Positions 1 through 64,000 of a stretch of 64,000 nt of DNA are shown piece after piece. The translations under genes were made by a program, and so were the position numbers. Origin of the DNA: Bradyrhizobium sp. CCBAU 53340 (GTDB taxonomy: Bacteria > Pseudomonadota > Alphaproteobacteria > Rhizobiales > Xanthobacteraceae); contig NZ_CP030055.1 of the NCBI RefSeq assembly GCF_015291645.1, positions 3,348,001-3,412,000 on the forward strand. The letters are read 5' to 3'. How positions within the stretch are numbered: the stretch's first letter is position 1; each line of letters opens with the position of its first letter. The notes under the pieces are model-generated. The model saw only the letters and a program-made list of their open reading frames with translations. It was not told the origin of the DNA and searched no databases.

Positions 1-516
1 CTTGGCGGTGTCAGGCGTCGGCTTGATGCCGCGGATGGATACGCCAAGGATTTCCAGGCCAAGCGCTTCGATGTCGGCGCGCCCTCGCAGACCGCCCGCG
101 ATGATGTCGGCGATGCGGTCGGAGGCTTGCAGTGCATCTTTCAGCGTCAGCTCCTTGATGGCCTGCTGCGCGAGCACCTCGACCGTGCCGAGGATGCGTT
201 CCGGCAGCTTCTCCGGATCGTCGGTCTCATAGGTCTTGCCGTCGGACTTCAGGGTGAAGTTCAGCATCGAGGCCGCCTTCTTCGGCTCGCTGACGCGATA
301 GGTGACGTGGCCCTGCACGGTCAGCGTCTGAAAGTCGCGCGCGATCAATGAGAAGATGAAGGAGGCGTCGCGGCTGCCGACGGGCACGGCGACGAGCGTC
401 GTCACCGGCGCGTAGTACAGCGCGGAGAGGCCGGTGCCCTCCGCGACGACCGCACCGGCGCGGTACTTCATCAGATAGGTGGTGGGCTGGGCCTTGATGA
501 ACCGGATGCCGAACAT
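1..516 (-). CDS. SPFH/Band 7 (slipin-like) protein, C-terminus beyond window edge
   Basis: The reverse strand from ATG 514-516 reads MFGIRFIKAQPTTYLMKYRAG and continues off the left edge, so 172 residues are visible. The pattern of an N-terminal beta-rich Band 7 segment (VVAEGTGLSALYYAP, VPVGSRDASFIF) followed by QTLTVQGHVTYRV and a helical ILGTVEVLAQQAIKELTLKDAL stretch fits the SPFH (stomatin/prohibitin/flotillin/HflK) fold. Such proteins form oligomeric membrane scaffolds. I see no N-terminal hydrophobic anchor, so membrane attachment would be peripheral or lie outside the visible part. A strong AGGAGG lies just upstream of the ATG. The gene diverges from the NrtR-like regulator at 616, and the two operator-like palindromes between them suggest it is that regulator's target. 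Family call firm, exact subfamily not. Confidence 0.8.
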   Translation of the reverse strand, partial: MFGIRFIKAQPTTYLMKYRAGAVVAEGTGLSALYYAPVTTLVAVPVGSRDASFIFSLIARDFQTLTVQGHVTYRVSEPKKAASMLNFTLKSDGKTYETDDPEKLPERILGTVEVLAQQAIKELTLKDALQASDRIADIIAGGLRGRADIEALGLEILGVSIRGIKPTPDTAK

Positions 517-537
517 GGCTTGCCTCCTGCGGCTATA

Positions 538-576
538 AGTTGGCCTGAGCAACTAAGTAAGTTGGACTGTACAACT
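538..576. promoter_or_regulatory. Two tandem AGTTG-N7-CAACT operators (probable NrtR-like sites)
   Basis: AGTTG-N7-CAACT occurs at 538-554 and again at 560-576. Both copies have perfect 5-bp arms, the same 7-bp spacer length and a 22-bp centre-to-centre distance, about two helical turns. They lie between the divergent SPFH gene (start 516) and the Nudix-type regulator (start 616), where a dimeric repressor would control both promoters. Binding by the adjacent regulator is inference. Confidence 0.65.
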
Positions 577-615
577 AACTATGCTACTGTCAAGGCCGAA
601 CAGGGGAGGCTGTCG

Positions 616-1344
616 ATGGCGGGCGAGGTGCGGGCCGAAGGTCTTGGAAAGTCAGGACATCTGGACTTCCCGCGGCCGCTGACCACGGTCGATGTCGTGA
701 TCTTTTCGATTCGCGACGATTGGCTTCAGGTGCTGCTGGTGCAGCGTCCGGCCGGTGAGGGCGAACCGTTTCCGCTCAGCCTGGCACTGCCGGGCGGCTT
801 CGTCGACATCGCCAGGGATCGCGACCTTGCCGCCTGCGCGGCGCGCAAGCTGAAGGAGAAGACCGGGGTCAGCAGCCCCTATCTCGAGCAGCTCGGAAGC
901 TGGGGAAGCGCGTCGCGCGATCCGCGCGGCTGGTCGGCAACCCATGCCTATTTCGCGCTGATCCCGGCAGAGGCAAGCGTGCTGACATCAGATGCGCGGT
1001 GGTGTCCGATTCAAGACGGAAGGCTGAAGGAGAAGCTTGCCTTCGATCACGGCGACATCCTGGCAACCGCGATCCAGCGCCTGCGCAACAAGGTGGAATA
1101 TACGTCGCTGCCGGCTTACCTGATGCCCGCGGAATTCACGTTGCCCGACCTGCAGCGCGTCTACGAGATCGTGCTCGACCGTCCGCTCGAGAAGAGCGCC
1201 TTTCGCACAAGGATCCTGTCGGCCGACATGATCGAGCCGGTCGCAAAGATGCGGCGCGGCCCGAACCGCCCCGCGCAGCTCTATCGCCTGAAGAAAAACA
1301 GCGAGCCGGTGTATTTCGTGCGGACGTTCAATCCGCCGGAGTGA
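616..1344 (+). CDS. NrtR-like Nudix-fold transcriptional regulator
   Basis: This 242-residue protein joins an N-terminal Nudix domain (about residues 20-150; LPGGFVD at 59-64) to a C-terminal winged helix (about 165-235; FTLPDLQRVYEIVLDRPLEK, later NRPAQLYRL). That is the layout of NrtR regulators, which sense ADP-ribose or related NAD metabolites. The catalytic Nudix box is degenerate: the family REUxEE signature reads RKLKEK at 78-82 and the preceding loop is about two residues longer, so hydrolase activity is doubtful. An upstream in-frame start at 520 would put coding sequence across the paired operators. ATG 616 has GGGGAGG about 7 bases upstream and is preferred. It diverges from the SPFH gene, its likely target. 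The effector is not known from the sequence. Confidence 0.82.
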   Translation: MAGEVRAEGLGKSGHLDFPRPLTTVDVVIFSIRDDWLQVLLVQRPAGEGEPFPLSLALPGGFVDIARDRDLAACAARKLKEKTGVSSPYLEQLGSWGSASRDPRGWSATHAYFALIPAEASVLTSDARWCPIQDGRLKEKLAFDHGDILATAIQRLRNKVEYTSLPAYLMPAEFTLPDLQRVYEIVLDRPLEKSAFRTRILSADMIEPVAKMRRGPNRPAQLYRLKKNSEPVYFVRTFNPPE

Positions 1345-1369
1345 TGCTGCGCCGGATGCTCGGCTAGAA

Positions 1370-1412
1370 TAACATCATGTTAGGTTTCTCGCATAACAGG
1401 GTAATTGTGTTA
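1370..1412. promoter_or_regulatory. TAACA/TGTTA palindromes upstream of MFS gene
   Basis: TAACAT-C-ATGTTA (1370-1382) is a perfect 13-bp palindrome, and TAACA-N9-TGTTA (1394-1412) repeats the same half-sites. They lie in the 232-bp gap before the MHS-type transporter and could be operator sites. No regulator gene adjoins on that side, so the binding protein is unknown. Confidence 0.35.
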
Positions 1413-1576
1413 GCCCGGCGAAAGCCTATTATCGCGTCACTCAAGCACCAATCGGCAGTAACGAACGCTAGCGGAAAGTCCGCATAGCGCGTGGAGAATG
1501 CTGCCAGTTTCTTCCAGAAGCCCGCCCACGGGCCGCAAGCAAACCAATTTGCAAACCAATTTGGAGGACTCCCAGG

Positions 1577-2965
1577 ATGACCGGAATCCATCACGTGAGC
1601 CAGTCAAGGAAGGCCGCTGCGAGCGGCTGGATCGGGTCGGCTCTCGAATATTATGACTTCTTCATCTACGCGACCGCCGCCTCGCTGATCTTTCCGCAGA
1701 TCTTCTTTCCGTCGGAGAATCCGACCGTCGCCATCGTCGCATCGCTGGCAACCTATGGGGTCGGCTATGTGGCCCGGCCGATCGGCGCCTTCGTGCTCGG
1801 ACATTGGGGCGACACCCATGGCCGCAAGACCGTTCTCATCGTCTGCATGTTCATGATGGGTCTGTCGACCATGGCGGTGGGCCTCCTGCCGACCTACCAG
1901 CAAGTCGGCATCCTCGCGCCGATCCTGCTGGTCATCCTGCGTCTGATCCAGGGATTTGCCGTTGCCGGTGAGATCTCCGGAGCGAGCTCGATGATCCTGG
2001 AGCACGCGCCGTTCGGTCGGCGCGGCTTCTATGCGAGCTTCGCGCTTCAGGGCGTGCAGGCCGGACAGATTCTCGCGGCCGCCGTGTTCCTGCCGCTGGC
2101 TGCCTATATGCCGACCGACGCCTTCAACAGCTGGGGCTGGCGGATTCCCTTCCTGCTCAGCTTCTTCGTCATCGTCGCTGGCTACATCATCCGCCGCGAA
2201 GTCGACGAAACCCCTGCCTTTGCCCGAGAGGACCAGCGGGGAGAAACGCCGCGCTCGCCCATCGTCCAGGCCATCAAGCTGAGCTGGCCTGACATGCTCA
2301 GGGTCACCTGCATGGCGCTGATGAACGTCATCCCCGTGGTTGCGACCATCTTCGGTGCGGCCTACGCGGTGCAGCCGGCCTATGGCATCGGCTTTGCCAA
2401 GGACGTCTATCTGTGGATCCCGGTCCTCGGAAACATGTTGGCCGTGTTCGTCATTCCCTTCGTCGGCAATCTCTCCGACAAGGTCGGCCGCAAGCCTCCG
2501 ATCGTCGTCGGCGCGCTGCTCTCCGGTCTGCTGGCCTTCGGCTATCTCTATGCCATCAGCATCAAGAACGTGCCGCTGGCGATCCTGCTGTCACTGTTGA
2601 TGTGGGGCGTGGTCTATCAGGGCTACAACGCGATCTTCCCGAGCTTCTATCCGGAGCTGTTTCCGACCCGCACCCGCGTGTCGGCTATGGCGATCTCGCA
2701 GAACATCGGCACCACCATCACCGCGCTGCTCCCCGCGCTGTTTGCGACGGTCGCGCCTCCCGGCTCGGCCAATATCCCCTTGACGGTCGGCGCGATCGCC
2801 TTCGGCATCACCGTCATCGCGGCGCTGGCAGCCGTCACGGCCCGGGAAACCTATCGGATCGGCATCGACGATCTCGGTAATCCCAAGGCCGTTCCGATGC
2901 CGCGGGGCGACTATGAGCGTCAGCGTGCGGAGGCAGCGGGCGGCGCGGCCGCAATTCCGACCTGA
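1577..2965 (+). CDS. MFS transporter, metabolite:H+ symporter (MHS) type
   Basis: The 462-residue protein begins with a short polar segment and then GSALEYYDFFIYATAASLIFP, the first helix typical of the MHS family (ShiA, KgtP, ProP relatives). These import organic acids, betaines or aromatic acids with protons across the inner membrane. Two MFS signature loops are visible: GHWGDTHGRKTVL between helices 2 and 3, and GNLSDKVGRKPP between helices 8 and 9. About 12 hydrophobic segments can be counted. GGAGG precedes the ATG, and a 12-bp tandem duplication (1539-1562) lies immediately before it. The next gene is a BKACE enzyme, so the substrate may be a keto acid or a betaine-like compound. That is inference. 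Confidence 0.85.
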   Translation: MTGIHHVSQSRKAAASGWIGSALEYYDFFIYATAASLIFPQIFFPSENPTVAIVASLATYGVGYVARPIGAFVLGHWGDTHGRKTVLIVCMFMMGLSTMAVGLLPTYQQVGILAPILLVILRLIQGFAVAGEISGASSMILEHAPFGRRGFYASFALQGVQAGQILAAAVFLPLAAYMPTDAFNSWGWRIPFLLSFFVIVAGYIIRREVDETPAFAREDQRGETPRSPIVQAIKLSWPDMLRVTCMALMNVIPVVATIFGAAYAVQPAYGIGFAKDVYLWIPVLGNMLAVFVIPFVGNLSDKVGRKPPIVVGALLSGLLAFGYLYAISIKNVPLAILLSLLMWGVVYQGYNAIFPSFYPELFPTRTRVSAMAISQNIGTTITALLPALFATVAPPGSANIPLTVGAIAFGITVIAALAAVTARETYRIGIDDLGNPKAVPMPRGDYERQRAEAAGGAAAIPT

Positions 2966-2979
2966 CAGACGCGCAAGCA

Positions 2980-3019
2980 AGCCATGCCGTTGCGATCGAT
3001 CGTTTGCGGTGGCATGGCT
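2980..3019. terminator. Hairpin between MFS and BKACE genes
   Basis: AGCCATGCC (2980-2988) and GGCATGGCT (3011-3019) form a perfect 9-bp stem with a 22-nt loop just after the MFS stop codon. No T-run follows, so it may slow or process the transcript rather than end it. Confidence 0.35.
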
Positions 3020-3085
3020 CGATGCGCTACGTGACTGCCTGTTCGAACCCGGTGCGCGTGAGCGCAATCATCATGAGGTTGCCAG

Positions 3086-3913
3086 ATGAACCCCGTCGTC
3101 GTTGCCGTCGCCATCACCGGCTCCGTTCCGCGCAAGAAGGACAATCCGGCGGTGCCGATTCTGCCGTCTGAACAGATCGAGTCGACCCACCAGGCCTTCG
3201 AGGCCGGTGCCACGTTGGCCCACATCCATGTCCGCAACGACGACGAGACGCCGTCCTCCGATCCGGAGCGCTTCGCCCTGGTGCAGGAAGGCATCCGCAA
3301 GCATTGCCCCGGGATGATCGTGCAGTTCTCGACCGGCGGGCGCGGCCGCGACCCCTCGGCGCGCGGATCATCGCTCTACCTGAAGCCGGACATGGCCTCG
3401 CTGTCGACGGGATCGGTGAACTTTCCGACCATCGTCTATGAGAACAGCGCGGCCCTGGTCGAGACTCTCGCCACCGGCATGAAGGCAAATGGCGTTCGTC
3501 CGGAAATCGAGATCTTCGATCTGTCGCATTTGCACGGCGCGCGACGCTTGATCGAGGCGGGGCTGATGGACGCGCGTCCGCACGTGCAATTCGTCATGGG
3601 CGTGAAGAACGCGATGCCGGCCGACGAGCAAGTGCTCGACATCCTGCTGGCAGAACTGAAGCGCCTGATCCCGAAGGCGACCTGGACCGCAGCCGGGATC
3701 GGCCGCCATCAAGCCGAGGTCATGGGCTGGGCCCTGGCGCGCGGCGCCGATGCGGTGCGCACCGGGCTCGAGGACAATATCAGGGTCGACAAGACGCGCC
3801 TTGCCGCCAGCAATGCCGAGCTCGTCCGCATCGCCTGTGAAGCTGTCACGCGCCATGGCCGGCGCGTGGCGACTGCGGCCGAGGCGCGATCCTTGCTCGG
3901 GATTGTGCGGTAG
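3086..3913 (+). CDS. BKACE family beta-keto acid cleavage enzyme (DUF849)
   Basis: The 275-residue protein has the features of the beta-keto acid cleavage enzyme family. Residues 41-50 include the HIH metal site (His46, His48 in AHIHVRND), and the N-terminal AITGSVPRKKDNPAVPILPSEQ matches the family opening. SLSTGSVNFP and EIEIFDLSH provide further barrel-end motifs. BKACE enzymes use zinc to split a beta-keto acid with acetyl-CoA, giving acetoacetate and a new acyl-CoA. Known substrates include 3-keto-5-aminohexanoate and dehydrocarnitine. The substrate here cannot be read from the sequence. The gene lies between two MFS transporters and upstream of a CoA-transferase, which points to a small keto-acid catabolic cluster. 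The ribosome-binding site (GAGG) is weak. Confidence 0.85.
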   Translation: MNPVVVAVAITGSVPRKKDNPAVPILPSEQIESTHQAFEAGATLAHIHVRNDDETPSSDPERFALVQEGIRKHCPGMIVQFSTGGRGRDPSARGSSLYLKPDMASLSTGSVNFPTIVYENSAALVETLATGMKANGVRPEIEIFDLSHLHGARRLIEAGLMDARPHVQFVMGVKNAMPADEQVLDILLAELKRLIPKATWTAAGIGRHQAEVMGWALARGADAVRTGLEDNIRVDKTRLAASNAELVRIACEAVTRHGRRVATAAEARSLLGIVR

Positions 3914-4059
3914 TGACGATCGTCCCACACCTGACGTCTGCCTGACATGCTCCTGGCTGCCTTCTGCCATTCGGCGGCCGGAGTTCCCGCGTGCTGAGTC
4001 TGCGGGTAAGACGAGGCTCACAGGCGTGATCGGCGCCTGCCGGGCAGGCGACGACTTGA

Positions 4060-5265
4060 ATGCGGTTCTTGAAATCTGACAGCAGGCTCATCGGGGTCCT
4101 GCTGGTGCTCGCGATAACCCAGCTCATTGGATGGGGTACGATCGGCCTTCCGGCCGTGGTTGGCCGCGACCTTGGAGCCGATCTAGGCATGAGCCTGCCG
4201 GCGGTGTTCGCGGGCAGCTCGGTTCTCTATGTCACCATGGGCCTGTGCGCGCCCTGGCTCGCCAAGGCCTTTGCGCGGCACGGCGCGCGCAAGGTGATGA
4301 TGGTGGGCACGGTCGTCTCCGCGCCGGGCTACGTCGTTCTGTTTTTCGCGCGCGAGCCGCTGCTCTATTTCGTCGGCTGGGTCATTCTCGGCATGGGCGG
4401 CAGCGCCACCTTGTCGACCGGCGCCTATATCATGCTGAACGAGGTCGCCGGGCGCGGCGCCAAGAATGCCATCGGCGGGCTGATGCTGGTGACAGGGCTC
4501 TCCAGCAGCATCTTCTGGCCGACCACCTCGTTCCTCAGCGATTGGCTCGGCTGGCGCGGGACCTGTCTCGTCTATGCGGCGATGATGCTCGCCATCAACC
4601 TTCCGCTCTATGCGTTTGTCGCGCCGCGCCGCAAAATTGTGACTGACGATCGTGGCGAGGCGGTCAAGGCAGCGCGGCCGCCTGCGATTCCAAGAAGCAC
4701 TTTCGGTCTCGTCGCCTGCGTGATCACGATGAACGCCTTCGTGAACTTCGGCATCAGCGCGATCCTGATCGAGCTGTTGCGTGCGGAGGGGCTTGCGCCC
4801 GCGCAGGCGCTTGCGTTCGGCTCGATGCTGGGCGTGATCCAGGTCAGCGCCCGCGGCCTCGACTTCCTCGGCGGCGGCCGGTGGGACGGCATCACCACCG
4901 GGCTCGTCGCAGGCACGGCATTGCCGGTCGCCATGCTGCTGCTGATGATGAGCGAGGGCGCAACCTGGGCGGTCGCGACCTTCATCCTGCTCTATGGCGC
5001 GGGCAGCGGTGCGATGGCGGTGGCGCGAGCGACCATCCCGCTCGTGTTCTACGACCAGGCCGAATTCGCCAGGGCGATGTCGATGATCGCATTGCCGCTC
5101 AATCTGGCCTCCGCGATCTCGCCACCGTTGCTCGCAGGCCTGCTCACCGAATTCGGCAGCCGCGGCGCGCTTGGGCTCACCTTGGCCTTTTCCTCCGCAA
5201 CGGTGCTGATCCTGGTCCTGCTCGGCCGGCGTCGTCCGCGAGTGGCCGCGGTCGGGGCGGCCTGA
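4060..5265 (+). CDS. MFS transporter
   Basis: This is a 401-residue inner-membrane protein with about 12 hydrophobic segments. It opens IGVLLVLAITQLIGWGTIGLP, and its helix 2-3 loop APWLAKAFARHGARKVMMVG is a recognisable but loose MFS signature. A central cytoplasmic loop (about residues 189-210, APRRKIVTDDRGEAVKAAR) separates the two six-helix halves. It is not closely related to the MHS transporter at 1577 and looks more like the monocarboxylate or oxalate/formate groups. It follows the BKACE gene by 146 bp and precedes the CoA-transferase. Substrate unknown. ATG 4060 is the first start that covers helix 1, but no clear Shine-Dalgarno sequence precedes it. Confidence 0.78.
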   Translation: MRFLKSDSRLIGVLLVLAITQLIGWGTIGLPAVVGRDLGADLGMSLPAVFAGSSVLYVTMGLCAPWLAKAFARHGARKVMMVGTVVSAPGYVVLFFAREPLLYFVGWVILGMGGSATLSTGAYIMLNEVAGRGAKNAIGGLMLVTGLSSSIFWPTTSFLSDWLGWRGTCLVYAAMMLAINLPLYAFVAPRRKIVTDDRGEAVKAARPPAIPRSTFGLVACVITMNAFVNFGISAILIELLRAEGLAPAQALAFGSMLGVIQVSARGLDFLGGGRWDGITTGLVAGTALPVAMLLLMMSEGATWAVATFILLYGAGSGAMAVARATIPLVFYDQAEFARAMSMIALPLNLASAISPPLLAGLLTEFGSRGALGLTLAFSSATVLILVLLGRRRPRVAAVGAA

Positions 5266-5438
5266 GGCGTTATTCGCAGCACGGAATTCGTCGCTTCGGA
5301 CTGCGCCTGTCGCCGGCACAGGGGATGGCCGTATGCCGCCAGTGCAGTGCTCGGGGCATCAAAATGGTGTATCCGCAGGGAGCGTAGCCACGGCTTCTCG
5401 CCGCCGCGCCAAGATCCAGTTCCCCGGAGGAAATCGAC

Positions 5439-6668
5439 ATGTCGGCCCTGCCGCTCTCAGGCATCAAGATCCTTGACCTCACGCGTGTGCTCGCCGGGCC
5501 CTTGTCGGCCCAGATGCTGGGCGATCTCGGCGCCGAGGTGATCAAGATCGAGCGGCCGGGCACCGGCGACGACGCGCGCGCCTTCGGCCCGCCTTATCTG
5601 ACCGATCCAGAGGGCAAGGCGAACAACAACAATTCGTTCTATCTCTGCGCCAACCGCAACAAGAAGTCGGTCACCGTCAACATCGCCAAGCCCGAGGGTC
5701 AGGCGATCATCCGGGAGCTTGCCAAGGACGTCGACGTCTTCATGGAAAACTACAAGGTCGGCGATCTCAAGCGCTACGGCCTCGACTACGAGACCATCAA
5801 GGCGATCAACCCTCGCATCATCTATTGCTCGGTGACCGGCTTCGGTCAGACCGGTCCCTATGCGCCGCGCGCCGGCTATGACGCCATCCTCCAGGCGATG
5901 GGCGGCCTGATGAGCGTCACCGGCCATATCGATGGCGAGCCCGGCGAGGGCCCGATGAAGGTCGGCCCGTCGATCGTCGACTACATGACCGGCATGAATA
6001 CCTCGATCGGGCTGCTCTCGGCGCTGTACCATCGCGACGTCAATGGCGGGCAGGGACAGCATATCGACGTTTGCCTGTTCGACACCGTCATTGCGTCGCT
6101 CTCGCATTGGCTCCAGATCTATCTCGTCAACGGCAAGGTGCCGCCGCGCCGGGGCACCTGGGGCAATGGCGGCATGCCGGCCGGCGTATTCCGCTGCACC
6201 GACGGGGAGCTGATGGTTGTGGTCGGCAATGACGGCCAGTTCCGGAAGACCTGCGCCGTGCTCGGCGAGCCCGAGCTCGCGAGCGATCCGCGCTTCGTCA
6301 AGAACAACGACCGCGTCGTGCACGGCAAGGAGATCATGGCGATCTTCGCCGGCCTGTTCCTGAAGAAGCCGGTGGCCTATTGGCTGGAGAAGCTGGAGGA
6401 GGCCGGCGTGCCGTCGGGCCCGATCAACGATTTCGAGCAGGTGTTCTCCGATCCGCACGTGCAGTCGCGCGGCATGCGGGTGAAGGTTAACCATCCGTTT
6501 CAACCGGATCTGTCGCTGATCCGCAATGCGCTGACCTTCTCAGGGACCCCGATCACCGATTACCGCGCCCCGCCGCTGCTTGGCGAGCACACCCAGGAAG
6601 TGCTCGGCGGCAAGCTCGGCTATGATGCCGGCAAGATCGAGGAGCTGAAGAAGCAGGGGATTATCTAG
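5439..6668 (+). CDS. Class III CoA-transferase (CaiB/BaiF family)
   Basis: The 409-residue protein begins LSGIKILDLTRVLAGPLSAQ and continues GDLGAEVIKIERPGTGDDAR, the CoA-binding start of family III CoA-transferases. The catalytic aspartate that forms the aspartyl-CoA thioester is most likely Asp181 in VGPSIVDYMTG. GFGQTGPYA (134-142) and the late GPINDF and FEQVFSDP motifs also fit. Enzymes of this family move CoA between acids such as succinate, formate, oxalate, carnitine or mesaconate; the specific pair cannot be told here. GGAGG lies 8 bases before the ATG. The gene follows the BKACE and MFS genes on the same strand and may activate the acid those genes import or make. Confidence 0.88.
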   Translation: MSALPLSGIKILDLTRVLAGPLSAQMLGDLGAEVIKIERPGTGDDARAFGPPYLTDPEGKANNNNSFYLCANRNKKSVTVNIAKPEGQAIIRELAKDVDVFMENYKVGDLKRYGLDYETIKAINPRIIYCSVTGFGQTGPYAPRAGYDAILQAMGGLMSVTGHIDGEPGEGPMKVGPSIVDYMTGMNTSIGLLSALYHRDVNGGQGQHIDVCLFDTVIASLSHWLQIYLVNGKVPPRRGTWGNGGMPAGVFRCTDGELMVVVGNDGQFRKTCAVLGEPELASDPRFVKNNDRVVHGKEIMAIFAGLFLKKPVAYWLEKLEEAGVPSGPINDFEQVFSDPHVQSRGMRVKVNHPFQPDLSLIRNALTFSGTPITDYRAPPLLGEHTQEVLGGKLGYDAGKIEELKKQGII

Positions 6669-6884
6669 CCAGGTCTTCGCATCTCCTCGCAAGCGCGGCG
6701 ACCCAGCACAGCCGGAACAGAGCCGTATCGCTGCGCATCAACTGGTGACGGAAGCATGGCGATGGCGCGGCCTTGTGCGGGGCTTGCGCGCAATCCCCAG
6801 ATAATCCCGGTCCGTAGTCGCACAGGCTTCCACTTTCCTTGAGACTCTGATTCGATCCCTCCACTGACTTCGGGAGGGAAATGG

Positions 6885-7100
6885 ATGTCCTACACGATCG
6901 GGTTCCAGGCGAAGGACCAGAAGGCAATTCTGGCGACAGAGGCGGCAACCGCTAACCAGGCTGTTGCCATCATTGCCGCACTGCGGCAAAGCGCCGAAGA
7001 GATCAAGTTCATCCGCTCGCCGCAGGAAGGCGATATGGGCATCGAGATGCTGCTGCTGCTCGCCAAGGAAGAGGCCGAGGAGATGCCGCAGCGGGGCTAG
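6885..7100 (+). CDS. Small protein of unknown function
   Basis: This 71-residue ORF has a good GGGAGG ribosome-binding site upstream of its ATG and ends at a TAG that forms the first base of a palindromic repeat. The protein opens MSYTIGFQAKDQKAIL, then has an alanine-rich helical part and an acidic end (KEEAEEMP). It has no signal peptide, membrane helix or cysteine. Residues 25-50 (NQAVAIIAALRQSAEEIKFIRSP) resemble a short alpha-beta unit, possibly a sensory or dimer-forming module. It stands alone between the CoA-transferase and RidA genes. I do not recognise a named family. Confidence 0.6.
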   Translation: MSYTIGFQAKDQKAILATEAATANQAVAIIAALRQSAEEIKFIRSPQEGDMGIEMLLLLAKEEAEEMPQRG

Positions 7101-7148
7101 AGCATGATCCGGAAAAGTGCGCAGCGGTTTTCCGACAAGATCATGCTC
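7100..7148. repeat. Intergenic palindromic element, GAGCATGATC type
   Basis: GAGCATGATC (7100-7109) pairs with GATCATGCTC (7139-7148). An inner arm CGGAAAA (7110-7116) pairs with TTTTCCG (7128-7134), giving a near-continuous 17-bp stem with an 11-nt loop. I know this as a common dispersed element of Bradyrhizobium-type genomes. A degenerate copy lies at 9803-9869. Confidence 0.8.
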
Positions 7149-7250
7149 AGACGATAAGTCTCCGCAAATTACACTTCGAGCTCCAGCGAAGCATGCCGGC
7201 GGCAGGATGACGTAGCCTGGCACCGGTCTCGCTTGAACCGAAGGTGGCCC

Positions 7251-7643
7251 ATGAAACGCGAAGCGCTCCGCGTCGAACCGATTTCGACCTATCTCGACCG
7301 CTGGAAGGCGCCGGCTTCGCCCGTGACGCGCGCCGGCAACATGATCTTCGTATCCGGCCTGCCTCCGTTTGATCCTGAAACGGGCGAGATCGCGGCCGTG
7401 CCGATCGAGCGTCAGAGCGAATTGGTCATGGAGCAGTTGAAGCTGTGCCTTCACACGGCCGGCGCCTCGCTCGACAACGTGATGAAGTGCAACATTTACT
7501 GCACCTCGGCCAAGCACTTCCCCATCTTCAACGCGATCTATGCGAGCTACTTCCCGGAGCAGCCGCCCGCGCGGATCTTCGTCTGCATTCCCGAATGGAC
7601 CGGGTCTTTCGACATCGAGATCGACTGCATCGCGATGATGTGA
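7251..7643 (+). CDS. RidA/YjgF-family protein
   Basis: The 130-residue protein has the RidA fold signatures: GNMIFVSGLPPFDPETGEIA near residues 27-46, a central QLKLCLHTAGASLDNVMKCNIY, and the C-terminal PPARIFVCIPEW. The arginine there is the residue that holds the substrate carboxylate in imine deaminases. RidA proteins hydrolyse reactive enamine/imine intermediates such as 2-aminoacrylate, but several subfamilies act in specific catabolic routes. A TTG at 7233 would add six residues; ATG 7251 has AAGGTGG upstream and fits the usual length of about 130. The stop lies 4 bp from the end of the convergent TetR gene. Confidence 0.88.
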   Translation: MKREALRVEPISTYLDRWKAPASPVTRAGNMIFVSGLPPFDPETGEIAAVPIERQSELVMEQLKLCLHTAGASLDNVMKCNIYCTSAKHFPIFNAIYASYFPEQPPARIFVCIPEWTGSFDIEIDCIAMM

Positions 7644-7647
7644 GCGA

Positions 7648-8310
7648 TTACCGTGCAGCGACCCGCGAGGGCGCCTTGGTCGCGGCCTTGCCCGCCGTCA
7701 GCGCCATGGTCGCGACGCTGACGACGCGCGCGACCACATCCTCGACGTCGTCGAGATCGCATTGGCCTTCTGACAGCTTTGTCAGGCGCTCGCTTTCGCG
7801 GATGGTGTGGTGCGCCATCGCGAGTGCGAAGTTGAGCCCCCAATAGATATCGACGTCGCTGCGGTCGGGCAGGGAGCGGAGCATGGCGCCGGCGAATTTC
7901 CGCAAATGGTCGATCTCGCGGTTCTTGATGCGGCGGATCGGCGGTACGGATTCGATCGAGGCGCGGATCATGAAGCGCGCCGCGGTGGAACGCTGGTTCT
8001 CCGGCCCGAGGCATCCGCGCAGCGTCGGTCCCACCAGGGCGCGCAGGATCACCTCGATCGGCGCGCGGCCGCCGCCGTCTTCCTCGGCGGCCTTCAACTC
8101 GCGCAGGCGCTCGCGGTTGGTCGCGATCGAACGGGTGACAAATAATTCCGCGATCAGCTCGTCCTTCGAGCCGAAATGGTAGTTCACCGCGGCCAAATTG
8201 ACGTTGGCCTCCGCGACGATGTCGCGCAGCGTGACGTCGCCGAAGCCGCGATCGGCATAGAGCCGTTCGGCGGCGGCGAGAATGGCAGACCTCGTATGAT
8301 CGCTGGCCAT
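7648..8310 (-). CDS. TetR/AcrR-family transcriptional regulator
   Basis: The 220-residue regulator has an N-terminal TetR helix-turn-helix at about residues 26-50 (TLRDIVAEANVNLAAVNYHFGSKDEL). The variable C-terminal ligand domain follows, with ARFMIRASIESVPPIRRIKNRE and a late GLNFALAMAHHTIRESERL helix. Its start faces the acyl-CoA dehydrogenase at 8525 across a 214-bp gap that carries a TTCAAAC...GTTTGAA inverted repeat near its own promoter. The layout suggests it represses itself and the dehydrogenase/kinase pair until an acyl-CoA or related ligand is bound. That ligand assignment is inference from the neighbours. Confidence 0.88.
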   Translation of the reverse strand: MASDHTRSAILAAAERLYADRGFGDVTLRDIVAEANVNLAAVNYHFGSKDELIAELFVTRSIATNRERLRELKAAEEDGGGRAPIEVILRALVGPTLRGCLGPENQRSTAARFMIRASIESVPPIRRIKNREIDHLRKFAGAMLRSLPDRSDVDIYWGLNFALAMAHHTIRESERLTKLSEGQCDLDDVEDVVARVVSVATMALTAGKAATKAPSRVAAR

Positions 8311-8338
8311 GGATTGCCCTCAGGGAGGGGAGTTGCAA

Positions 8339-8369
8339 TTCAAACACTTGTATGAAACTATCGTTTGAA
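8339..8369. promoter_or_regulatory. TetR operator candidate between regulator and acyl-CoA dehydrogenase
   Basis: TTCAAAC (8339-8345) and GTTTGAA (8363-8369) form a perfect 7-bp inverted repeat with a 17-bp spacer. A third half-site at 8353-8358 (TGAAAC) makes an inner AAAC-TATC-GTTT palindrome (8355-8366). It lies 29 bp upstream of the TetR start, the expected place for autoregulation. Confidence 0.6.
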
Positions 8370-8524
8370 GGCCGGAGAAAGTCAATCCGCAATCGCAACT
8401 CGTTCGCAACGCGCGAACCGGTTCCGAAGACCCGTCAGGCGCATTCGCGGCTTGCGGGCCGCACGAGGCGGGAGGACAGTCCGGCGCAAAACGAGATCGC
8501 AAAGAGAGAGACGAGGAGCGTCCC

Positions 8525-9760
8525 ATGGACTTCGATATGTCGCCCAAGCAGAAGGAATGGCTCGACCGCGTGCAGTCCTTCATGGCCAAGCATGTGCGTC
8601 CGGCGGTGCCTGTTTATAACGAGCAGGATCAAAGCGGCGAGCGCTGGAAGGTGATCCCGGTCCTGGAAGACCTCAAGAAGAAAGCGAAGGCCGAAGGTCT
8701 CTGGAACATGTTCATGCCGCCGAGCGAGCATGAGGACGACGAATTCCGCGGCGCGGGATTGACCAATCTCGAATACGCCCTGCTGTCGGAGGAGATGGGC
8801 CGCATCACCTGGGCTTCGGAGGTGTTCAACTGCTCCGCGCCCGATACCGGCAACATGGAAGTCTTCATCCGCTACGGCACCAAGGAGCAGAAGCGGAAAT
8901 GGCTGCGTCCGCTGATGGACGGCGAGATCCGCTCCGCCTTCCTGATGACCGAGCCGGCAGTGGCCTCGTCCGATGCGACCAATATCGAGACCCGGATCGA
9001 GAAGGATGGCGATCACTACGTCATCAACGGTCGTAAATGGTGGTCGTCGGGCGTCGGCGATCCCCGCTGCAAGATCGCGATCCTGATGGGCAAGACCGAT
9101 TTCAACGCGGCCAAGCATCAGCAGCAGTCGCAGATCCTGGTTCCGCTCGACACGCCCGGCATCAAGGTCGAGAAGATGCTGCCCGTGTTCGGCTTCGATG
9201 ACGCGCCGCACGGCCATGCCCAGGTGCTGCTCGAGAACGTGCGCGTGCCGAAGGAGAACATCCTGCTCGGCGAGGGCCGCGGCTTCGAGATCGCGCAGGG
9301 CCGCCTCGGACCGGGCCGTATTCACCACTGCATGCGCACCATCGGCAAGGCCGAGGAGGCGCTGGAGAAGATGGTGAAGCGGCTCACCTCGCGCACCGCC
9401 TTCGGCAAGCGGATCGTCGAACATTCGGTGTGGGAGCAGCGTATTGGCGAAGCCCGCACCAACATCGAGATGACGCGTCTGCTCTGCCTCAAGGCCGCCG
9501 ACATGATGGACAAGGTCGGCAACAAGACCGCGCAGGCCGAGATCGCCATGATCAAGGTCGCGGCCCCCACCATGGCGCTGAAGATCATCGACGAGGCGAT
9601 CCAGGCGTTTGGCGGCGCGGGCGTCTCCGACGACGCCGGCCTTGCCAAGGACTACGCCCACATCCGCACGCTGCGTCTCGCCGACGGTCCGGATGAGGTG
9701 CACAATCGCGCCATTGCAAGGCTCGAAGTTCGGAAGTATGCCAATTCTCCCAAGCATTAA
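8525..9760 (+). CDS. Acyl-CoA dehydrogenase, ACAD10/11-like
   Basis: The 411-residue flavoprotein has the usual three parts: an N-terminal helical domain, a middle beta domain with [19 protein letters not shown] and [13 protein letters not shown], and a C-terminal helical domain with [25 protein letters not shown] and [22 protein letters not shown]. At the position of the catalytic glutamate of medium-chain dehydrogenases (YEGT) this protein has Asp387 in [10 protein letters not shown], a pattern I associate with the ACAD10/11 group. Those enzymes work with an APH-type kinase domain on 4-hydroxyacyl-CoAs, and the next gene encodes just such a kinase. AGGAG precedes the ATG. It is probably controlled by the divergent TetR regulator. 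Confidence 0.88.
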
Positions 9761-9802
9761 GCGATGGAGCGGGATGAAGCGCCCGCTCTAAAGAAGCGAC
9801 AA

Positions 9803-9869
9803 GAGCATGATCCGCATTCGGTGGCCGCTTGACGCAAGTGCGCCAGCGGTTACCGAATAGGATCCCGTT
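9803..9869. repeat. Degenerate GAGCATGATC palindromic element
   Basis: GAGCATGATCCG at 9803-9814 and AGCGGTTACCGAATAGGATC further on match the element at 7100-7148, but the right arm has decayed and the loop is longer. It fills the 132-bp gap between the dehydrogenase and kinase genes. Confidence 0.55.
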
Positions 9870-9892
9870 CGGACTGAAGAGGGAGCGTCACC

Positions 9893-10951
9893 GTGGCTAA
9901 CGGCGTCAGGAAAGACGAAGAGTTCTCGGGCACCAAGCCGGTCGAGGAGCGTCATCGCTTCGACGAGTTGCGGCTCGAGGCTTGGATGCACGAGCACGTC
10001 GAAGGCTTTGAAGGCCCGCTGGTCGTCCTGCAGTTCAAGGGCGGCCAGTCCAATCCGACCTACCGGCTCAACACGCCGAAGCGCTCCTATGTGATGCGCA
10101 GAAAGCCGTTCGGCAAGCTGCTGCCTTCGGCGCATGCGGTCGATCGCGAGTACCGCGTCATCGCAGCCCTTGGAAAGCAGGGTTTTCCGGTCGCGCGCGC
10201 CTATGCGCTGTGCCAGGACGACAGCGTCATCGGCGCTGCCTTCTACATCATGTCGATGGAAGAGGGCCGCGTGTTCTGGGATCCGACGCTGCCGAGCCAG
10301 GATAACGATGCGCGCCGCAAGATCTTCACCAGCAAGATCGAGACGCTGGCCGAGCTCCATATGTTCGACCCCGTCGCAATCGGCCTCGGTGATTTCGGTA
10401 AGCCGGGCAATTATTTCGCGCGGCAGATCGATCGCTGGACCAAGCAGTATCGGGCGTCCGAGACCCAGCACATTCCGGAGTTCGAGAAGGTCGCCGAATG
10501 GCTGCCCAGGACCGTGCCCGAGCAGGCGCGCGTCTCGATCGTCCATGGCGATTATCGCCTCGACAACATGATTTTCCATGCGACGGAACCACGCGTGCAG
10601 GCCGTGCTGGACTGGGAACTGTCGACGCTCGGCGATCCCATGGCCGATTTCACCTATCTGTTGATGCAGTGGATCATGCCGGGCCTGCAGGGCGCCGATC
10701 TCAAGGCGCTTAACATCCCGAGCGTCGAGGAGGCCGCGCAGATCTATTGCAACGTCACCAGGATGACGGTGCCCGATCTGAACTGGTATTTTGCCTACAA
10801 CCTGTTCCGCCTCGCCGGCATCACGCAAGGCATCGCCGGCCGCGTCCGCGACGGCACCGCCGCCAATGCCAAGGCGCTGGAGTCCGCCAAGCGCACCGTG
10901 CCGCTGTCAAAGGCCTCGTGGGAATACGCGCAGAAGGCGGGCGCGGTGTAA
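9893..10951 (+). CDS. APH-type phosphotransferase, ACAD10/11 kinase-domain relative
   Basis: The 352-residue protein has the aminoglycoside-phosphotransferase/choline-kinase fold. It shows a nucleotide-binding start (LQFKGGQSNPTYRL, about 46-59), a Lys-containing strand (YVMRRKPFGKLL), the Brenner motif HGDYRLDN (218-225) with the catalytic Asp, and the metal-binding LDWELSTLGDP (239-249). This subgroup is fused to an acyl-CoA dehydrogenase in mammalian ACAD10/11 and is related to LvaA of Pseudomonas putida, which phosphorylates 4-hydroxyacyl-CoA. Here the two halves are separate neighbouring genes. Antibiotic resistance is unlikely. GTG start with GGGAG 6-10 bases upstream; no ATG fits. Confidence 0.86.
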   Translation: MANGVRKDEEFSGTKPVEERHRFDELRLEAWMHEHVEGFEGPLVVLQFKGGQSNPTYRLNTPKRSYVMRRKPFGKLLPSAHAVDREYRVIAALGKQGFPVARAYALCQDDSVIGAAFYIMSMEEGRVFWDPTLPSQDNDARRKIFTSKIETLAELHMFDPVAIGLGDFGKPGNYFARQIDRWTKQYRASETQHIPEFEKVAEWLPRTVPEQARVSIVHGDYRLDNMIFHATEPRVQAVLDWELSTLGDPMADFTYLLMQWIMPGLQGADLKALNIPSVEEAAQIYCNVTRMTVPDLNWYFAYNLFRLAGITQGIAGRVRDGTAANAKALESAKRTVPLSKASWEYAQKAGAV

Positions 10952-11017
10952 CGAGATAGAGGCGCGGTCGATGACCGCGCCTCTTTTGATTTGACGCGCG
11001 GCTGTTCCCACACACTC

Positions 11018-11134
11018 CGTCATTGCGAGCACAGCGAAGCAATCCAGAATGTTTCCGCAGAGGCAGTCTGGATTGCTTCGTCGCATCAGCGCAAAATTGC
11101 TTGGCAATTCTGTCGCGGGCTTCTCGCAATGACG
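11018..11134. repeat. CGTCATTGCGAG inverted-repeat element
   Basis: CGTCATTGCGAG (11018-11029) and CTCGCAATGACG (11123-11134) are perfect 12-bp outer arms. Inside, AAGCAATCCAGA pairs with TCTGGATTGCTT. This is a dispersed element familiar from Bradyrhizobium genomes. It occupies most of the 250-bp gap between the kinase and NIPSNAP genes; I see no gene in it. A half copy is at 15604-15642. Confidence 0.78.
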
Positions 11135-11201
11135 GGGAGGCGCGCGTGTCCCTTGTACGGCTAACAAACTTGACCACATCTCTTCCCGCAAGGAGGCGGT
11201 C

Positions 11202-11543
11202 ATGATCCAGCAACTGCGCATCTACGAAATCTTCGACAAGAACAAGGCTGCCTTCCACGCTCGGTTCCGCGACCATGCGGCGCGCATCATGCGCACCCGC
11301 TATGGCTTTCAGATCGTGGCGATGTGGGAGACAAAGTCAGGCGAACGGACCGAGTTCGCCTATCTCCTGGAGTGGCCGGACGAGGTCGCCAGGATTTCGG
11401 CATGGGCGGGCTTCATGGCGGATGCCGAGTGGAGCGAGATCAAGCGAGTCACACATGCGGAGCATGGGCTGATGGTCGGGCAGATCGAGGACCGCCTGCT
11501 CGTGCCGGTGGACTATTCGCCGTCGTTCAGCCTCCTGCACTGA
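11202..11543 (+). CDS. NIPSNAP-family protein
   Basis: The 113-residue protein has the NIPSNAP ferredoxin-like fold pattern: QQLRIYEIFDKNKAAFHARFRDH at the start, then GFQIVAMWETKSGERTEFAYLLEWPDEVAR, with a short C-terminal beta strand. The bacterial members are small and lack a known enzymatic role; many sit next to metabolic genes. AGGAGG lies 8 bases before the ATG, so translation should be efficient. A LysE-type exporter gene starts 21 bp after its stop, probably in the same transcript. The function cannot be told from the sequence. Confidence 0.8.
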   Translation: MIQQLRIYEIFDKNKAAFHARFRDHAARIMRTRYGFQIVAMWETKSGERTEFAYLLEWPDEVARISAWAGFMADAEWSEIKRVTHAEHGLMVGQIEDRLLVPVDYSPSFSLLH

Positions 11544-11564
11544 TCCGCCTTCGGAGCCGCGTAC

Positions 11565-12191
11565 ATGATCGACCACGCCACCCTCGTCACCTACATCCTG
11601 ATCGTTCTCGGCTTCGTCTTCATTCCGGGCCCGGCGACCCTGCTCACCATCGCTCGGGCGGCAAGCTCCGGCACAAAGGTCGGCATCGCGACGGGCGCAG
11701 GCATTGCCGCAGGTGACCTCATCCACACCAGCATGGCGATCGCCGGCCTCTCGGCGATCATCGCGACCTCAGCGCTGCTCTTCAGCATCGTCAAATATGC
11801 CGGCGCGGCATTCCTGATCTATCTCGGTATTCGCGCGATGCTCGACAAGGCGCCGATCGAGCTGAACAGCGCCGCGCCCGCGATCGGCGCGGGCCGCGCC
11901 TTTCGGCAGGCTGTGCTGACCGAAGTGCTCAATCCAAAGACCGCGCTGTTCTTCCTCGCCTTCCTGCCGCAATTCGTGCGGCCGGAGCATGGTTCGATCG
12001 GACTTCAGCTTGCGATCCTCGGCATTGTCTTCGTGCTGCTCGGCCTCGTCAGCACCGTTGTATTCGCTGTCGGCGCCGGCCGCCTCGGCAATCTCCTGCG
12101 GCGCCATCCGAGCGTGGTGAAGTGGCAAGGCAAGGTGGTTGGGACCATCTACTGTGCCGTCGGCATGCGGCTGGCGTTGCAGGAGCGGTGA
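11565..12191 (+). CDS. LysE/RhtB-family amino-acid exporter
   Basis: The 208-residue inner-membrane protein has six predicted hydrophobic segments. It carries the RhtB-group signatures FIPGPATLLTIARAASSGTKVGIATGAGIAAGD in the first third (positions about 19-51) and a central LNPKTALFFLAFLPQFV. The proline/glycine motif in helix 1 and the conserved NPK are typical of LysE-superfamily exporters of amino acids or homoserine lactone-like compounds. The substrate is not evident. It follows the NIPSNAP gene closely and ends 31 bp from the convergent argE-like gene. Confidence 0.85.
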   Translation: MIDHATLVTYILIVLGFVFIPGPATLLTIARAASSGTKVGIATGAGIAAGDLIHTSMAIAGLSAIIATSALLFSIVKYAGAAFLIYLGIRAMLDKAPIELNSAAPAIGAGRAFRQAVLTEVLNPKTALFFLAFLPQFVRPEHGSIGLQLAILGIVFVLLGLVSTVVFAVGAGRLGNLLRRHPSVVKWQGKVVGTIYCAVGMRLALQER

Positions 12192-12222
12192 GGCACGGCG
12201 CTCGCTCCTGCGGCACTTGCGA

Positions 12223-13422
12223 CTACCCCTTCGCGCAATGCGCGATCAGCCTCTCCACAAACCCCGCGCATTTCTCCAGCTCGGCCATCGCGATGAACTC
12301 GTCCGGCGTATGCGCCTGCGCGATCGAGCCGGGGCCGATCACCACCGAAGGGATATCGGCCATGCTGGTGAACAGGCTGGCCTCGGTGCCGAAGGCGACC
12401 TTGGCGTGGTCGTTGCGCCCCGCAAGGCTCTTGGCCAGCGTGACGATGGCGGCGTCGGCCTTGGTGTCGAGCGCGGGATAATCGAGGATCTCCTCGAAAT
12501 CGATGCCGCATTCGGGGTGTCTCGCCTTCATCGCCGGCTCGAGCTCGGCCTTGGCCCAGGCGACGATCGCATCCGTCACCTCCTTGGATTCGGTGATGCC
12601 GATGCCGCGGCATTCGAAGTCCACCGTGCAGGTGTCGGGCACGATGTTCAGCGCCGCGCCGCCATGCACGATGCTGGTCAGCAGCGTCGAGTGCGGGACG
12701 TCATAGAGGCTGTTGCGCTCGGCCTCGCCCGCAAGCTTCACCGCGCGGCGGCGGATCTCGGTGATCAGCTCGGCGGCATATTCGATCGCGTTGACGCCAT
12801 CGGGCGCGATCGAGGAATGGCGGGCAAGGCCCCGGAACGTGGCGCGCACGCCGTGCTTGCCCTTGTGGCCGATGATGACCTTCATCTCGGTCGGCTCGCC
12901 GATGAAGGCGCCGAGCGGCCGCAGCTTCTTCTTCGCGACTTCGGCAAGCATCGGCCGCACGCCGACGCAGCCGATCTCCTCGTCATAGGAGATCGCAAGG
13001 TGGATCGGCGTATTCAGCTTGGCTTCGAGCATCTCCGGCACCATCGCAAGGCACACTGCGACAAAGCCCTTCATGTCGGTGGTGCCGCGGCCATAGACCT
13101 TGCCGTCGCGCTCGACGAGCTTGAACGGATCGTGACTCCAGTCCTGGCCCATAACAGGCACGACATCGGTATGGCCCGACAGCACGTAGCCCGGCCGATC
13201 CTCCGGTCCGATCGTGACCCAGAGCGACGCCTTCTGCCCTGTTGCATCGGTGATGCGCTCGCCCTTGATGCCGAGGAAGGCGAGATAGCTCTCGATATGC
13301 GCGATCAAGGGCAGGTTGGTGCGATCGCTGATCGTGTCGAAGCCGACGAGGTCGGCCAGCATGTTGCGGATGCGATCGGGACGTGAACTCGGGAAGATCG
13401 GATTGGGCATTGTCTCGTTCAT
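12223..13422 (-). CDS. argE: Acetylornithine deacetylase (M20 metallopeptidase family)
   Basis: The 399-residue protein (from ATG 13422) has the two-zinc M20 motifs in order: LSGHTDVVPV, GRGTTDMKGF (bridging Asp), YDEEIGCVG (catalytic and metal Glu), GEPTEM, and AHTPDEF near the C-terminus with the last metal His. The whole-length pattern matches ArgE, which hydrolyses N2-acetylornithine to ornithine and acetate in arginine synthesis. Other M20 amidases (succinyl-diaminopimelate desuccinylase) are less likely. An in-frame start at 13458 would add 12 residues but lacks a ribosome-binding site; 13422 has GTGAGG somewhat far upstream. The start remains uncertain. Confidence 0.85.
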   Translation of the reverse strand: MNETMPNPIFPSSRPDRIRNMLADLVGFDTISDRTNLPLIAHIESYLAFLGIKGERITDATGQKASLWVTIGPEDRPGYVLSGHTDVVPVMGQDWSHDPFKLVERDGKVYGRGTTDMKGFVAVCLAMVPEMLEAKLNTPIHLAISYDEEIGCVGVRPMLAEVAKKKLRPLGAFIGEPTEMKVIIGHKGKHGVRATFRGLARHSSIAPDGVNAIEYAAELITEIRRRAVKLAGEAERNSLYDVPHSTLLTSIVHGGAALNIVPDTCTVDFECRGIGITESKEVTDAIVAWAKAELEPAMKARHPECGIDFEEILDYPALDTKADAAIVTLAKSLAGRNDHAKVAFGTEASLFTSMADIPSVVIGPGSIAQAHTPDEFIAMAELEKCAGFVERLIAHCAKG

Positions 13423-13514
13423 GTGATGGAGGACGGCCTCACCGCTTGCACGAAACATACCAATGGAGTGGCCATTCGGGCAAATCCGACCGCGAACCAG
13501 GCTTTCGCCGAATC

Positions 13515-14180
13515 TCAGGCAAGTGCAGAAAGATCTTTCGGCAGCATTCGCTTGAACAGGTCCAGCGCGCGGCGCGCCTCCAATGGTGGCAGCGCAATCG
13601 CGAACCGGACTGCGGCCCCGATCTCGATCATCGCCAGTTGCGAGAATGTCGTGAGAGCAGGGGCAGGCTGCTTCGGCGCGACACGATGCAGGGCGTCACG
13701 CAGCAGGCCGGCAAGGAAGGCAACGTCTTCCTGGTCGATCCTCTGAAGCGTCCGATCACTTTGGGTCGCCTGCCAGATGTGATGCATCACCGGGTGATCG
13801 CGGAACATCTGGTAGTAGCCGTCGGTGATGCGGCACAGCGCCGCGTGTAGGTCGGACAGCTTCTTCATCTCGGCGAGGTCGCGCGCAACGCATTCGTGGC
13901 CGGTGGCATTGCAGCGCTCGGCGAGCGTTCCGATCACTGCGCTCTTGTCCGGGAAATATTGATAGAGCGAACCGAAGGCGATGCCGGTGCGCTCGACGAT
14001 GTCGCTCATCCGGATGGCGTCGCTGCCTTTCTCGGCAAGGATCTCCGTTGCCGCGGCCAGGATGCGATCGAATCGCTCCCGGCTGCGTTCCTGTGTCGGC
14101 ACCAGCGGCGTGCGCCGTCCGGTCGCCTGCGTCGCTTTGACCGCCCTGATCTTCCGTTCCGGCATCGTGGTTCCCGCCAT
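13515..14180 (-). CDS. TetR-family transcriptional regulator
   Basis: The 221-residue protein has an N-terminal basic extension (about 30 residues, KIRAVKATQATGRRTP) and then a TetR helix-turn-helix (about 36-83: RFDRILAAATEILAEKGSDAIRM, DIVERTGIAFGSLYQYFPDKS). The C-terminal domain with HPVMHHIWQATQSDRTLQ looks like the AcrR C-terminal group. It diverges from the DUF1772 gene at 14260 over two operator copies (14197-14245), so it probably represses itself and that gene. A second in-frame ATG five codons on (14165) could be used instead. Ligand unknown. Confidence 0.85.
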   Translation of the reverse strand: MAGTTMPERKIRAVKATQATGRRTPLVPTQERSRERFDRILAAATEILAEKGSDAIRMSDIVERTGIAFGSLYQYFPDKSAVIGTLAERCNATGHECVARDLAEMKKLSDLHAALCRITDGYYQMFRDHPVMHHIWQATQSDRTLQRIDQEDVAFLAGLLRDALHRVAPKQPAPALTTFSQLAMIEIGAAVRFAIALPPLEARRALDLFKRMLPKDLSALA

Positions 14181-14196
14181 CTGCGCTTGACGCCAG

Positions 14197-14245
14197 AAAT
14201 AAGAGAGTTTATCGCCTTTATCAAATACGAGAGTTTATCGTATTT
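14197..14245. promoter_or_regulatory. Two TetR operator copies, AAATAcGA-GAGTTTA-TCGtaTTT
   Basis: AAATACGA (14223-14230) and TCGTATTT (14238-14245) are perfect arms around GAGTTTA. A less perfect copy with the same core GAGAGTTTATCG lies 26 bp upstream (14197-14219). The pair covers the whole space between the divergent TetR regulator and the DUF1772 gene and ends just before its ribosome-binding site. Confidence 0.68.
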
Positions 14246-14259
14246 AACGGAGGTGCGTC

Positions 14260-14742
14260 ATGCGGCAGGTTTTCACGACCGGATTGCTGTGGTTTTCGGC
14301 GCTGGGCTGCGGTGTCATGGCGGGCGTCTATTTCGCCTTCTCGAACTTCATCATGACCGCGCTTGGCCGGCTCGATCAGGCTGCCGGTATCGCGGCGATG
14401 AACGCCATCAATGTCGACATCGTGCGCTCGCTGTTCATGCCGCTGTTCCTCGGTACAACGGTGGCGGGTGCAGCGCTGGTGGTGATGGGCGCGTTGCGTC
14501 TTAGCGAGCCGGGCGCGATCAGCATGATCGCCGGTGGCAGCCTCTATGTCGTTGGCATGTTCGTGGTGACGGTGGGGCTCAACGTGCCGCTGAACAACGC
14601 ACTCGCCGCGGTGCAGCCGTCGGCCCCGCAGGCGGGCGTGGTGTGGGCCGCGTATCTGAAGGACTGGATGTTCTGGAACCACGTGCGGACATTGGCGTCG
14701 GTCGTGGCGAGTGCGTTGTTTATCGCTGCGCTCGCCGCGTAA
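14260..14742 (+). CDS. DUF1772 (anthrone-oxygenase-like) membrane protein
   Basis: The 160-residue protein has four hydrophobic segments and the DUF1772 hallmarks GVMAGVYFAFSNFIM (about 18-32) and VTVGLNVPLNNALA (about 106-119). In fungi the family includes the anthrone oxygenase HypC, but bacterial members are mostly uncharacterised and membrane-bound. GGAGG is 7 bases before the ATG. It is the only gene next to the divergent TetR regulator and its paired operators, so an inducible response, perhaps to a toxic aromatic or lipophilic compound, is plausible. That is inference. Confidence 0.82.
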   Translation: MRQVFTTGLLWFSALGCGVMAGVYFAFSNFIMTALGRLDQAAGIAAMNAINVDIVRSLFMPLFLGTTVAGAALVVMGALRLSEPGAISMIAGGSLYVVGMFVVTVGLNVPLNNALAAVQPSAPQAGVVWAAYLKDWMFWNHVRTLASVVASALFIAALAA

Positions 14743-14872
14743 CAGGCTTCGTAGGGTGGGTTAGCGAAGCGACGTCCACAATCTCTTGCGCTGCCTGACG
14801 GGCAAAACACGCGAGCCGTAGGGCAATGCGTCTCGCGAAAGATATTCCGCTTTACCGAAATTCGGAAACGAC

Positions 14873-15394
14873 GTATGTGTTGCGGCAACCCGGCCCATGG
14901 AAGAGGGGCGTATCGCGATCGTCACGACGCGGGCCGGGCGGCGGTGGACGCTAGTCACATCGGCGCGAAGGGTCTTGCAGGGCGGGCAACCGTGAGCAAG
15001 ACCATCGCGCACACGACCGGTGTGACTGCGTACGGCAAAATCGTGTGGTCCTGGCGCCCGGAGCCTGTGCGCCAAGGCTCGTGGTGATGTGCGATGTCCA
15101 ACCGGATGCGCACATCGGTCATCTGCGAGACGACGGGGGCAATAGTGCATCGCTCCCCGGGGAGATCACGACATAAGCCGTCAAACCACTGCGCAGGGAA
15201 GGCCGGATGTTTCGGCTTCACCTGTATGCCGCTGTGCAGCCTCTTGTAGCGCAACCTTCGCACAGTGGACCGCGGGTGCCAGCCGGGCACCCGGCCTTCC
15301 CTGCGCCCTCTTTCAGATGAGGGTGAGGTTGATGAAGCAAAGCTCGGGCGGAATGAGCCGCGAGGCTGCGAAGGTGCGTCTGTGATTGAAAGAT
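14873..15394. repeat. Long intergenic repeat, GCGCAGGGAAGGCCGGATGTTTC type
   Basis: The stretch reads like a multi-part dispersed element that I recognise from many Rhizobiales genomes. Its parts are GCGGCAACCCGGCCCATGG, a GTGTGGTCCTG segment, CACCGGGGAGA-like DNA, GCGCAGGGAAGGCCGGATGTTTC (15191 onward), and CACCCGGCCTTCCCTGCGCCCTCTT (from 15289). The GCAGGGAAGGCCGG and CCGGCCTTCCCTGC parts are inverted and could fold into a long stem with a loop of about 85 bases. The 70-codon ORF at 14875-15087 belongs to the repeat and is not a supported gene. Confidence 0.65.
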
Positions 15395-15425
15395 CGAATG
15401 CTAACGTTGCCGCGAACACTGCCCT

Positions 15426-15642
15426 GTGACCGTCGCCCTGAGGCGGCCGCTACTTCAGCGGCCCTCGAAGGGCGACAGCCCGGCTGCATCTCGGCCGCAC
15501 ATCCTTCGAGGCTCGCAACGCAGTGCAGATGCACTGCGTCACTCGCACCTCCAGCGACAACCGCTTCGCGGTTGCGCGGGGATGACGGAATGGATATTGC
15601 TGGTGCGGAAAGACTCTGGATTGCTTCGCTGCGCTCGCAATG
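15426..15642. repeat. Degenerate REP-like DNA with half CATTGCGAG element
   Basis: Positions 15465-15600 hold pieces of the CATCCTTCGAGG and GGGGATGACGG elements that recur in Bradyrhizobium intergenic DNA. Positions 15604-15642 (GACTCTGGATTGCTTCG to CTCGCAATGACGG) equal the right half of the element at 11018-11134. I see no gene; several overlapping short ORFs are not supported. Confidence 0.5.
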
Positions 15643-15680
15643 ACGGTGTGGAGAGACTTTCGCACCAAACGTCGGTCTCG

Positions 15681-15737
15681 TGCCCCGGACGCAGCGCAGC
15701 GCTTCTTCAGCGGTGCGGCGCGTCCGGGACACGAGTG
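15681..15737. repeat. GTGCCCCGGACGC hairpin element
   Basis: GTGCCCCGGACGC at the left and GCGTCCGGGACAC at the right are inverted arms around a GC-rich loop. It lies six bases downstream of the SDR stop codon (minus strand) and could end or protect that transcript. The sequence type is common in the genus. Confidence 0.55.
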
Positions 15738-15742
15738 AGCCG

Positions 15743-16528
15743 TCAGACCGGCTTGCCCGTATACGGCATCGATGCCGTGAGGCCGCCGTCCACCGGGAAG
15801 GCCTGGCCATTCACATACGACGCTTCATCACTTGCCAGGAACAACCCCATCGCCGCGAGCTCGTGGGGCTGGCCGGGGCGCTTCAGCGGATTGAGCTGGC
15901 CGATCTTGTCCTGGGTGCCGCGCTCTTTCGCACGGTCGAAGATCGGTTTGGTCATGCCGGTTTCGATCAGCCCGGGGCAGACCGCATTGATGCGCACGCC
16001 GGTGCCGGTGAGGGAATATGCGGTGGTCTGCACCAGCGAGATCACGCCGGCCTTGCTGGCGGCATAGGGATGCCCGCTGGCGCCGGCCTTGAGGCCCGCG
16101 ACCGATGCGGTCAACACGATCGCGCCGGACTGCTGCTTCACCATGTGCGGCATCGCGTATTTCACCGCAAGGAACGGTCCAATCAGATTGATGCGCAAAA
16201 TTTCCTGCCAGTGGTCGACGGTCTGTTCGGCCAGCGGAACGAGCCCGCCGGAGATGCCGGCATTGGCCCAGATCACGTCGAGCCTTCCATGCGTCTTCAC
16301 CGCCTTGTCGATGACGGCGATGACGTCGGCCTCGGAACCCGCGTCGGCGATCATCGCCTCCGCGACGCCGCCGGCCTTCTTCACCTCGTCCACCGTCTCC
16401 TTCACCGCCTCGCTGCGATCGACCGCGATCAGTTTTGCGCCTTCCCTGGTGAACAGCAGCGATGCGGCACGGCCGATGCCGCTGCCGGCGCCGGTGATGA
16501 TGACGGATTTGCCTTGCAGGCGGCCCAT
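15743..16528 (-). CDS. SDR-family oxidoreductase
   Basis: The 261-residue protein is a classical short-chain dehydrogenase/reductase. Cofactor motif GAGSGIG is at 13-19, NAG at 89-91, and the active-site set includes Ser142 (TASVAG), Tyr155 and Lys159 (YAASK). Asp37 in AVDRSE after strand 2 favours NAD over NADP. The C-terminal NGQAFPVDGGLTAS is the usual substrate-loop end. A longer reading from 16615 covers the intergenic operator-like DNA; ATG 16528 has GGGAGAAA upstream and is preferred. It diverges from the histidine phosphatase gene. Substrate unknown. Confidence 0.87.
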   Translation of the reverse strand: MGRLQGKSVIITGAGSGIGRAASLLFTREGAKLIAVDRSEAVKETVDEVKKAGGVAEAMIADAGSEADVIAVIDKAVKTHGRLDVIWANAGISGGLVPLAEQTVDHWQEILRINLIGPFLAVKYAMPHMVKQQSGAIVLTASVAGLKAGASGHPYAASKAGVISLVQTTAYSLTGTGVRINAVCPGLIETGMTKPIFDRAKERGTQDKIGQLNPLKRPGQPHELAAMGLFLASDEASYVNGQAFPVDGGLTASMPYTGKPV

Positions 16529-16572
16529 GCGTTTCTCCCTTCGGTATGCCGCGCGACGCTTGCCGCGCGACG

Positions 16573-16615
16573 GAATTTCAAACAGAATTTCAAACGGTAA
16601 AGTGTCTTGAGACAC
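16573..16615. promoter_or_regulatory. Direct repeat plus GTGTCT-TG-AGACAC palindrome in divergent promoter
   Basis: GAATTTCAAAC occurs twice in tandem (16573-16583 and 16585-16595). It is followed by a perfect palindrome GTGTCT-TG-AGACAC (16602-16615). All lie in the 134-bp gap between the divergent SDR and histidine phosphatase starts. This looks like a shared regulatory site; the regulator is not next to it. Confidence 0.45.
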
Positions 16616-16662
16616 GTTCGCTACTCACGTACAGCGACATCACACGGGATGGAAGGGTTTCG

Positions 16663-17361
16663 ATGGCAGGTGCAGACAAGCCTGATGTGGTCACGACACG
16701 CTGGTGGTGGGTTCGTCATGCGCCGGTGCGCAATGACGGCGGCAACATCTACGGCCAGACCGATCTTCCCTGCGATACCAGCGACACCTACGTGTTCAAC
16801 GCCGTTGCCAAGGTGTTGCCACGCAACGCGGTCTGGTATTCGAGCAATCTGATGCGCACGCACCAGACCGCGGAGGCGATCTGGGAAGCGGGTTTTCCGA
16901 GGCCTGCGTCCATGACGTGGGAGCCGGATCTCGCCGAGCAAAATCTCGGCCGCTGGCAAGGCATGAACCGCGCGGCGTTCATCGCGAGCCGTCCAGTTGG
17001 CTCGAGCTGGTTCGCCGACATCAACGAGCCGGCGCCGGGCGGCGAAAGTTTCATGGATCTCTATAATCGCGCGCGCCGCGTCATCGAGCGGATCAATAGC
17101 GAGTCCGCCGGGCAGGATATCATCGCGGTCGCGCATGGTGGCACCATCAAGGCGGCGATCGGGCTCGCGCTCGACGGTCAGGTGGAGAAGGCGCTGTCGT
17201 TCGACATCGACAATGTGTCGATCACGCGGCTCGATTGTTTCGCAAGTCCCGAGCGCACGATATGGCGGTTGCCGATGGTGAACCAGCAGCCGTGGATCGC
17301 CGATGATGCGCATGCCGAAATGCATCAGCCTGCGGGACCGGAAGTCAGGAAGCTCGCCTGA
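16663..17361 (+). CDS. Histidine phosphatase superfamily protein
   Basis: The 232-residue protein has the RHG-type catalytic start as WWWVRHAPVR (Arg18-His19-Ala20 instead of RHG), a DLAEQNLGRWQGM loop with the acid/base Glu, and the second catalytic histidine in IIAVAHGGTIKAAIG. The pattern GQTDLPCDTSD and SSNLMRTHQTAEAIW matches small phosphoglycerate-mutase-like phosphatases such as the CobC group. The in-frame extension to 16546 crosses operator-like DNA, so ATG 16663 (GGAAGGG upstream) is chosen. The next gene is a co-directional SDR 48 bp later, probably one operon. Substrate not predictable. Confidence 0.82.
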   Translation: MAGADKPDVVTTRWWWVRHAPVRNDGGNIYGQTDLPCDTSDTYVFNAVAKVLPRNAVWYSSNLMRTHQTAEAIWEAGFPRPASMTWEPDLAEQNLGRWQGMNRAAFIASRPVGSSWFADINEPAPGGESFMDLYNRARRVIERINSESAGQDIIAVAHGGTIKAAIGLALDGQVEKALSFDIDNVSITRLDCFASPERTIWRLPMVNQQPWIADDAHAEMHQPAGPEVRKLA

Positions 17362-17409
17362 GCCGTTACGGCTCCAGGCCAATTCGAAATCATACTCTGG
17401 GAGGAAAGC

Positions 17410-18177
17410 ATGACCTTGTTCGACATGAAGGGAAAAGTCGCCGTCATCACCGGCTCGACGCGCGGTATCGGGCTTGCGATCGCCGAGCGCATGGCCGAGC
17501 ACGGCGCCAAGGTGGTGATCTCCTCGCGCAAGGCTGATGTCTGCGAACAAGTGGCGAAGGGCATCAACGACAAGTTCGGCAAGGGCACCGCAGTCGCGAT
17601 CGCCGCCAACATCTCATCGAAAGAGAATCTGCAAAATCTCGTCGACGAGAGCAACCGCGCCTTCGGCAAGATCGACGTGCTGGTCTGCAACGCGGCGTCG
17701 AATCCATATTACGGCCCGCTCGCCGGCATCTCCGACGATCAGTTCCGCAAGATTCTCGACAACAACATCGTCGCCAACAACTGGATGATCTCGATGGTGG
17801 TGCCGCAGATGATCGAGCGCAAGGACGGCTCGATCATCATCGTCTCCTCGATCGGAGGCCTAAAGGGCTCGACCATCCTCGGCGCCTACGCGATCTCCAA
17901 GGCCGCCGACATGCAGCTCGCGCGCAACCTCGCCTGCGAATACGGCAAGCACAACATCCGCGTGAACTGCATCGCGCCCGGCCTGATCAAGACCGATTTT
18001 GCCAAGGCGCTGTGGGACAATCCGGAGAACCTGAAAGCCTCGACCGCGCGCTCGCCGCTGCTGCGCATCGGCGTTCCCGACGAGATTGCGGGCGCGGCTG
18101 TGTTCCTGGGATCGAAGGCCGGCGACTTCATGACCGGGCAGACCATGGTGATCGACGGCGGCGCGACGATTAGTTGA
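17410..18177 (+). CDS. SDR-family oxidoreductase
   Basis: The 255-residue protein has the SDR cofactor motif GSTRGIG (15-21) and an unusual NAA in place of NAG (94-96, CNAAS). The catalytic Ser is in VSSIGG near 146-150, with Tyr160 and Lys164 (YAISK). Arg40-Lys41 after the second strand (SSRK) suggests NADP preference. The end TGQTMVIDGGATIS is the common C-terminal pattern. GGAGG lies 6 bases before the ATG. It follows the phosphatase gene and is about 30% similar by eye to the SDR at 15743, so the two are separate members rather than a recent duplication. Confidence 0.87.
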   Translation: MTLFDMKGKVAVITGSTRGIGLAIAERMAEHGAKVVISSRKADVCEQVAKGINDKFGKGTAVAIAANISSKENLQNLVDESNRAFGKIDVLVCNAASNPYYGPLAGISDDQFRKILDNNIVANNWMISMVVPQMIERKDGSIIIVSSIGGLKGSTILGAYAISKAADMQLARNLACEYGKHNIRVNCIAPGLIKTDFAKALWDNPENLKASTARSPLLRIGVPDEIAGAAVFLGSKAGDFMTGQTMVIDGGATIS

Positions 18178-18198
18178 GGCGTCAATGCCGGTGTCATC

Positions 18199-18290
18199 GC
18201 CCGCGAAAGCGGGCGATCCAGTACTCCGCGGCGGAAGTTGTGTGAACGAACTGCCGCCGCGGAGTACTCGATGCCCCGGTCAAGCCGGGG
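18199..18290. repeat. Hairpin repeat with AGTACTCCGCGGCGG arms
   Basis: AGTACTCCGCGGCGG (18220-18234) and CCGCCGCGGAGTACT (18254-18268) form a perfect 15-bp stem with a 19-nt loop. It is flanked by smaller stems GCCCGC-GAAA-GCGGGC (18199-18214) and GCCCCGG...CCGGGGC (18272-18290). It lies between the convergent SDR and serine hydrolase genes and may serve as a two-way terminator. The sequence is of a dispersed genus-specific type. Confidence 0.65.
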
Positions 18291-18344
18291 CATGACAGCG
18301 AGTGTGTGGATGCGGCCTCGCGACGCGAGCCTAAGCGAGCGATT

Positions 18345-19562
18345 TCAATCCACCGCCGCGTAAACCAGATCCCGCACCAGCGTCCGCGTGTAGTCACGTT
18401 GTCCCGGGCCCTGGCTCATGAACACCGCGAACAGATCCTCCTTCGGATCGATCCAGAAGAACGTCCCCGCAATGCCGCTCCAGAAATAGTTGCCGGCGCT
18501 GCCGGGGAAGGGCGCAATGCCGGCCTCGCGGCGCACGGCGAAGCCGAGGCCGAAGCCGTGGCCGGGCGAGAGCAGCGTGCCGTTGATCTGAACGTGAGGT
18601 CCGAGGTGATCGGACGCCATCAGCTCCAGCGTCTTGCGGCCGATGATCCTGACGCCGTCGAGCGTGCCGCCATTGCGCAGCATCAGCGCGAAGCGGGCAT
18701 AGTCCATCGTGGTCGAGACCAGACCGCCGCCGCCTGACTCCATCACCGGCTGCTCGAGCATGTTGAACAGCGCGACCTTGTCGCCGGTCCAGGGATCGGC
18801 TTCGAACGGTTCGGCGAGCCTGTTGGCATTAGCCTCACTCGTCGAGAATCCAGTTTCGGTCATCTGGAGTGGCGCAAGGATGCGCTCGGTGAGGAAGGTG
18901 CCGAGCGATTGGCCGCTGATGATCTCGATGATGCGGCCGAGGATGTCGGTGGAGCGGCTGTAGTTGAATTCGTCGCCGGGGTGGCACACGAGGGGAAAAC
19001 TCGCGACCAGCGCGGCGTGCTCCGCGTTGGTGATCTTCCGGCTGCGGACGCGGGACTCCTGGTAGATCTTGTGCACGGGGCCGTCGCCCTGGTGCTCATA
19101 GGTGAGACCGGAGGTGTGCCGGAGCAGGTCCTGCACCGTCATCGGCCGCTTCGGTGGAACCAGGTCCAGCTTGCCACCGCTGACCACGCCGACCTTTTGG
19201 TTCGCGAACTCCGGGATGAATTTGGCGACGGGATCGCCGAGCAGGAGGTGACCGTCCTCGAGCAGCGCCATGATACCGATCGAGACGATCGGCTTGGTCA
19301 TCGAAAAGATCCGGAAGATCGAATCAAGCGCCATCGGCGCAGTTCCGGCCGGGCTCTGCTTGCCGAGCGCCTCGAACCAGCCGACCTGGCCGCGCCTGGC
19401 CACCAGCACGGTCACGCCGGGGACGGTTCCCTTATCGATCTCGCGCTTGAACGCATCCGACATCGCCTGGAGGCGAGGGCGCGACAAGCTCAGCGTCTCG
19501 GGCTTGGCCTCAGGCAGAGGCGGGGTTTTCGGCGCGGTCGAGGGGCGAGGGGCGGCGGTCAT
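18345..19562 (-). CDS. Beta-lactamase-fold serine hydrolase (class C / PBP-like)
   Basis: The 405-residue protein has the SxxK nucleophile motif Ser87-Met-Thr-Lys90 (IFSMTK), the second motif Tyr201-Ser (FNYSRS), and a C-terminal HGFGLGFAV region where the third motif of this family usually lies. No signal peptide is visible; residues 1-30 are proline-rich and polar, so it is likely cytoplasmic. Relatives include EstB-type esterases and transesterases, which are more likely than a true beta-lactamase. GTG 19568 is possible, but ATG 19562 has GGGAG at proper spacing. It is convergent with the SDR gene. Confidence 0.85.
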   Translation of the reverse strand: MTAAPRPSTAPKTPPLPEAKPETLSLSRPRLQAMSDAFKREIDKGTVPGVTVLVARRGQVGWFEALGKQSPAGTAPMALDSIFRIFSMTKPIVSIGIMALLEDGHLLLGDPVAKFIPEFANQKVGVVSGGKLDLVPPKRPMTVQDLLRHTSGLTYEHQGDGPVHKIYQESRVRSRKITNAEHAALVASFPLVCHPGDEFNYSRSTDILGRIIEIISGQSLGTFLTERILAPLQMTETGFSTSEANANRLAEPFEADPWTGDKVALFNMLEQPVMESGGGGLVSTTMDYARFALMLRNGGTLDGVRIIGRKTLELMASDHLGPHVQINGTLLSPGHGFGLGFAVRREAGIAPFPGSAGNYFWSGIAGTFFWIDPKEDLFAVFMSQGPGQRDYTRTLVRDLVYAAVD

Positions 19563-19727
19563 GTTCACTCCCGGGGCACATTATTGTCGGGAACGAAGAG
19601 TGGCCCAGAAGCCGCTGCACAAACAAGCGAAGCCAGCGCGCTTCACCCTTGCAATCCGTCCTTGCAATCCGGCCGTCCCCTGTGCTTGAAAGCGGCCCTG
19701 ATCCTCCGCGGCAAGGCGAGGGTCCGT

Positions 19728-19803
19728 AGGAGTGTAGCTCAATTGGTAGAGCACCGGTCTCCAAAACCGGGGGTCGCAGGTTCGAGCCCTGCCACTCCTG
19801 CCA
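19728..19803 (+). tRNA. trnW: tRNA-Trp (CCA anticodon)
   Basis: The 76-base gene folds as a full cloverleaf. The acceptor AGGAGTG pairs with CACTCCT, the D-arm is TAGCTC-AATTGGTA-GAGC, the anticodon stem is CCGGT/ACCGG with loop CTCCAAA (anticodon CCA at 19761-19763), and the T-arm is GCAGGTTCGAGCCCTGC. GCCA is encoded at the 3' end. It lies about 330 bp upstream of secE, a common placement in alphaproteobacteria. Confidence 0.97.
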
Positions 19804-20131
19804 GCTAATCCCATACAGTCAGGATCAACGGGCAGGATAGCGGCGAGCCGAAAGCTCGGCGCGCAGGTCGTACGGGCCTATAAGCCCTTGATCCACATTA
19901 CGTCCGTCGGCCGGGCCCCGGCGCATTCCGCCCCCGCCACACCTTGACCTTTGGCCCCATCCGCAGTAGATACCCCGCACTCGCAGCCGGCCCGTTGAGA
20001 TGCGGATATCCGGCGCGGCTTTGAAATCCCCCGAACATCAGAGCCCGGTTTTCCGGCTCATCCTTCGAGACAGAGGGCTGGGCCACAGGCGGCTGTTCGG
20101 ATCCCCGAAATCCTTATTGGCGTCTCAAACG
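19804..20131 (+). other. Non-coding gap between tRNA-Trp and secE
   Basis: This 328-bp stretch has no supported gene. It should carry the promoter of the secE-nusG transcript, for example around TATAAG at 19881-19886, but no matching -35 hexamer is clear. An in-frame extension of secE to 20000 starts inside it and is not preferred. Confidence 0.4.
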
Positions 20132-20323
20132 ATGGCAGTCAGCCCGTTCAAGTTCTTGCAGGAAGTGCGCTCGGAGACCGCCAAGGTCACCTGGCCGACC
20201 CGTCGTGAGACCACGATCACCACCATCATGGTGTTCGTGATGGTCGCCGTGGCCTCGGTCTTCTTCTTCGCCGCCGACCAGATCATCCGCTACCTCATCA
20301 CCTTCCTTTTGGGCATTCACTGA
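20132..20323 (+). CDS. secE: Preprotein translocase subunit SecE
   Basis: The 63-residue protein has the single-helix SecE form: an amphipathic cytoplasmic start with FLQEVRSETAKVTWPTRRETTITT (8-31), carrying the conserved KVxWPxxxE motif, then one transmembrane helix (about 35-58). It clamps SecY in the inner-membrane translocon. The ORF could extend upstream to 20000, but those codons do not look like SecE; ATG 20132 gives the usual alphaproteobacterial length of about 63-66. Its stop overlaps the nusG start by one base, so the two are translationally coupled. Confidence 0.95.
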   Translation: MAVSPFKFLQEVRSETAKVTWPTRRETTITTIMVFVMVAVASVFFFAADQIIRYLITFLLGIH

Positions 20324-20877
20324 TGGCTACAGCAACGGCTCAACTGTCCGACAAGCGCTGGTACATCGTCCACGCCTATTCGAACTTCGAGAAGAAGGTC
20401 GCCGAATCGATCCGCGAGCAGGCCAAGCAGCGCGGGCTCGAGGATCTGTTCGAGTTGGTGCTGGTTCCGACCGAGAAGGTCACGGAAGTGCGCCGCGGCC
20501 GCAAGATCGACGCCGAGCGCAAGTTCTTCCCGGGCTACGTGCTGGTGAAGATGAAGCTGACCGACGAGGCGTTTCATCTGATCAAGAACACGCCGAAGGT
20601 CACGGGCTTCCTCGGCGCGGAAAACAAGCCGATGCCGATCTCGGAATCCGAGGCCATGCGCATCCTGCACCAGGTGCAGGAAGGCGTGGAACGGCCGAAG
20701 GCGTCGGTGTCGTTCGAGATCGGCGAGAACGTGCGCGTGGCCGACGGCCCGTTCGCCTCGTTCTCGGGTGTGGTCGAGGAAATCGACGAGGCGCGCTCGC
20801 GCGTGAAGGTCGCGGTGTCGATCTTCGGCCGCGCAACGCCGGTCGAACTGGAATTCGGTCAGGTCGAGAAGGTCTGA
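20323..20877 (+). CDS. nusG: Transcription termination/antitermination factor NusG
   Basis: The 184-residue protein has the N-terminal NGN domain (RWYIVHAYSNFEKKVAESI at 12-30 and FFPGYVLVKMKL) and the C-terminal KOW domain (ENVRVADGPFASFSGVVEEID). NusG binds RNA polymerase to raise its processivity and links it to Rho or to ribosomal S10. The stop/start overlap TGATG couples it to secE. A 134-bp gap without a supported gene separates it from rplK. Confidence 0.96.
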   Translation: MATATAQLSDKRWYIVHAYSNFEKKVAESIREQAKQRGLEDLFELVLVPTEKVTEVRRGRKIDAERKFFPGYVLVKMKLTDEAFHLIKNTPKVTGFLGAENKPMPISESEAMRILHQVQEGVERPKASVSFEIGENVRVADGPFASFSGVVEEIDEARSRVKVAVSIFGRATPVELEFGQVEKV

Positions 20878-21011
20878 CCGGGTAGCGCGGGAAGCCGATC
20901 AGGCTTTTCGCAAAGAGAGGCCGTGGGAGGGAGAGGGCGGTTGCCAGCCGCATCCGACCCAGACCACGAACCTGAAACCGCCGGCGTCAGTCGGCACAAC
21001 AGGAGTGATAC

Positions 21012-21440
21012 ATGGCAAAGAAAGTGACCGGATACCTGAAGCTTCAGGTCCCGGCCGGTGCGGCGAATCCCTCGCCCCCGATCGGTCCCGCGCTCGGTCA
21101 GCGCGGTCTCAACATCATGGAGTTCTGCAAGGCGTTCAACGCCCAGACCCAGAAGGAAGAGAAGAACACCCCGATTCCCGTCGTGATCACGATCTACGCC
21201 GATCGTTCGTTCACGTTCGAGATGAAGACCCCCCCGATGTCCTTCTTCCTCAAGCAGGCCGCCAAGATCCAGTCCGGCTCGAAGGCGCCGGGCCGTGACA
21301 AGGCCGGCAAGGTGACCAAAGCGCAGGTGCGCGAGATCGCCGAGAAGAAGATGAAGGATCTCAATTGCGACACCATCGAATCGGCCATGAAGATGGTCGA
21401 GGGCTCCGCCCGTTCGATGGGTCTGGAAGTTGCGGGGTAA
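21012..21440 (+). CDS. rplK: 50S ribosomal protein L11
   Basis: The 142-residue protein begins with the L11 signature [26 protein letters not shown] (7-32) and ends with the rRNA-binding domain ([24 protein letters not shown]). L11 sits at the base of the stalk with 23S rRNA and takes part in GTPase-factor binding and the stringent response. An ORF in another frame from 21005 is a shadow. ATG 21012 has AGGAG 7 bases upstream. rplA follows after 6 bp. Confidence 0.97.
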
Positions 21441-21446
21441 GCGGTC

Positions 21447-22139
21447 ATGGCAATCGGAAAGCGTTTGAACAAAGCCCGCGAAGGTGTTGACCGCGAAAAG
21501 CTTTACCCGCTCGCGGACGCCATCAAGATGGTCAAGGAACGCGCCAAGGCGAAGTTCGACGAGACCATCGAGGTTGCGATCAATCTCGGCGTCGATCCGC
21601 GTCACGCCGACCAGATGGTCCGCGGCGTCGTGACCCTGCCGAACGGCACCGGCCGTACGCTCCGCGTCGGTGTGTTCGCCCGTGGCGCCAAGGCTGACGA
21701 GGCCAAGGCTGCCGGTGCCGATGTCGTCGGCGCCGAAGACCTGGTCGAGAAGGTGCAGAACGGCGCGATCGATTTCGACCGCTGTATCGCCACTCCCGAC
21801 ATGATGCCGCTGGTCGGCCGTCTCGGTAAGGTGCTCGGCCCGCGCGGCCTGATGCCGAACCCGAAGATCGGCACCGTGACCATGGACGTCACCGGTGCGG
21901 TGAAGGGTGCCAAGGGCGGCTCGGTCGAGTTCCGCGTCGAGAAGGCCGGCATCCTGCAGGCCGGCGTCGGCAAGGCCTCGTTCTCCGAGGAGAAGCTGGT
22001 CGAGAACATCAAGGCGCTGGCCGATGCTGTCGCCAAGGCGAAGCCGGCCGGTTCCAAGGGCACCTACATCCAGCGCGTTGCGGTGTCCTCGACCATGGGC
22101 CCCGGCGTGAAGGTCGAGCCGGGCACCATTCTCGGCTAA
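21447..22139 (+). CDS. rplA: 50S ribosomal protein L1
   Basis: The 230-residue protein has the L1 pattern with domain I split by domain II; the diagnostic motifs [21 protein letters not shown] (about 113-133) and [17 protein letters not shown] are present. L1 forms the mobile stalk near the E-site and in enterobacteria represses its own operon by binding the rplK leader. Whether it does so here is untested. A strong terminator (22159-22200) follows, so the L11-L1 unit is separated from the genes downstream. Confidence 0.97.
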
Positions 22140-22158
22140 GTCTGGAAATTGCATGAGG

Positions 22159-22200
22159 CGAGGGGCGGAATTGGGCAACCGATTCCGCCCCTCGTCGTTT
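22159..22200 (+). terminator. Rho-independent terminator after rplA
   Basis: CGAGGGGCGGAAT (22159-22171) pairs perfectly with ATTCCGCCCCTCG (22182-22194) over a 10-nt loop, followed by TCGTTT. It lies 19 bp after the rplA stop and marks the end of the rplK-rplA unit. Confidence 0.82.
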
Positions 22201-22226
22201 GTGGGGGCTCACCGGAAACAAGAACA

Positions 22227-23180
22227 ATGGCTGACAAGGTCCTGGTCTATTCGCGCTTTCCCAAGTCGATGATGGCGCGCTTCGCCGAGCGGTTCGAGCT
22301 GCTCGACACCGGCGGCAAGCCCGCGCGCGAGGTGTTTTCGGCCGGCGAGCTTGGCGGCATTCGCGCGCTGCTCACTGCCGGCGGCTCGCCACTCGGTGCG
22401 GAGGTGATGGACCTGTTTCCAAAGCTCGGCGCCATCGTCTGCTACGGCACCGGCTATGACGGCGTCGACCTGAAGGCGGCCGCCGCGCGCAACATCGCGG
22501 TCGGCCACAGCCCCGGCGCCAATGCGGCTTCCGTCGCCGATATCGCGATGACCCTGATGCTGGCGACGACGCGTCGGATCCTGATTGCCGACCAATATGT
22601 CCGCAGTGGCGACTGGGCCGCATCAAAGCAGTCGCCGATGATGCGCCCGCAGGCCGGCATGCCCGGCCGCCGCATTGGGGTCTACGGCATGGGTGAGATC
22701 GGCCGCAAGATCGCGGCGCGCTGCGCCGCGTTCGAGAGCGAGGTCGGCTATTTCAGCCGCACCAGATACGATCTGCCTTATCAATATTTTCCGTCGCTGG
22801 AGGCGCTCGCCGACTGGTGCAGCGTGCTGATGGTCGCGGTCCGGGCCGGGGCCGACACCCAGCATGTGGTCAATGCCGACATCCTCGGGCGCCTCGGTGC
22901 GGACGGCTACGTCGTCAACATCTCCCGCGGCTCGGTCATCGACGAGAAGGCCTTGGTCGCGGCGCTGACCGAGAAGACCGTTGCCGGCGCCGGCCTCGAC
23001 GTCTTTGAAAAGGAACCGCACGCTCCCGACGCGCTGACCGCGCTCCCCAACGTGGTGTTCGCGCCTCATATCGGCGGCCACACCCTCGAATCGCACGTTG
23101 CCATGCAAGGCTGTGTCCTGGCCAACCTCAGCGCGTTTTTCGAGGGCAAGCCGCTGCCGTACAGGGTCAAATCAGCCTGA
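22227..23180 (+). CDS. D-isomer-specific 2-hydroxyacid dehydrogenase
   Basis: The 317-residue protein has the NAD-binding motif YGMGEIGRKIA (Gly154-Gly156-Gly159) and the catalytic triad of the family: Arg234 in NISRGSVID, Glu263 in FEKEPH and His281 in APHIGGHT. Such enzymes reduce glyoxylate, hydroxypyruvate or other 2-keto acids. The residue after the second strand (FSRTRYD) carries Arg, which suggests NADPH. It is not a ribosomal gene but sits between rplA and rplJ, after a terminator. It therefore probably has its own promoter. An upstream in-frame start (22149) falls in the terminator; ATG 22227 is preferred although the ribosome-binding site is weak (GGAAACAAG). Confidence 0.87.
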   Translation: MADKVLVYSRFPKSMMARFAERFELLDTGGKPAREVFSAGELGGIRALLTAGGSPLGAEVMDLFPKLGAIVCYGTGYDGVDLKAAAARNIAVGHSPGANAASVADIAMTLMLATTRRILIADQYVRSGDWAASKQSPMMRPQAGMPGRRIGVYGMGEIGRKIAARCAAFESEVGYFSRTRYDLPYQYFPSLEALADWCSVLMVAVRAGADTQHVVNADILGRLGADGYVVNISRGSVIDEKALVAALTEKTVAGAGLDVFEKEPHAPDALTALPNVVFAPHIGGHTLESHVAMQGCVLANLSAFFEGKPLPYRVKSA

Positions 23181-23758
23181 ATCGGCCCTTGTCGGGCCGG
23201 ATCAAGCCGGGCCGGCATCGGATTGGAACTGGTGTGAATTTTGCTCTTGGCAAGCAGGCAGAGAGCGGTTAAAGAACCGCTTCCGGACGTGCCGGCCTTG
23301 GCTGGCGCGTTCGTGCACGCATTCCGAAAACCCGTCACACAGGAGATCATTCCTTTTCAGGACGTCCGTAAGGATTTGCCCGAAAAGGAAGGAAAATCCA
23401 TCGGCCGGTTGGGATGCGGGCAGAGGTCAGGCGGTTCGCCGGCTGGCCTTGTCCTGTCCAAGACTGCAGGCGCCCGCGGGAAATTTCGATTTCTCAACGG
23501 CTTAATCGCATAGCCTGCATAGACGGGTGAAGACCGGATTTCACTTCGCATCTCACCTTAAGGTGGCTGCGGAAGGAGTTTGGTTCGGACCTCGACACGC
23601 CGTGGGCCTTAGCGGGTTCCCGGAGGGCAGGCTTTGAATTGTCGTCTTGCCCGGCGTGTCCGATGGGTTTTGGCCCTGAGGTTCAGGTTTGGGCGGGACG
23701 ATGGGTGCAACCCGGCGGTCCCGCTTTCGCGATGACCGCCAACCGGAAAGAGCTTGCT
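23181..23758 (+). promoter_or_regulatory. rplJL upstream leader region
   Basis: No supported gene lies in this 578-bp gap. It contains AGCGGTT-AAAG-AACCGCT (23264-23281), a perfect 7-bp hairpin, and near its end GGGAC...GTCCC (around 23695-23721), which could fold just before the rplJ start. In many bacteria the L10-L12 complex binds the rplJ leader; this region is the place to look for such a site. The specific structure is not established here. Confidence 0.45.
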
Positions 23759-24277
23759 GTGGAACGAGCGGCAAAAAAAGACGCGGTCGAACAGCTCAAT
23801 GGGGTCTTCAAGACCACGAGCGTCGCGATCGTTGCTCAATATTCCGGCCTCACCGTCGCCCAGATGCAGAAGCTGCGCCAGCAGATGAAGCAGGCGGGTG
23901 CCTCGGTGAAGGTCTCGAAGAACCGTCTCGCCAAAATTGCTCTTGAAGGCACTGACGTCGTTGCCATCGGCCCCATGCTGAAGGGGCCGACCGTGATCGC
24001 CACTTCGAACGATCCGGTTGCGGCGCCAAAGGTCGCCATCGAATTCGCCAAGGCGAACGAAAAGTTCGTCATCATCGGCGGCTCGATGGGGAAGACCGTC
24101 CTGAATGTCGACGGCGTGAAGGCGCTTGCCTCGCTGCCGTCGCTTGACGAACTGCGCGGCAAAATCGTCGGCCTGCTTGTGGCTCCGGCGACCAAGCTGG
24201 CTCAGCTCGCCAACGCACCCGCGGGCAAGCTCGCGCGCGTCATCCAGGCTCATGCCTCAAAGGGCGAAGCGGCCTGA
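23759..24277 (+). CDS. rplJ: 50S ribosomal protein L10
   Basis: The 172-residue protein from GTG 23759 begins [13 protein letters not shown] (initiator Met) and includes the L10 core [26 protein letters not shown] (23S-binding N-terminal domain) and C-terminal helices that carry the L12 dimers. In-frame starts exist at 23732 (ATG, +9 residues) and 23639, but related L10 proteins start at this ERA motif and are 172 residues long, and GGAAAG lies 9 bases before the GTG. Start therefore inferred by family length. rplL follows after 53 bp. Confidence 0.93.
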
Positions 24278-24330
24278 CGCCCTTCGCAAAACTCAAACCG
24301 AACCAGACTTACACCTAAGGAAACTGAACA

Positions 24331-24708
24331 ATGGCTGACTTGCAGAAGATCGTTGACGACCTCTCGAGCCTCACCGTGCTCGAGGCTGCCGAACTCGCGA
24401 AGCTCCTCGAAGAGAAGTGGGGCGTTTCGGCTGCCGCGGCTGTCGCCGTGGCCGGCCCGGCTGGTGGTGGCGCTGCCGCCGCTCCGGCTGAAGAGAAGAC
24501 CGAGTTCACGGTCGTTCTCGCCTCCGCCGGCGAGAAGAAGATCGAGGTCATCAAGGAAGTCCGCGCCATCACCGGTCTCGGCCTCAAGGAAGCAAAGGAC
24601 CTCGTCGAGGGTGCTCCGAAGCCGCTGAAGGAAGGCGTGAACAAGGAAGAAGCCGAGAAGATCAAGGCCCAGATCGAGAAGGCTGGCGCCAAGGTCGAGC
24701 TCAAGTAA
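24331..24708 (+). CDS. rplL: 50S ribosomal protein L7/L12
   Basis: The 125-residue protein has the N-terminal dimer part ([25 protein letters not shown]), an Ala/Gly-rich hinge (about 36-54) and the C-terminal domain with [28 protein letters not shown] (about 71-98). Several L12 dimers attach to L10 and recruit elongation and initiation GTPases. AAGGAAAC precedes the ATG. A hairpin 17 bp past the stop probably lowers expression of rpoBC relative to this highly expressed protein. Confidence 0.97.
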
Positions 24709-24725
24709 GCAACGCTTACGGGCGG

Positions 24726-24749
24726 GGTCCCGGGCGGAAGCCCGGGACC
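24726..24749 (+). terminator. Attenuator-like hairpin between rplL and rpoB
   Basis: GGTCCCGGGC (24726-24735) and GCCCGGGACC (24740-24749) form a perfect 10-bp stem with a GGAA tetraloop. No T-run follows, so it fits a partial terminator or an RNA-processing site. The rest of the 470-bp gap to rpoB shows no gene; other small stems (e.g. ACAC-GAAAAA-GTGT at 24817-24830) are visible. Confidence 0.6.
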
Positions 24750-25178
24750 TTGGTCCGCCTCAAAGGGCGGGCCGGATGCAAAAGGCGTGCGACGGATCGT
24801 CCCGACGCGGGCCAGACACGAAAAAGTGTGGGGATTTGAGGGTTTACCCCTCGAATCTGCACTATTGTCGTCCCATATCGGGTCGACAGCACGAAAGCGC
24901 GGTGGCAGGGAGGCCGGATTTCCCTGTAAGCCGTTGGGAGAGCAGGCTATTTCGGGCTTTTGCAGTCCGTGAAGACGATCGTTGTGACGGGCGGGCGCGC
25001 ACCAGCGCCCCGCGCGTCGTTTTGCGTTTTGAAGGTCTGAAGAACGGATTCAGGACATTCCGGCCTGAACCTGAGTCTTCGGCCCCCAAAGCGGGTTCGA
25101 CAAATTCAACCCGGAGAGCGGTGGCAGCCGCGTTCCGGACGGTTCGCCCAGAGCGGGCGGCGAAAATGAGAGGCCACG

Positions 25179-29303
<4,125 letters not shown>

Positions 29304-29432
29304 CACGACCTTTCATGCCCGGCCTTCGCGGCCGGGCATTGGCGCCCCTCCCGATGCCTTGAGGGCAGGGCGCCCCGCTTAAGTGATTTTCGAATTTGCG
29401 GCCGGAGGCGACCGGTACGCGAGGAGAAGACG

Positions 29433-33629
<4,197 letters not shown>

Positions 33630-33660
33630 TGGTTCATCCGTAGGAATACCGAGGACAATG

Positions 33661-33687
33661 AAAGGGCCGGCGAAAGCCGGCCTTTTT
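33661..33687 (+). terminator. Rho-independent terminator after rpoC
   Basis: GGCCGGC (33665-33671), a GAAA loop, GCCGGCC (33676-33682) and TTTTT (33683-33687) make a textbook terminator; outer AAAGG/CCTTT pairs extend the stem. Confidence 0.93.
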
Positions 33688-33822
33688 GCTGCTTTGATTG
33701 CCTGTTGCGATGCGGGATCAACCTTTGTTCATCTTTCCTTCAGGCGCCAAAGCGCTTCTGCTAAGGGAACTTAGACCGGTGGTCCCGTGACGGGGGACAG
33801 GGCCGGAGACCACGGAACTCAC

Positions 33823-35889
33823 ATGCTTGATCTCGCAATCGTAGGCGGCGGCCCCGGCGGGCTGATGAGCGCCTGGTACCTGAAGCGTAAGCTCGGCGAT
33901 CTCTGCCGCATCACCATTTACGAAGCGTCCGACCGCCTCGGCGGCAAGATCGTCACGCGCAAATTCGATTCCGCGCCGGCAATGTACGAGGCCGGCGTTG
34001 CCGAGATCTACGACTACTCGATGACGGGCCCCGATCCGCTGCGCGAGCTGATCCAGCATTTCGGATTGCAGACCATTCCGATGGACGCCGAACAGGTGCA
34101 CCTCGACGGCGAGCTGTTGAACGATGTTCCCGGCATGCGCCGCAAATACGGCGCCAAGACAGCGGCTGCGATCGAGGCCTTCCGCAAGCGCTGCGCCGAC
34201 GAGATGTCGCCGATCGAATATTACGAAGGTGTCGGCGCCCACGACAACGAAAACCCCTGGGCCTACAAGACTGCCGAGCAGGTGCTCGATGAAGAAGTCG
34301 AGGACGAGACCGCAAAGCGATTCTTCAAGGTGATGGCGCGCTCGGACATCGCGACCGAAAGCCACAACACCAACGGCCTCAACGCGCTCAAGAACTATCT
34401 GATGGATGTCGACGGCTATATCGGCCTCTACTCCATCCAGAACGGCAACGAGCAGCTGATCGAGTGCCTGCAGTCGGAGGTCAATGCCGACATCCAGCTC
34501 AATCATCGCGTGCTCACGGTCGGCAAGGTGCCGACGGGCCGCTACCAGCTCAAGATGATGAACGGGAAGGGGCCGGAGACGCGCGACTTCGATCTCGTGC
34601 TGGTCTGCCTCCCGCATTCCTGGCTCGCCACGATGGGGTGGGAAGGCGAGCAGCTGCGCAAGTCGATGGTCAAGCACGTCGCCTATTTCGACCGTCCCGC
34701 GCATTATTTGCGCGTCTCGATCCTGTTCGACACGCCATTCTGGGGCGAGAAGATTCCCGGCGCCTGGTTTATGTCGGAGGCTTTCGGCGGCTGCTGCGTC
34801 TACAACGAGGGCGCGCGTCACGACGTCGGCAAGCACGGCGTGCTGAACTGGCTGATTCCCGGCTCCGATGCGCTGGCCTTCGCCAACCTGTCGGACCAGG
34901 AGCTGATCGATGCCGCGCTGAAATCGCTGCCGGCCTCGCTTGGCAACGTGCGTGAGCATTTCATCGAAGGCAAGATCCACCGCTGGCTGTCGTCGGTGAA
35001 CGCGATTCCGGGCGGTCTGCCCGTGCGCGACGTCATGACCAATCACCGGCCCGAGCCGAAGCAGCATCCCGGCATCGTCGTGGTCGGCGACTATCTGTTC
35101 GACTCCACGCTGAACGGCCTGCTCGACTCCTCGGATGCGGCGACCGACATCATCCTGACCGAGATGATGCGCCTGCGCCGCGAACGCGCGCAGGAAAAGG
35201 GCGAGCCGATCTCCGACAGGATCGACCGCGACTATTTCGAGAATTATCGCGGCCTCGGTCCCTACAGCGAAGTCTGGAGCCATTTCACCGACCCAGATTA
35301 TCTGACCAAGCTGATCAGCATCGTCTGGGACAAGGCGAAGGGCGCCAAGCTTCTGGTCGCGGGCTCGGCCAGCGGCGAGCTGGTCGGTGCGCTGCGTGAG
35401 CGCGGCATCGATGCCTGGGGCATCGAGAACAACCGCGCGATCCACGCCAAGACGCCGAAGGCGCTGAAGAAATACAACAAGCTCGGCTCGATCACCGACA
35501 TGCCGTTCAAGGACGGCAGTTTCGACTATGTGTTCGAGACCAGCCTCTGCCACGTGGCCCCCAAGCAGGTGGTCCGCGCGATCCGCGAGTTGAACCGTGT
35601 GGTCAAGACCGGGCTCGTGTTCGGCTCGATCACCTCGGACATGGCATCGGTCGTGATCGATCGCTACGACCTCTTGCGCGGGGTCAAGAAGCTCGGCACC
35701 TGGTGGGAATGGTCCGAACTGTTCTTCGGCAACGGTTTCGATCTGTCGATGCACCGCAAGGACTGCACCGACGCGCTCTGGACCGCGACGCTCGCGGCCA
35801 ACAAGGGGCCGGGCCAGTGGTATGCCGACGCCGACTCCTTGCGCTATTCCTTCTTCGACAAGGTCGAGGACGAAGACGGCGACGGCTAG
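33823..35889 (+). CDS. Fusion: FAD-dependent amine-oxidase-like domain plus SAM methyltransferase-like domain
   Basis: The 688-residue protein has two parts. Residues 1 to about 450 are an FAD-binding amine-oxidase/protoporphyrinogen-oxidase type domain: GGGPGG at 8-13, YEASDRLGGKI at 33-43, and the C-terminal FAD loop VVGDYLFDSTLNGLLDSSDAA (420-440). After a charged linker, residues about 475-660 resemble a class I methyltransferase with LLVAGSASGEL as motif I (510-520), GIENNR (533-538) and DGSFDYVFETSLCHV (564-578). The end is acidic (EDEDGDG). GTG 33787 is also open; ATG 33823 directly precedes the flavin fold. It precedes an ABC exporter by 125 bp, likely co-transcribed. I know no named family with this exact domain pair. 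Confidence 0.72.
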   Translation: MLDLAIVGGGPGGLMSAWYLKRKLGDLCRITIYEASDRLGGKIVTRKFDSAPAMYEAGVAEIYDYSMTGPDPLRELIQHFGLQTIPMDAEQVHLDGELLNDVPGMRRKYGAKTAAAIEAFRKRCADEMSPIEYYEGVGAHDNENPWAYKTAEQVLDEEVEDETAKRFFKVMARSDIATESHNTNGLNALKNYLMDVDGYIGLYSIQNGNEQLIECLQSEVNADIQLNHRVLTVGKVPTGRYQLKMMNGKGPETRDFDLVLVCLPHSWLATMGWEGEQLRKSMVKHVAYFDRPAHYLRVSILFDTPFWGEKIPGAWFMSEAFGGCCVYNEGARHDVGKHGVLNWLIPGSDALAFANLSDQELIDAALKSLPASLGNVREHFIEGKIHRWLSSVNAIPGGLPVRDVMTNHRPEPKQHPGIVVVGDYLFDSTLNGLLDSSDAATDIILTEMMRLRRERAQEKGEPISDRIDRDYFENYRGLGPYSEVWSHFTDPDYLTKLISIVWDKAKGAKLLVAGSASGELVGALRERGIDAWGIENNRAIHAKTPKALKKYNKLGSITDMPFKDGSFDYVFETSLCHVAPKQVVRAIRELNRVVKTGLVFGSITSDMASVVIDRYDLLRGVKKLGTWWEWSELFFGNGFDLSMHRKDCTDALWTATLAANKGPGQWYADADSLRYSFFDKVEDEDGDG

Positions 35890-36014
35890 CTCACAGAGCG
35901 GATGAATTCGCCAATTGCTTTGCCGAATTCATCCTGATCGCATAAAATTGGTGCAAGTAGCGGCATTCCGCTATTTCTCTGCGGTCATGCCGGCCGTCAG
36001 CATCGGTTGGTTTC

Positions 36015-38048
36015 ATGGCGTCCAGACCTCTCTCCCCCGACAGACAGAAGCTCGCTGCACAAGAGGCGGCCGAGCTCGAGGACAAGCTCGCCGCCGGCCA
36101 CGAGCCCGAGCTGAACGAGGACGACGAAGACGAAGACGAGGACGACGACGAGCTTGAGCTCGACGACGACGATGACGAGGACCTCGTCGTCTTTACCGCC
36201 CGCGAAGCCGCCGGCGCGCTCGCGACCATCCTGGGCTTCGTCAAGCCCTTCCTGTCCAACTACAAGCGCATCCTGGGCTATGTGGCGTTCGGCGTAATGG
36301 TCGAGACGCTGTTCAATGTCATCATGCCGCTCAGCCTCAAGTTCCTCATCGACGATGCGCTCGGCGAGGAGGATTTCCAGGCGCTGTACAAGATCCTCGG
36401 CGTGCTCGCGATCGCCGGCATCTTCACCTCGATCGTCGCGGTCTGGTACGAGCGCTGGGATGCGCGGCTGGCCGCCCGCATCATCTCCGACGTCCGCAAG
36501 CGTCTGTTCGAACACGTCCAGGACCTGCCGGCCGCCTATTTCGGCCGCACCAAGCGCGGCGAGATCCTGTCGCGCTTCTCGGTCGACCTCTCGGCCTTCG
36601 AAGGTTCGGTCAAGACCTTTACCAACAGCGCCGCGCTGCCGTTCCTGGAGTTGATCGCCGGCATCATCCTGATGCTGTTCCTGAACTGGCAGCTCGCGGT
36701 GGTCGCGCTGCTGGTGTTCCCGATCACGCTGATCGGCCCGCGGATCCTGACGCCGAAGGCGGTGCAGGCCAATTACGAGCAGAAGCTCAACGAAAGCGCG
36801 CTGCTCGGCATGGTGCAGGAGAACGTGGCGGCGCAGGCCGTGATCAAGGCGTTCAGCCTGCAGCGCAAGATGTTCGGCTTCTTTACCTTCCGCAATGACG
36901 AGACCCGCAACCGGATTGCGGTTGCCGGATTCCTGTCGACGATGGTGGAGCGGACGGTCACCATCTCGGTGTTGCTGTTGCACCTCGTCGTGCTCGCGAT
37001 CGGCGCCTATCTCGCGACCAAGGGGCAGATCACCATCGGAACCTTCGTCACCTTCGAGAGCGCGTTCTGGGAGGTCTCCTACAACATCGCCCACGTGATG
37101 CACTTCATCCCGGTGTCGATCTCCTCGGCCGCCGCGATCCGCCACATCCAGGAGCTGCTCGACGAGCCCACCCGCGGCGCCGATCGCCCCGGCGCGCCGG
37201 ATCTGCCGCGCATCACCAACGACATCACCTTCGACCATGTGACGTTCCAGTACGAGGGCGGCCAGACGCCGGTGCTGGACAATCTCAGCCTCAAGCTCAA
37301 CGTCGGCAAGAGCATCGCCATCGTCGGTCCCTCGGGCTCCGGCAAGAGCACGCTGCTCAATCTGATCCTGCGGCTCTACGTGCCGGACGAGGGGCGCGTC
37401 ACCATCGACGGCGTCGACGTCCGCAAGGTGACGCTGGATTCGCTCCGCCGCAGCATGGCGGTGGTGTTCCAGGAGAACATGCTGTTCAACATGTCGATCC
37501 GCGAGAACATCCGGCTCGGCAAGGAAGGCGCCACCGACGAGGAAGTGGAGGAGGCCGCCAAGAAAGCCGAGATCCACCGCTACATCATGAGCCTGCCGCA
37601 GCGCTACGACACGCCGGTCGGCGAGCGCGGCGATACGCTGTCGGGCGGCCAGCGCCAGCGCATCGCAATCGCCCGCGCGATCATCCGTAATCCCTCGGTG
37701 CTGCTGCTCGATGAAGCCACCTCCGCGCTCGATCAGACCACGGAAGCGGCGATCAACCGCACATTGCTGAAGGTCGCCAAGGGCCGCACCATGATCTGGT
37801 CGACCCACCGCTTGACTTCGGTGGTCGAGATGGACGAGATCATCGTGATTTCAGGGGGCAGGGCGATCGAGCGCGGCTCGCACGCCGAACTGCTGGCCAA
37901 GAACGGCACCTATCGCAAGCTGTGGAACGACCAGATCCACCAGCCCCACGGCGCGGCCGCTCAGGCCGACGTCGACAGCGATGATGACGAAGACGATGAG
38001 GACGACCTCGACGAGGATGATGAGGACGAGGACGACGAGGAGGAGTGA
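36015..38048 (+). CDS. ABC exporter (fused membrane and ATPase domains) with acidic runs at both ends
   Basis: The 677-residue half-transporter has a six-helix membrane domain (about 84-375) and an ATPase domain (about 395-640) with Walker A GPSGSGKST (438-446), Q-loop Gln486, signature LSGGQ (542-546), Walker B VLLLDE (562-567) and H-loop His598. It resembles the MsbA/multidrug group and likely works as a dimer to export a substrate across the inner membrane. Unusual are an acidic run near the N-terminus (35-56, 20 of 22 Asp/Glu) and one at the C-terminus (656-677, 21 of 22). The last 88 bases overlap the end of the convergent oxidoreductase gene. Substrate unknown; the adjacent flavoenzyme/methyltransferase genes may make it. 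Confidence 0.9.
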   Translation: MASRPLSPDRQKLAAQEAAELEDKLAAGHEPELNEDDEDEDEDDDELELDDDDDEDLVVFTAREAAGALATILGFVKPFLSNYKRILGYVAFGVMVETLFNVIMPLSLKFLIDDALGEEDFQALYKILGVLAIAGIFTSIVAVWYERWDARLAARIISDVRKRLFEHVQDLPAAYFGRTKRGEILSRFSVDLSAFEGSVKTFTNSAALPFLELIAGIILMLFLNWQLAVVALLVFPITLIGPRILTPKAVQANYEQKLNESALLGMVQENVAAQAVIKAFSLQRKMFGFFTFRNDETRNRIAVAGFLSTMVERTVTISVLLLHLVVLAIGAYLATKGQITIGTFVTFESAFWEVSYNIAHVMHFIPVSISSAAAIRHIQELLDEPTRGADRPGAPDLPRITNDITFDHVTFQYEGGQTPVLDNLSLKLNVGKSIAIVGPSGSGKSTLLNLILRLYVPDEGRVTIDGVDVRKVTLDSLRRSMAVVFQENMLFNMSIRENIRLGKEGATDEEVEEAAKKAEIHRYIMSLPQRYDTPVGERGDTLSGGQRQRIAIARAIIRNPSVLLLDEATSALDQTTEAAINRTLLKVAKGRTMIWSTHRLTSVVEMDEIIVISGGRAIERGSHAELLAKNGTYRKLWNDQIHQPHGAAAQADVDSDDDEDDEDDLDEDDEDEDDEEE

Positions 38049-39214
38049 CCGAGGAAATTCGGCTCCAGATGGATCACCCCTCCGAGCCGCCGCAATAGTC
38101 CCTGGGTCGACCACGCCATGAAGCGGGCCCAGCGCTGCGCGGTCCAGTAGGGGCTTGTCGCAATCGAAACCGAGCGGAAGTCGAACGCCTTCGCCGCCGA
38201 CCATTGATCGCAGGCCCGCTTCACCGGATCAGCGTAGAAGGCGGCGATCTTGCCCGCATCCATCCCATCGGACGCCAGCCATTGCGGGATGTGGATATTG
38301 CAGAGCCGTTCGACGTCGGTGAACACCTTGTCGCAGCCGGTGCCGGCGACCGGGCAGGAGGTTGCGAAAGCATCGCCCACCAGCACCACGCCCGGCTGGT
38401 GGCTGGCGTCATTCACGTAGAGATCGACTGGGCGGACCTTCATCTCGCCGACGATGTCGAACGGGCCGGTGACGCGCTTCAGCCGGGGCAGGGCGGTATT
38501 CAATGTCTCGGCTGGCGCGCGGCGCAATTCGCGCAGCCAGGGATCGTCGAAGCCGCGATACACGAACAGATTGGCCCGCATCCGCGTGCCGACCGGAAAC
38601 AGCGAGATGTAGGGGATGCGGTCGCTCGGCCGCTCCGAGAAATAGGTCAGGGCCGGGAAGTCGAAGGAATTCCGGCCGGCAGGCGCCACGTCGAACCCGA
38701 TTGAGATCGAATGGCAGGCACTGACGATCTTTCTGATGATGCCGAGCTGGTGGCGCAGGCCGACGTTCAGGCCGTTGGCGAGCACGACCAGGCGGGCCGA
38801 AATCGTCTCGTCGTTGGCCAGCGCGATTCGCTGCCGCTCCGGGCTGGCCTCGACCGATATCGCCTTGCTCCAAATCCGCTCGACCGCTTCAGGGATCTCG
38901 TCGCGGACCGCGTTGACCAGGGAATCGTAGAGGATGTTGAATTGCCGGCTCGGCGCCTTGTCGAGGAGATGGCCGAAGCGCGCGATCCAGTTCTCGCCCG
39001 AGAAGGTCGCGCGACGCAGCACTGAGTCGGCGATTCCGGTTCGCCGGAATCGCTCGATCTGTCCGTGACCGCTCAGCTTTTCGACGCGAAAGTCGGCAGG
39101 ATAGGTCTGGTGCGGGTCGATCAGCACCGTCGAAATGCCGGCGCGCCCGAGCATCGCGGCGGCGGTCGAGCCGGCAAGTCCCCCGCCGACGATGGCAATA
39201 TCGATGTACCGCAT
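37961..39214 (-). CDS. FAD-dependent oxidoreductase with poly-serine C-terminus
   Basis: The 417-residue protein has an N-terminal GGGLAG (10-15) FAD fold, VLIDPH at the end of strand 2, and the second FAD motif VVLVGDAFATSCPVAGTGCDKVFTDVERL (277-304), as in single-component flavin monooxygenases and the geranylgeranyl-reductase-like group. The last residues are 391-412, serine throughout except Arg403. These codons are the complement of the acidic tail of the ABC exporter, and the genes overlap by 88 bp tail to tail. The reading frame is open far upstream to 39505, but ATG 39214 directly precedes the FAD strand. Substrate unknown. Confidence 0.82.
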   Translation of the reverse strand: MRYIDIAIVGGGLAGSTAAAMLGRAGISTVLIDPHQTYPADFRVEKLSGHGQIERFRRTGIADSVLRRATFSGENWIARFGHLLDKAPSRQFNILYDSLVNAVRDEIPEAVERIWSKAISVEASPERQRIALANDETISARLVVLANGLNVGLRHQLGIIRKIVSACHSISIGFDVAPAGRNSFDFPALTYFSERPSDRIPYISLFPVGTRMRANLFVYRGFDDPWLRELRRAPAETLNTALPRLKRVTGPFDIVGEMKVRPVDLYVNDASHQPGVVLVGDAFATSCPVAGTGCDKVFTDVERLCNIHIPQWLASDGMDAGKIAAFYADPVKRACDQWSAAKAFDFRSVSIATSPYWTAQRWARFMAWSTQGLLRRLGGVIHLEPNFLGHSSSSSSSSSSSSRSSSSSSSSSLSTSA

Positions 39215-39886
39215 GGGCGCCTGTCTCTGCCGGAGGTGGCAGATTGACGCATCAAGAGAAAAAAAAGCCTTAGCGGGCGATATAAAAGTACATTTCTCCC
39301 GGGTAAAAATTGGTTGCGGTTCTGGTGAACGGGGGCTTCCGCTCCCATATCCGGGATGCGCGGTGGGGAGGCCGGCGGGCGATTTCTCAAGGCGCGAGAA
39401 GCGCTTTGTGACTGTCGTTTCGCCTTGACTTGATCGATTCTCACTTATAGAAAGCGCCTCACTTAACGACAGGCGGTGAGCATCGCCAACGTCGGAACGG
39501 GCCACCCGTTTGATCCCTGAGGGGTCGCAAAGACGGGCACCAACCTCGACGAATGCCGCTCAAACGCTGTCGATAATAGCTAGGCAATGCCAGTGCGATT
39601 TTAGGTCTCTCGAGCATGTTCTCGTGAGGCCGAATTCGGATGCATGACCTCAGTGCGCGGGCCGCGGCTTTATGCTGATCGGCCTCAATACTGCGGTCCT
39701 CTGTGGCGTCGAAGCGCTTTCTGCTCAGCAATGGAGCGGATGGCGCAATTTCGCTTTGTGCGGGTTGTTCCGCGCGAGGCGGGCCCCGTCGGGCGGGTAG
39801 CGCGACAAGAATTTGCGGTCCCGGCAACGGGCCGCGGCAAGACAGCGGGCCCGGAAGGGGCCGCGATAACAAAGGGTAAGGCCAGG
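39215..39886. promoter_or_regulatory. Divergent promoter region and rpsL leader
   Basis: No supported gene lies in this 672-bp gap. TTGACT (39425-39430) and TATAGA (39446-39451), spaced 15 bp, are the best promoter candidate for the rpsL operon; the spacing is short. That would leave a leader of about 430 nt. The AT-rich stretch at 39255-39310 near the oxidoreductase start could hold its promoter. A long in-frame extension of rpsL (from 39644) has no family support. Confidence 0.4.
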
Positions 39887-40258
39887 ATGCCGACGATCAA
39901 CCAGCTGATCGCTCAACCGCGTGAAGTGCAGAAGTCGCGCAAGAAGGTGCCGGCGCTGCAGCAGTCGCCGCAGAAGCGTGGTGTTTGCACCCGCGTCTAC
40001 ACCACGACCCCGAAGAAGCCGAACTCGGCGCTTCGTAAGGTCGCCAAGGTGCGCCTGACCAATGGTTTCGAGGTGATCGGCTACATCCCGGGTGAGGGCC
40101 ATAACCTCCAGGAGCACTCGGTGGTGATGATCCGCGGCGGCCGCGTCAAGGACTTGCCGGGCGTGCGCTACCACATCCTCCGCGGCGTCCTGGATACCCA
40201 GGGCGTCAAGAACCGTAAGCAGCGTCGTTCGAAGTACGGCGCGAAGCGTCCGAAGTAA
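39887..40258 (+). CDS. rpsL: 30S ribosomal protein S12
   Basis: The 123-residue protein starts [12 protein letters not shown], the usual S12 opening; ATG 39887 has CCAGG upstream, and the longer frame is rejected. S12 lines the decoding centre. Lys43 ([12 protein letters not shown]) and Lys88 ([15 protein letters not shown]), the residues whose changes give streptomycin resistance in other bacteria, are of the sensitive type. The gene opens the str cluster; rpsG follows after 15 bp. Confidence 0.97.
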
Positions 40259-40744
<486 letters not shown>

Positions 40745-40777
40745 CGGCGAAACAAACGGACTCGCAAGGAACACCCT

Positions 40778-42850
40778 ATGCCCCGCCAACATGCCATCGA
40801 GGACTACCGTAACTTCGGTATCATGGCGCATATCGACGCCGGCAAGACGACGACGACCGAGCGCATCCTCTATTACACCGGCAAGAGCCACAAGATCGGC
40901 GAAGTGCACGAAGGTGCCGCGACGATGGACTGGATGGCGCAGGAGCAGGAGCGTGGCATCACGATCACCTCGGCTGCGACCACCGCATTCTGGGCCGGCA
41001 AGCGTCTGAACATCATCGACACCCCCGGCCACGTCGACTTCACCATCGAAGTCGAGCGTTCGCTGCGTGTGCTCGACGGCGCCGTCTGCGTGCTCGACTC
41101 GAACCAGGGCGTCGAGCCCCAGACCGAGACCGTCTGGCGCCAGGGCGACAAGTACAAGGTTCCGCGCATCGTCTTCGCCAACAAGATGGACAAGATCGGC
41201 GCCGACTTCTTCAAGTGTCTGGCCGACATCGTTGACCGTCTGGGTGCCAAGCCCGTCGCGATCCAGCTTCCGATCGGTGCCGAGAACAACTTCAAAGGTC
41301 TCGTCGACCTCGTGAAGATGAAGGGCGTCGTCTGGAATGACGAGTCGCTCGGCGCGAAGTTCGACTATGTCGATATCCCGGAAGATCTCGTCGACCAGGC
41401 CAAGGAATACCGCGAGAAGATGGTGGAAGCCGCCGTCGAGCTCGACGACGACGCCATGGCCGCTTACCTCGACGGCAAGGAGCCGGATGAGGCGACCCTG
41501 AAGCGCCTGATCCGCAAGGCGGTGCTGACCGGTGCGTTCTATCCCGTGCTGTGCGGCTCGGCCTTCAAGAACAAGGGCGTGCAGCCGCTGCTCGACGCCG
41601 TCGTCGACTACCTGCCGTCGCCGCTCGACGTTCCCGCGATCAAGGGCACCGACGACAAGGGCAACGAAGTCGTGCGCAAGGCGGACGACAAGGAGCCGCT
41701 GGCTCTGCTCGCGTTCAAGATCATGGACGACCCGTTCGTCGGCACCATTACCTTCTGCCGCATCTATTCGGGCGTTCTGTCGTCGGGCACCGGCGTCGTG
41801 AACTCGACCCGCGAGAAGAAGGAGCGCATCGGGCGCATGCTGCTGATGCATGCGAACAACCGCGAAGACATCAAGGAAGCCTATGCCGGCGACATCGTCG
41901 CGCTGGCCGGCCTGAAGGAAGCGCGCACCGGTGACACGCTGTGCGATCCCGACAAGCAGGTGATCCTGGAAAAGATGGAATTCCCCGAGCCGGTCATCGA
42001 GATCGCGATCGAGCCGAAGTCCAAGGCCGACCAGGAGAAGCTGGGCGTGGCGCTGGCCAAGCTCGCCGCGGAGGATCCGTCCTTCCGCGTGTCGACCGAC
42101 CACGAATCCGGCCAGACCATCCTGAAGGGCATGGGCGAACTCCACCTCGACATCAAGGTCGACATCCTCAGGCGCACCTACAAGGTCGACGCCAACATCG
42201 GTGCGCCGCAGGTGGCGTTCCGCGAGCGTCTCACCAAGCGCGTCGAGCACAGCTACACCCACAAGAAGCAGACCGGTGGTACCGGCCAGTTCGCGGCCGT
42301 GTCGTTCATCGTCGAGCCGAACGAGCCCGGCAAGGGCTACGAGTTCGAATCGAAGATCGTCGGCGGTGCGGTGCCGAAGGAATATATCCCCGGCGTCGAG
42401 AAGGGCCTCGAGAGCGTTCTGTCCTCCGGCGTGGTCGCGGGCTTCCCCGTGGTCGACGTCAAGGTGCAGCTCGTCGACGGCAAGTATCACGACGTCGACT
42501 CGTCGGCGCTCGCCTTCGAAATCGCCTCGCGCGCCTGCTTCCGCGAAGCGCTGCAGATGGGCAAGTCCGTCCTGCTCGAGCCGATCATGAAGGTCGAAGT
42601 GGTGACCCCGGAAGACTACACCGGCTCGGTCATCGGTGACCTGAACTCGCGGCGCGGTCAGATCCAGGGTCAGGACATGCGCGGCAACGCCAACGTCATC
42701 AACGCGATGGTGCCGCTCATGAACATGTTCGGTTACGTGAATAACCTGCGCTCGATGAGCCAGGGTCGCGCGACCTTCACGATGCAATTCGACCACTACG
42801 CAGAAGCGCCGGCCAACGTGTCGGCAGAAGTCCAGAAGAAGTTTGCCTGA
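40778..42850 (+). CDS. fusA: Elongation factor G
   Basis: The 690-residue GTPase has the G1 motif [14 protein letters not shown] (about 17-30), the switch segment [16 protein letters not shown]3 DTPGHVDF and G4 NKMDK. Domains II-V follow, with the tip-loop region [10 protein letters not shown] and C-terminal [19 protein letters not shown]. It drives tRNA and mRNA translocation and ribosome recycling. AAGGA lies before the ATG. tuf follows after 40 bp. Only one fusA is in the window. Confidence 0.98.
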
Positions 42851-42890
42851 TTGTCGTCGGTTGAAAGCTGACGATTGAACGGAGAGTCAA

Positions 42891-44081
<1,191 letters not shown>

Positions 44082-44097
44082 TTACGAGAATAGGGAC

Positions 44098-44138
44098 GGC
44101 GAATAGCGAGTGGTGACATTCGCTATTCGCTATTCGCC
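44098..44138 (+). terminator. Hairpin with CGCTATT tandem repeats between tuf and rpsJ
   Basis: GGCGAATAGCG (44098-44108) pairs with CGCTATTCGCC (44128-44138). A second partner CGCTATTCGC (44121-44130) overlaps it, so two alternative stems can form. No T-run follows. It could lessen read-through from tuf into the S10 cluster. Confidence 0.5.
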
Positions 44139-44162
44139 ACCCAACGAAGAGAGACCACGGCA

Positions 44163-44471
44163 ATGAACGGCCAAAATATTCGCATCCGTCTCAAAGCGTT
44201 CGACCATCGTATCCTCGATACGTCGACCCGCGAGATCGTGAACACGGCGAAGCGCACCGGTGCGCAGGTCCGCGGACCCATTCCGCTGCCCACCCGCATC
44301 GAGAAGTTCACCGTCAACCGTTCGCCGCACGTCGACAAGAAGAGCCGCGAACAGTTCGAGATGCGCACTCACAAGCGTCTGCTCGACATCGTCGATCCGA
44401 CCCCGCAGACCGTCGACGCTTTGATGAAGCTCGACCTGGCCGCCGGTGTCGACGTCGAGATCAAGCTCTAA
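44163..44471 (+). CDS. rpsJ: 30S ribosomal protein S10
   Basis: The 102-residue protein reads [25 protein letters not shown], then [36 protein letters not shown], the S10 signature. S10 lies in the 30S head and, with NusB, also acts in transcription antitermination and contacts NusG. It is the first gene of the S10 cluster here. The ATG follows an AAGAGAG sequence. Confidence 0.97.
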
Positions 44472-44524
44472 GAATTTTGGATCACGTTCGCATCTCGCGG
44501 ACAGAAAGAACAGGAAGCACGCCG

Positions 44525-45241
44525 ATGCGCTCCGGAGTGATCGCACAAAAGGTCGGGATGACGCGGGTCTTTACAGAGGCCGGCGAACATATCCCCGTGA
44601 CCGTGCTGAAGCTCGGCAATTGCCAGGTCGTAGGCCACCGCACTGAAGAGAAGAACGGTTACGTCGCGCTCCAGCTTGGTTCTGGCAGCCGCAAGACCGT
44701 GTACATGCCCAAGGCGGAGCGCGGCCAGTTCGCGGTCGCCAAGGTCGAGCCAAAGCGGCAGGTCGAGGAGTTTCGCGTCACCGCGGACGCCATGATCCCC
44801 GTCGGCGCCGAGATCCAGGCCGACCACTTCGTCGTCGGCCAGTTCGTCGACGTCACCGGCACCTCAGTCGGTAAGGGCTTCGCCGGCGGTATGAAGCGCT
44901 GGAATTTCGGCGGTCTGCGCGCCACGCACGGTGTGTCGATCTCGCACCGCTCGATCGGTTCGACCGGTGGTCGTCAGGACCCCGGCAAGACCTGGAAGAA
45001 CAAGAAGATGCCCGGCCACATGGGTGTCGACCGCATCACCACGCTCAACCTTCGCGTCGTCCAGACCGATGTCGAGCGCGGCCTGATCCTCGTCGAAGGC
45101 GCCGTTCCCGGCTCCAAGGGCGGTTGGATTCGCGTGCGCGACGCCGTCAAGAAGCCGCTGCCGAAGGAAGCTCCGAAGCCCGGCAAGTTCAAGGTTGCGG
45201 GCGGCGAAGCCGAGGCTGCGGCCCAGCAAGAGGGTGCGTGA
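44525..45241 (+). CDS. rplC: 50S ribosomal protein L3
   Basis: The 238-residue protein starts [20 protein letters not shown]. The central [46 protein letters not shown] includes the extension that reaches the peptidyl-transferase centre. It is longer than E. coli L3 because of an Ala/Glu/Gln-rich tail (last 13 residues). An in-frame TTG at 44477 is not needed; ATG 44525 has AGGAAG upstream. rplD begins one base after its stop. Confidence 0.97.
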
Positions 45242-45242
45242 G

Positions 45243-45863
45243 ATGGAACTGAAGGTCACCACCCTCGAAGGTAAGGAAGCCGGCTCGGTCCAGCTTTCCG
45301 ACGCCATTTTCGGCCTCGAGCCGCGCCAGGACATCATTGCGCGTTGCGTGCAGTGGCAGCTCAACAAGCGCCAGGCCGGCACCCACAAGGCCAAGGGCCG
45401 CGCCGAGATCTGGCGCACCGGCAAGAAGATGTACAAGCAGAAGGGCACCGGCGGTGCTCGTCACGGCTCGGCCCGCGTGCCGCAGTTCCGCGGCGGCGGT
45501 CGTGCCTTCGGTCCGGTGGTGCGTTCGCACGCCACCGACCTGCCGAAGAAGGTCCGTGCGCTCGCTCTCAAGCATGCGCTGTCGGCCAAGGCCAAGGACG
45601 GCGATCTGCTCGTGATCGAGAAGGCCGCGCTGGAAGCCGCCAAGACCAAGGCGCTGCTCGGTCACTTCTCGGGCCTGGGGCTCACCAACGCGTTGATCAT
45701 CGATGGCGCCGAGCTCAACAACGGCTTTGCCGCTGCGGCCCGCAACATCCCGAACATGGACGTGCTGCCGATCCAGGGCATCAACGTCTATGACATCCTG
45801 CGCCGTCAGAAGCTCGTTCTGACCAAGGCCGCCATCGATGCGCTGGAGGCGCGCTTCAAATGA
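45243..45863 (+). CDS. rplD: 50S ribosomal protein L4
   Basis: The 206-residue protein begins [15 protein letters not shown] and contains the tunnel loop [39 protein letters not shown] (about 58-97), which reaches the nascent-chain exit tunnel. The 45195 start is an artefact inside rplC. Its stop overlaps the rplW ATG (ATGA), so translation is coupled. In E. coli L4 represses the S10 operon; unknown here. Confidence 0.97.
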
Positions 45864-46162
45864 CGAAGAACATCGAGGCCCGGCATTACGACGTGATCGT
45901 CGCCCCGGTCGTCACCGAAAAGGCGACGCTGGCGTCCGAGCACAACAAGGTGCTGTTCAAGGTGGCCGCCAAGGCGACCAAGCCGCAGATCAAGGAAGCG
46001 ATCGAGAAGCTCTTCGACGTCAAGGTCAAGAGCGTCAACACGCTGGTCCGCAAGGGCAAGGTCAAGGTCTTCCGCGGCAACCTCGGCTCGCAGTCGAACA
46101 CCAAGCGCGCGATCGTGACCCTCGAAGAGGGCCACCGGATCGACGTCACCACCGGTCTGTAA
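45860..46162 (+). CDS. rplW: 50S ribosomal protein L23
   Basis: The 100-residue protein has the L23 motif [51 protein letters not shown] (about 11-61). It lies at the mouth of the exit tunnel and binds trigger factor and SRP. The ATG overlaps the rplD stop by four bases. rplB begins 12 bp after it ends. Confidence 0.96.
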
Positions 46163-46174
46163 GGTCGCACGACG

Positions 46175-47008
46175 ATGGCACTGAAGACATTCAATCCCAC
46201 GACGCCGGGCCAGCGCCAGCTGGTGATGGTCGATCGTTCGGCCCTCTACAAGGGCAAGCCGCTGAAGGCGCTCACCGAAGGCAAGAAGTCCTCGGGTGGC
46301 CGCAACAACACCGGTCGCATCACCGTGCGCTTCCGTGGCGGTGGCCACAAGCAGACGCTGCGCACCGTCGATTTCAAGCGCGAGAAGATCGACGTCCCCG
46401 CGACGGTCGAGCGTCTCGAGTATGATCCGAACCGCACCGGCTTCATCGCCCTGATCAAGTATCAGGACGGCGAGCAGGCCTACATCCTGGCGCCGCAGCG
46501 CCTGGCCGTGGGTGACACCATCGTCGCCGGCAACTACGTCGACGTGAAGCCGGGCAACGTCATGCCGCTCGGCAATATGCCGGTCGGCACGATCATCCAC
46601 AACATCGAGGTCAAGATCGGGAAGGGCGGCCAGCTCGCCCGTTCGGCCGGCACCTACGCCCAGCTCGTCGGCCGCGACCAGGACTACGTGATCATCCGCC
46701 TGAACTCGGGTGAGCAGCGCCTGGTGCACGGTCGCTGCCGCGGCACGATCGGCGCGGTGTCGAACCCGGACCACATGAACACCTCGATCGGCAAGGCCGG
46801 CCGCAAGCGTTGGATGGGCCGTCGCCCGCACAACCGCGGTGTCGCCATGAACCCGATCGACCATCCGCACGGCGGCGGTGAAGGTCGTACCTCGGGCGGT
46901 CGCCACCCGGTCACCCCGTGGGGCAAGCCGACCAAGGGCAAGAAGACCCGCACCAACAAGTCGACCAACAAATTCATTCTCCTAAGCCGCCACAAGCGGA
47001 AGAAGTAA
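46175..47008 (+). CDS. rplB: 50S ribosomal protein L2
   Basis: The 277-residue protein has [17 protein letters not shown] at the start, the RNA-binding [17 protein letters not shown], and the C-terminal [25 protein letters not shown] with the conserved histidines near the peptidyl-transferase centre. It is needed for subunit joining and 23S assembly. Typical length. rpsS follows after 12 bp. Confidence 0.97.
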
Positions 47009-47020
47009 GGAACGACGGAC

Positions 47021-47299
47021 ATGGTTCGTTCAGTCTGGAAAGGCCCGTTCGTCGAGGGTTCTCTGCTCAAGAAGGCAGATGCCGCGCGCGCGTCCGGCCG
47101 TCACGACGTCATCAAGATCTGGAGCCGTCGCTCGACCATCCTGCCGCAGTTCGTCGGTCTGACCTTCGGCGTCTACAACGGTCAGAAGCACGTGCCGGTG
47201 GCCGTCAACGAGGAAATGGTGGGTCACAAGTTCGGCGAGTTCTCGCCGACCCGGACCTTCCATGGCCACTCCGGCGACAAGAAAGCCAAGAAGGCTTGA
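47021..47299 (+). CDS. rpsS: 30S ribosomal protein S19
   Basis: The 92-residue protein starts [19 protein letters not shown] and includes [30 protein letters not shown] and the C-terminal [16 protein letters not shown], all S19 signatures. It binds S13 in the 30S head near the A-site. AAGGAACGACGGAC precedes the ATG. rplV follows after 10 bp. Confidence 0.97.
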
Positions 47300-47309
47300 G
47301 GATTAAACG

Positions 47310-47699
47310 ATGAGCAAACCTAAGCGCGAACGGAGCCTCGCCGAGAACGAGGCCAAGGCGGTCGCCCGGATGCTGCGGGTGAGCCCGCAGAAGCTCAACC
47401 TGGTCGCCCAGCTCATTCGCGGCCGGAAGGCTTCCGCTGCGCTCGCCGACCTGCAGTTCTCGCGCAAGCGGATCGCGGTTGACGTGAAGAAGTGCCTGGA
47501 ATCGGCGATCGCCAATGCCGAGAACAACCACGACCTCGACGTCGACGATCTCGTCGTGGCGCAGGCTTTCGTCGGCAACGGCCTCGTGATGAAGCGCTTT
47601 GCCGCCCGCGGCCGTGGTCGCTCGGGCCGTGTCTACAAACCATTTTCGCAGCTGACGATCATTGTTCGTCAGGTCGAAGCCGAAGCAGCAGCGGCTTAA
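47310..47699 (+). CDS. rplV: 50S ribosomal protein L22
   Basis: The 129-residue protein has [33 protein letters not shown] (about 23-55) and the long loop [36 protein letters not shown] that lines the exit tunnel, where macrolide-resistance changes occur elsewhere. No unusual insertion is seen in the loop. rpsC begins 18 bp later with AGGAG upstream. Confidence 0.97.
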
Positions 47700-47717
47700 G
47701 GGTCGCAGGAGAAAACG

Positions 47718-48443
<726 letters not shown>

Positions 48444-48473
48444 AGCCGCACAGGAATTTGAGGGCTTAAAGCC

Positions 48474-48887
48474 ATGATGCAACCTAAGAAAACGAAGTTC
48501 CGGAAGGCGCATAAGGGCCGTATCCACGGCGTTGCGTCCTCGGGCGCGACGTTGGCGTTCGGCCAGTTCGGCCTGAAGGCCACCGAGCCGGAGCGTGTCA
48601 CCGCGCGCCAGATCGAAGCCGCCCGCCGCGCGCTGACCCGCCACATGAAGCGCGCCGGCCGCGTCTGGATCCGCGTGTTCCCCGACGTTCCGGTGTCGAA
48701 GAAGCCGGCTGAAGTTCGCATGGGCTCCGGCAAGGGTTCGCCGGAATTGTGGGTCGCCCGCGTCAAGCCGGGCCGGGTGCTGTTCGAGATCGACGGCGTC
48801 AACACCCAGACGGCGCGTGAAGCGCTGACCCTGGCGGCCGCCAAGCTGCCGATCAAGACGCGCTTCGTCGAGCGCATTGCGGAGTAA
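48474..48887 (+). CDS. rplP: 50S ribosomal protein L16
   Basis: The 137-residue protein starts [19 protein letters not shown] and contains [51 protein letters not shown]16 binds near the A-site tRNA and is needed for late 50S assembly. Two consecutive ATGs (48474, 48477) can start it. The last base of its stop is the first base of a possible alternative rpmC start. Confidence 0.97.
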
Positions 48888-48892
48888 TGGCC

Positions 48893-49099
48893 ATGGCCCA
48901 GATGAAGATCGAAGACATCCGCGCGATGAGCCCCGACCAGCAGGACGACGCCGTCCTGAACCTGAAGAAAGAGCGCTTCAACCTGCGCTTCCAGCGTGCC
49001 ACCGGGCAGCTCGAGAACACCTCGCGCCTGCGCGAGGCTCGCCGCGATATCGCCCGGATCAAGACCGTCGCCGCGCAGCAGCGCGCGAAGAAGAAGTAA
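48893..49099 (+). CDS. rpmC: 50S ribosomal protein L29
   Basis: The 68-residue protein reads [21 protein letters not shown], then [33 protein letters not shown], the L29 two-helix hairpin. The first in-frame ATG (48887) lies only two bases after GGAG, while 48893 is eight bases after it and gives the usual length for this group, so 48893 is chosen. L29 sits by the tunnel exit next to L23. Confidence 0.94.
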
Positions 49100-49112
49100 G
49101 GGGCTAACGGAT

Positions 49113-49361
49113 ATGCCGAAACGTACTTTGCAAGGCGTGGTCGTCAGCGACAAGACTGCCAAGACCGTCGTGGTGCGCGTCGATCGCCGCTTCACGCACC
49201 CGATCTACAAGAAGACGATCCGCCGTTCGAAGAACTACCATGCGCACGACGAGAACAACGAGTTCAAGCCGGGCGACATGGTCTGGATCGAAGAGACCAA
49301 GCCGATTTCGAAGTTGAAGTGCTGGATCGTGATCCGGGGCGAACACAAGAAAAGCGCCTGA
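49113..49361 (+). CDS. rpsQ: 30S ribosomal protein S17
   Basis: The 82-residue protein begins [23 protein letters not shown] and has [30 protein letters not shown], the S17 OB-fold pattern. It binds 16S rRNA early in assembly. ATG 49113 is 13 bp after the L29 stop; the longer frame from 48996 is inside rpmC and is rejected. An 84-bp gap follows. Confidence 0.97.
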
Positions 49362-49445
49362 TCTGTTGGCCTTGGCCGACTAACTTCAGGGAAATGTTGA
49401 GCGCCGGCTAGGCTGGCGCAAAGAGAAAGAGGACGAGGTGCATCA

Positions 49446-49814
49446 ATGATTCAGATGCAGACCAACCTCGACGTGGCCGACAATTCTGGCGCACGCCGTG
49501 TCATGTGTATCAAGGTGCTCGGGGGCTCCAAGCGCCGCTACGCCACGATCGGCGACATCATTGTCGTCTCGATCAAGGAAGCCATTCCGCGTGGCAAGGT
49601 GAAAAAGGGCGACGTGATGAAGGCCGTCGTGGTGCGTGTCCGCAAGGACATCCGCCGCGCTGACGGCTCGGTCATCCGCTTCGACCGCAACGCTGCCGTT
49701 CTGATCAACAATCAGTCCGAGCCGGTCGGCACCCGTATCTTCGGGCCCGTGCCGCGCGAGCTGCGCGCCAAGAACCACATGAAGATCATTTCGCTCGCGC
49801 CGGAGGTGCTGTGA
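49446..49814 (+). CDS. rplN: 50S ribosomal protein L14
   Basis: The 122-residue protein starts [33 protein letters not shown] and ends [15 protein letters not shown], the complete L14 pattern. It forms bridge B8 and is the landing site for RsfS. The gene opens the spc-type cluster after an 84-bp gap that has GAGGACGAGG upstream of the start. Its stop overlaps the rplX start by one base. Confidence 0.97.
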
Positions 49815-50128
49815 TGGCTGCGAAGATCCGCAAGGGCGACAAGGTCGTCGTGCTGACCGGCCGCGACAAGGGTCGCACCGGCGAAGTGTTCGAAGTTCGC
49901 CCCGACGCCGGCACGGCGCTCGTGCGCGGCATCAACATGGTCAAGCGTCACCAGAAGCAGACGCAGGCCCAGGAGGGCGGCATCATCTCGAAAGAGGCGC
50001 CGATCCAACTGTCCAACATCGCGTATGTCGGCAAGGACGGAAAGCCGACCCGCGTTGGATTCAAGATTCTGGCGGACGGCAAGAAGGTTCGCATCGCCAA
50101 GAGCTCGGGAGCTGAGATCGATGGCTGA
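49814..50128 (+). CDS. rplX: 50S ribosomal protein L24
   Basis: The 104-residue protein has the KOW motif [21 protein letters not shown] near its start. L24 starts 50S assembly near the tunnel exit. GTG 49811 is possible (one extra residue), but ATG 49814 is spaced better from GGAGG. The end overlaps the rplE start by eight bases. Confidence 0.96.
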
Positions 50129-50678
50129 GACCGCTTACACCCCGCGCCTGCGCGCGGAATACGACGCGAAGATCCGCACGGCGATGACCGAGAAGTTCGG
50201 TTATCAGAACGTGATGCAGGTTCCGCGCCTGGACAAGGTCGTGCTGAACATGGGCGTTGGCGATTCCGTCAACGACCGCAAGAAGGCCGAGACCGCCGCT
50301 GCCGAGCTGACCCAGATCGCCGGCCAGAAGGCGATCGTGACCTATTCGCGCATCGCGATCGCGACCTTCAAGCTGCGTGAGAACCAGCCGATCGGCTGCA
50401 AGGTCACGCTGCGCAAGGCCCGCATGTACGAGTTCATCGATCGCCTGGTCAACGTCGCGCTGCCGCGCGTCCGCGACTTCCGCGGCCTGAACCCGAAGAG
50501 CTTTGACGGCCGCGGCAACTACTCGCTCGGCATCAAGGAACACATCATTTTCCCCGAGATCGACTTCGACAAGGTCACGGAAGCCCGCGGTATGGACATC
50601 ACCGTCTGCACCACGGCCAAGACCGACGAAGAGGCAAGGGCCTTGTTGACCGCTTTCAATTTCCCGTTCCGGCAGTGA
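50121..50678 (+). CDS. rplE: 50S ribosomal protein L5
   Basis: The 185-residue protein starts [18 protein letters not shown] and has [21 protein letters not shown] (about 33-53) and [28 protein letters not shown]5 binds 5S rRNA with L18 and contacts the P-site tRNA. The start lies within the last codons of rplX (8-base overlap); the longer reading from 50025 is a shadow. Confidence 0.97.
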
Positions 50679-50724
50679 GACGCTGACCTAAAGCCTCTCA
50701 AACGCGGATACCCAGGAGCCAAGC

Positions 50725-51030
50725 ATGGCAAAGAAGAGTTCAGTCGAGAAGAACAACCGGCGCAAGCGGATGGTGAAGAACGCCGCCCCGAAGCGCGAGC
50801 GGTTGAAGGCGATCATCGCCGACAAGACGCTGCCGATGGAGGAGCGGTTCGCCGCGACCCTGAAGCTTGCGGAAATGCCGCGCAATTCGTCGGCCACCCG
50901 CATCCGTCTGCGTTGCGAGCTGTCGGGCCGCCCGCGCTCGAACTATCGCAAGAACAAGCTGTCCCGTATCGCGCTCCGCGACCTTGGCTCCAAGGGCATG
51001 GTCCCGGGCCTCGTGAAGTCGAGCTGGTAA
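50725..51030 (+). CDS. rpsN: 30S ribosomal protein S14
   Basis: The 101-residue protein has [18 protein letters not shown] at the start and [39 protein letters not shown] at the end. It is the long, zinc-free form: only one cysteine is present in the region where short forms have a CxxC pair. It assembles late into the 30S head. AGGAG is before the ATG. Confidence 0.97.
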
Positions 51031-51044
51031 GGAGGGTCGTTTAG

Positions 51045-51443
51045 ATGTCTACGCACGATCCAATCAGCGATCTGATCACCCGCATCCGCAACGCGCAGAT
51101 GCGCTCCAAGAGCAAGGTCTCCACGCCGGGCTCGAAGATGCGCGAGAACGTCCTCGAGGTGCTGAAGAGCGAGGGCTACATCCGCGGTTACGCCACGCTC
51201 GAGCACTCCTCGGGCCGCAGCGAGATCGAGATCGAGCTGAAGTATTTCGACGGCGAGCCCGTCATCCGCGAGATCGAACGTGTCTCCAAGCCCGGGCGTC
51301 GCGTTTACGCCTCGGTGAAGAACCTGCCGCGGGTCAATAACGGACTCGGTATTTCGGTGTTGTCGACGCCGAAGGGGATCATGGCCGACCACAGTGCGCG
51401 TGAAGCGAACGTGGGCGGCGAAGTCCTCTTCACGGTGTTCTGA
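51045..51443 (+). CDS. rpsH: 30S ribosomal protein S8
   Basis: The 132-residue protein starts [18 protein letters not shown] and ends with the family motif [34 protein letters not shown]8 binds the central 16S domain; in E. coli it represses the spc operon by binding the rplE region. Whether the rplX-rplE junction here contains a mimic is not known. GGAGG is near the start. Confidence 0.97.
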
Positions 51444-51459
51444 GAAGGATTTTTGATCC

Positions 51460-51993
51460 ATGTCACGTGTTGGCAAAAGGCCTGTGGCGGTGCCGTCCGG
51501 TGTGACCGCGACCGTCGATGGGCAGACCGTCAAGATGAAGGGGCCGAAGGGCCAGCTTCAGTTCGTCGTCCATGACGACGTCGAGGTGAAGCTCGAGAAC
51601 GGCCAGGTGAAGGTCAAGCCGCGGGCCGAGACCAACCGCGCGCGCGCGCTGTACGGCACCGCTCGCGCCCAGGTCGCGAATCTGGTCGAAGGCGTCACCA
51701 AGGGCTTCGAGAAGAAGCTCGAGATCACCGGCGTCGGCTACCGCGCTGCGATGCAGGGCAAGAACCTGCAGCTCGCGCTCGGCTACAGCCATGACGTGAT
51801 CTACCCGATCCCGGAAGGGATCACGATCGCCGTGCCGAAGCCGACCGAAATCACGGTGTCAGGCAGCGACATTCAACGCGTCGGCCAGGTCGCCGCCGAG
51901 ATCCGCTCCTATCGTCCGCCGGAGCCCTACAAGGGCAAGGGCGTGAAGTATGTGGGCGAATTCATCTTCCGCAAGGAAGGCAAGAAGAAGTAA
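51460..51993 (+). CDS. rplF: 50S ribosomal protein L6
   Basis: The 177-residue protein has [21 protein letters not shown] at the start and ends with [29 protein letters not shown], the L6 C-terminal rRNA-binding loop. It has two similar domains. It lies at the base of the stalk near the sarcin-ricin loop. rplR follows after 11 bp. Confidence 0.97.
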
Positions 51994-52004
51994 CGGAGCC
52001 GGTC

Positions 52005-52367
52005 ATGTCCAAAGCCAAGGTTACGAATGCCCGGCGCAAGCGGAGTGTGCGGCTGAAGCTGCGCCGCTCCGGTGGTGGTCGTCCGCGTCTGTCGGTGTTC
52101 CGCTCGTCCAAGCACATCTACGCCCAGGTCATCGACGACCTGAAAGGCGAGACGCTGGCCTCTGCCTCCTCGCTCGAGAAGGCGATGCGCGACGGCGGCA
52201 AGACCGGCGCCGACATCGATGCGGCGAAGGCGGTCGGCAAGCTGCTGGCCGAGCGCGCCGCCGAGAAGGGCGTCAAGGAAGTCGTGTTCGATCGCGGCAG
52301 CTACCTCTACCACGGGCGCGTCAAGGCTCTCGCCGACGCTGCGCGTGAGAGCGGGCTGAGCTTCTAA
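52005..52367 (+). CDS. rplR: 50S ribosomal protein L18
   Basis: The 120-residue protein has a basic N-terminal tail ([19 protein letters not shown]), then [23 protein letters not shown] and [27 protein letters not shown]18 binds 5S rRNA and L5. Usual length. rpsE follows after 44 bp. Confidence 0.97.
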
Positions 52368-52411
52368 CAGAATTTGAGGATTGAGGCGTAAGCCTCTGAA
52401 GGATTGGAAAA

Positions 52412-53005
52412 ATGGCAGAACGCGAACAACGTGGTGGACGCGATCAACGCGGCGGCGGACGTGAACGCAAGGAGCGCGAGGAGCGCGACAGCGAGTTCGT
52501 CGACAAGCTCGTCCACATCAATCGCGTGGCCAAGGTCGTCAAGGGCGGCAAGCGCTTCGGTTTCGCAGCGCTCGTCGTGATCGGCGATCAGAAGGGCCGC
52601 GCCGGCTTCGGTCACGGCAAGGCGCGCGAAGTGCCTGAGGCGATCCGCAAGGCCACCGAGTCCGCCAAGCGCAACCTGACCCGCGTGTCGCTGCGCGAGG
52701 GCCGCACCCTGCATCACGACATCGCCGGCCGTCATGGCGCCGGCCGTGTCTATCTGCGTGCAGCCCCGGCCGGTACCGGCATCATCGCCGGTGGTCCGAT
52801 GCGCGCCGTGTTCGAGACGCTCGGCGTCCAGGACGTGGTGGCGAAGTCGATCGGCTCGTCGAACCCCTACAACATGGTTCGCGCGACCTTCGATGCGCTG
52901 AAGCACCAGGACTCACCGCGTTCGGTCGCGGCGCGCCGCAACATCAAGGTGTCCACCCTCCAGGGTCGTCGCATCGGCGGCGATGCCGAGGCGGCGGCGG
53001 ACTAA
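52412..53005 (+). CDS. rpsE: 30S ribosomal protein S5
   Basis: The 197-residue protein is longer than the 167 residues of E. coli S5. The extra length is mainly an N-terminal Arg/Gly/Glu-rich stretch ([15 protein letters not shown], about 1-28) and some at the C-terminus. The core has [53 protein letters not shown], the S5 double-stranded-RNA-binding domain. S5 affects decoding accuracy. The start is the first ATG after GAAGGA. Confidence 0.96.
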
Positions 53006-53030
53006 CCAACGCTTTTCGGAGTAGACCACG

Positions 53031-53225
53031 ATGGCCAAGGCCGCAAAGACAATCAAGCTCGAGCAGACCGGTAGCGCGATCCGCCGCCATCACTCGCAGC
53101 GTTCGACGCTGATCGGGCTCAAGCTCAACAAGATCGGCCGCGTCAGCGAACTGCCGGACACCCCGGCCGTCCGCGGCATGATCGAAAAGGTTCACCATCT
53201 CGTCCGCATCGTCGACGAGAAGTAA
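53031..53225 (+). CDS. rpmD: 50S ribosomal protein L30
   Basis: The 64-residue protein has [51 protein letters not shown], the bacterial L30 pattern (GLKLNKIGR with downstream VRGMI). It lies on the 50S surface between 23S domains. A 48-bp gap with a palindrome follows before rplO. Confidence 0.97.
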
Positions 53226-53231
53226 AATTGC

Positions 53232-53253
53232 GCGCATGATCCAGGTCATGCGC
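53232..53253. repeat. GCGCATGA-TCCAGG-TCATGCGC palindrome
   Basis: GCGCATGA (53232-53239) and TCATGCGC (53246-53253) are perfect 8-bp arms with a 6-nt loop between rpmD and rplO. It resembles a short form of the GCATGATC-type dispersed element at 7100 and may instead be an RNA-processing hairpin. Confidence 0.5.
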
Positions 53254-53273
53254 AAAACACAAGGAGCAGGGCG

Positions 53274-53759
53274 ATGAAGCTCAGCGATATCGCCGACAAC
53301 GCCGGCTCGCGCAAGAAGCGCATGCGCGTCGGCCGTGGCATCGGTTCGGGCAAGGGCAAGCAGTCCGGCCGCGGCGGCAAGGGCCAGACCGCGCGCTCGG
53401 GCGTGCGCATCAAGGGTTTCGAAGGCGGCCAGATGCCGATGCATCGCCGTCTGCCCAAGCGCGGCTTCAACAACATCTTCCGCGTCGAGTACGCCGAGAT
53501 CAATCTCGACCGTCTCCAGGATGCGGTGGATGCCAAGAAGCTCGACACCGGCAGCGTCGTGAACGTCGAGGCCCTGGTGAAGGCCGGCGTGCTGCGCCGC
53601 GCCAAGGCCGGCCTGCGGCTGCTCGGCCGCGGCGAGCTCAAGGCCAAGCTCAACATCGAGGTGCACGGCGCCACCAAGTCTGCGATCGAAGCGGTCGAGA
53701 AGGCCGGCGGTTCGGTGAAGATCCTCGCCCCTGCCAAGGAAGAAGGCGAGGCGGCGTAA
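53274..53759 (+). CDS. rplO: 50S ribosomal protein L15
   Basis: The 161-residue protein has the Gly/Lys-rich N-terminal loop [53 protein letters not shown] (about 13-65) and a C-terminal domain ([25 protein letters not shown]). L15 binds 23S rRNA in late assembly. A terminator-like hairpin follows, ahead of secY. Confidence 0.97.
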
Positions 53760-53772
53760 CAACTGCGTCATT

Positions 53773-53794
53773 GGCCCGCGCCTCGCGGGCCTTT
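53773..53794 (+). terminator. Terminator-like hairpin between rplO and secY
   Basis: GGCCCGCG (53773-53780), a CCT loop, CGCGGGCC (53784-53791) and TTT form a strong stem with a short T-run. It could end part of the spc transcription so that secY is made at a lower level. The remaining gap to 53909 shows no gene. Confidence 0.65.
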
Positions 53795-53908
53795 ACGCAT
53801 GCGGGACGTGGACTTATCGAAGCCGAAGCCCCAGATAATGTCCGGCGTCCGCTAGATTAGCCCGGCCGCGGGTATGACGGCGCAAAAGGCGGCGGGAGAA
53901 AGTCCAAT

Positions 53909-55240
53909 ATGGCCTCAGCAGCGGAACAACTGGCAGCCAATCTCAATTTCGGCGCGTTTGCCAAGGCCGACGAACTGAAGAAGCGCATCTGGTTCACCCT
54001 GGGTGCGCTGCTCGTTTATCGGCTCGGAACCTACATCCCGCTGCCCGGCATCGATCCCAACATCTGGGAGCAGGTGTTCAAGTCGCAGGCAGGCGGCATC
54101 CTCGGCATGTTCAACATGTTCGCCGGCGGTGGCATCCACCGCATGGCGATCTTCGCGCTGAACATCATGCCGTACATCTCGGCCTCGATCATCATCCAGC
54201 TCCTGACCACCGTCTCGCCGCAGCTCGAGGCGCTGAAGAAGGAAGGCGAGGCGGGCCGCAAGACGCTGAACCAATACACCCGCTATCTGACGGTGATCCT
54301 GGCCGCGTTCCAGTCCTACGGCATCGCGGTTGGCCTTGAAGGCGCCGGCAATGTCGTCAGCGACCCCGGCATGTTCTTCCGTCTTTCCACCGCGATCACG
54401 CTGACCGGCGGCACCATGTTCCTGATGTGGCTGGGTGAGCAGATCACCTCGCGCGGCATCGGCAACGGTATCTCGCTGATCATTCTCTCCGGCATCGTCG
54501 CCGAGCTGCCGGCTGCGCTCGCCAACATGCTCGAGCTCGGTCGTCAGGGCGCGATGTCGACCGGTCTGATCCTGGTCGTCATCGTGATGGCGGTCGCGGT
54601 GATCGCCTTCATCGTGTTCATGGAGCGTGCCCAGCGCCGGCTGCTGATCCAGTATCCGAAGCGCCAGGTCGGCAACAAGATGTTCGAGGGCCAGTCCTCG
54701 CATCTGCCGCTCAAGCTCAACACCTCGGGCGTGATCCCGCCGATCTTCGCGTCCTCGCTGCTGCTGCTGCCGACCACGGTCGCGAACTTCAATGCGGGCA
54801 AGGGGCCGGAATGGTTCCAGTGGATCACGACCCAGCTCGGCCACGGCCGTCCGCTGTTCCTGATTCTCTATCTGGCGCTAATCGTGTTCTTCGCCTTCTT
54901 CTACACCGCGATCGTGTTCAATCCGACCGAGACCGCGGACAATCTGAAGAAGCACGGCGGCTTCATCCCGGGCATCCGCCCCGGCGAGCGCACCGCCGAA
55001 TATATCGACTACGTGCTGTCGCGCATCACCGTGCTGGGCGCGATCTATCTGGCGATCGTCTGCTTGATTCCGGAAATCCTGATCTCCTATGCCTCGGTGC
55101 CGTTCTACTTCGGCGGCACCTCGCTGCTGATCGTGGTCAGCGTCACCATGGACACGGTGGCGCAGGTGCAGGGCTATCTGCTCGCCCACCAGTATGAAGG
55201 CCTGATCCGCAAGTCGAAGCTGCGCGGCCGCCGTAGATGA
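53909..55240 (+). CDS. secY: Preprotein translocase subunit SecY
   Basis: The 443-residue protein has the ten-helix SecY layout. Residues 48-79 form the plug region (WEQVFKSQAGGILGMFNMFAGGG). The C4 loop has ERAQRRLLIQYPKRQ (239-253), and the C5 loop FIPGIRPGERTAEYID includes Arg357, the position needed for SecA-driven export in E. coli. A basic C-terminal tail follows ([17 protein letters not shown]). It forms the inner-membrane channel with SecE and SecG. It is complete and ordinary. The last four bases overlap the next gene, a second SecY-like protein. Confidence 0.98.
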   Translation: MASAAEQLAANLNFGAFAKADELKKRIWFTLGALLVYRLGTYIPLPGIDPNIWEQVFKSQAGGILGMFNMFAGGGIHRMAIFALNIMPYISASIIIQLLTTVSPQLEALKKEGEAGRKTLNQYTRYLTVILAAFQSYGIAVGLEGAGNVVSDPGMFFRLSTAITLTGGTMFLMWLGEQITSRGIGNGISLIILSGIVAELPAALANMLELGRQGAMSTGLILVVIVMAVAVIAFIVFMERAQRRLLIQYPKRQVGNKMFEGQSSHLPLKLNTSGVIPPIFASSLLLLPTTVANFNAGKGPEWFQWITTQLGHGRPLFLILYLALIVFFAFFYTAIVFNPTETADNLKKHGGFIPGIRPGERTAEYIDYVLSRITVLGAIYLAIVCLIPEILISYASVPFYFGGTSLLIVVSVTMDTVAQVQGYLLAHQYEGLIRKSKLRGRRR

Positions 55241-56439
55241 ACATGGAGCTTGCGCGCCGGATCGCTTTCACGATTGGCGCGCTACTCCTGTTCAGACTCG
55301 GCACCCACATCCCCGTACCCGGTGTGGTGCCGTCGACGCAGCCGCTCACGGCGGGACTCGTTGCCCGCCTCTCGCTTTTCGCCCTCGGTCTCGTTCCCTA
55401 TCTCAGTGCCGCGATCCTGGTCCGGCTGCTGGCGGTGGTCTGGCGCGGCTTGAGCGCGATCGAACGATCGGGCGAGGCAGGCCGGCGGCGGATCGCTCGC
55501 ATCACGCTCGCTGTGACGTTCGTCCTCGCCACGTTCCAGGCCTATGGCATTGCCTCGGCCCTCAAGGACATCCCAAATCTGGTCAGCGACCCCGACGGCT
55601 GGTTCGTGGTTACGGTCACCGCGACCCTGGTCGGTGGGGTGTTCGTGCTGATCTTCCTCAGCGAGCAGATCACCCGCCATGGCGTCGGCAATGGTCTCGC
55701 GCTGGTGCTGAGCGTCGGCTTCCTTGTGGCGTTGCCGACTGATGTCTCAAACGGCATCGAGCTGATGCGAAACGGCTCGGTCTCCAGCAATCTCGTGCTG
55801 TTCCACGTCGCGTTCTGGATCGCCGCGGTCGTGCTCATGGTCGTTGGCGAAAGCGCGCGGCGAAACATCGGGATTGAATTTGCCGAGCGTAGCGTGGGGC
55901 CGCGCATCCTGGCGGCGCGGCGGGCGGTGCTCCCGGTCAAGTTGAACAGCGCGGGCTTCCTGATACCGACCGCGGTGGCACCCTGGTTCATCTTCCTGCC
56001 GCTGACCGCTGCAGGCCTCCTGCTTGGCGGCGCCCCTTGGATCGAGGGCGTCTACCAATCCCTCCAGGTCGGGCGGCCCGCCCATCTGATCGCGATCTCG
56101 ATCGCCGTGTTCGTGCTGGCGTTCGTCTATACCTCCCATGTGGTCGATCCCGCAGAGGTCGCCGAGCAGCTTGCCAAGCACGGCGGCGCGATTCCCGGCG
56201 TCGCGCCGGGTGAGGCCACGGCGGACCATCTCGATCGCGTCGTGTCATTGACGACCGTCCTCGGAGCCGTCTACCTGACGCTGGTGCAGATGATTCCGGA
56301 AGCACTCTTGGTTTACGGAAACGGGCTGCCCTATAGTATGAGCGGTGGTGCGGCGCTGATCGTGGTTTGCACCATTCTCGATCTTCAAACACAGGTGCGC
56401 GACGTATCGCTCACCAATCCGGGGGGCGTACGCCGATGA
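55237..56439 (+). CDS. Divergent second SecY-like protein
   Basis: The 400-residue protein aligns with the preceding SecY from its first helix ([23 protein letters not shown] against RRIWFTLGALLVYRLGTYIPLPG-like sequence) to its tenth. It keeps ten hydrophobic segments, [20 protein letters not shown] and AKHGGAIPG. Differences from SecY are marked. The N-terminus is 18 residues shorter, the plug region is about 16 residues shorter (30-45 against 48-79), the Arg357 position is Ala323 (GVAPGE), and the basic C-terminal tail is absent. The start ATG overlaps the secY stop (ATGA) and its own stop overlaps adk the same way, so all three are coupled. It may be a regulator, partner or specialised channel; that is inference. 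Confidence 0.88.
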
Positions 56440-57302
56440 GAATTATACTTCTGGGACCGCCAGGATCGGGCAAGGGGACCCAAGCGCAGCTGCTGGTGCA
56501 GCGCTATGGCATCGTCCAGCTCTCGACCGGCGAAATGTTGCGTGCAGCTGTTGCGGCCGGAACGCCGGTCGGACTGAAGGCCAAGGAGATCATGGCCAGC
56601 GGCGGTCTCGTCCCTGACGATGTCGTGGTCGGAATCATCTCCGACCGCATCGACCAGCCGGACGCCAAGCATGGCTTCATCCTGGATGGCTTCCCCCGCA
56701 CCGTGCCGCAGGCCGAGGCGCTGGACGAATTGCTGAAGCACAAGCACATGAAGCTCGACGCCGTGATCGAGCTTCGCGTCAACGAGAGCGCGTTGCTGAG
56801 CCGTGTCGAGACCCGTGTCGCCCAGATGCGGGAGCGCGGGGAGGAAGTCCGGCTCGACGACACTCCGGAGGTCCTGACCAAGCGGCTCGCCAGCTACCGC
56901 AGCCAGACGGAACCGCTGATTCACTATTATTCCGAGCGTCGGAAGCTCTCGACCATTGACGGCATGATGGCCATCGACGAGGTCACCCGTGCCATCCACC
57001 GCCAGCTCCTGGCGCTTGGTGCGGTCGAGCCCAAGACCCATGCCAAGACCGCGGCCAAGACGGCCTCCGTCAAAAAGGCGGCCAAAAAGGTCAAATCCGC
57101 CAAGAAACCGGCGAAAGCAGCCAAAAAGGCCGCCAAATCGGCCAAATCCGCCAAAAAGGCCGTGAAAGGCGCCAAAAAGGCAGCCAAGAAGCCGGCCAGG
57201 AAAACGGCCAAGAAAACGGCTAAAAAGACCGCCAAGAAGGCCCTCAAAAAGGGTGCCAGAAAAGCCGCAAAAAAGGTCACGAAAAAGCGAGCTAAGCGCT
57301 AG
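56436..57302 (+). CDS. adk: Adenylate kinase with lysine/alanine-rich C-terminal tail
   Basis: Residues 1 to about 195 are a complete short-LID adenylate kinase: P-loop GPPGSGKGT (7-15), AMP-site [14 protein letters not shown] (84-89), and the short lid [23 protein letters not shown]. It interconverts AMP, ADP and ATP. Residues 200-288 are a separate basic tail with 37 Lys and 4 Arg in 89 positions and no acidic residue, made of AAKK, TAKK and SAKK units, like histone H1 tails. Many of its lysines use AAA, while nearby ribosomal genes use mostly AAG. The start overlaps the upstream SecY-like stop. No frameshift is needed. Confidence 0.95.
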
Positions 57303-57308
57303 CGGCGG

Positions 57309-57338
57309 TTGACGAAAGCCCCCGGAATCCCTTAATAA
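57309..57338 (+). promoter_or_regulatory. Sigma-70-type promoter candidate for rpsM cluster
   Basis: TTGACG (57309-57314) and TTAATA (57332-57337; TAATAA one base on) are spaced 17 bp, close to the bacterial housekeeping consensus. They lie in the 188-bp gap between adk and rpsM. The alpha cluster may therefore be transcribed separately from the spc part. Confidence 0.6.
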
Positions 57339-57490
57339 GCCCCGCATCCAAGTCGGATAGTTTCAAACGATGCCGGGCCCTAGGAAGACCAGGGGTGGGC
57401 GTCGTGTTCGCGTTTGTGAACACCTGCCCGAGAAACATAAGCACTTAAAGCCCGATTCCTGACGAGGGATCGGCAACAGGAGAGAAGGCC

Positions 57491-57859
57491 GTGGCCCGTA
57501 TTGCCGGCGTGAACATTCCGACCAACAAGCGCGTGCTGATCGCGCTCCAGTACATCCATGGCATCGGCCAGAAGATCGCTGGTGAGATCCTCGAAAAGGT
57601 GAAAATCCCCGAGGATCGTCGCGTCAATCAGCTCAGCGACGCTGAAGTGCTCCAGATCCGCGAAGTCATCGACCGCGACTATCTCGTCGAGGGCGATCTG
57701 CGTCGTGAAGTCGGTATCAACATCAAGCGTCTGATGGACCTCGGCTGCTATCGCGGCCTGCGCCATCGTCGCGGTCTGCCGGTGCGCGGCCAGCGCACCC
57801 ACACCAATGCGCGTACGCGCAAGGGTCCGGCCAAGGCCATCGCCGGCAAGAAGAAGTAA
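57491..57859 (+). CDS. rpsM: 30S ribosomal protein S13
   Basis: The 122-residue protein from GTG 57491 reads [25 protein letters not shown] and ends with [35 protein letters not shown], the S13 signature tail that touches tRNAs. GAGAAGGCC precedes the GTG. No rpmJ lies between secY and rpsM, unlike in enterobacteria. Confidence 0.97.
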
Positions 57860-57877
57860 GTTTTCGAATCCAATCGC

Positions 57878-57918
57878 GGCGTGTGGCGATAGGGGAAGCC
57901 CTTTCGCCACGCGCCTTT
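57878..57918 (+). terminator. Terminator-like hairpin between rpsM and rpsK
   Basis: GGCGTGTGGCGA (57878-57889) pairs with TCGCCACGCGCC (57904-57915) through one G-U pair, with TTT after it. It is strong enough for partial termination or RNA processing within the alpha cluster. Confidence 0.55.
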
Positions 57919-57981
57919 CGTTCCATCAGGTGTAGCCGCTGGCATTACGGCGGCGTTTGAGATCTCTAGGAAAGGTACTCT

Positions 57982-58371
57982 ATGGGCAAGGAAGCCACCC
58001 GCGTTCGTCGTCGTGAGCGCAAGAACATCGCCTCCGGCGTCGCGCACGTGAACTCGTCCTTCAACAACACGACCATCACCATCACCGACGCGCAGGGCAA
58101 CACCATTGCCTGGTCCTCCGCCGGCACGATGGGCTTCAAGGGTTCGCGCAAGTCGACCCCGTATGCCGCGCAGGTCGCCGCCGAAGACGTCTCCAAGAAG
58201 GCGCAGGAACACGGCATGCGCACGCTGGAAGTCGAGGTCGCCGGTCCCGGTTCGGGCCGTGAGTCGGCGCTCCGCGCGCTGCAGGCCGCGGGCTTCACCG
58301 TCACCTCGATCCGCGACGTGACCACGATCCCGCACAACGGTTGCCGTCCGCGCAAGCGTCGGCGCGTCTGA
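57982..58371 (+). CDS. rpsK: 30S ribosomal protein S11
   Basis: The 129-residue protein has [24 protein letters not shown] and the family end [23 protein letters not shown] (approximately, VTSIRDV here). It forms the 30S platform near the anti-Shine-Dalgarno end. AGGAAAGG precedes the ATG. Two hairpins separate it from rpoA. Confidence 0.97.
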
Positions 58372-58380
58372 TACGAAGTT

Positions 58381-58443
58381 GCGGGCGCCGTGGTGCCCGC
58401 GATGCTTTTTTTAAGAAGCCGCGGATTTGATCTGCGGCCTTTC
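58381..58443 (+). terminator. Two hairpins between rpsK and rpoA
   Basis: GCGGGC (58381-58386) and GCCCGC (58395-58400) form a stem shortly followed by a run of seven T (58406-58412). A second stem GCCGCGGAT/ATCTGCGGC (58418-58426 and 58430-58438, one G-U pair) is followed by CTTTC. Together they look like a partial terminator before rpoA. Confidence 0.6.
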
Positions 58444-58483
58444 TCCAACGCCAGTATTTGAATTTTCAAATCGACTGGCCTGT

Positions 58484-59515
58484 ATGGGTGAAACAGTGAC
58501 GATCCAGAAAAATTGGCAAGAACTGATTCGGCCGAACAAGCTCCAGGTCACGCCCGGCAGCGACCCGTCGCGCTTTGCGACCATCGTCGCCGAGCCGCTC
58601 GAGCGCGGCTTCGGCCAGACCCTCGGCAATGCGCTGCGCCGCATCCTGCTCTCCTCGCTCCAGGGCGCGGCGGTGCAGTCGGTGCACATCGACGGCGTGC
58701 TGCACGAGTTCTCCTCGATCGCTGGCGTCCGTGAGGACGTCACCGACATCGTGCTGAATATCAAGGACATCTCGATCAAGATGCAGGGCGAAGGCCCCAA
58801 GCGCATGGTCGTGAAGAAGAGCGGCCCGGGCGTCGTCACCGCCGGCGACATCCAGACCGTCGGCGATGTCACGGTGCTGAACCCGGACCTGCAGATCTGC
58901 ACGCTCGACGAGGGCGCCGAGATCCGCATGGAGTTCACGGTCTCGACCGGCAAGGGCTACGTGCCCGCCGAGCGCAACCGTCCCGAGGACGCGCCGATCG
59001 GCCTGATCCCGGTCGACAGCCTGTACTCGCCGGTCCGCAAGGTCTCCTACAAGGTCGAGAACACCCGCGAGGGCCAGATCCTCGACTACGACAAGCTGAC
59101 CATGACGATCGAGACCAACGGCGCGATCTCGCCGGATGACTCGGTGGCTTACGCCGCTCGCATCCTGCAGGATCAGCTCAACGTGTTCGTCAACTTCGAA
59201 GAGCCGCGCAAGGAAGTCGCCCAGGAGATCATCCCGGACCTCGCCTTCAACCCGGCCTTCCTGAAGAAGGTGGACGAGCTCGAGCTGTCGGTGCGTTCGG
59301 CCAATTGCTTGAAGAACGACAACATCGTCTACATCGGCGATCTCGTGCAGAAGAGCGAAGCGGAAATGCTCCGCACTCCGAACTTCGGCCGCAAGTCGCT
59401 GAACGAGATCAAGGAAGTGCTGGCCCAGATGGGGCTGCATCTCGGCATGGAAGTGCCGGGCTGGCCGCCGGAGAACATCGACGAGCTCGCCAAGCGCTTC
59501 GAAGATCACTACTGA
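58484..59515 (+). CDS. rpoA: RNA polymerase subunit alpha
   Basis: The 343-residue protein begins [20 protein letters not shown]. Its N-terminal domain carries [25 protein letters not shown] for dimer formation and beta/beta' contact. After a linker, the C-terminal domain (about 255-335) has [27 protein letters not shown] and [23 protein letters not shown], which bind UP elements and activators. ATG 58484 gives the known genus length; the 58427 start lies in the hairpin region. A terminator follows. Confidence 0.98.
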
Positions 59516-59527
59516 TCGACTTCACCG

Positions 59528-59557
59528 TGACGGCCGGCGTCCCCGGCCGTCATTTTT
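59528..59557 (+). terminator. Rho-independent terminator between rpoA and rplQ
   Basis: TGACGGCCGG (59528-59537), a 5-nt loop, CCGGCCGTCA (59543-59552) and TTTTT. A full-strength terminator, so rplQ may need read-through or its own promoter in the 80 bp that follow. Confidence 0.88.
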
Positions 59558-59635
59558 ATGGGCGAACGCAGGAAGCCCACCTGAGCAACTGGTCCGACGA
59601 ACCGTCGCGGCAGTTCTAAAACAAGGAATAGTTAC

Positions 59636-60052
59636 ATGCGTCACGGCAAGGTTCATCGGAAGCTCAACCGCACGGCCGAGCACCGCCGCGCGATGTTCGC
59701 CAACATGGCAGCCGCGCTGATCAAGCACGAGCAGATCGTCACCACGCTGCCCAAGGCCAAGGAGCTTCGTCCGATCGTCGAGAAGCTCGTCACCCTTGGC
59801 AAGAAGGGCGGCCTGTCCATGCGTCGCCAGGCCATCTCCGAGATGCGCGACAAGGACCAGGTCAAGAAGCTGTTCGACGTGCTGGCGCCCCGCTACAAGG
59901 ATCGCCAGGGCGGCTACACCCGCATCATCAAGGCGGGCTTCCGCTACGGCGACAACGCCGCGATGGCCGTGATCGAGTTCGTCGATCGCGACGTCGATGC
60001 CAAGGGCCAGGACTCAGGTCCAGTGCAGGCGAAGGAAGCCGAGGCGGCGTAA
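59636..60052 (+). CDS. rplQ: 50S ribosomal protein L17
   Basis: The 138-residue protein starts [49 protein letters not shown] sequence, the L17 pattern, and ends with an Ala/Glu tail. It lies near the exit tunnel. AAGGAATAG precedes the ATG. A perfect terminator follows, marking the end of the ribosomal block. Confidence 0.97.
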
Positions 60053-60075
60053 GCCAAATCGAAAATCAGGTTTCG

Positions 60076-60105
60076 AAAGCGGCGCCCTCTGGGCGCCGCT
60101 TTTTT
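60076..60105 (+). terminator. Rho-independent terminator after rplQ
   Basis: AAAGCGGCGCCC (60076-60087), TCT, GGGCGCCGCTTT (60091-60102) and further T residues form a perfect 12-bp stem 23 bp past the rplQ stop. Confidence 0.93.
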
Positions 60106-60294
60106 GTATCCCGCAGCCACTTCTCATGCGGCGCACGATGATGACGAAATCATACGTGCGATTGCGCAAGCCATCGCGCGCGACGGTCACAGCCTGAAGT
60201 CGCTGATGGCCTATGCTGGCCGTGCCACCATGACTGCAGGACCTCGATGCCCTCGTCGCGTTTGTCAGAACGCTGTCGCCAAAGAAATAGGTGC

Positions 60295-60412
60295 CGTAGG
60301 GTGGGCAAAGGCGCGCGTGCTTCGCGCGCCGTGCCCACCACCTATAGATGGTGGGCACGCTTCCGCCTTCGCTCCTCGAGCTATGGCCGACAAGCCGCTT
60401 TGCCCACCCTAC
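60295..60412. repeat. CGTAGGGTGGGCAAAG dispersed repeat, left copy
   Basis: The outer ends CGTAGGGTGGGCAAAG and CTTTGCCCACCCTAC are inverted. Inside, GTGCCCACC (60331-60339) pairs with GGTGGGCAC (60350-60358). A copy in opposite orientation is at 63776-63900. The surrounding gap (60106-60510) has no supported gene; a 114-codon frame at 60104-60448 runs through the repeat and is rejected. Confidence 0.8.
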
Positions 60413-60510
60413 AAATCTGCCGTTGTGGCAGCTCTCACGCATCGGTGAGCGGCGATTGCACCGACACGTGCAGCGCACGATATCGGCTTCAACCTCAGCG
60501 GAGATAAAAC

Positions 60511-61299
60511 ATGAAGATCGACCTTTCCGGAAAGACTGCCCTCGTCACCGGCTCGACCGCCGGCATCGGCCACGCCATTGCCAAGGGCCTCGCGGGCTCC
60601 GGCGCGAGTGTCGTGATCAACGGGCGCGGCCAGGACAAGGTCGATGCCGCCGTGCGCAAGCTGGAAGGGACGGGAGCCAAGGTCCGCGGCATCGCCGCCG
60701 ACGTCTCGACCGCTGCTGGCTGCAAGGCGCTGGTTGCGGCACTGCCCGAGGTCGACATCCTCATCAACAATGCCGGCATCTTCGAGCCGAAGGGCTTTTT
60801 CGAGATTCCGGACGAGGACTGGAGCCGTTTCTTCGAGGTCAATGTGATGAGCGGCGTGCGGCTCTCGCGCGCCTACATGCAAGGCATGCTCAAGCGCAAC
60901 TGGGGCCGCATCGTCTTCATCTCCTCCGAGTCGGGACTCAACATTCCCGCCGAGATGATCCACTACGGCATGAGCAAGACCGCCCAGCTCGCGGTCGCGC
61001 GTGGCCTCGCGCAGCTCACCCAGGGCACCGCCGTCACGGTGAACTCGGTGCTCCCTGGCCCGACCATGTCCGAGGGCGTCGAGACTTTCGTGAAGGATCT
61101 GGCGAAGCAGAACGGGCAATCGGTGGATGAAGCCGCCGCCAATTTCGTCAGGCAGCACCGTCCGAGCTCGCTGATCGGGCGTTTCGCCAGCGTCGACGAG
61201 ATCGCCAATATGGTGGTCTATGTCGCCTCGAAGGAGGCATCCGCGACCAACGGCGCGGCGCTACGGGCCGAAGGCGGCATCGTCAACACCATCGCTTAA
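60511..61299 (+). CDS. SDR-family oxidoreductase
   Basis: The 262-residue protein has TGSTAGIG (13-20), NNAG (86-89), Ser139 (FISSESG), Tyr152 and Lys156 (YGMSK) of classical SDRs. Gly37-Arg39 after strand 2 (INGRG) favours NADP. A longer loop near 190-225 (EGVETFVKDLAKQNGQSVDEAAANFVRQHRPSSLIGR) is typical of a subgroup often annotated as oxidoreductases of unknown substrate. GGAGATAAA precedes the ATG. It is alone between the repeat and the ClC gene. Confidence 0.87.
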   Translation: MKIDLSGKTALVTGSTAGIGHAIAKGLAGSGASVVINGRGQDKVDAAVRKLEGTGAKVRGIAADVSTAAGCKALVAALPEVDILINNAGIFEPKGFFEIPDEDWSRFFEVNVMSGVRLSRAYMQGMLKRNWGRIVFISSESGLNIPAEMIHYGMSKTAQLAVARGLAQLTQGTAVTVNSVLPGPTMSEGVETFVKDLAKQNGQSVDEAAANFVRQHRPSSLIGRFASVDEIANMVVYVASKEASATNGAALRAEGGIVNTIA

Positions 61300-61393
61300 G
61301 CCGTGATCGGGCGTCGGGAGCGGGAGTTCCGGCCTAGCCGTTCTGCTCCTGCGCCCCTTTCATTCGCGGTGAGACTGGCTAAAACGGGCCTCC

Positions 61394-62710
61394 ATGCTCT
61401 GGCCCCTCTCGACCCGCCACAAACGCCTGTTCAGGCTGACATCTGCACGCTGGCAGCGGCGGGCGATCTTTCTGCTCGGCGGGATCGGCGTCGGCGCTGC
61501 GGCCGTGGCGCTGGCGCAGCTGGCTGATCTCGCGCAATACGCCTTTACACTCCTCCTGGCCAAGTCGCGCTATGCCGTGCTGGCGGTGACGCCGCTCGGC
61601 TTCATGCTTTCAGCCTATATGACCCTCCGCCTGTTCCCGAATGCGCAGGGCAGCGGCATCCCGCAGGCGATCGCCGCGCGGCATCTGACCGATCAGGCCG
61701 CGCGAGAGAGCCTGGTCTCGATCCGGATCGCGATCGGCAAGATGATCCTCACCTTGTTTGGGCTGCTGTGCGGCGGCTCCGTGGGGCGGGAAGGGCCGAC
61801 CGTCCAGGTCGGCGCCTCCATCATGTTCGCACTCGGTCGTGTCTCGCCGCGCCGCCAACCTGGGTTGATCCTGGCCGGTGCGGCTGCCGGCGTCGCCGCG
61901 GCCTTCAACACGCCGCTCGCCGGAATCGTCTTCGGCATCGAGGAGATGAGCCGCGCCTTCGAGACCCGCACGTCCAGCCTGATCATTGGGGCCGTCATTG
62001 CGGCCGGCCTGACCTCGCTCGCGCTTGCGGGCAATTACGCCTATTTCGGCAGCAGTGCGATGACGCTGGCACGTGGCGCCGACTGGCTGGCCGTTCCGGC
62101 CTGCGGCGTCGTCGGCGGCCTCGCGGGCGGCCTGTTCAGCCGCGTCGTCATTGCCATGGCGCGCGGGTTCAAGAGCCCGCTCGGACGGGCGATCAAGGGC
62201 CATCCGCTCTGGTTTGCGTTCGCCTGCGGCCTTGCCGTCGCGATATGCGGTCTGGTGTCCGGCGACACCATCTACGGCACGGGTTATGTGCAGGTGAAGG
62301 CGGCGTTGGATCACGGCACCCCGTTGCCGCAGGACTTTGGGGTGCTCAAGCTCTTGGCGACGAGCTTTGCCGCCATCAGCGGCATACCGGGCGGCATTTT
62401 CTCGCCATCGCTCGCCGTCGGCGCGGGCATCGGCAGCAACATTGCGTCATTCTTCCATGACGCGCCGCTCGGCGCGATCATGCTGCTCGGCATGGTCTCG
62501 TATTTCGCTGGCGTCGTTCAAGCGCCGATCACCGCCTTCGTGATCGTGACCGAAATGACCGACAATCACGGCATGGTCGTGCCGCTGATGGCGGCCGCGC
62601 TGATCGCGCATTTCGTCTCGCGCATGATCTGCGAGGAGGGTATCTATCACGCGCTCGCAAAAGGCTTTGTCGAGCGGGCGACCCGTCCGCGCGAGGGGGA
62701 GGAAAGATGA
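61394..62710 (+). CDS. ClC-family chloride channel/antiporter
   Basis: The 438-residue membrane protein has the three ClC selectivity motifs GSGIPQ (86-91), GREGPTVQ (131-138, gating Glu133) and [15 protein letters not shown] (near 332-346). The internal Glu pair in [15 protein letters not shown] (171-185) matches the proton-path glutamate of E. coli ClC, so it may work as a chloride/proton exchanger. No CBS domains follow. Its stop overlaps the hisC start (ATGA), an unexpected pairing. Confidence 0.9.
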
Positions 62711-63765
62711 GCCGTTTCTGGAGCAGCTTGACGCACGAGCTGAAGCCCTATGTGCCGGGCGAGCAGCCGCGCATGGCGGATCTGGTCAAGCTCAACACCA
62801 ACGAGAACCCGCTCGGTCCGTCGCCGCGGGCGCTGCAGGCGATCCGTGACGCGGCGGCCGATACGCTGCGTCTTTATCCGGATCCGCAGGCGACGGCGCT
62901 GCGGGCGGCCCTGGCCGCCTATCACGGCGTGAGACCAGAGCAGGTGTTCGTCGGCAACGGCTCAGACGAGGTGCTGGCGCATGCCTTCGTCGCGCTGCTG
63001 AAGCATGATGCGCCACTACTGTTTCCCGATATCACCTACAGTTTCTATCCGGTCTATTGCCGTCTGTTCGGTATCGCCTATGAGACTGTGGCGCTCGATC
63101 AGGCCATGCAGATCCGCACGGCGGATTATCGCCGGCCGGCGGGCGCGATCATCATTCCGAATCCGAACGCGCCAACAGGCATCGCGCTGTCGCGCGCGGA
63201 GATCGCGACACTGCTGGCGGAGCACAAGGATGCGCCTGTCGTCGTCGACGAAGCCTATGTCGATTTCGGCGCCGAGACCGCGATTCCGCTGGTTGCGTCC
63301 CATCGCAATCTCCTGGTCGTGCAGACCATGTCCAAGTCGCGCGCGCTCGCCGGGCTTCGCGTCGGATATGCGATCGGCGATGCCGATCTGATCGACGCGC
63401 TGACGCGCGTGAAGGACAGCTTCAATTCATATCCACTCGGCCGGCCTGCGCAGGCCGGCGCGATCGCCTCCATCGAGGACGAGGACTATTTCCAGCAGAG
63501 TCGCCGTCGCGTGATCGAGGGCAGGGAGCGGCTGACCCGCGGACTGAAGGCGGTCGGTTTCGAGGTGTTGCCCTCGCTCGCCAACTTCGTCTTCGCGCGC
63601 CATCCCGCGCATGAAGGGGCTGCGCTTGCGGCGGCGCTGCGCGAGCAGGCAGTGATCGTCCGCCACTTCTCCGTGTCTCGCATCTCGGATTTCCTGCGGA
63701 TCACCGTGGGCACGGATGAGCAGATCGAGCGGCTGCTGTCGGCTTTGGTCCGGATCGTGGGGTAG
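62707..63765 (+). CDS. hisC: Histidinol-phosphate aminotransferase
   Basis: The 352-residue protein is a fold-type I PLP enzyme: [11 protein letters not shown] (30-40), NGSDE (84-88), NPNAPTG (152-158), DEAYVDF (181-187), the PLP-binding Lys210 in [16 protein letters not shown], and a late [11 protein letters not shown] with the phosphate-binding Arg. The pattern fits HisC, which makes histidinol phosphate; action on aromatic amino acids is also possible in this family. It overlaps the ClC stop by four bases and ends just before the right repeat copy. Confidence 0.87.
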
Positions 63766-63775
63766 CGCCGGAAAT

Positions 63776-63900
63776 CGTAGGGTGGGCAAAGCGGCTTGTC
63801 CGCCGTAGCTCGAAGAGCGAAGACGGAAGCGTGCCCACCATCTCTTGCCGCCATAGCCAGGTGGTGGGCACGGCGCAAGGGCGCCTTTGCCCACCCTACG
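63776..63900. repeat. CGTAGGGTGGGCAAAG dispersed repeat, right copy (inverted)
   Basis: The reverse complement of this stretch matches 60295-60412 over its ends and middle (GGTGGGCACGCTTCCG, CTTCGCTC, CGAGCTA, GACAAGCCGCTTTGCCCACCCTAC), with a different inner part. It lies between hisC and the partial alcohol dehydrogenase. Confidence 0.8.
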
Positions 63901-63919
63901 AGACGTTACGAGGCCGTTG

Positions 63920-64000
63920 CTACCACCCCTCCAGCACGATCTTGCCGCGCGACTTGCCGCTCTCGAGCAGCGCGTGAGCACGCTTGAGGTTGGCCGCGTT
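63920..64000 (-). CDS. Zinc-type alcohol dehydrogenase/quinone oxidoreductase, C-terminal end only
   Basis: The 26 visible residues on the minus strand read NAANLKRAHALLESGKSRGK and IVLEGW before TAG (63920-63922). This ending (AHxLLESGKxxGKIVL) is typical of medium-chain dehydrogenase/reductases of the quinone-oxidoreductase type. The rest lies past the right edge, so no cofactor or zinc site can be checked. It is convergent with hisC, with a repeat in between. Confidence 0.72.
   Translation of the reverse strand, partial: NAANLKRAHALLESGKSRGKIVLEGW

Follow-up and report, generated by a model that had tools for sequence, protein, structure and literature searches.

A tandem SecY paralogue without Arg357 lies between secY and adk in Bradyrhizobium

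A second SecY-like gene is inserted between secY and adk

The window, a 64,000-nucleotide stretch of the Bradyrhizobium sp. CCBAU 53340 genome, carries a canonical secY, a tandem SecY paralogue, and adk in direct succession (Table 1). The paralogue is a clean open reading frame, and inspection of the sequence confirmed the two ATGA overlaps, with secY and with adk, that the original prediction had described. Across 41 full-length named loci, the overlap with adk is present in all 41 and that with secY in 27, the start codon lying 3 to 22 nt beyond the end of secY in the other 14. A sigma-70 consensus scan of positions 53700 to 56600 found no promoters before adk (mean of 0.5 in shuffled sequences), although alphaproteobacterial promoters may escape such a scan. 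Searches of the open-licence literature for duplicated secY in Bradyrhizobium, in alphaproteobacteria, or elsewhere found no report of this gene among the papers listed.

Table 1. Features of the secY-adk region and of the SecE match (window positions)
Feature	Position	Strand	Basis or remark
Canonical secY, 443 aa	53909..55240	+	TIGR00967 433.7 bits (cut-off 253.6); R357 and a 30-residue plug segment
Tandem SecY paralogue, 400 aa, predicted SecY fold	55237..56439	+	ATG start; internal stops absent
ATGA overlap, secY stop and paralogue start	55237..55240	+	Sequence
Codons G29-R44, shortened plug segment	55321..55368	+	Alignment to E. coli SecY; short helix 39-44 in model; pN/pS 0.81 (P1/plug)
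Codons F241-L242, one-residue insertion relative to SecY at start of TM7 (lateral gate)	55957..55962	+	Alignment
Codon W250, equivalent to SecY S282, lateral gate TM7	55984..55986	+	W in 54/60 paralogues
Codon A323, SecY R357 position, C5 loop	56203..56205	+	Alignment
Last ~90 nt of paralogue, conserved as DNA, upstream of adk	56346..56435	+	Kept in remnants; last ~50-60 nt in scars
adk; ATG inside the ATGA shared with the paralogue stop (56436-56439)	56436..57302	+	
SecE match (PF00584), the only one in the genome above the family cut-off	20147..20311	+	Contig 3368147-3368311

The paralogue scores 210.4 bits against the Pfam SecY family (PF00344), above the cut-off of 32.2, and 214.7 bits against the NCBIfam equivalog TIGR00967, under its cut-off; L126, a relative that bears a plug, scores 262.9 bits against the latter. 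The genome holds two PF00344 matches at E ≤ 0.001, secY and the tandem paralogue. Both SecY2 models give scores under their cut-offs (110.9 versus 353 bits for TIGR02920 and 92.5 versus 249.6 bits for NF009082). Besides the SecE in Table 1, the genome has two weak SecE matches (E 0.2 and 0.7) and a single SecG match, in searches that could miss divergent small proteins. The claim that no SecA2 accompanies the paralogue holds within the window but not for the genome, which encodes a second SecA-like protein of 671 aa about 2 Mb away.

Loss of R357 is universal among the paralogues examined, and loss of the plug is not

Alignment to E. coli SecY bears out the two central changes proposed for the paralogue. 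The interval between G43 and R74 (E. coli numbering) holds 14 residues, compared with 30 in both the window SecY and E. coli SecY, so that 16 plug residues are gone, and an alanine occupies the R357 position. R357 is absent from 36/36 paralogues and present in 41/41 canonical SecYs, the latter a chosen set rather than a survey; it is likewise absent from all 42 Bradyrhizobium paralogues, a set that overlaps with the 36. The plug segment, by comparison, is 28 to 31 residues long in 20 of the 36 paralogues and 12 to 22 in the other 16. Since these 20 proteins lack R357 and keep a full-length plug, the loss of R357 appears to have preceded that of the plug, with plug loss and gate changes following later in at least two branches. 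L126, which splits off first among the Bradyrhizobium set in the larger tree, has a 30-residue plug and a glutamate at position 357. A strict rule of glutamate with a plug and alanine without one is broken by L034 (glutamate, 20-residue plug) and by several plug-bearing rows with alanine.

The C4 loop has diverged less than the original prediction held: K250 is replaced by Glu, but the positions of R251, R256, and K268 are basic (R217, R223, and K235), and R208/R209 and R228/R229 are present. The basic C-terminal tail is indeed missing, with 8 residues past E. coli position 425 in 40/41 plugless Bradyrhizobium paralogues and 7 in one, against 14 to 22 in the canonical SecYs (n = 41). The C2 residues K106 and E108 are altered across the whole paralogue clade, whose members have the derived residues W282, R241, D338, and L191 in common. 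In all 42 Bradyrhizobium paralogues, a hydrophobic residue occupies each of the pore-ring positions 82, 86, 187, 191, and 408, and both K268 and N270 are retained; pore-ring position 278 in TM7 is Thr in 40/42, in a register made uncertain by the nearby one-residue insertion.

Structure prediction suggests that the paralogue retains the SecY fold, with cytosolic loops of SecY-like length. The short helix listed in Table 1 is the only one predicted in the plug region, where a control AlphaFold2 model of canonical SecY has two (H50-59 and H64-71). The model of the paralogue leans slightly towards an open-like state, a weak indication from one model and one control. We do not take it as proof of an open channel: its top Foldseek matches are also those of the control, and by E-value the first of them is 5aww, the resting Thermus SecY.

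The paralogues form one clade and are often broken or lost

All 36 paralogues, from several genera, fall on one side of a branch with an SH-aLRT support of 100, nested among the canonical SecYs of the family. When the tree is extended by L126 and four highly diverged SecY-like proteins, the 37 paralogues cohere at 87, or at 99 with those four included; both trees were built in "quick" mode. The gene is not unique to the source genome, and a single tandem duplication in the family to which Bradyrhizobium belongs is its most likely origin.

Occurrence within the genus is patchy. Among 59 Bradyrhizobium genomes with secY, the paralogue is whole in 15, whereas 44 have no intact copy: 17 carry a shortened stretch and 27 a gap of 68 to 128 nt, which in 24 cases is clearly made of the paralogue's last bases. 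Among 58 named Bradyrhizobium or Bradyrhizobiaceae loci, which overlap with the 59-genome survey, 41 have a full-length open reading frame at the same site; B. yuanmingense CCBAU 10071 (L111) is one strain with the intact gene. The counts from the pattern search for loci (at least 80 matches) are not a prevalence; 26 loci from other genera are top matches or followed-up cases rather than a random sample, and one set of relatives' candidates was scored on at most five per genome. On a secY plus adk tree, the full or not-full state changes 12 times. At one locus, L133 (B. niftali), the gap is of full length yet contains no full-length frame.

Intact copies are under purifying selection, and their 3' ends are conserved as DNA

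For the 42 Bradyrhizobium copies (861 pairs), the median dN/dS is 0.352 and the maximum 0.54, with no pair at or above 1; secY and adk give 0.062 and 0.085, so the paralogue evolves at about five to six times the secY ratio (Nei-Gojobori estimates, uncorrected for codon bias). Within the gene, pN/pS is 0.28 in TM4 and TM8 and 0.81 in the P1/plug region. In a simple neutral simulation (300 runs each), a stop-free frame survived in 4% of runs at 0.3 substitutions per site and in 0% at 0.4. Because 41 full-length frames occupy the same place in 58 named loci and dN/dS is far below 1, the persistence of the paralogue goes beyond chance. We therefore reject pseudogene status for the intact copies, as had been argued from their clean frame, and accept it for many of the shortened or broken relatives. 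Selection maintains the intact paralogue in a minority of lineages; decay or loss is the rule in the genus.

The conservation of the 3' end is partly at the DNA level. Synonymous divergence falls to 0.208 across TM10 and to 0.062 over the final eight codons, and base conservation among full-length copies is 0.87 to 0.93 in the adk-proximal stretch versus 0.68 to 0.74 farther upstream. At all 17 non-intact named loci, where only stops near adk were searched, the longest frame near adk (33 to 206 codons) ends in the same ATGA. Scar-type loci have a frame of 13 to 31 codons ending a few bases from the adk start in 29/30 cases, too short to be distinguished from chance, although enough to discard the notion that adk in scar genomes starts free of any upstream frame. 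In 17 loci, the short allele matches no Rfam family at E up to 0.5. One example, searched as a dispersed repeat against seven genomes, has strong matches at this locus and three weak ones (E 0.003 to 0.01) elsewhere; its first ~130 nt show three short, chance-like matches and no clear homology to full-length stretches.

A proposed SecA-uncoupled auxiliary channel and its alternatives

The paralogue resembles canonical SecY (TIGR00967, PF00344) in predicted fold, most of the hydrophobic pore ring, lateral gate helices, C4/C5 loop length, and operon position. It differs in lacking R357, 16 plug residues, and the basic tail, in an extra residue in TM7 and a W in place of S282, in its higher dN/dS, and in its truncation or deletion in most of the relatives surveyed. 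The relevant passages of published work on SecY bear on these changes. R357E holds the plug shut while SecA binding is retained (PMC6021171), and in planar bilayers it does not stop ribosome-induced opening (PMC3689939, which also cites earlier biochemical evidence of impaired ribosome binding). In a triple mutant of the C5 RPG motif, SecA binding is weakened more than tenfold, and prlA4 changes in TM7 and TM10 partly override damage to this motif, so that activity is partly restored in the prlA4-EDP pair (PMC4826270). The prl allele S282R moves the lateral gate closer to its open state (PMC8256087). Given the weakened SecA binding of the RPG mutant and the cited ribosome-binding defect of R357E, loss of R357 may cost more than plug gating.

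The secY duplicate lost R357, the C5 residue linked in published work to SecA-driven plug opening, and in the Bradyrhizobium branch the plug was lost later and the lateral gate altered. We propose that, together with the one SecE above cut-off and the one SecG matched in the genome, the paralogue would form an auxiliary translocon in which normal SecA gating is impossible and plug opening no longer required. Such a constitutively unlocked channel or insertase, served by ribosomes or YidC, might handle a subset of membrane proteins. Its dose could be set through translation coupled to secY, and the 3' end of the gene would hold the adk initiation region and so shape what is left after deletion. 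The original prediction had left three options, a channel independent of SecA, a partner that modifies SecY, or a paralogue in decay but still coupled; neutral decay does not fit the intact copies, given their dN/dS of 0.35 and clade residues such as W282 (54/60), while uncoupling from SecA gains weight because R357 is gone from every paralogue examined. We infer the function from the sequence and favor a SecE-sharing, SecA-uncoupled, unlocked auxiliary channel or insertase as a tentative reading, one that falls short of probable. Against it stand the 44/59 genomes that live without an intact copy, a dN/dS well above that of secY, the Thr at pore-ring position 278, and the weakness of the open-like lean in the model. 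More specifically, the paralogue might conduct proteins as a channel that is plug-free in nature and opens independently of the plug-coupling switch of SecA, which is somewhat doubtful.

A rather unlikely alternative is that the gene is a decaying duplicate, retained chiefly because adk translation is coupled through its frame, with selection acting on the open frame and the adk initiation region at the 3' end rather than on translocon function. This would accommodate the 44/59 genomes without an intact copy, the drop in synonymous divergence towards adk, the persistence of adk-proximal sequence in remnants and scars, and the frames ending in ATGA at 17/17 non-intact loci; the 13-to-31-codon frames of scar-type loci also fit, at a length where chance would do as well. 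A conduit requires no conserved amino acids, however, yet dN/dS is 0.35, pN/pS is 0.28 in TM4 and TM8, and the clade shares its derived residues. Moreover, with a secY-adk spacing of 68 to 128 nt, scar genomes show that adk manages without a long coupled frame.

It is unlikely, somewhat more so than the decaying duplicate, that the protein is a non-conducting partner or regulator, one that tunes translocon number or activity by pairing with SecYEG or by competition for SecE, SecG, SecA, or ribosomes. The overlap with secY would fix their ratio if translation is coupled, the genome has one SecE above cut-off and one SecG, K106, E108, and R357 are changed clade-wide, and other Rhizobiales have SecY-like proteins with little of C4 and C5 left. 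On the other side, it is not evident why a pure decoy should have kept most of the hydrophobic pore ring along with K268 and N270. Very improbable is an accessory system of the Gram-positive SecA2-SecY2 type driven by the second SecA-like protein. SecY2 also exists beside a normal SecY and has weak profile similarity to the paralogue, and in S. gordonii Asp4 and Asp5 fill the parts of SecE and SecG (relevant passages of PMC5076819). Among Bradyrhizobium genomes, the second SecA-like gene occurs in 5/16 whose paralogue is intact and in 3/45 of the others, the 45 including G041, in which secY was not found (Fisher p 0.024, uncorrected for kinship). It is missing, however, from the remaining 11 of the 16 and from 3/3 genomes of other genera, and lies among HlyD-like and M50-peptidase-like genes (identified by reading the frames rather than by a family scan). 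The second SecA-like protein is no consistent partner. Unlike SecY2, the paralogue directly follows secY within the ribosomal operon, with no SecA2 in the window and no second SecE or SecG above cut-off. We ruled out membership on the SecY2 scores, the distance of the SecA-like gene, and its inconsistent co-occurrence.

The combined C5, plug, and TM7 changes of the favored auxiliary channel recall the prlA4-EDP pair among laboratory mutants (R357E/RPG, prlA, and plug deletions), although the individual substitutions differ and the paralogue is natural and stands beside an intact SecY. Provided that the paralogue does conduct or insert proteins, nature would offer a functioning equivalent of the laboratory C5-prl suppressor pair, and with it a living trial of the idea, put forward in the relevant part of PMC8675477, that SecY may have been plugless in its ancestral form. 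An R357-less clade of several genera, beside an intact SecY and under purifying selection in Bradyrhizobium, now allows comparisons to address two questions: the role of R357 beyond plug gating, and the ability of a plugless SecY to stay tight while inserting proteins. The locus also shows a highly conserved operon gene undergoing duplication, divergence, and repeated deletion or replacement within one genus, with a readable scar left before adk. Four short Rhizobiales SecY-like proteins (L189 to L192) share the shortened plug (4/4) and are mostly SecY-related by Pfam (3/4), but all four are encoded away from secY, have largely lost C4 and C5, and lie on very long branches that make kinship with the tandem clade unsure; they suggest that descendants of SecY can give up the function of a translocase entirely.

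The tandem gene encodes a divergent SecY

As originally predicted, the frame of the tandem secY paralogue is uninterrupted (400 aa), and ATGA overlaps are seen at both ends, with secY at the 5' side and adk at the 3' side (see the table of features). In profile searches the protein clears the Pfam SecY cut-off by a wide margin and scores under the NCBIfam SecY equivalog cut-off. PF00344 has two matches in the whole genome, both at this locus; SecE has one match over cut-off, located within the window, and SecG has one. Judged by profile and alignment, the paralogue is a SecY superfamily member that departs from canonical SecY on three counts, the equivalog score, R357 and the plug, and it fails every SecY2 test with a clear answer. 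The adjacent adk product ends in a lysine/alanine-rich tail of ~80 residues that is histone H1-repeat-like by eye.

Coordinates of the loci and features discussed in the text
Feature	Location	Positions	Strand
secY paralogue	window	55237-56439	+
adk	window	56436-57302	+
SecA-like gene (671 aa) and flanking genes	L088, window genome	5255-12302	
Shortened paralogue frame (206 codons)	L135	4266-4886	
Full-length paralogue stretch (B. niftali)	L133	3001-4211	
~277-nt allele	L066	1469-1745	
~277-nt allele	L077	1469-1745	
Unlinked SecY-like protein	L189	5043-6122	+
Unlinked SecY-like protein	L190	4131-5177	-
Unlinked SecY-like protein	L191	4546-5730	+
Unlinked SecY-like protein	L192	4432-5508	-

R357 is lost throughout, the plug only in some branches

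The predicted change at R357 (E. coli SecY numbering here and below) extends to every paralogue aligned with E. coli SecY: the residue is A, E, P, M, or T in 36/36 paralogues and R in 41/41 canonical rows. Among 42 Bradyrhizobium copies it is A in 36, M in 2, and V, T, P, and E in one each. Plug length, counted between the G43 and R74 equivalents, is 28 to 31 residues in 20 of the 36 paralogues and 12 to 22 in the other 16. Locus L126, from a groundwater MAG and the earliest branch of the Bradyrhizobium set, has a 30-residue plug and E at 357. Since R357 is lost across the paralogues while some, including L126, retain the plug, loss of R357 appears to have preceded loss of the plug. The plug is shortened in separate branches (Bradyrhizobium and the protein rows P0174 and P0175), and intermediate lengths are found in P0122 (22 residues) and L034 (20 residues).

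A clade-wide comparison of 41 plugless Bradyrhizobium and 19 plug-bearing paralogue rows identified further shared changes: S282 to W (54/60), N338 to D (56/60), Q241 to R (58/60), and I191 to L (58/60). Canonical-invariant positions are retained at 59% in the plugless set and 68% in the plug-bearing set. At the pore ring the paralogue remains hydrophobic, with position 278 as the exception; a one-residue insertion in TM7 affects the register there.

The paralogue is under selection and has a conserved 3' end

For intact copies, comparison of orthologues agrees with the original view against a pseudogene: across 42 Bradyrhizobium copies (861 pairs), the median dN/dS is 0.352 and the highest pair 0.54, with medians of 0.062 (secY) and 0.085 (adk). 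The corresponding values were 0.35, 0.06, and 0.07 in a previous set of 16 loci (120 pairs) that overlaps with this one. Constraint is tightest in TM4 and TM8 (pN/pS of 0.28); the plug loop, at 0.81, is exceeded only by the last eight codons, where the ratio reaches 2.2 because synonymous change collapses. Synonymous divergence is ~0.4 to 0.55 in most regions and falls to 0.31 in TM9, 0.21 in TM10, and 0.06 in the last eight codons; TM1, at 0.27, is low as well. Full-length copies and remnants alike show a rise in base conservation over the final ~90 nt. Together, the fall in synonymous divergence and the rise in conservation suggest that the paralogue 3' end may hold an adk initiation or regulatory element.

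The paralogue has often been lost

secY was matched in 59 of 60 Bradyrhizobium genomes (window genome included). The secY-adk stretch of these holds a full-length paralogue in 15 (56 to 100% identity to the window copy), a remnant in 17 (gaps of 239 to 531 nt), and a short gap in 27 (68 to 128 nt); direct secY/adk overlap occurs in 0/59. A paralogue-end motif is present in 24/27 short gaps at ≤5 of 22 mismatches, a limit passed by 1/2573 random 80-nt windows, and in the other 3 at 6 mismatches. These classes and the motif suggest that the short gaps are scars of the paralogue and that the Bradyrhizobium ancestor most likely carried the gene. Ten more Bradyrhizobium genomes from wider samples added 1 full copy, 6 remnants, and 3 scars.

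In a scan of at least 58 named loci (57 titled Bradyrhizobium, 1 Bradyrhizobiaceae), which overlaps the 59-genome survey, 41 of the 58 listed have a full-length frame. All 41 overlap adk and 27 overlap secY, the other 14 starting 3 to 22 nt beyond it; in the remaining 17 loci the paralogue is broken, shortened, or almost gone. L135 keeps both overlaps around what is apparently a paralogue shortened in frame, and L133 has a full-length stretch without a full-length frame.

Among 26 loci from other genera, chosen as top hits or follow-ups rather than randomly, secY and adk overlap directly in 22; 3 hold a full paralogue and 1 holds a remnant. In the family survey (149 genomes, 47 genera), eight genomes outside Bradyrhizobium had two matches among those listed; all were inspected, and the full-length neighbours among the matches listed are in G193, G069, and G085. 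The G193 frame stops 15 nt upstream of adk, and the G085 protein is assigned to Variibacter gotjawalensis.

In a tree built from 36 paralogues and 41 canonical SecYs, the paralogues form a single clade (SH-aLRT 100) within the family's SecYs. When L126 and four very divergent SecY-like proteins are included, support is 87 for the paralogues by themselves and 99 for the paralogues plus the four. Because the branches are long, where exactly the clade attaches is uncertain. We take these trees to reflect one tandem secY duplication within the family followed by many losses. The paralogue is real, selected where intact, and often lost, and it is probably older than Bradyrhizobium.

A ~277-nt allele is scattered on the flanking-gene tree

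Gaps of 230 to 300 nt account for 20/23 Bradyrhizobium remnants (the survey and the ten added genomes combined), and 18 of these 20 share one ~277-nt form (270 to 290 nt; L066, L077, and 16 similar loci); L155 and L163 differ. It consists of ~130 hairpin-rich nt, with no clear homology to the paralogue, followed by the paralogue's last ~150 nt. On a tree of secY and adk, which may themselves recombine, these loci are scattered: a single clade is rejected (p-AU 2.6e-7; 17/18, L069 being too short), as is one clade of the 16 full copies (p-AU 0.0005). Either recombination at the locus or a prolonged coexistence of two alleles would account for the scatter. RNAalifold predicted 17 pairs in the short allele, 6 changed on both sides; we do not claim a conserved RNA because the covariation term is only -0.33 kcal/mol.

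A possible SecA-uncoupled channel

R357E reportedly holds the SecY plug shut with SecA binding retained, which its authors propose reflects a broken allosteric path from SecA ATPase to plug (PMC6021171). It does not stop ribosome-induced opening (PMC3689939, which also cites biochemical evidence of impaired ribosome binding). A C5 RPG triple mutant including R357E is almost inactive, with weaker SecA binding, and is partially rescued by prlA4 changes in TM7/TM10 (PMC4826270). The prl allele S282R moves the lateral gate towards its open state (PMC8256087); the window paralogue carries W at this position. SecY tolerates deletion of the plug, and a proto-SecY lacking one has been called plausible (PMC8675477).

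In the paralogue, the loss at C5 goes together with changes in the plug and TM7. Our best reading, held tentatively and somewhat short of an even chance, is that it works as a SecA-uncoupled auxiliary channel. Such a channel would not be gated by SecA or require plug opening, might be served by ribosomes or YidC, and would share SecE and SecG.

A dedicated SecA was also considered. The window genome has a SecA-like gene flanked, as read from ORFs, by HlyD-like and M50-peptidase/HlyD-like genes, and genes of comparable strength occur in 8/64 genomes searched. A second SecA accompanies 5/16 intact Bradyrhizobium paralogues, 0/3 paralogue genomes outside the genus, and 3/45 genomes without an intact paralogue (p 0.024, uncorrected); at 5/16 and 0/3, it is rejected as a general partner. 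Assembly G029 has two canonical-type SecA matches of equal score (C21 and C28), possibly an assembly or contamination effect.

Unlinked SecY-like proteins of other Rhizobiales (L189 to L192) have 348 to 394 aa and are very divergent, with a shortened plug and most of C4 and C5 absent. G327, G501, G514, G352, and G533 likewise have a second match listed at another place in the genome.
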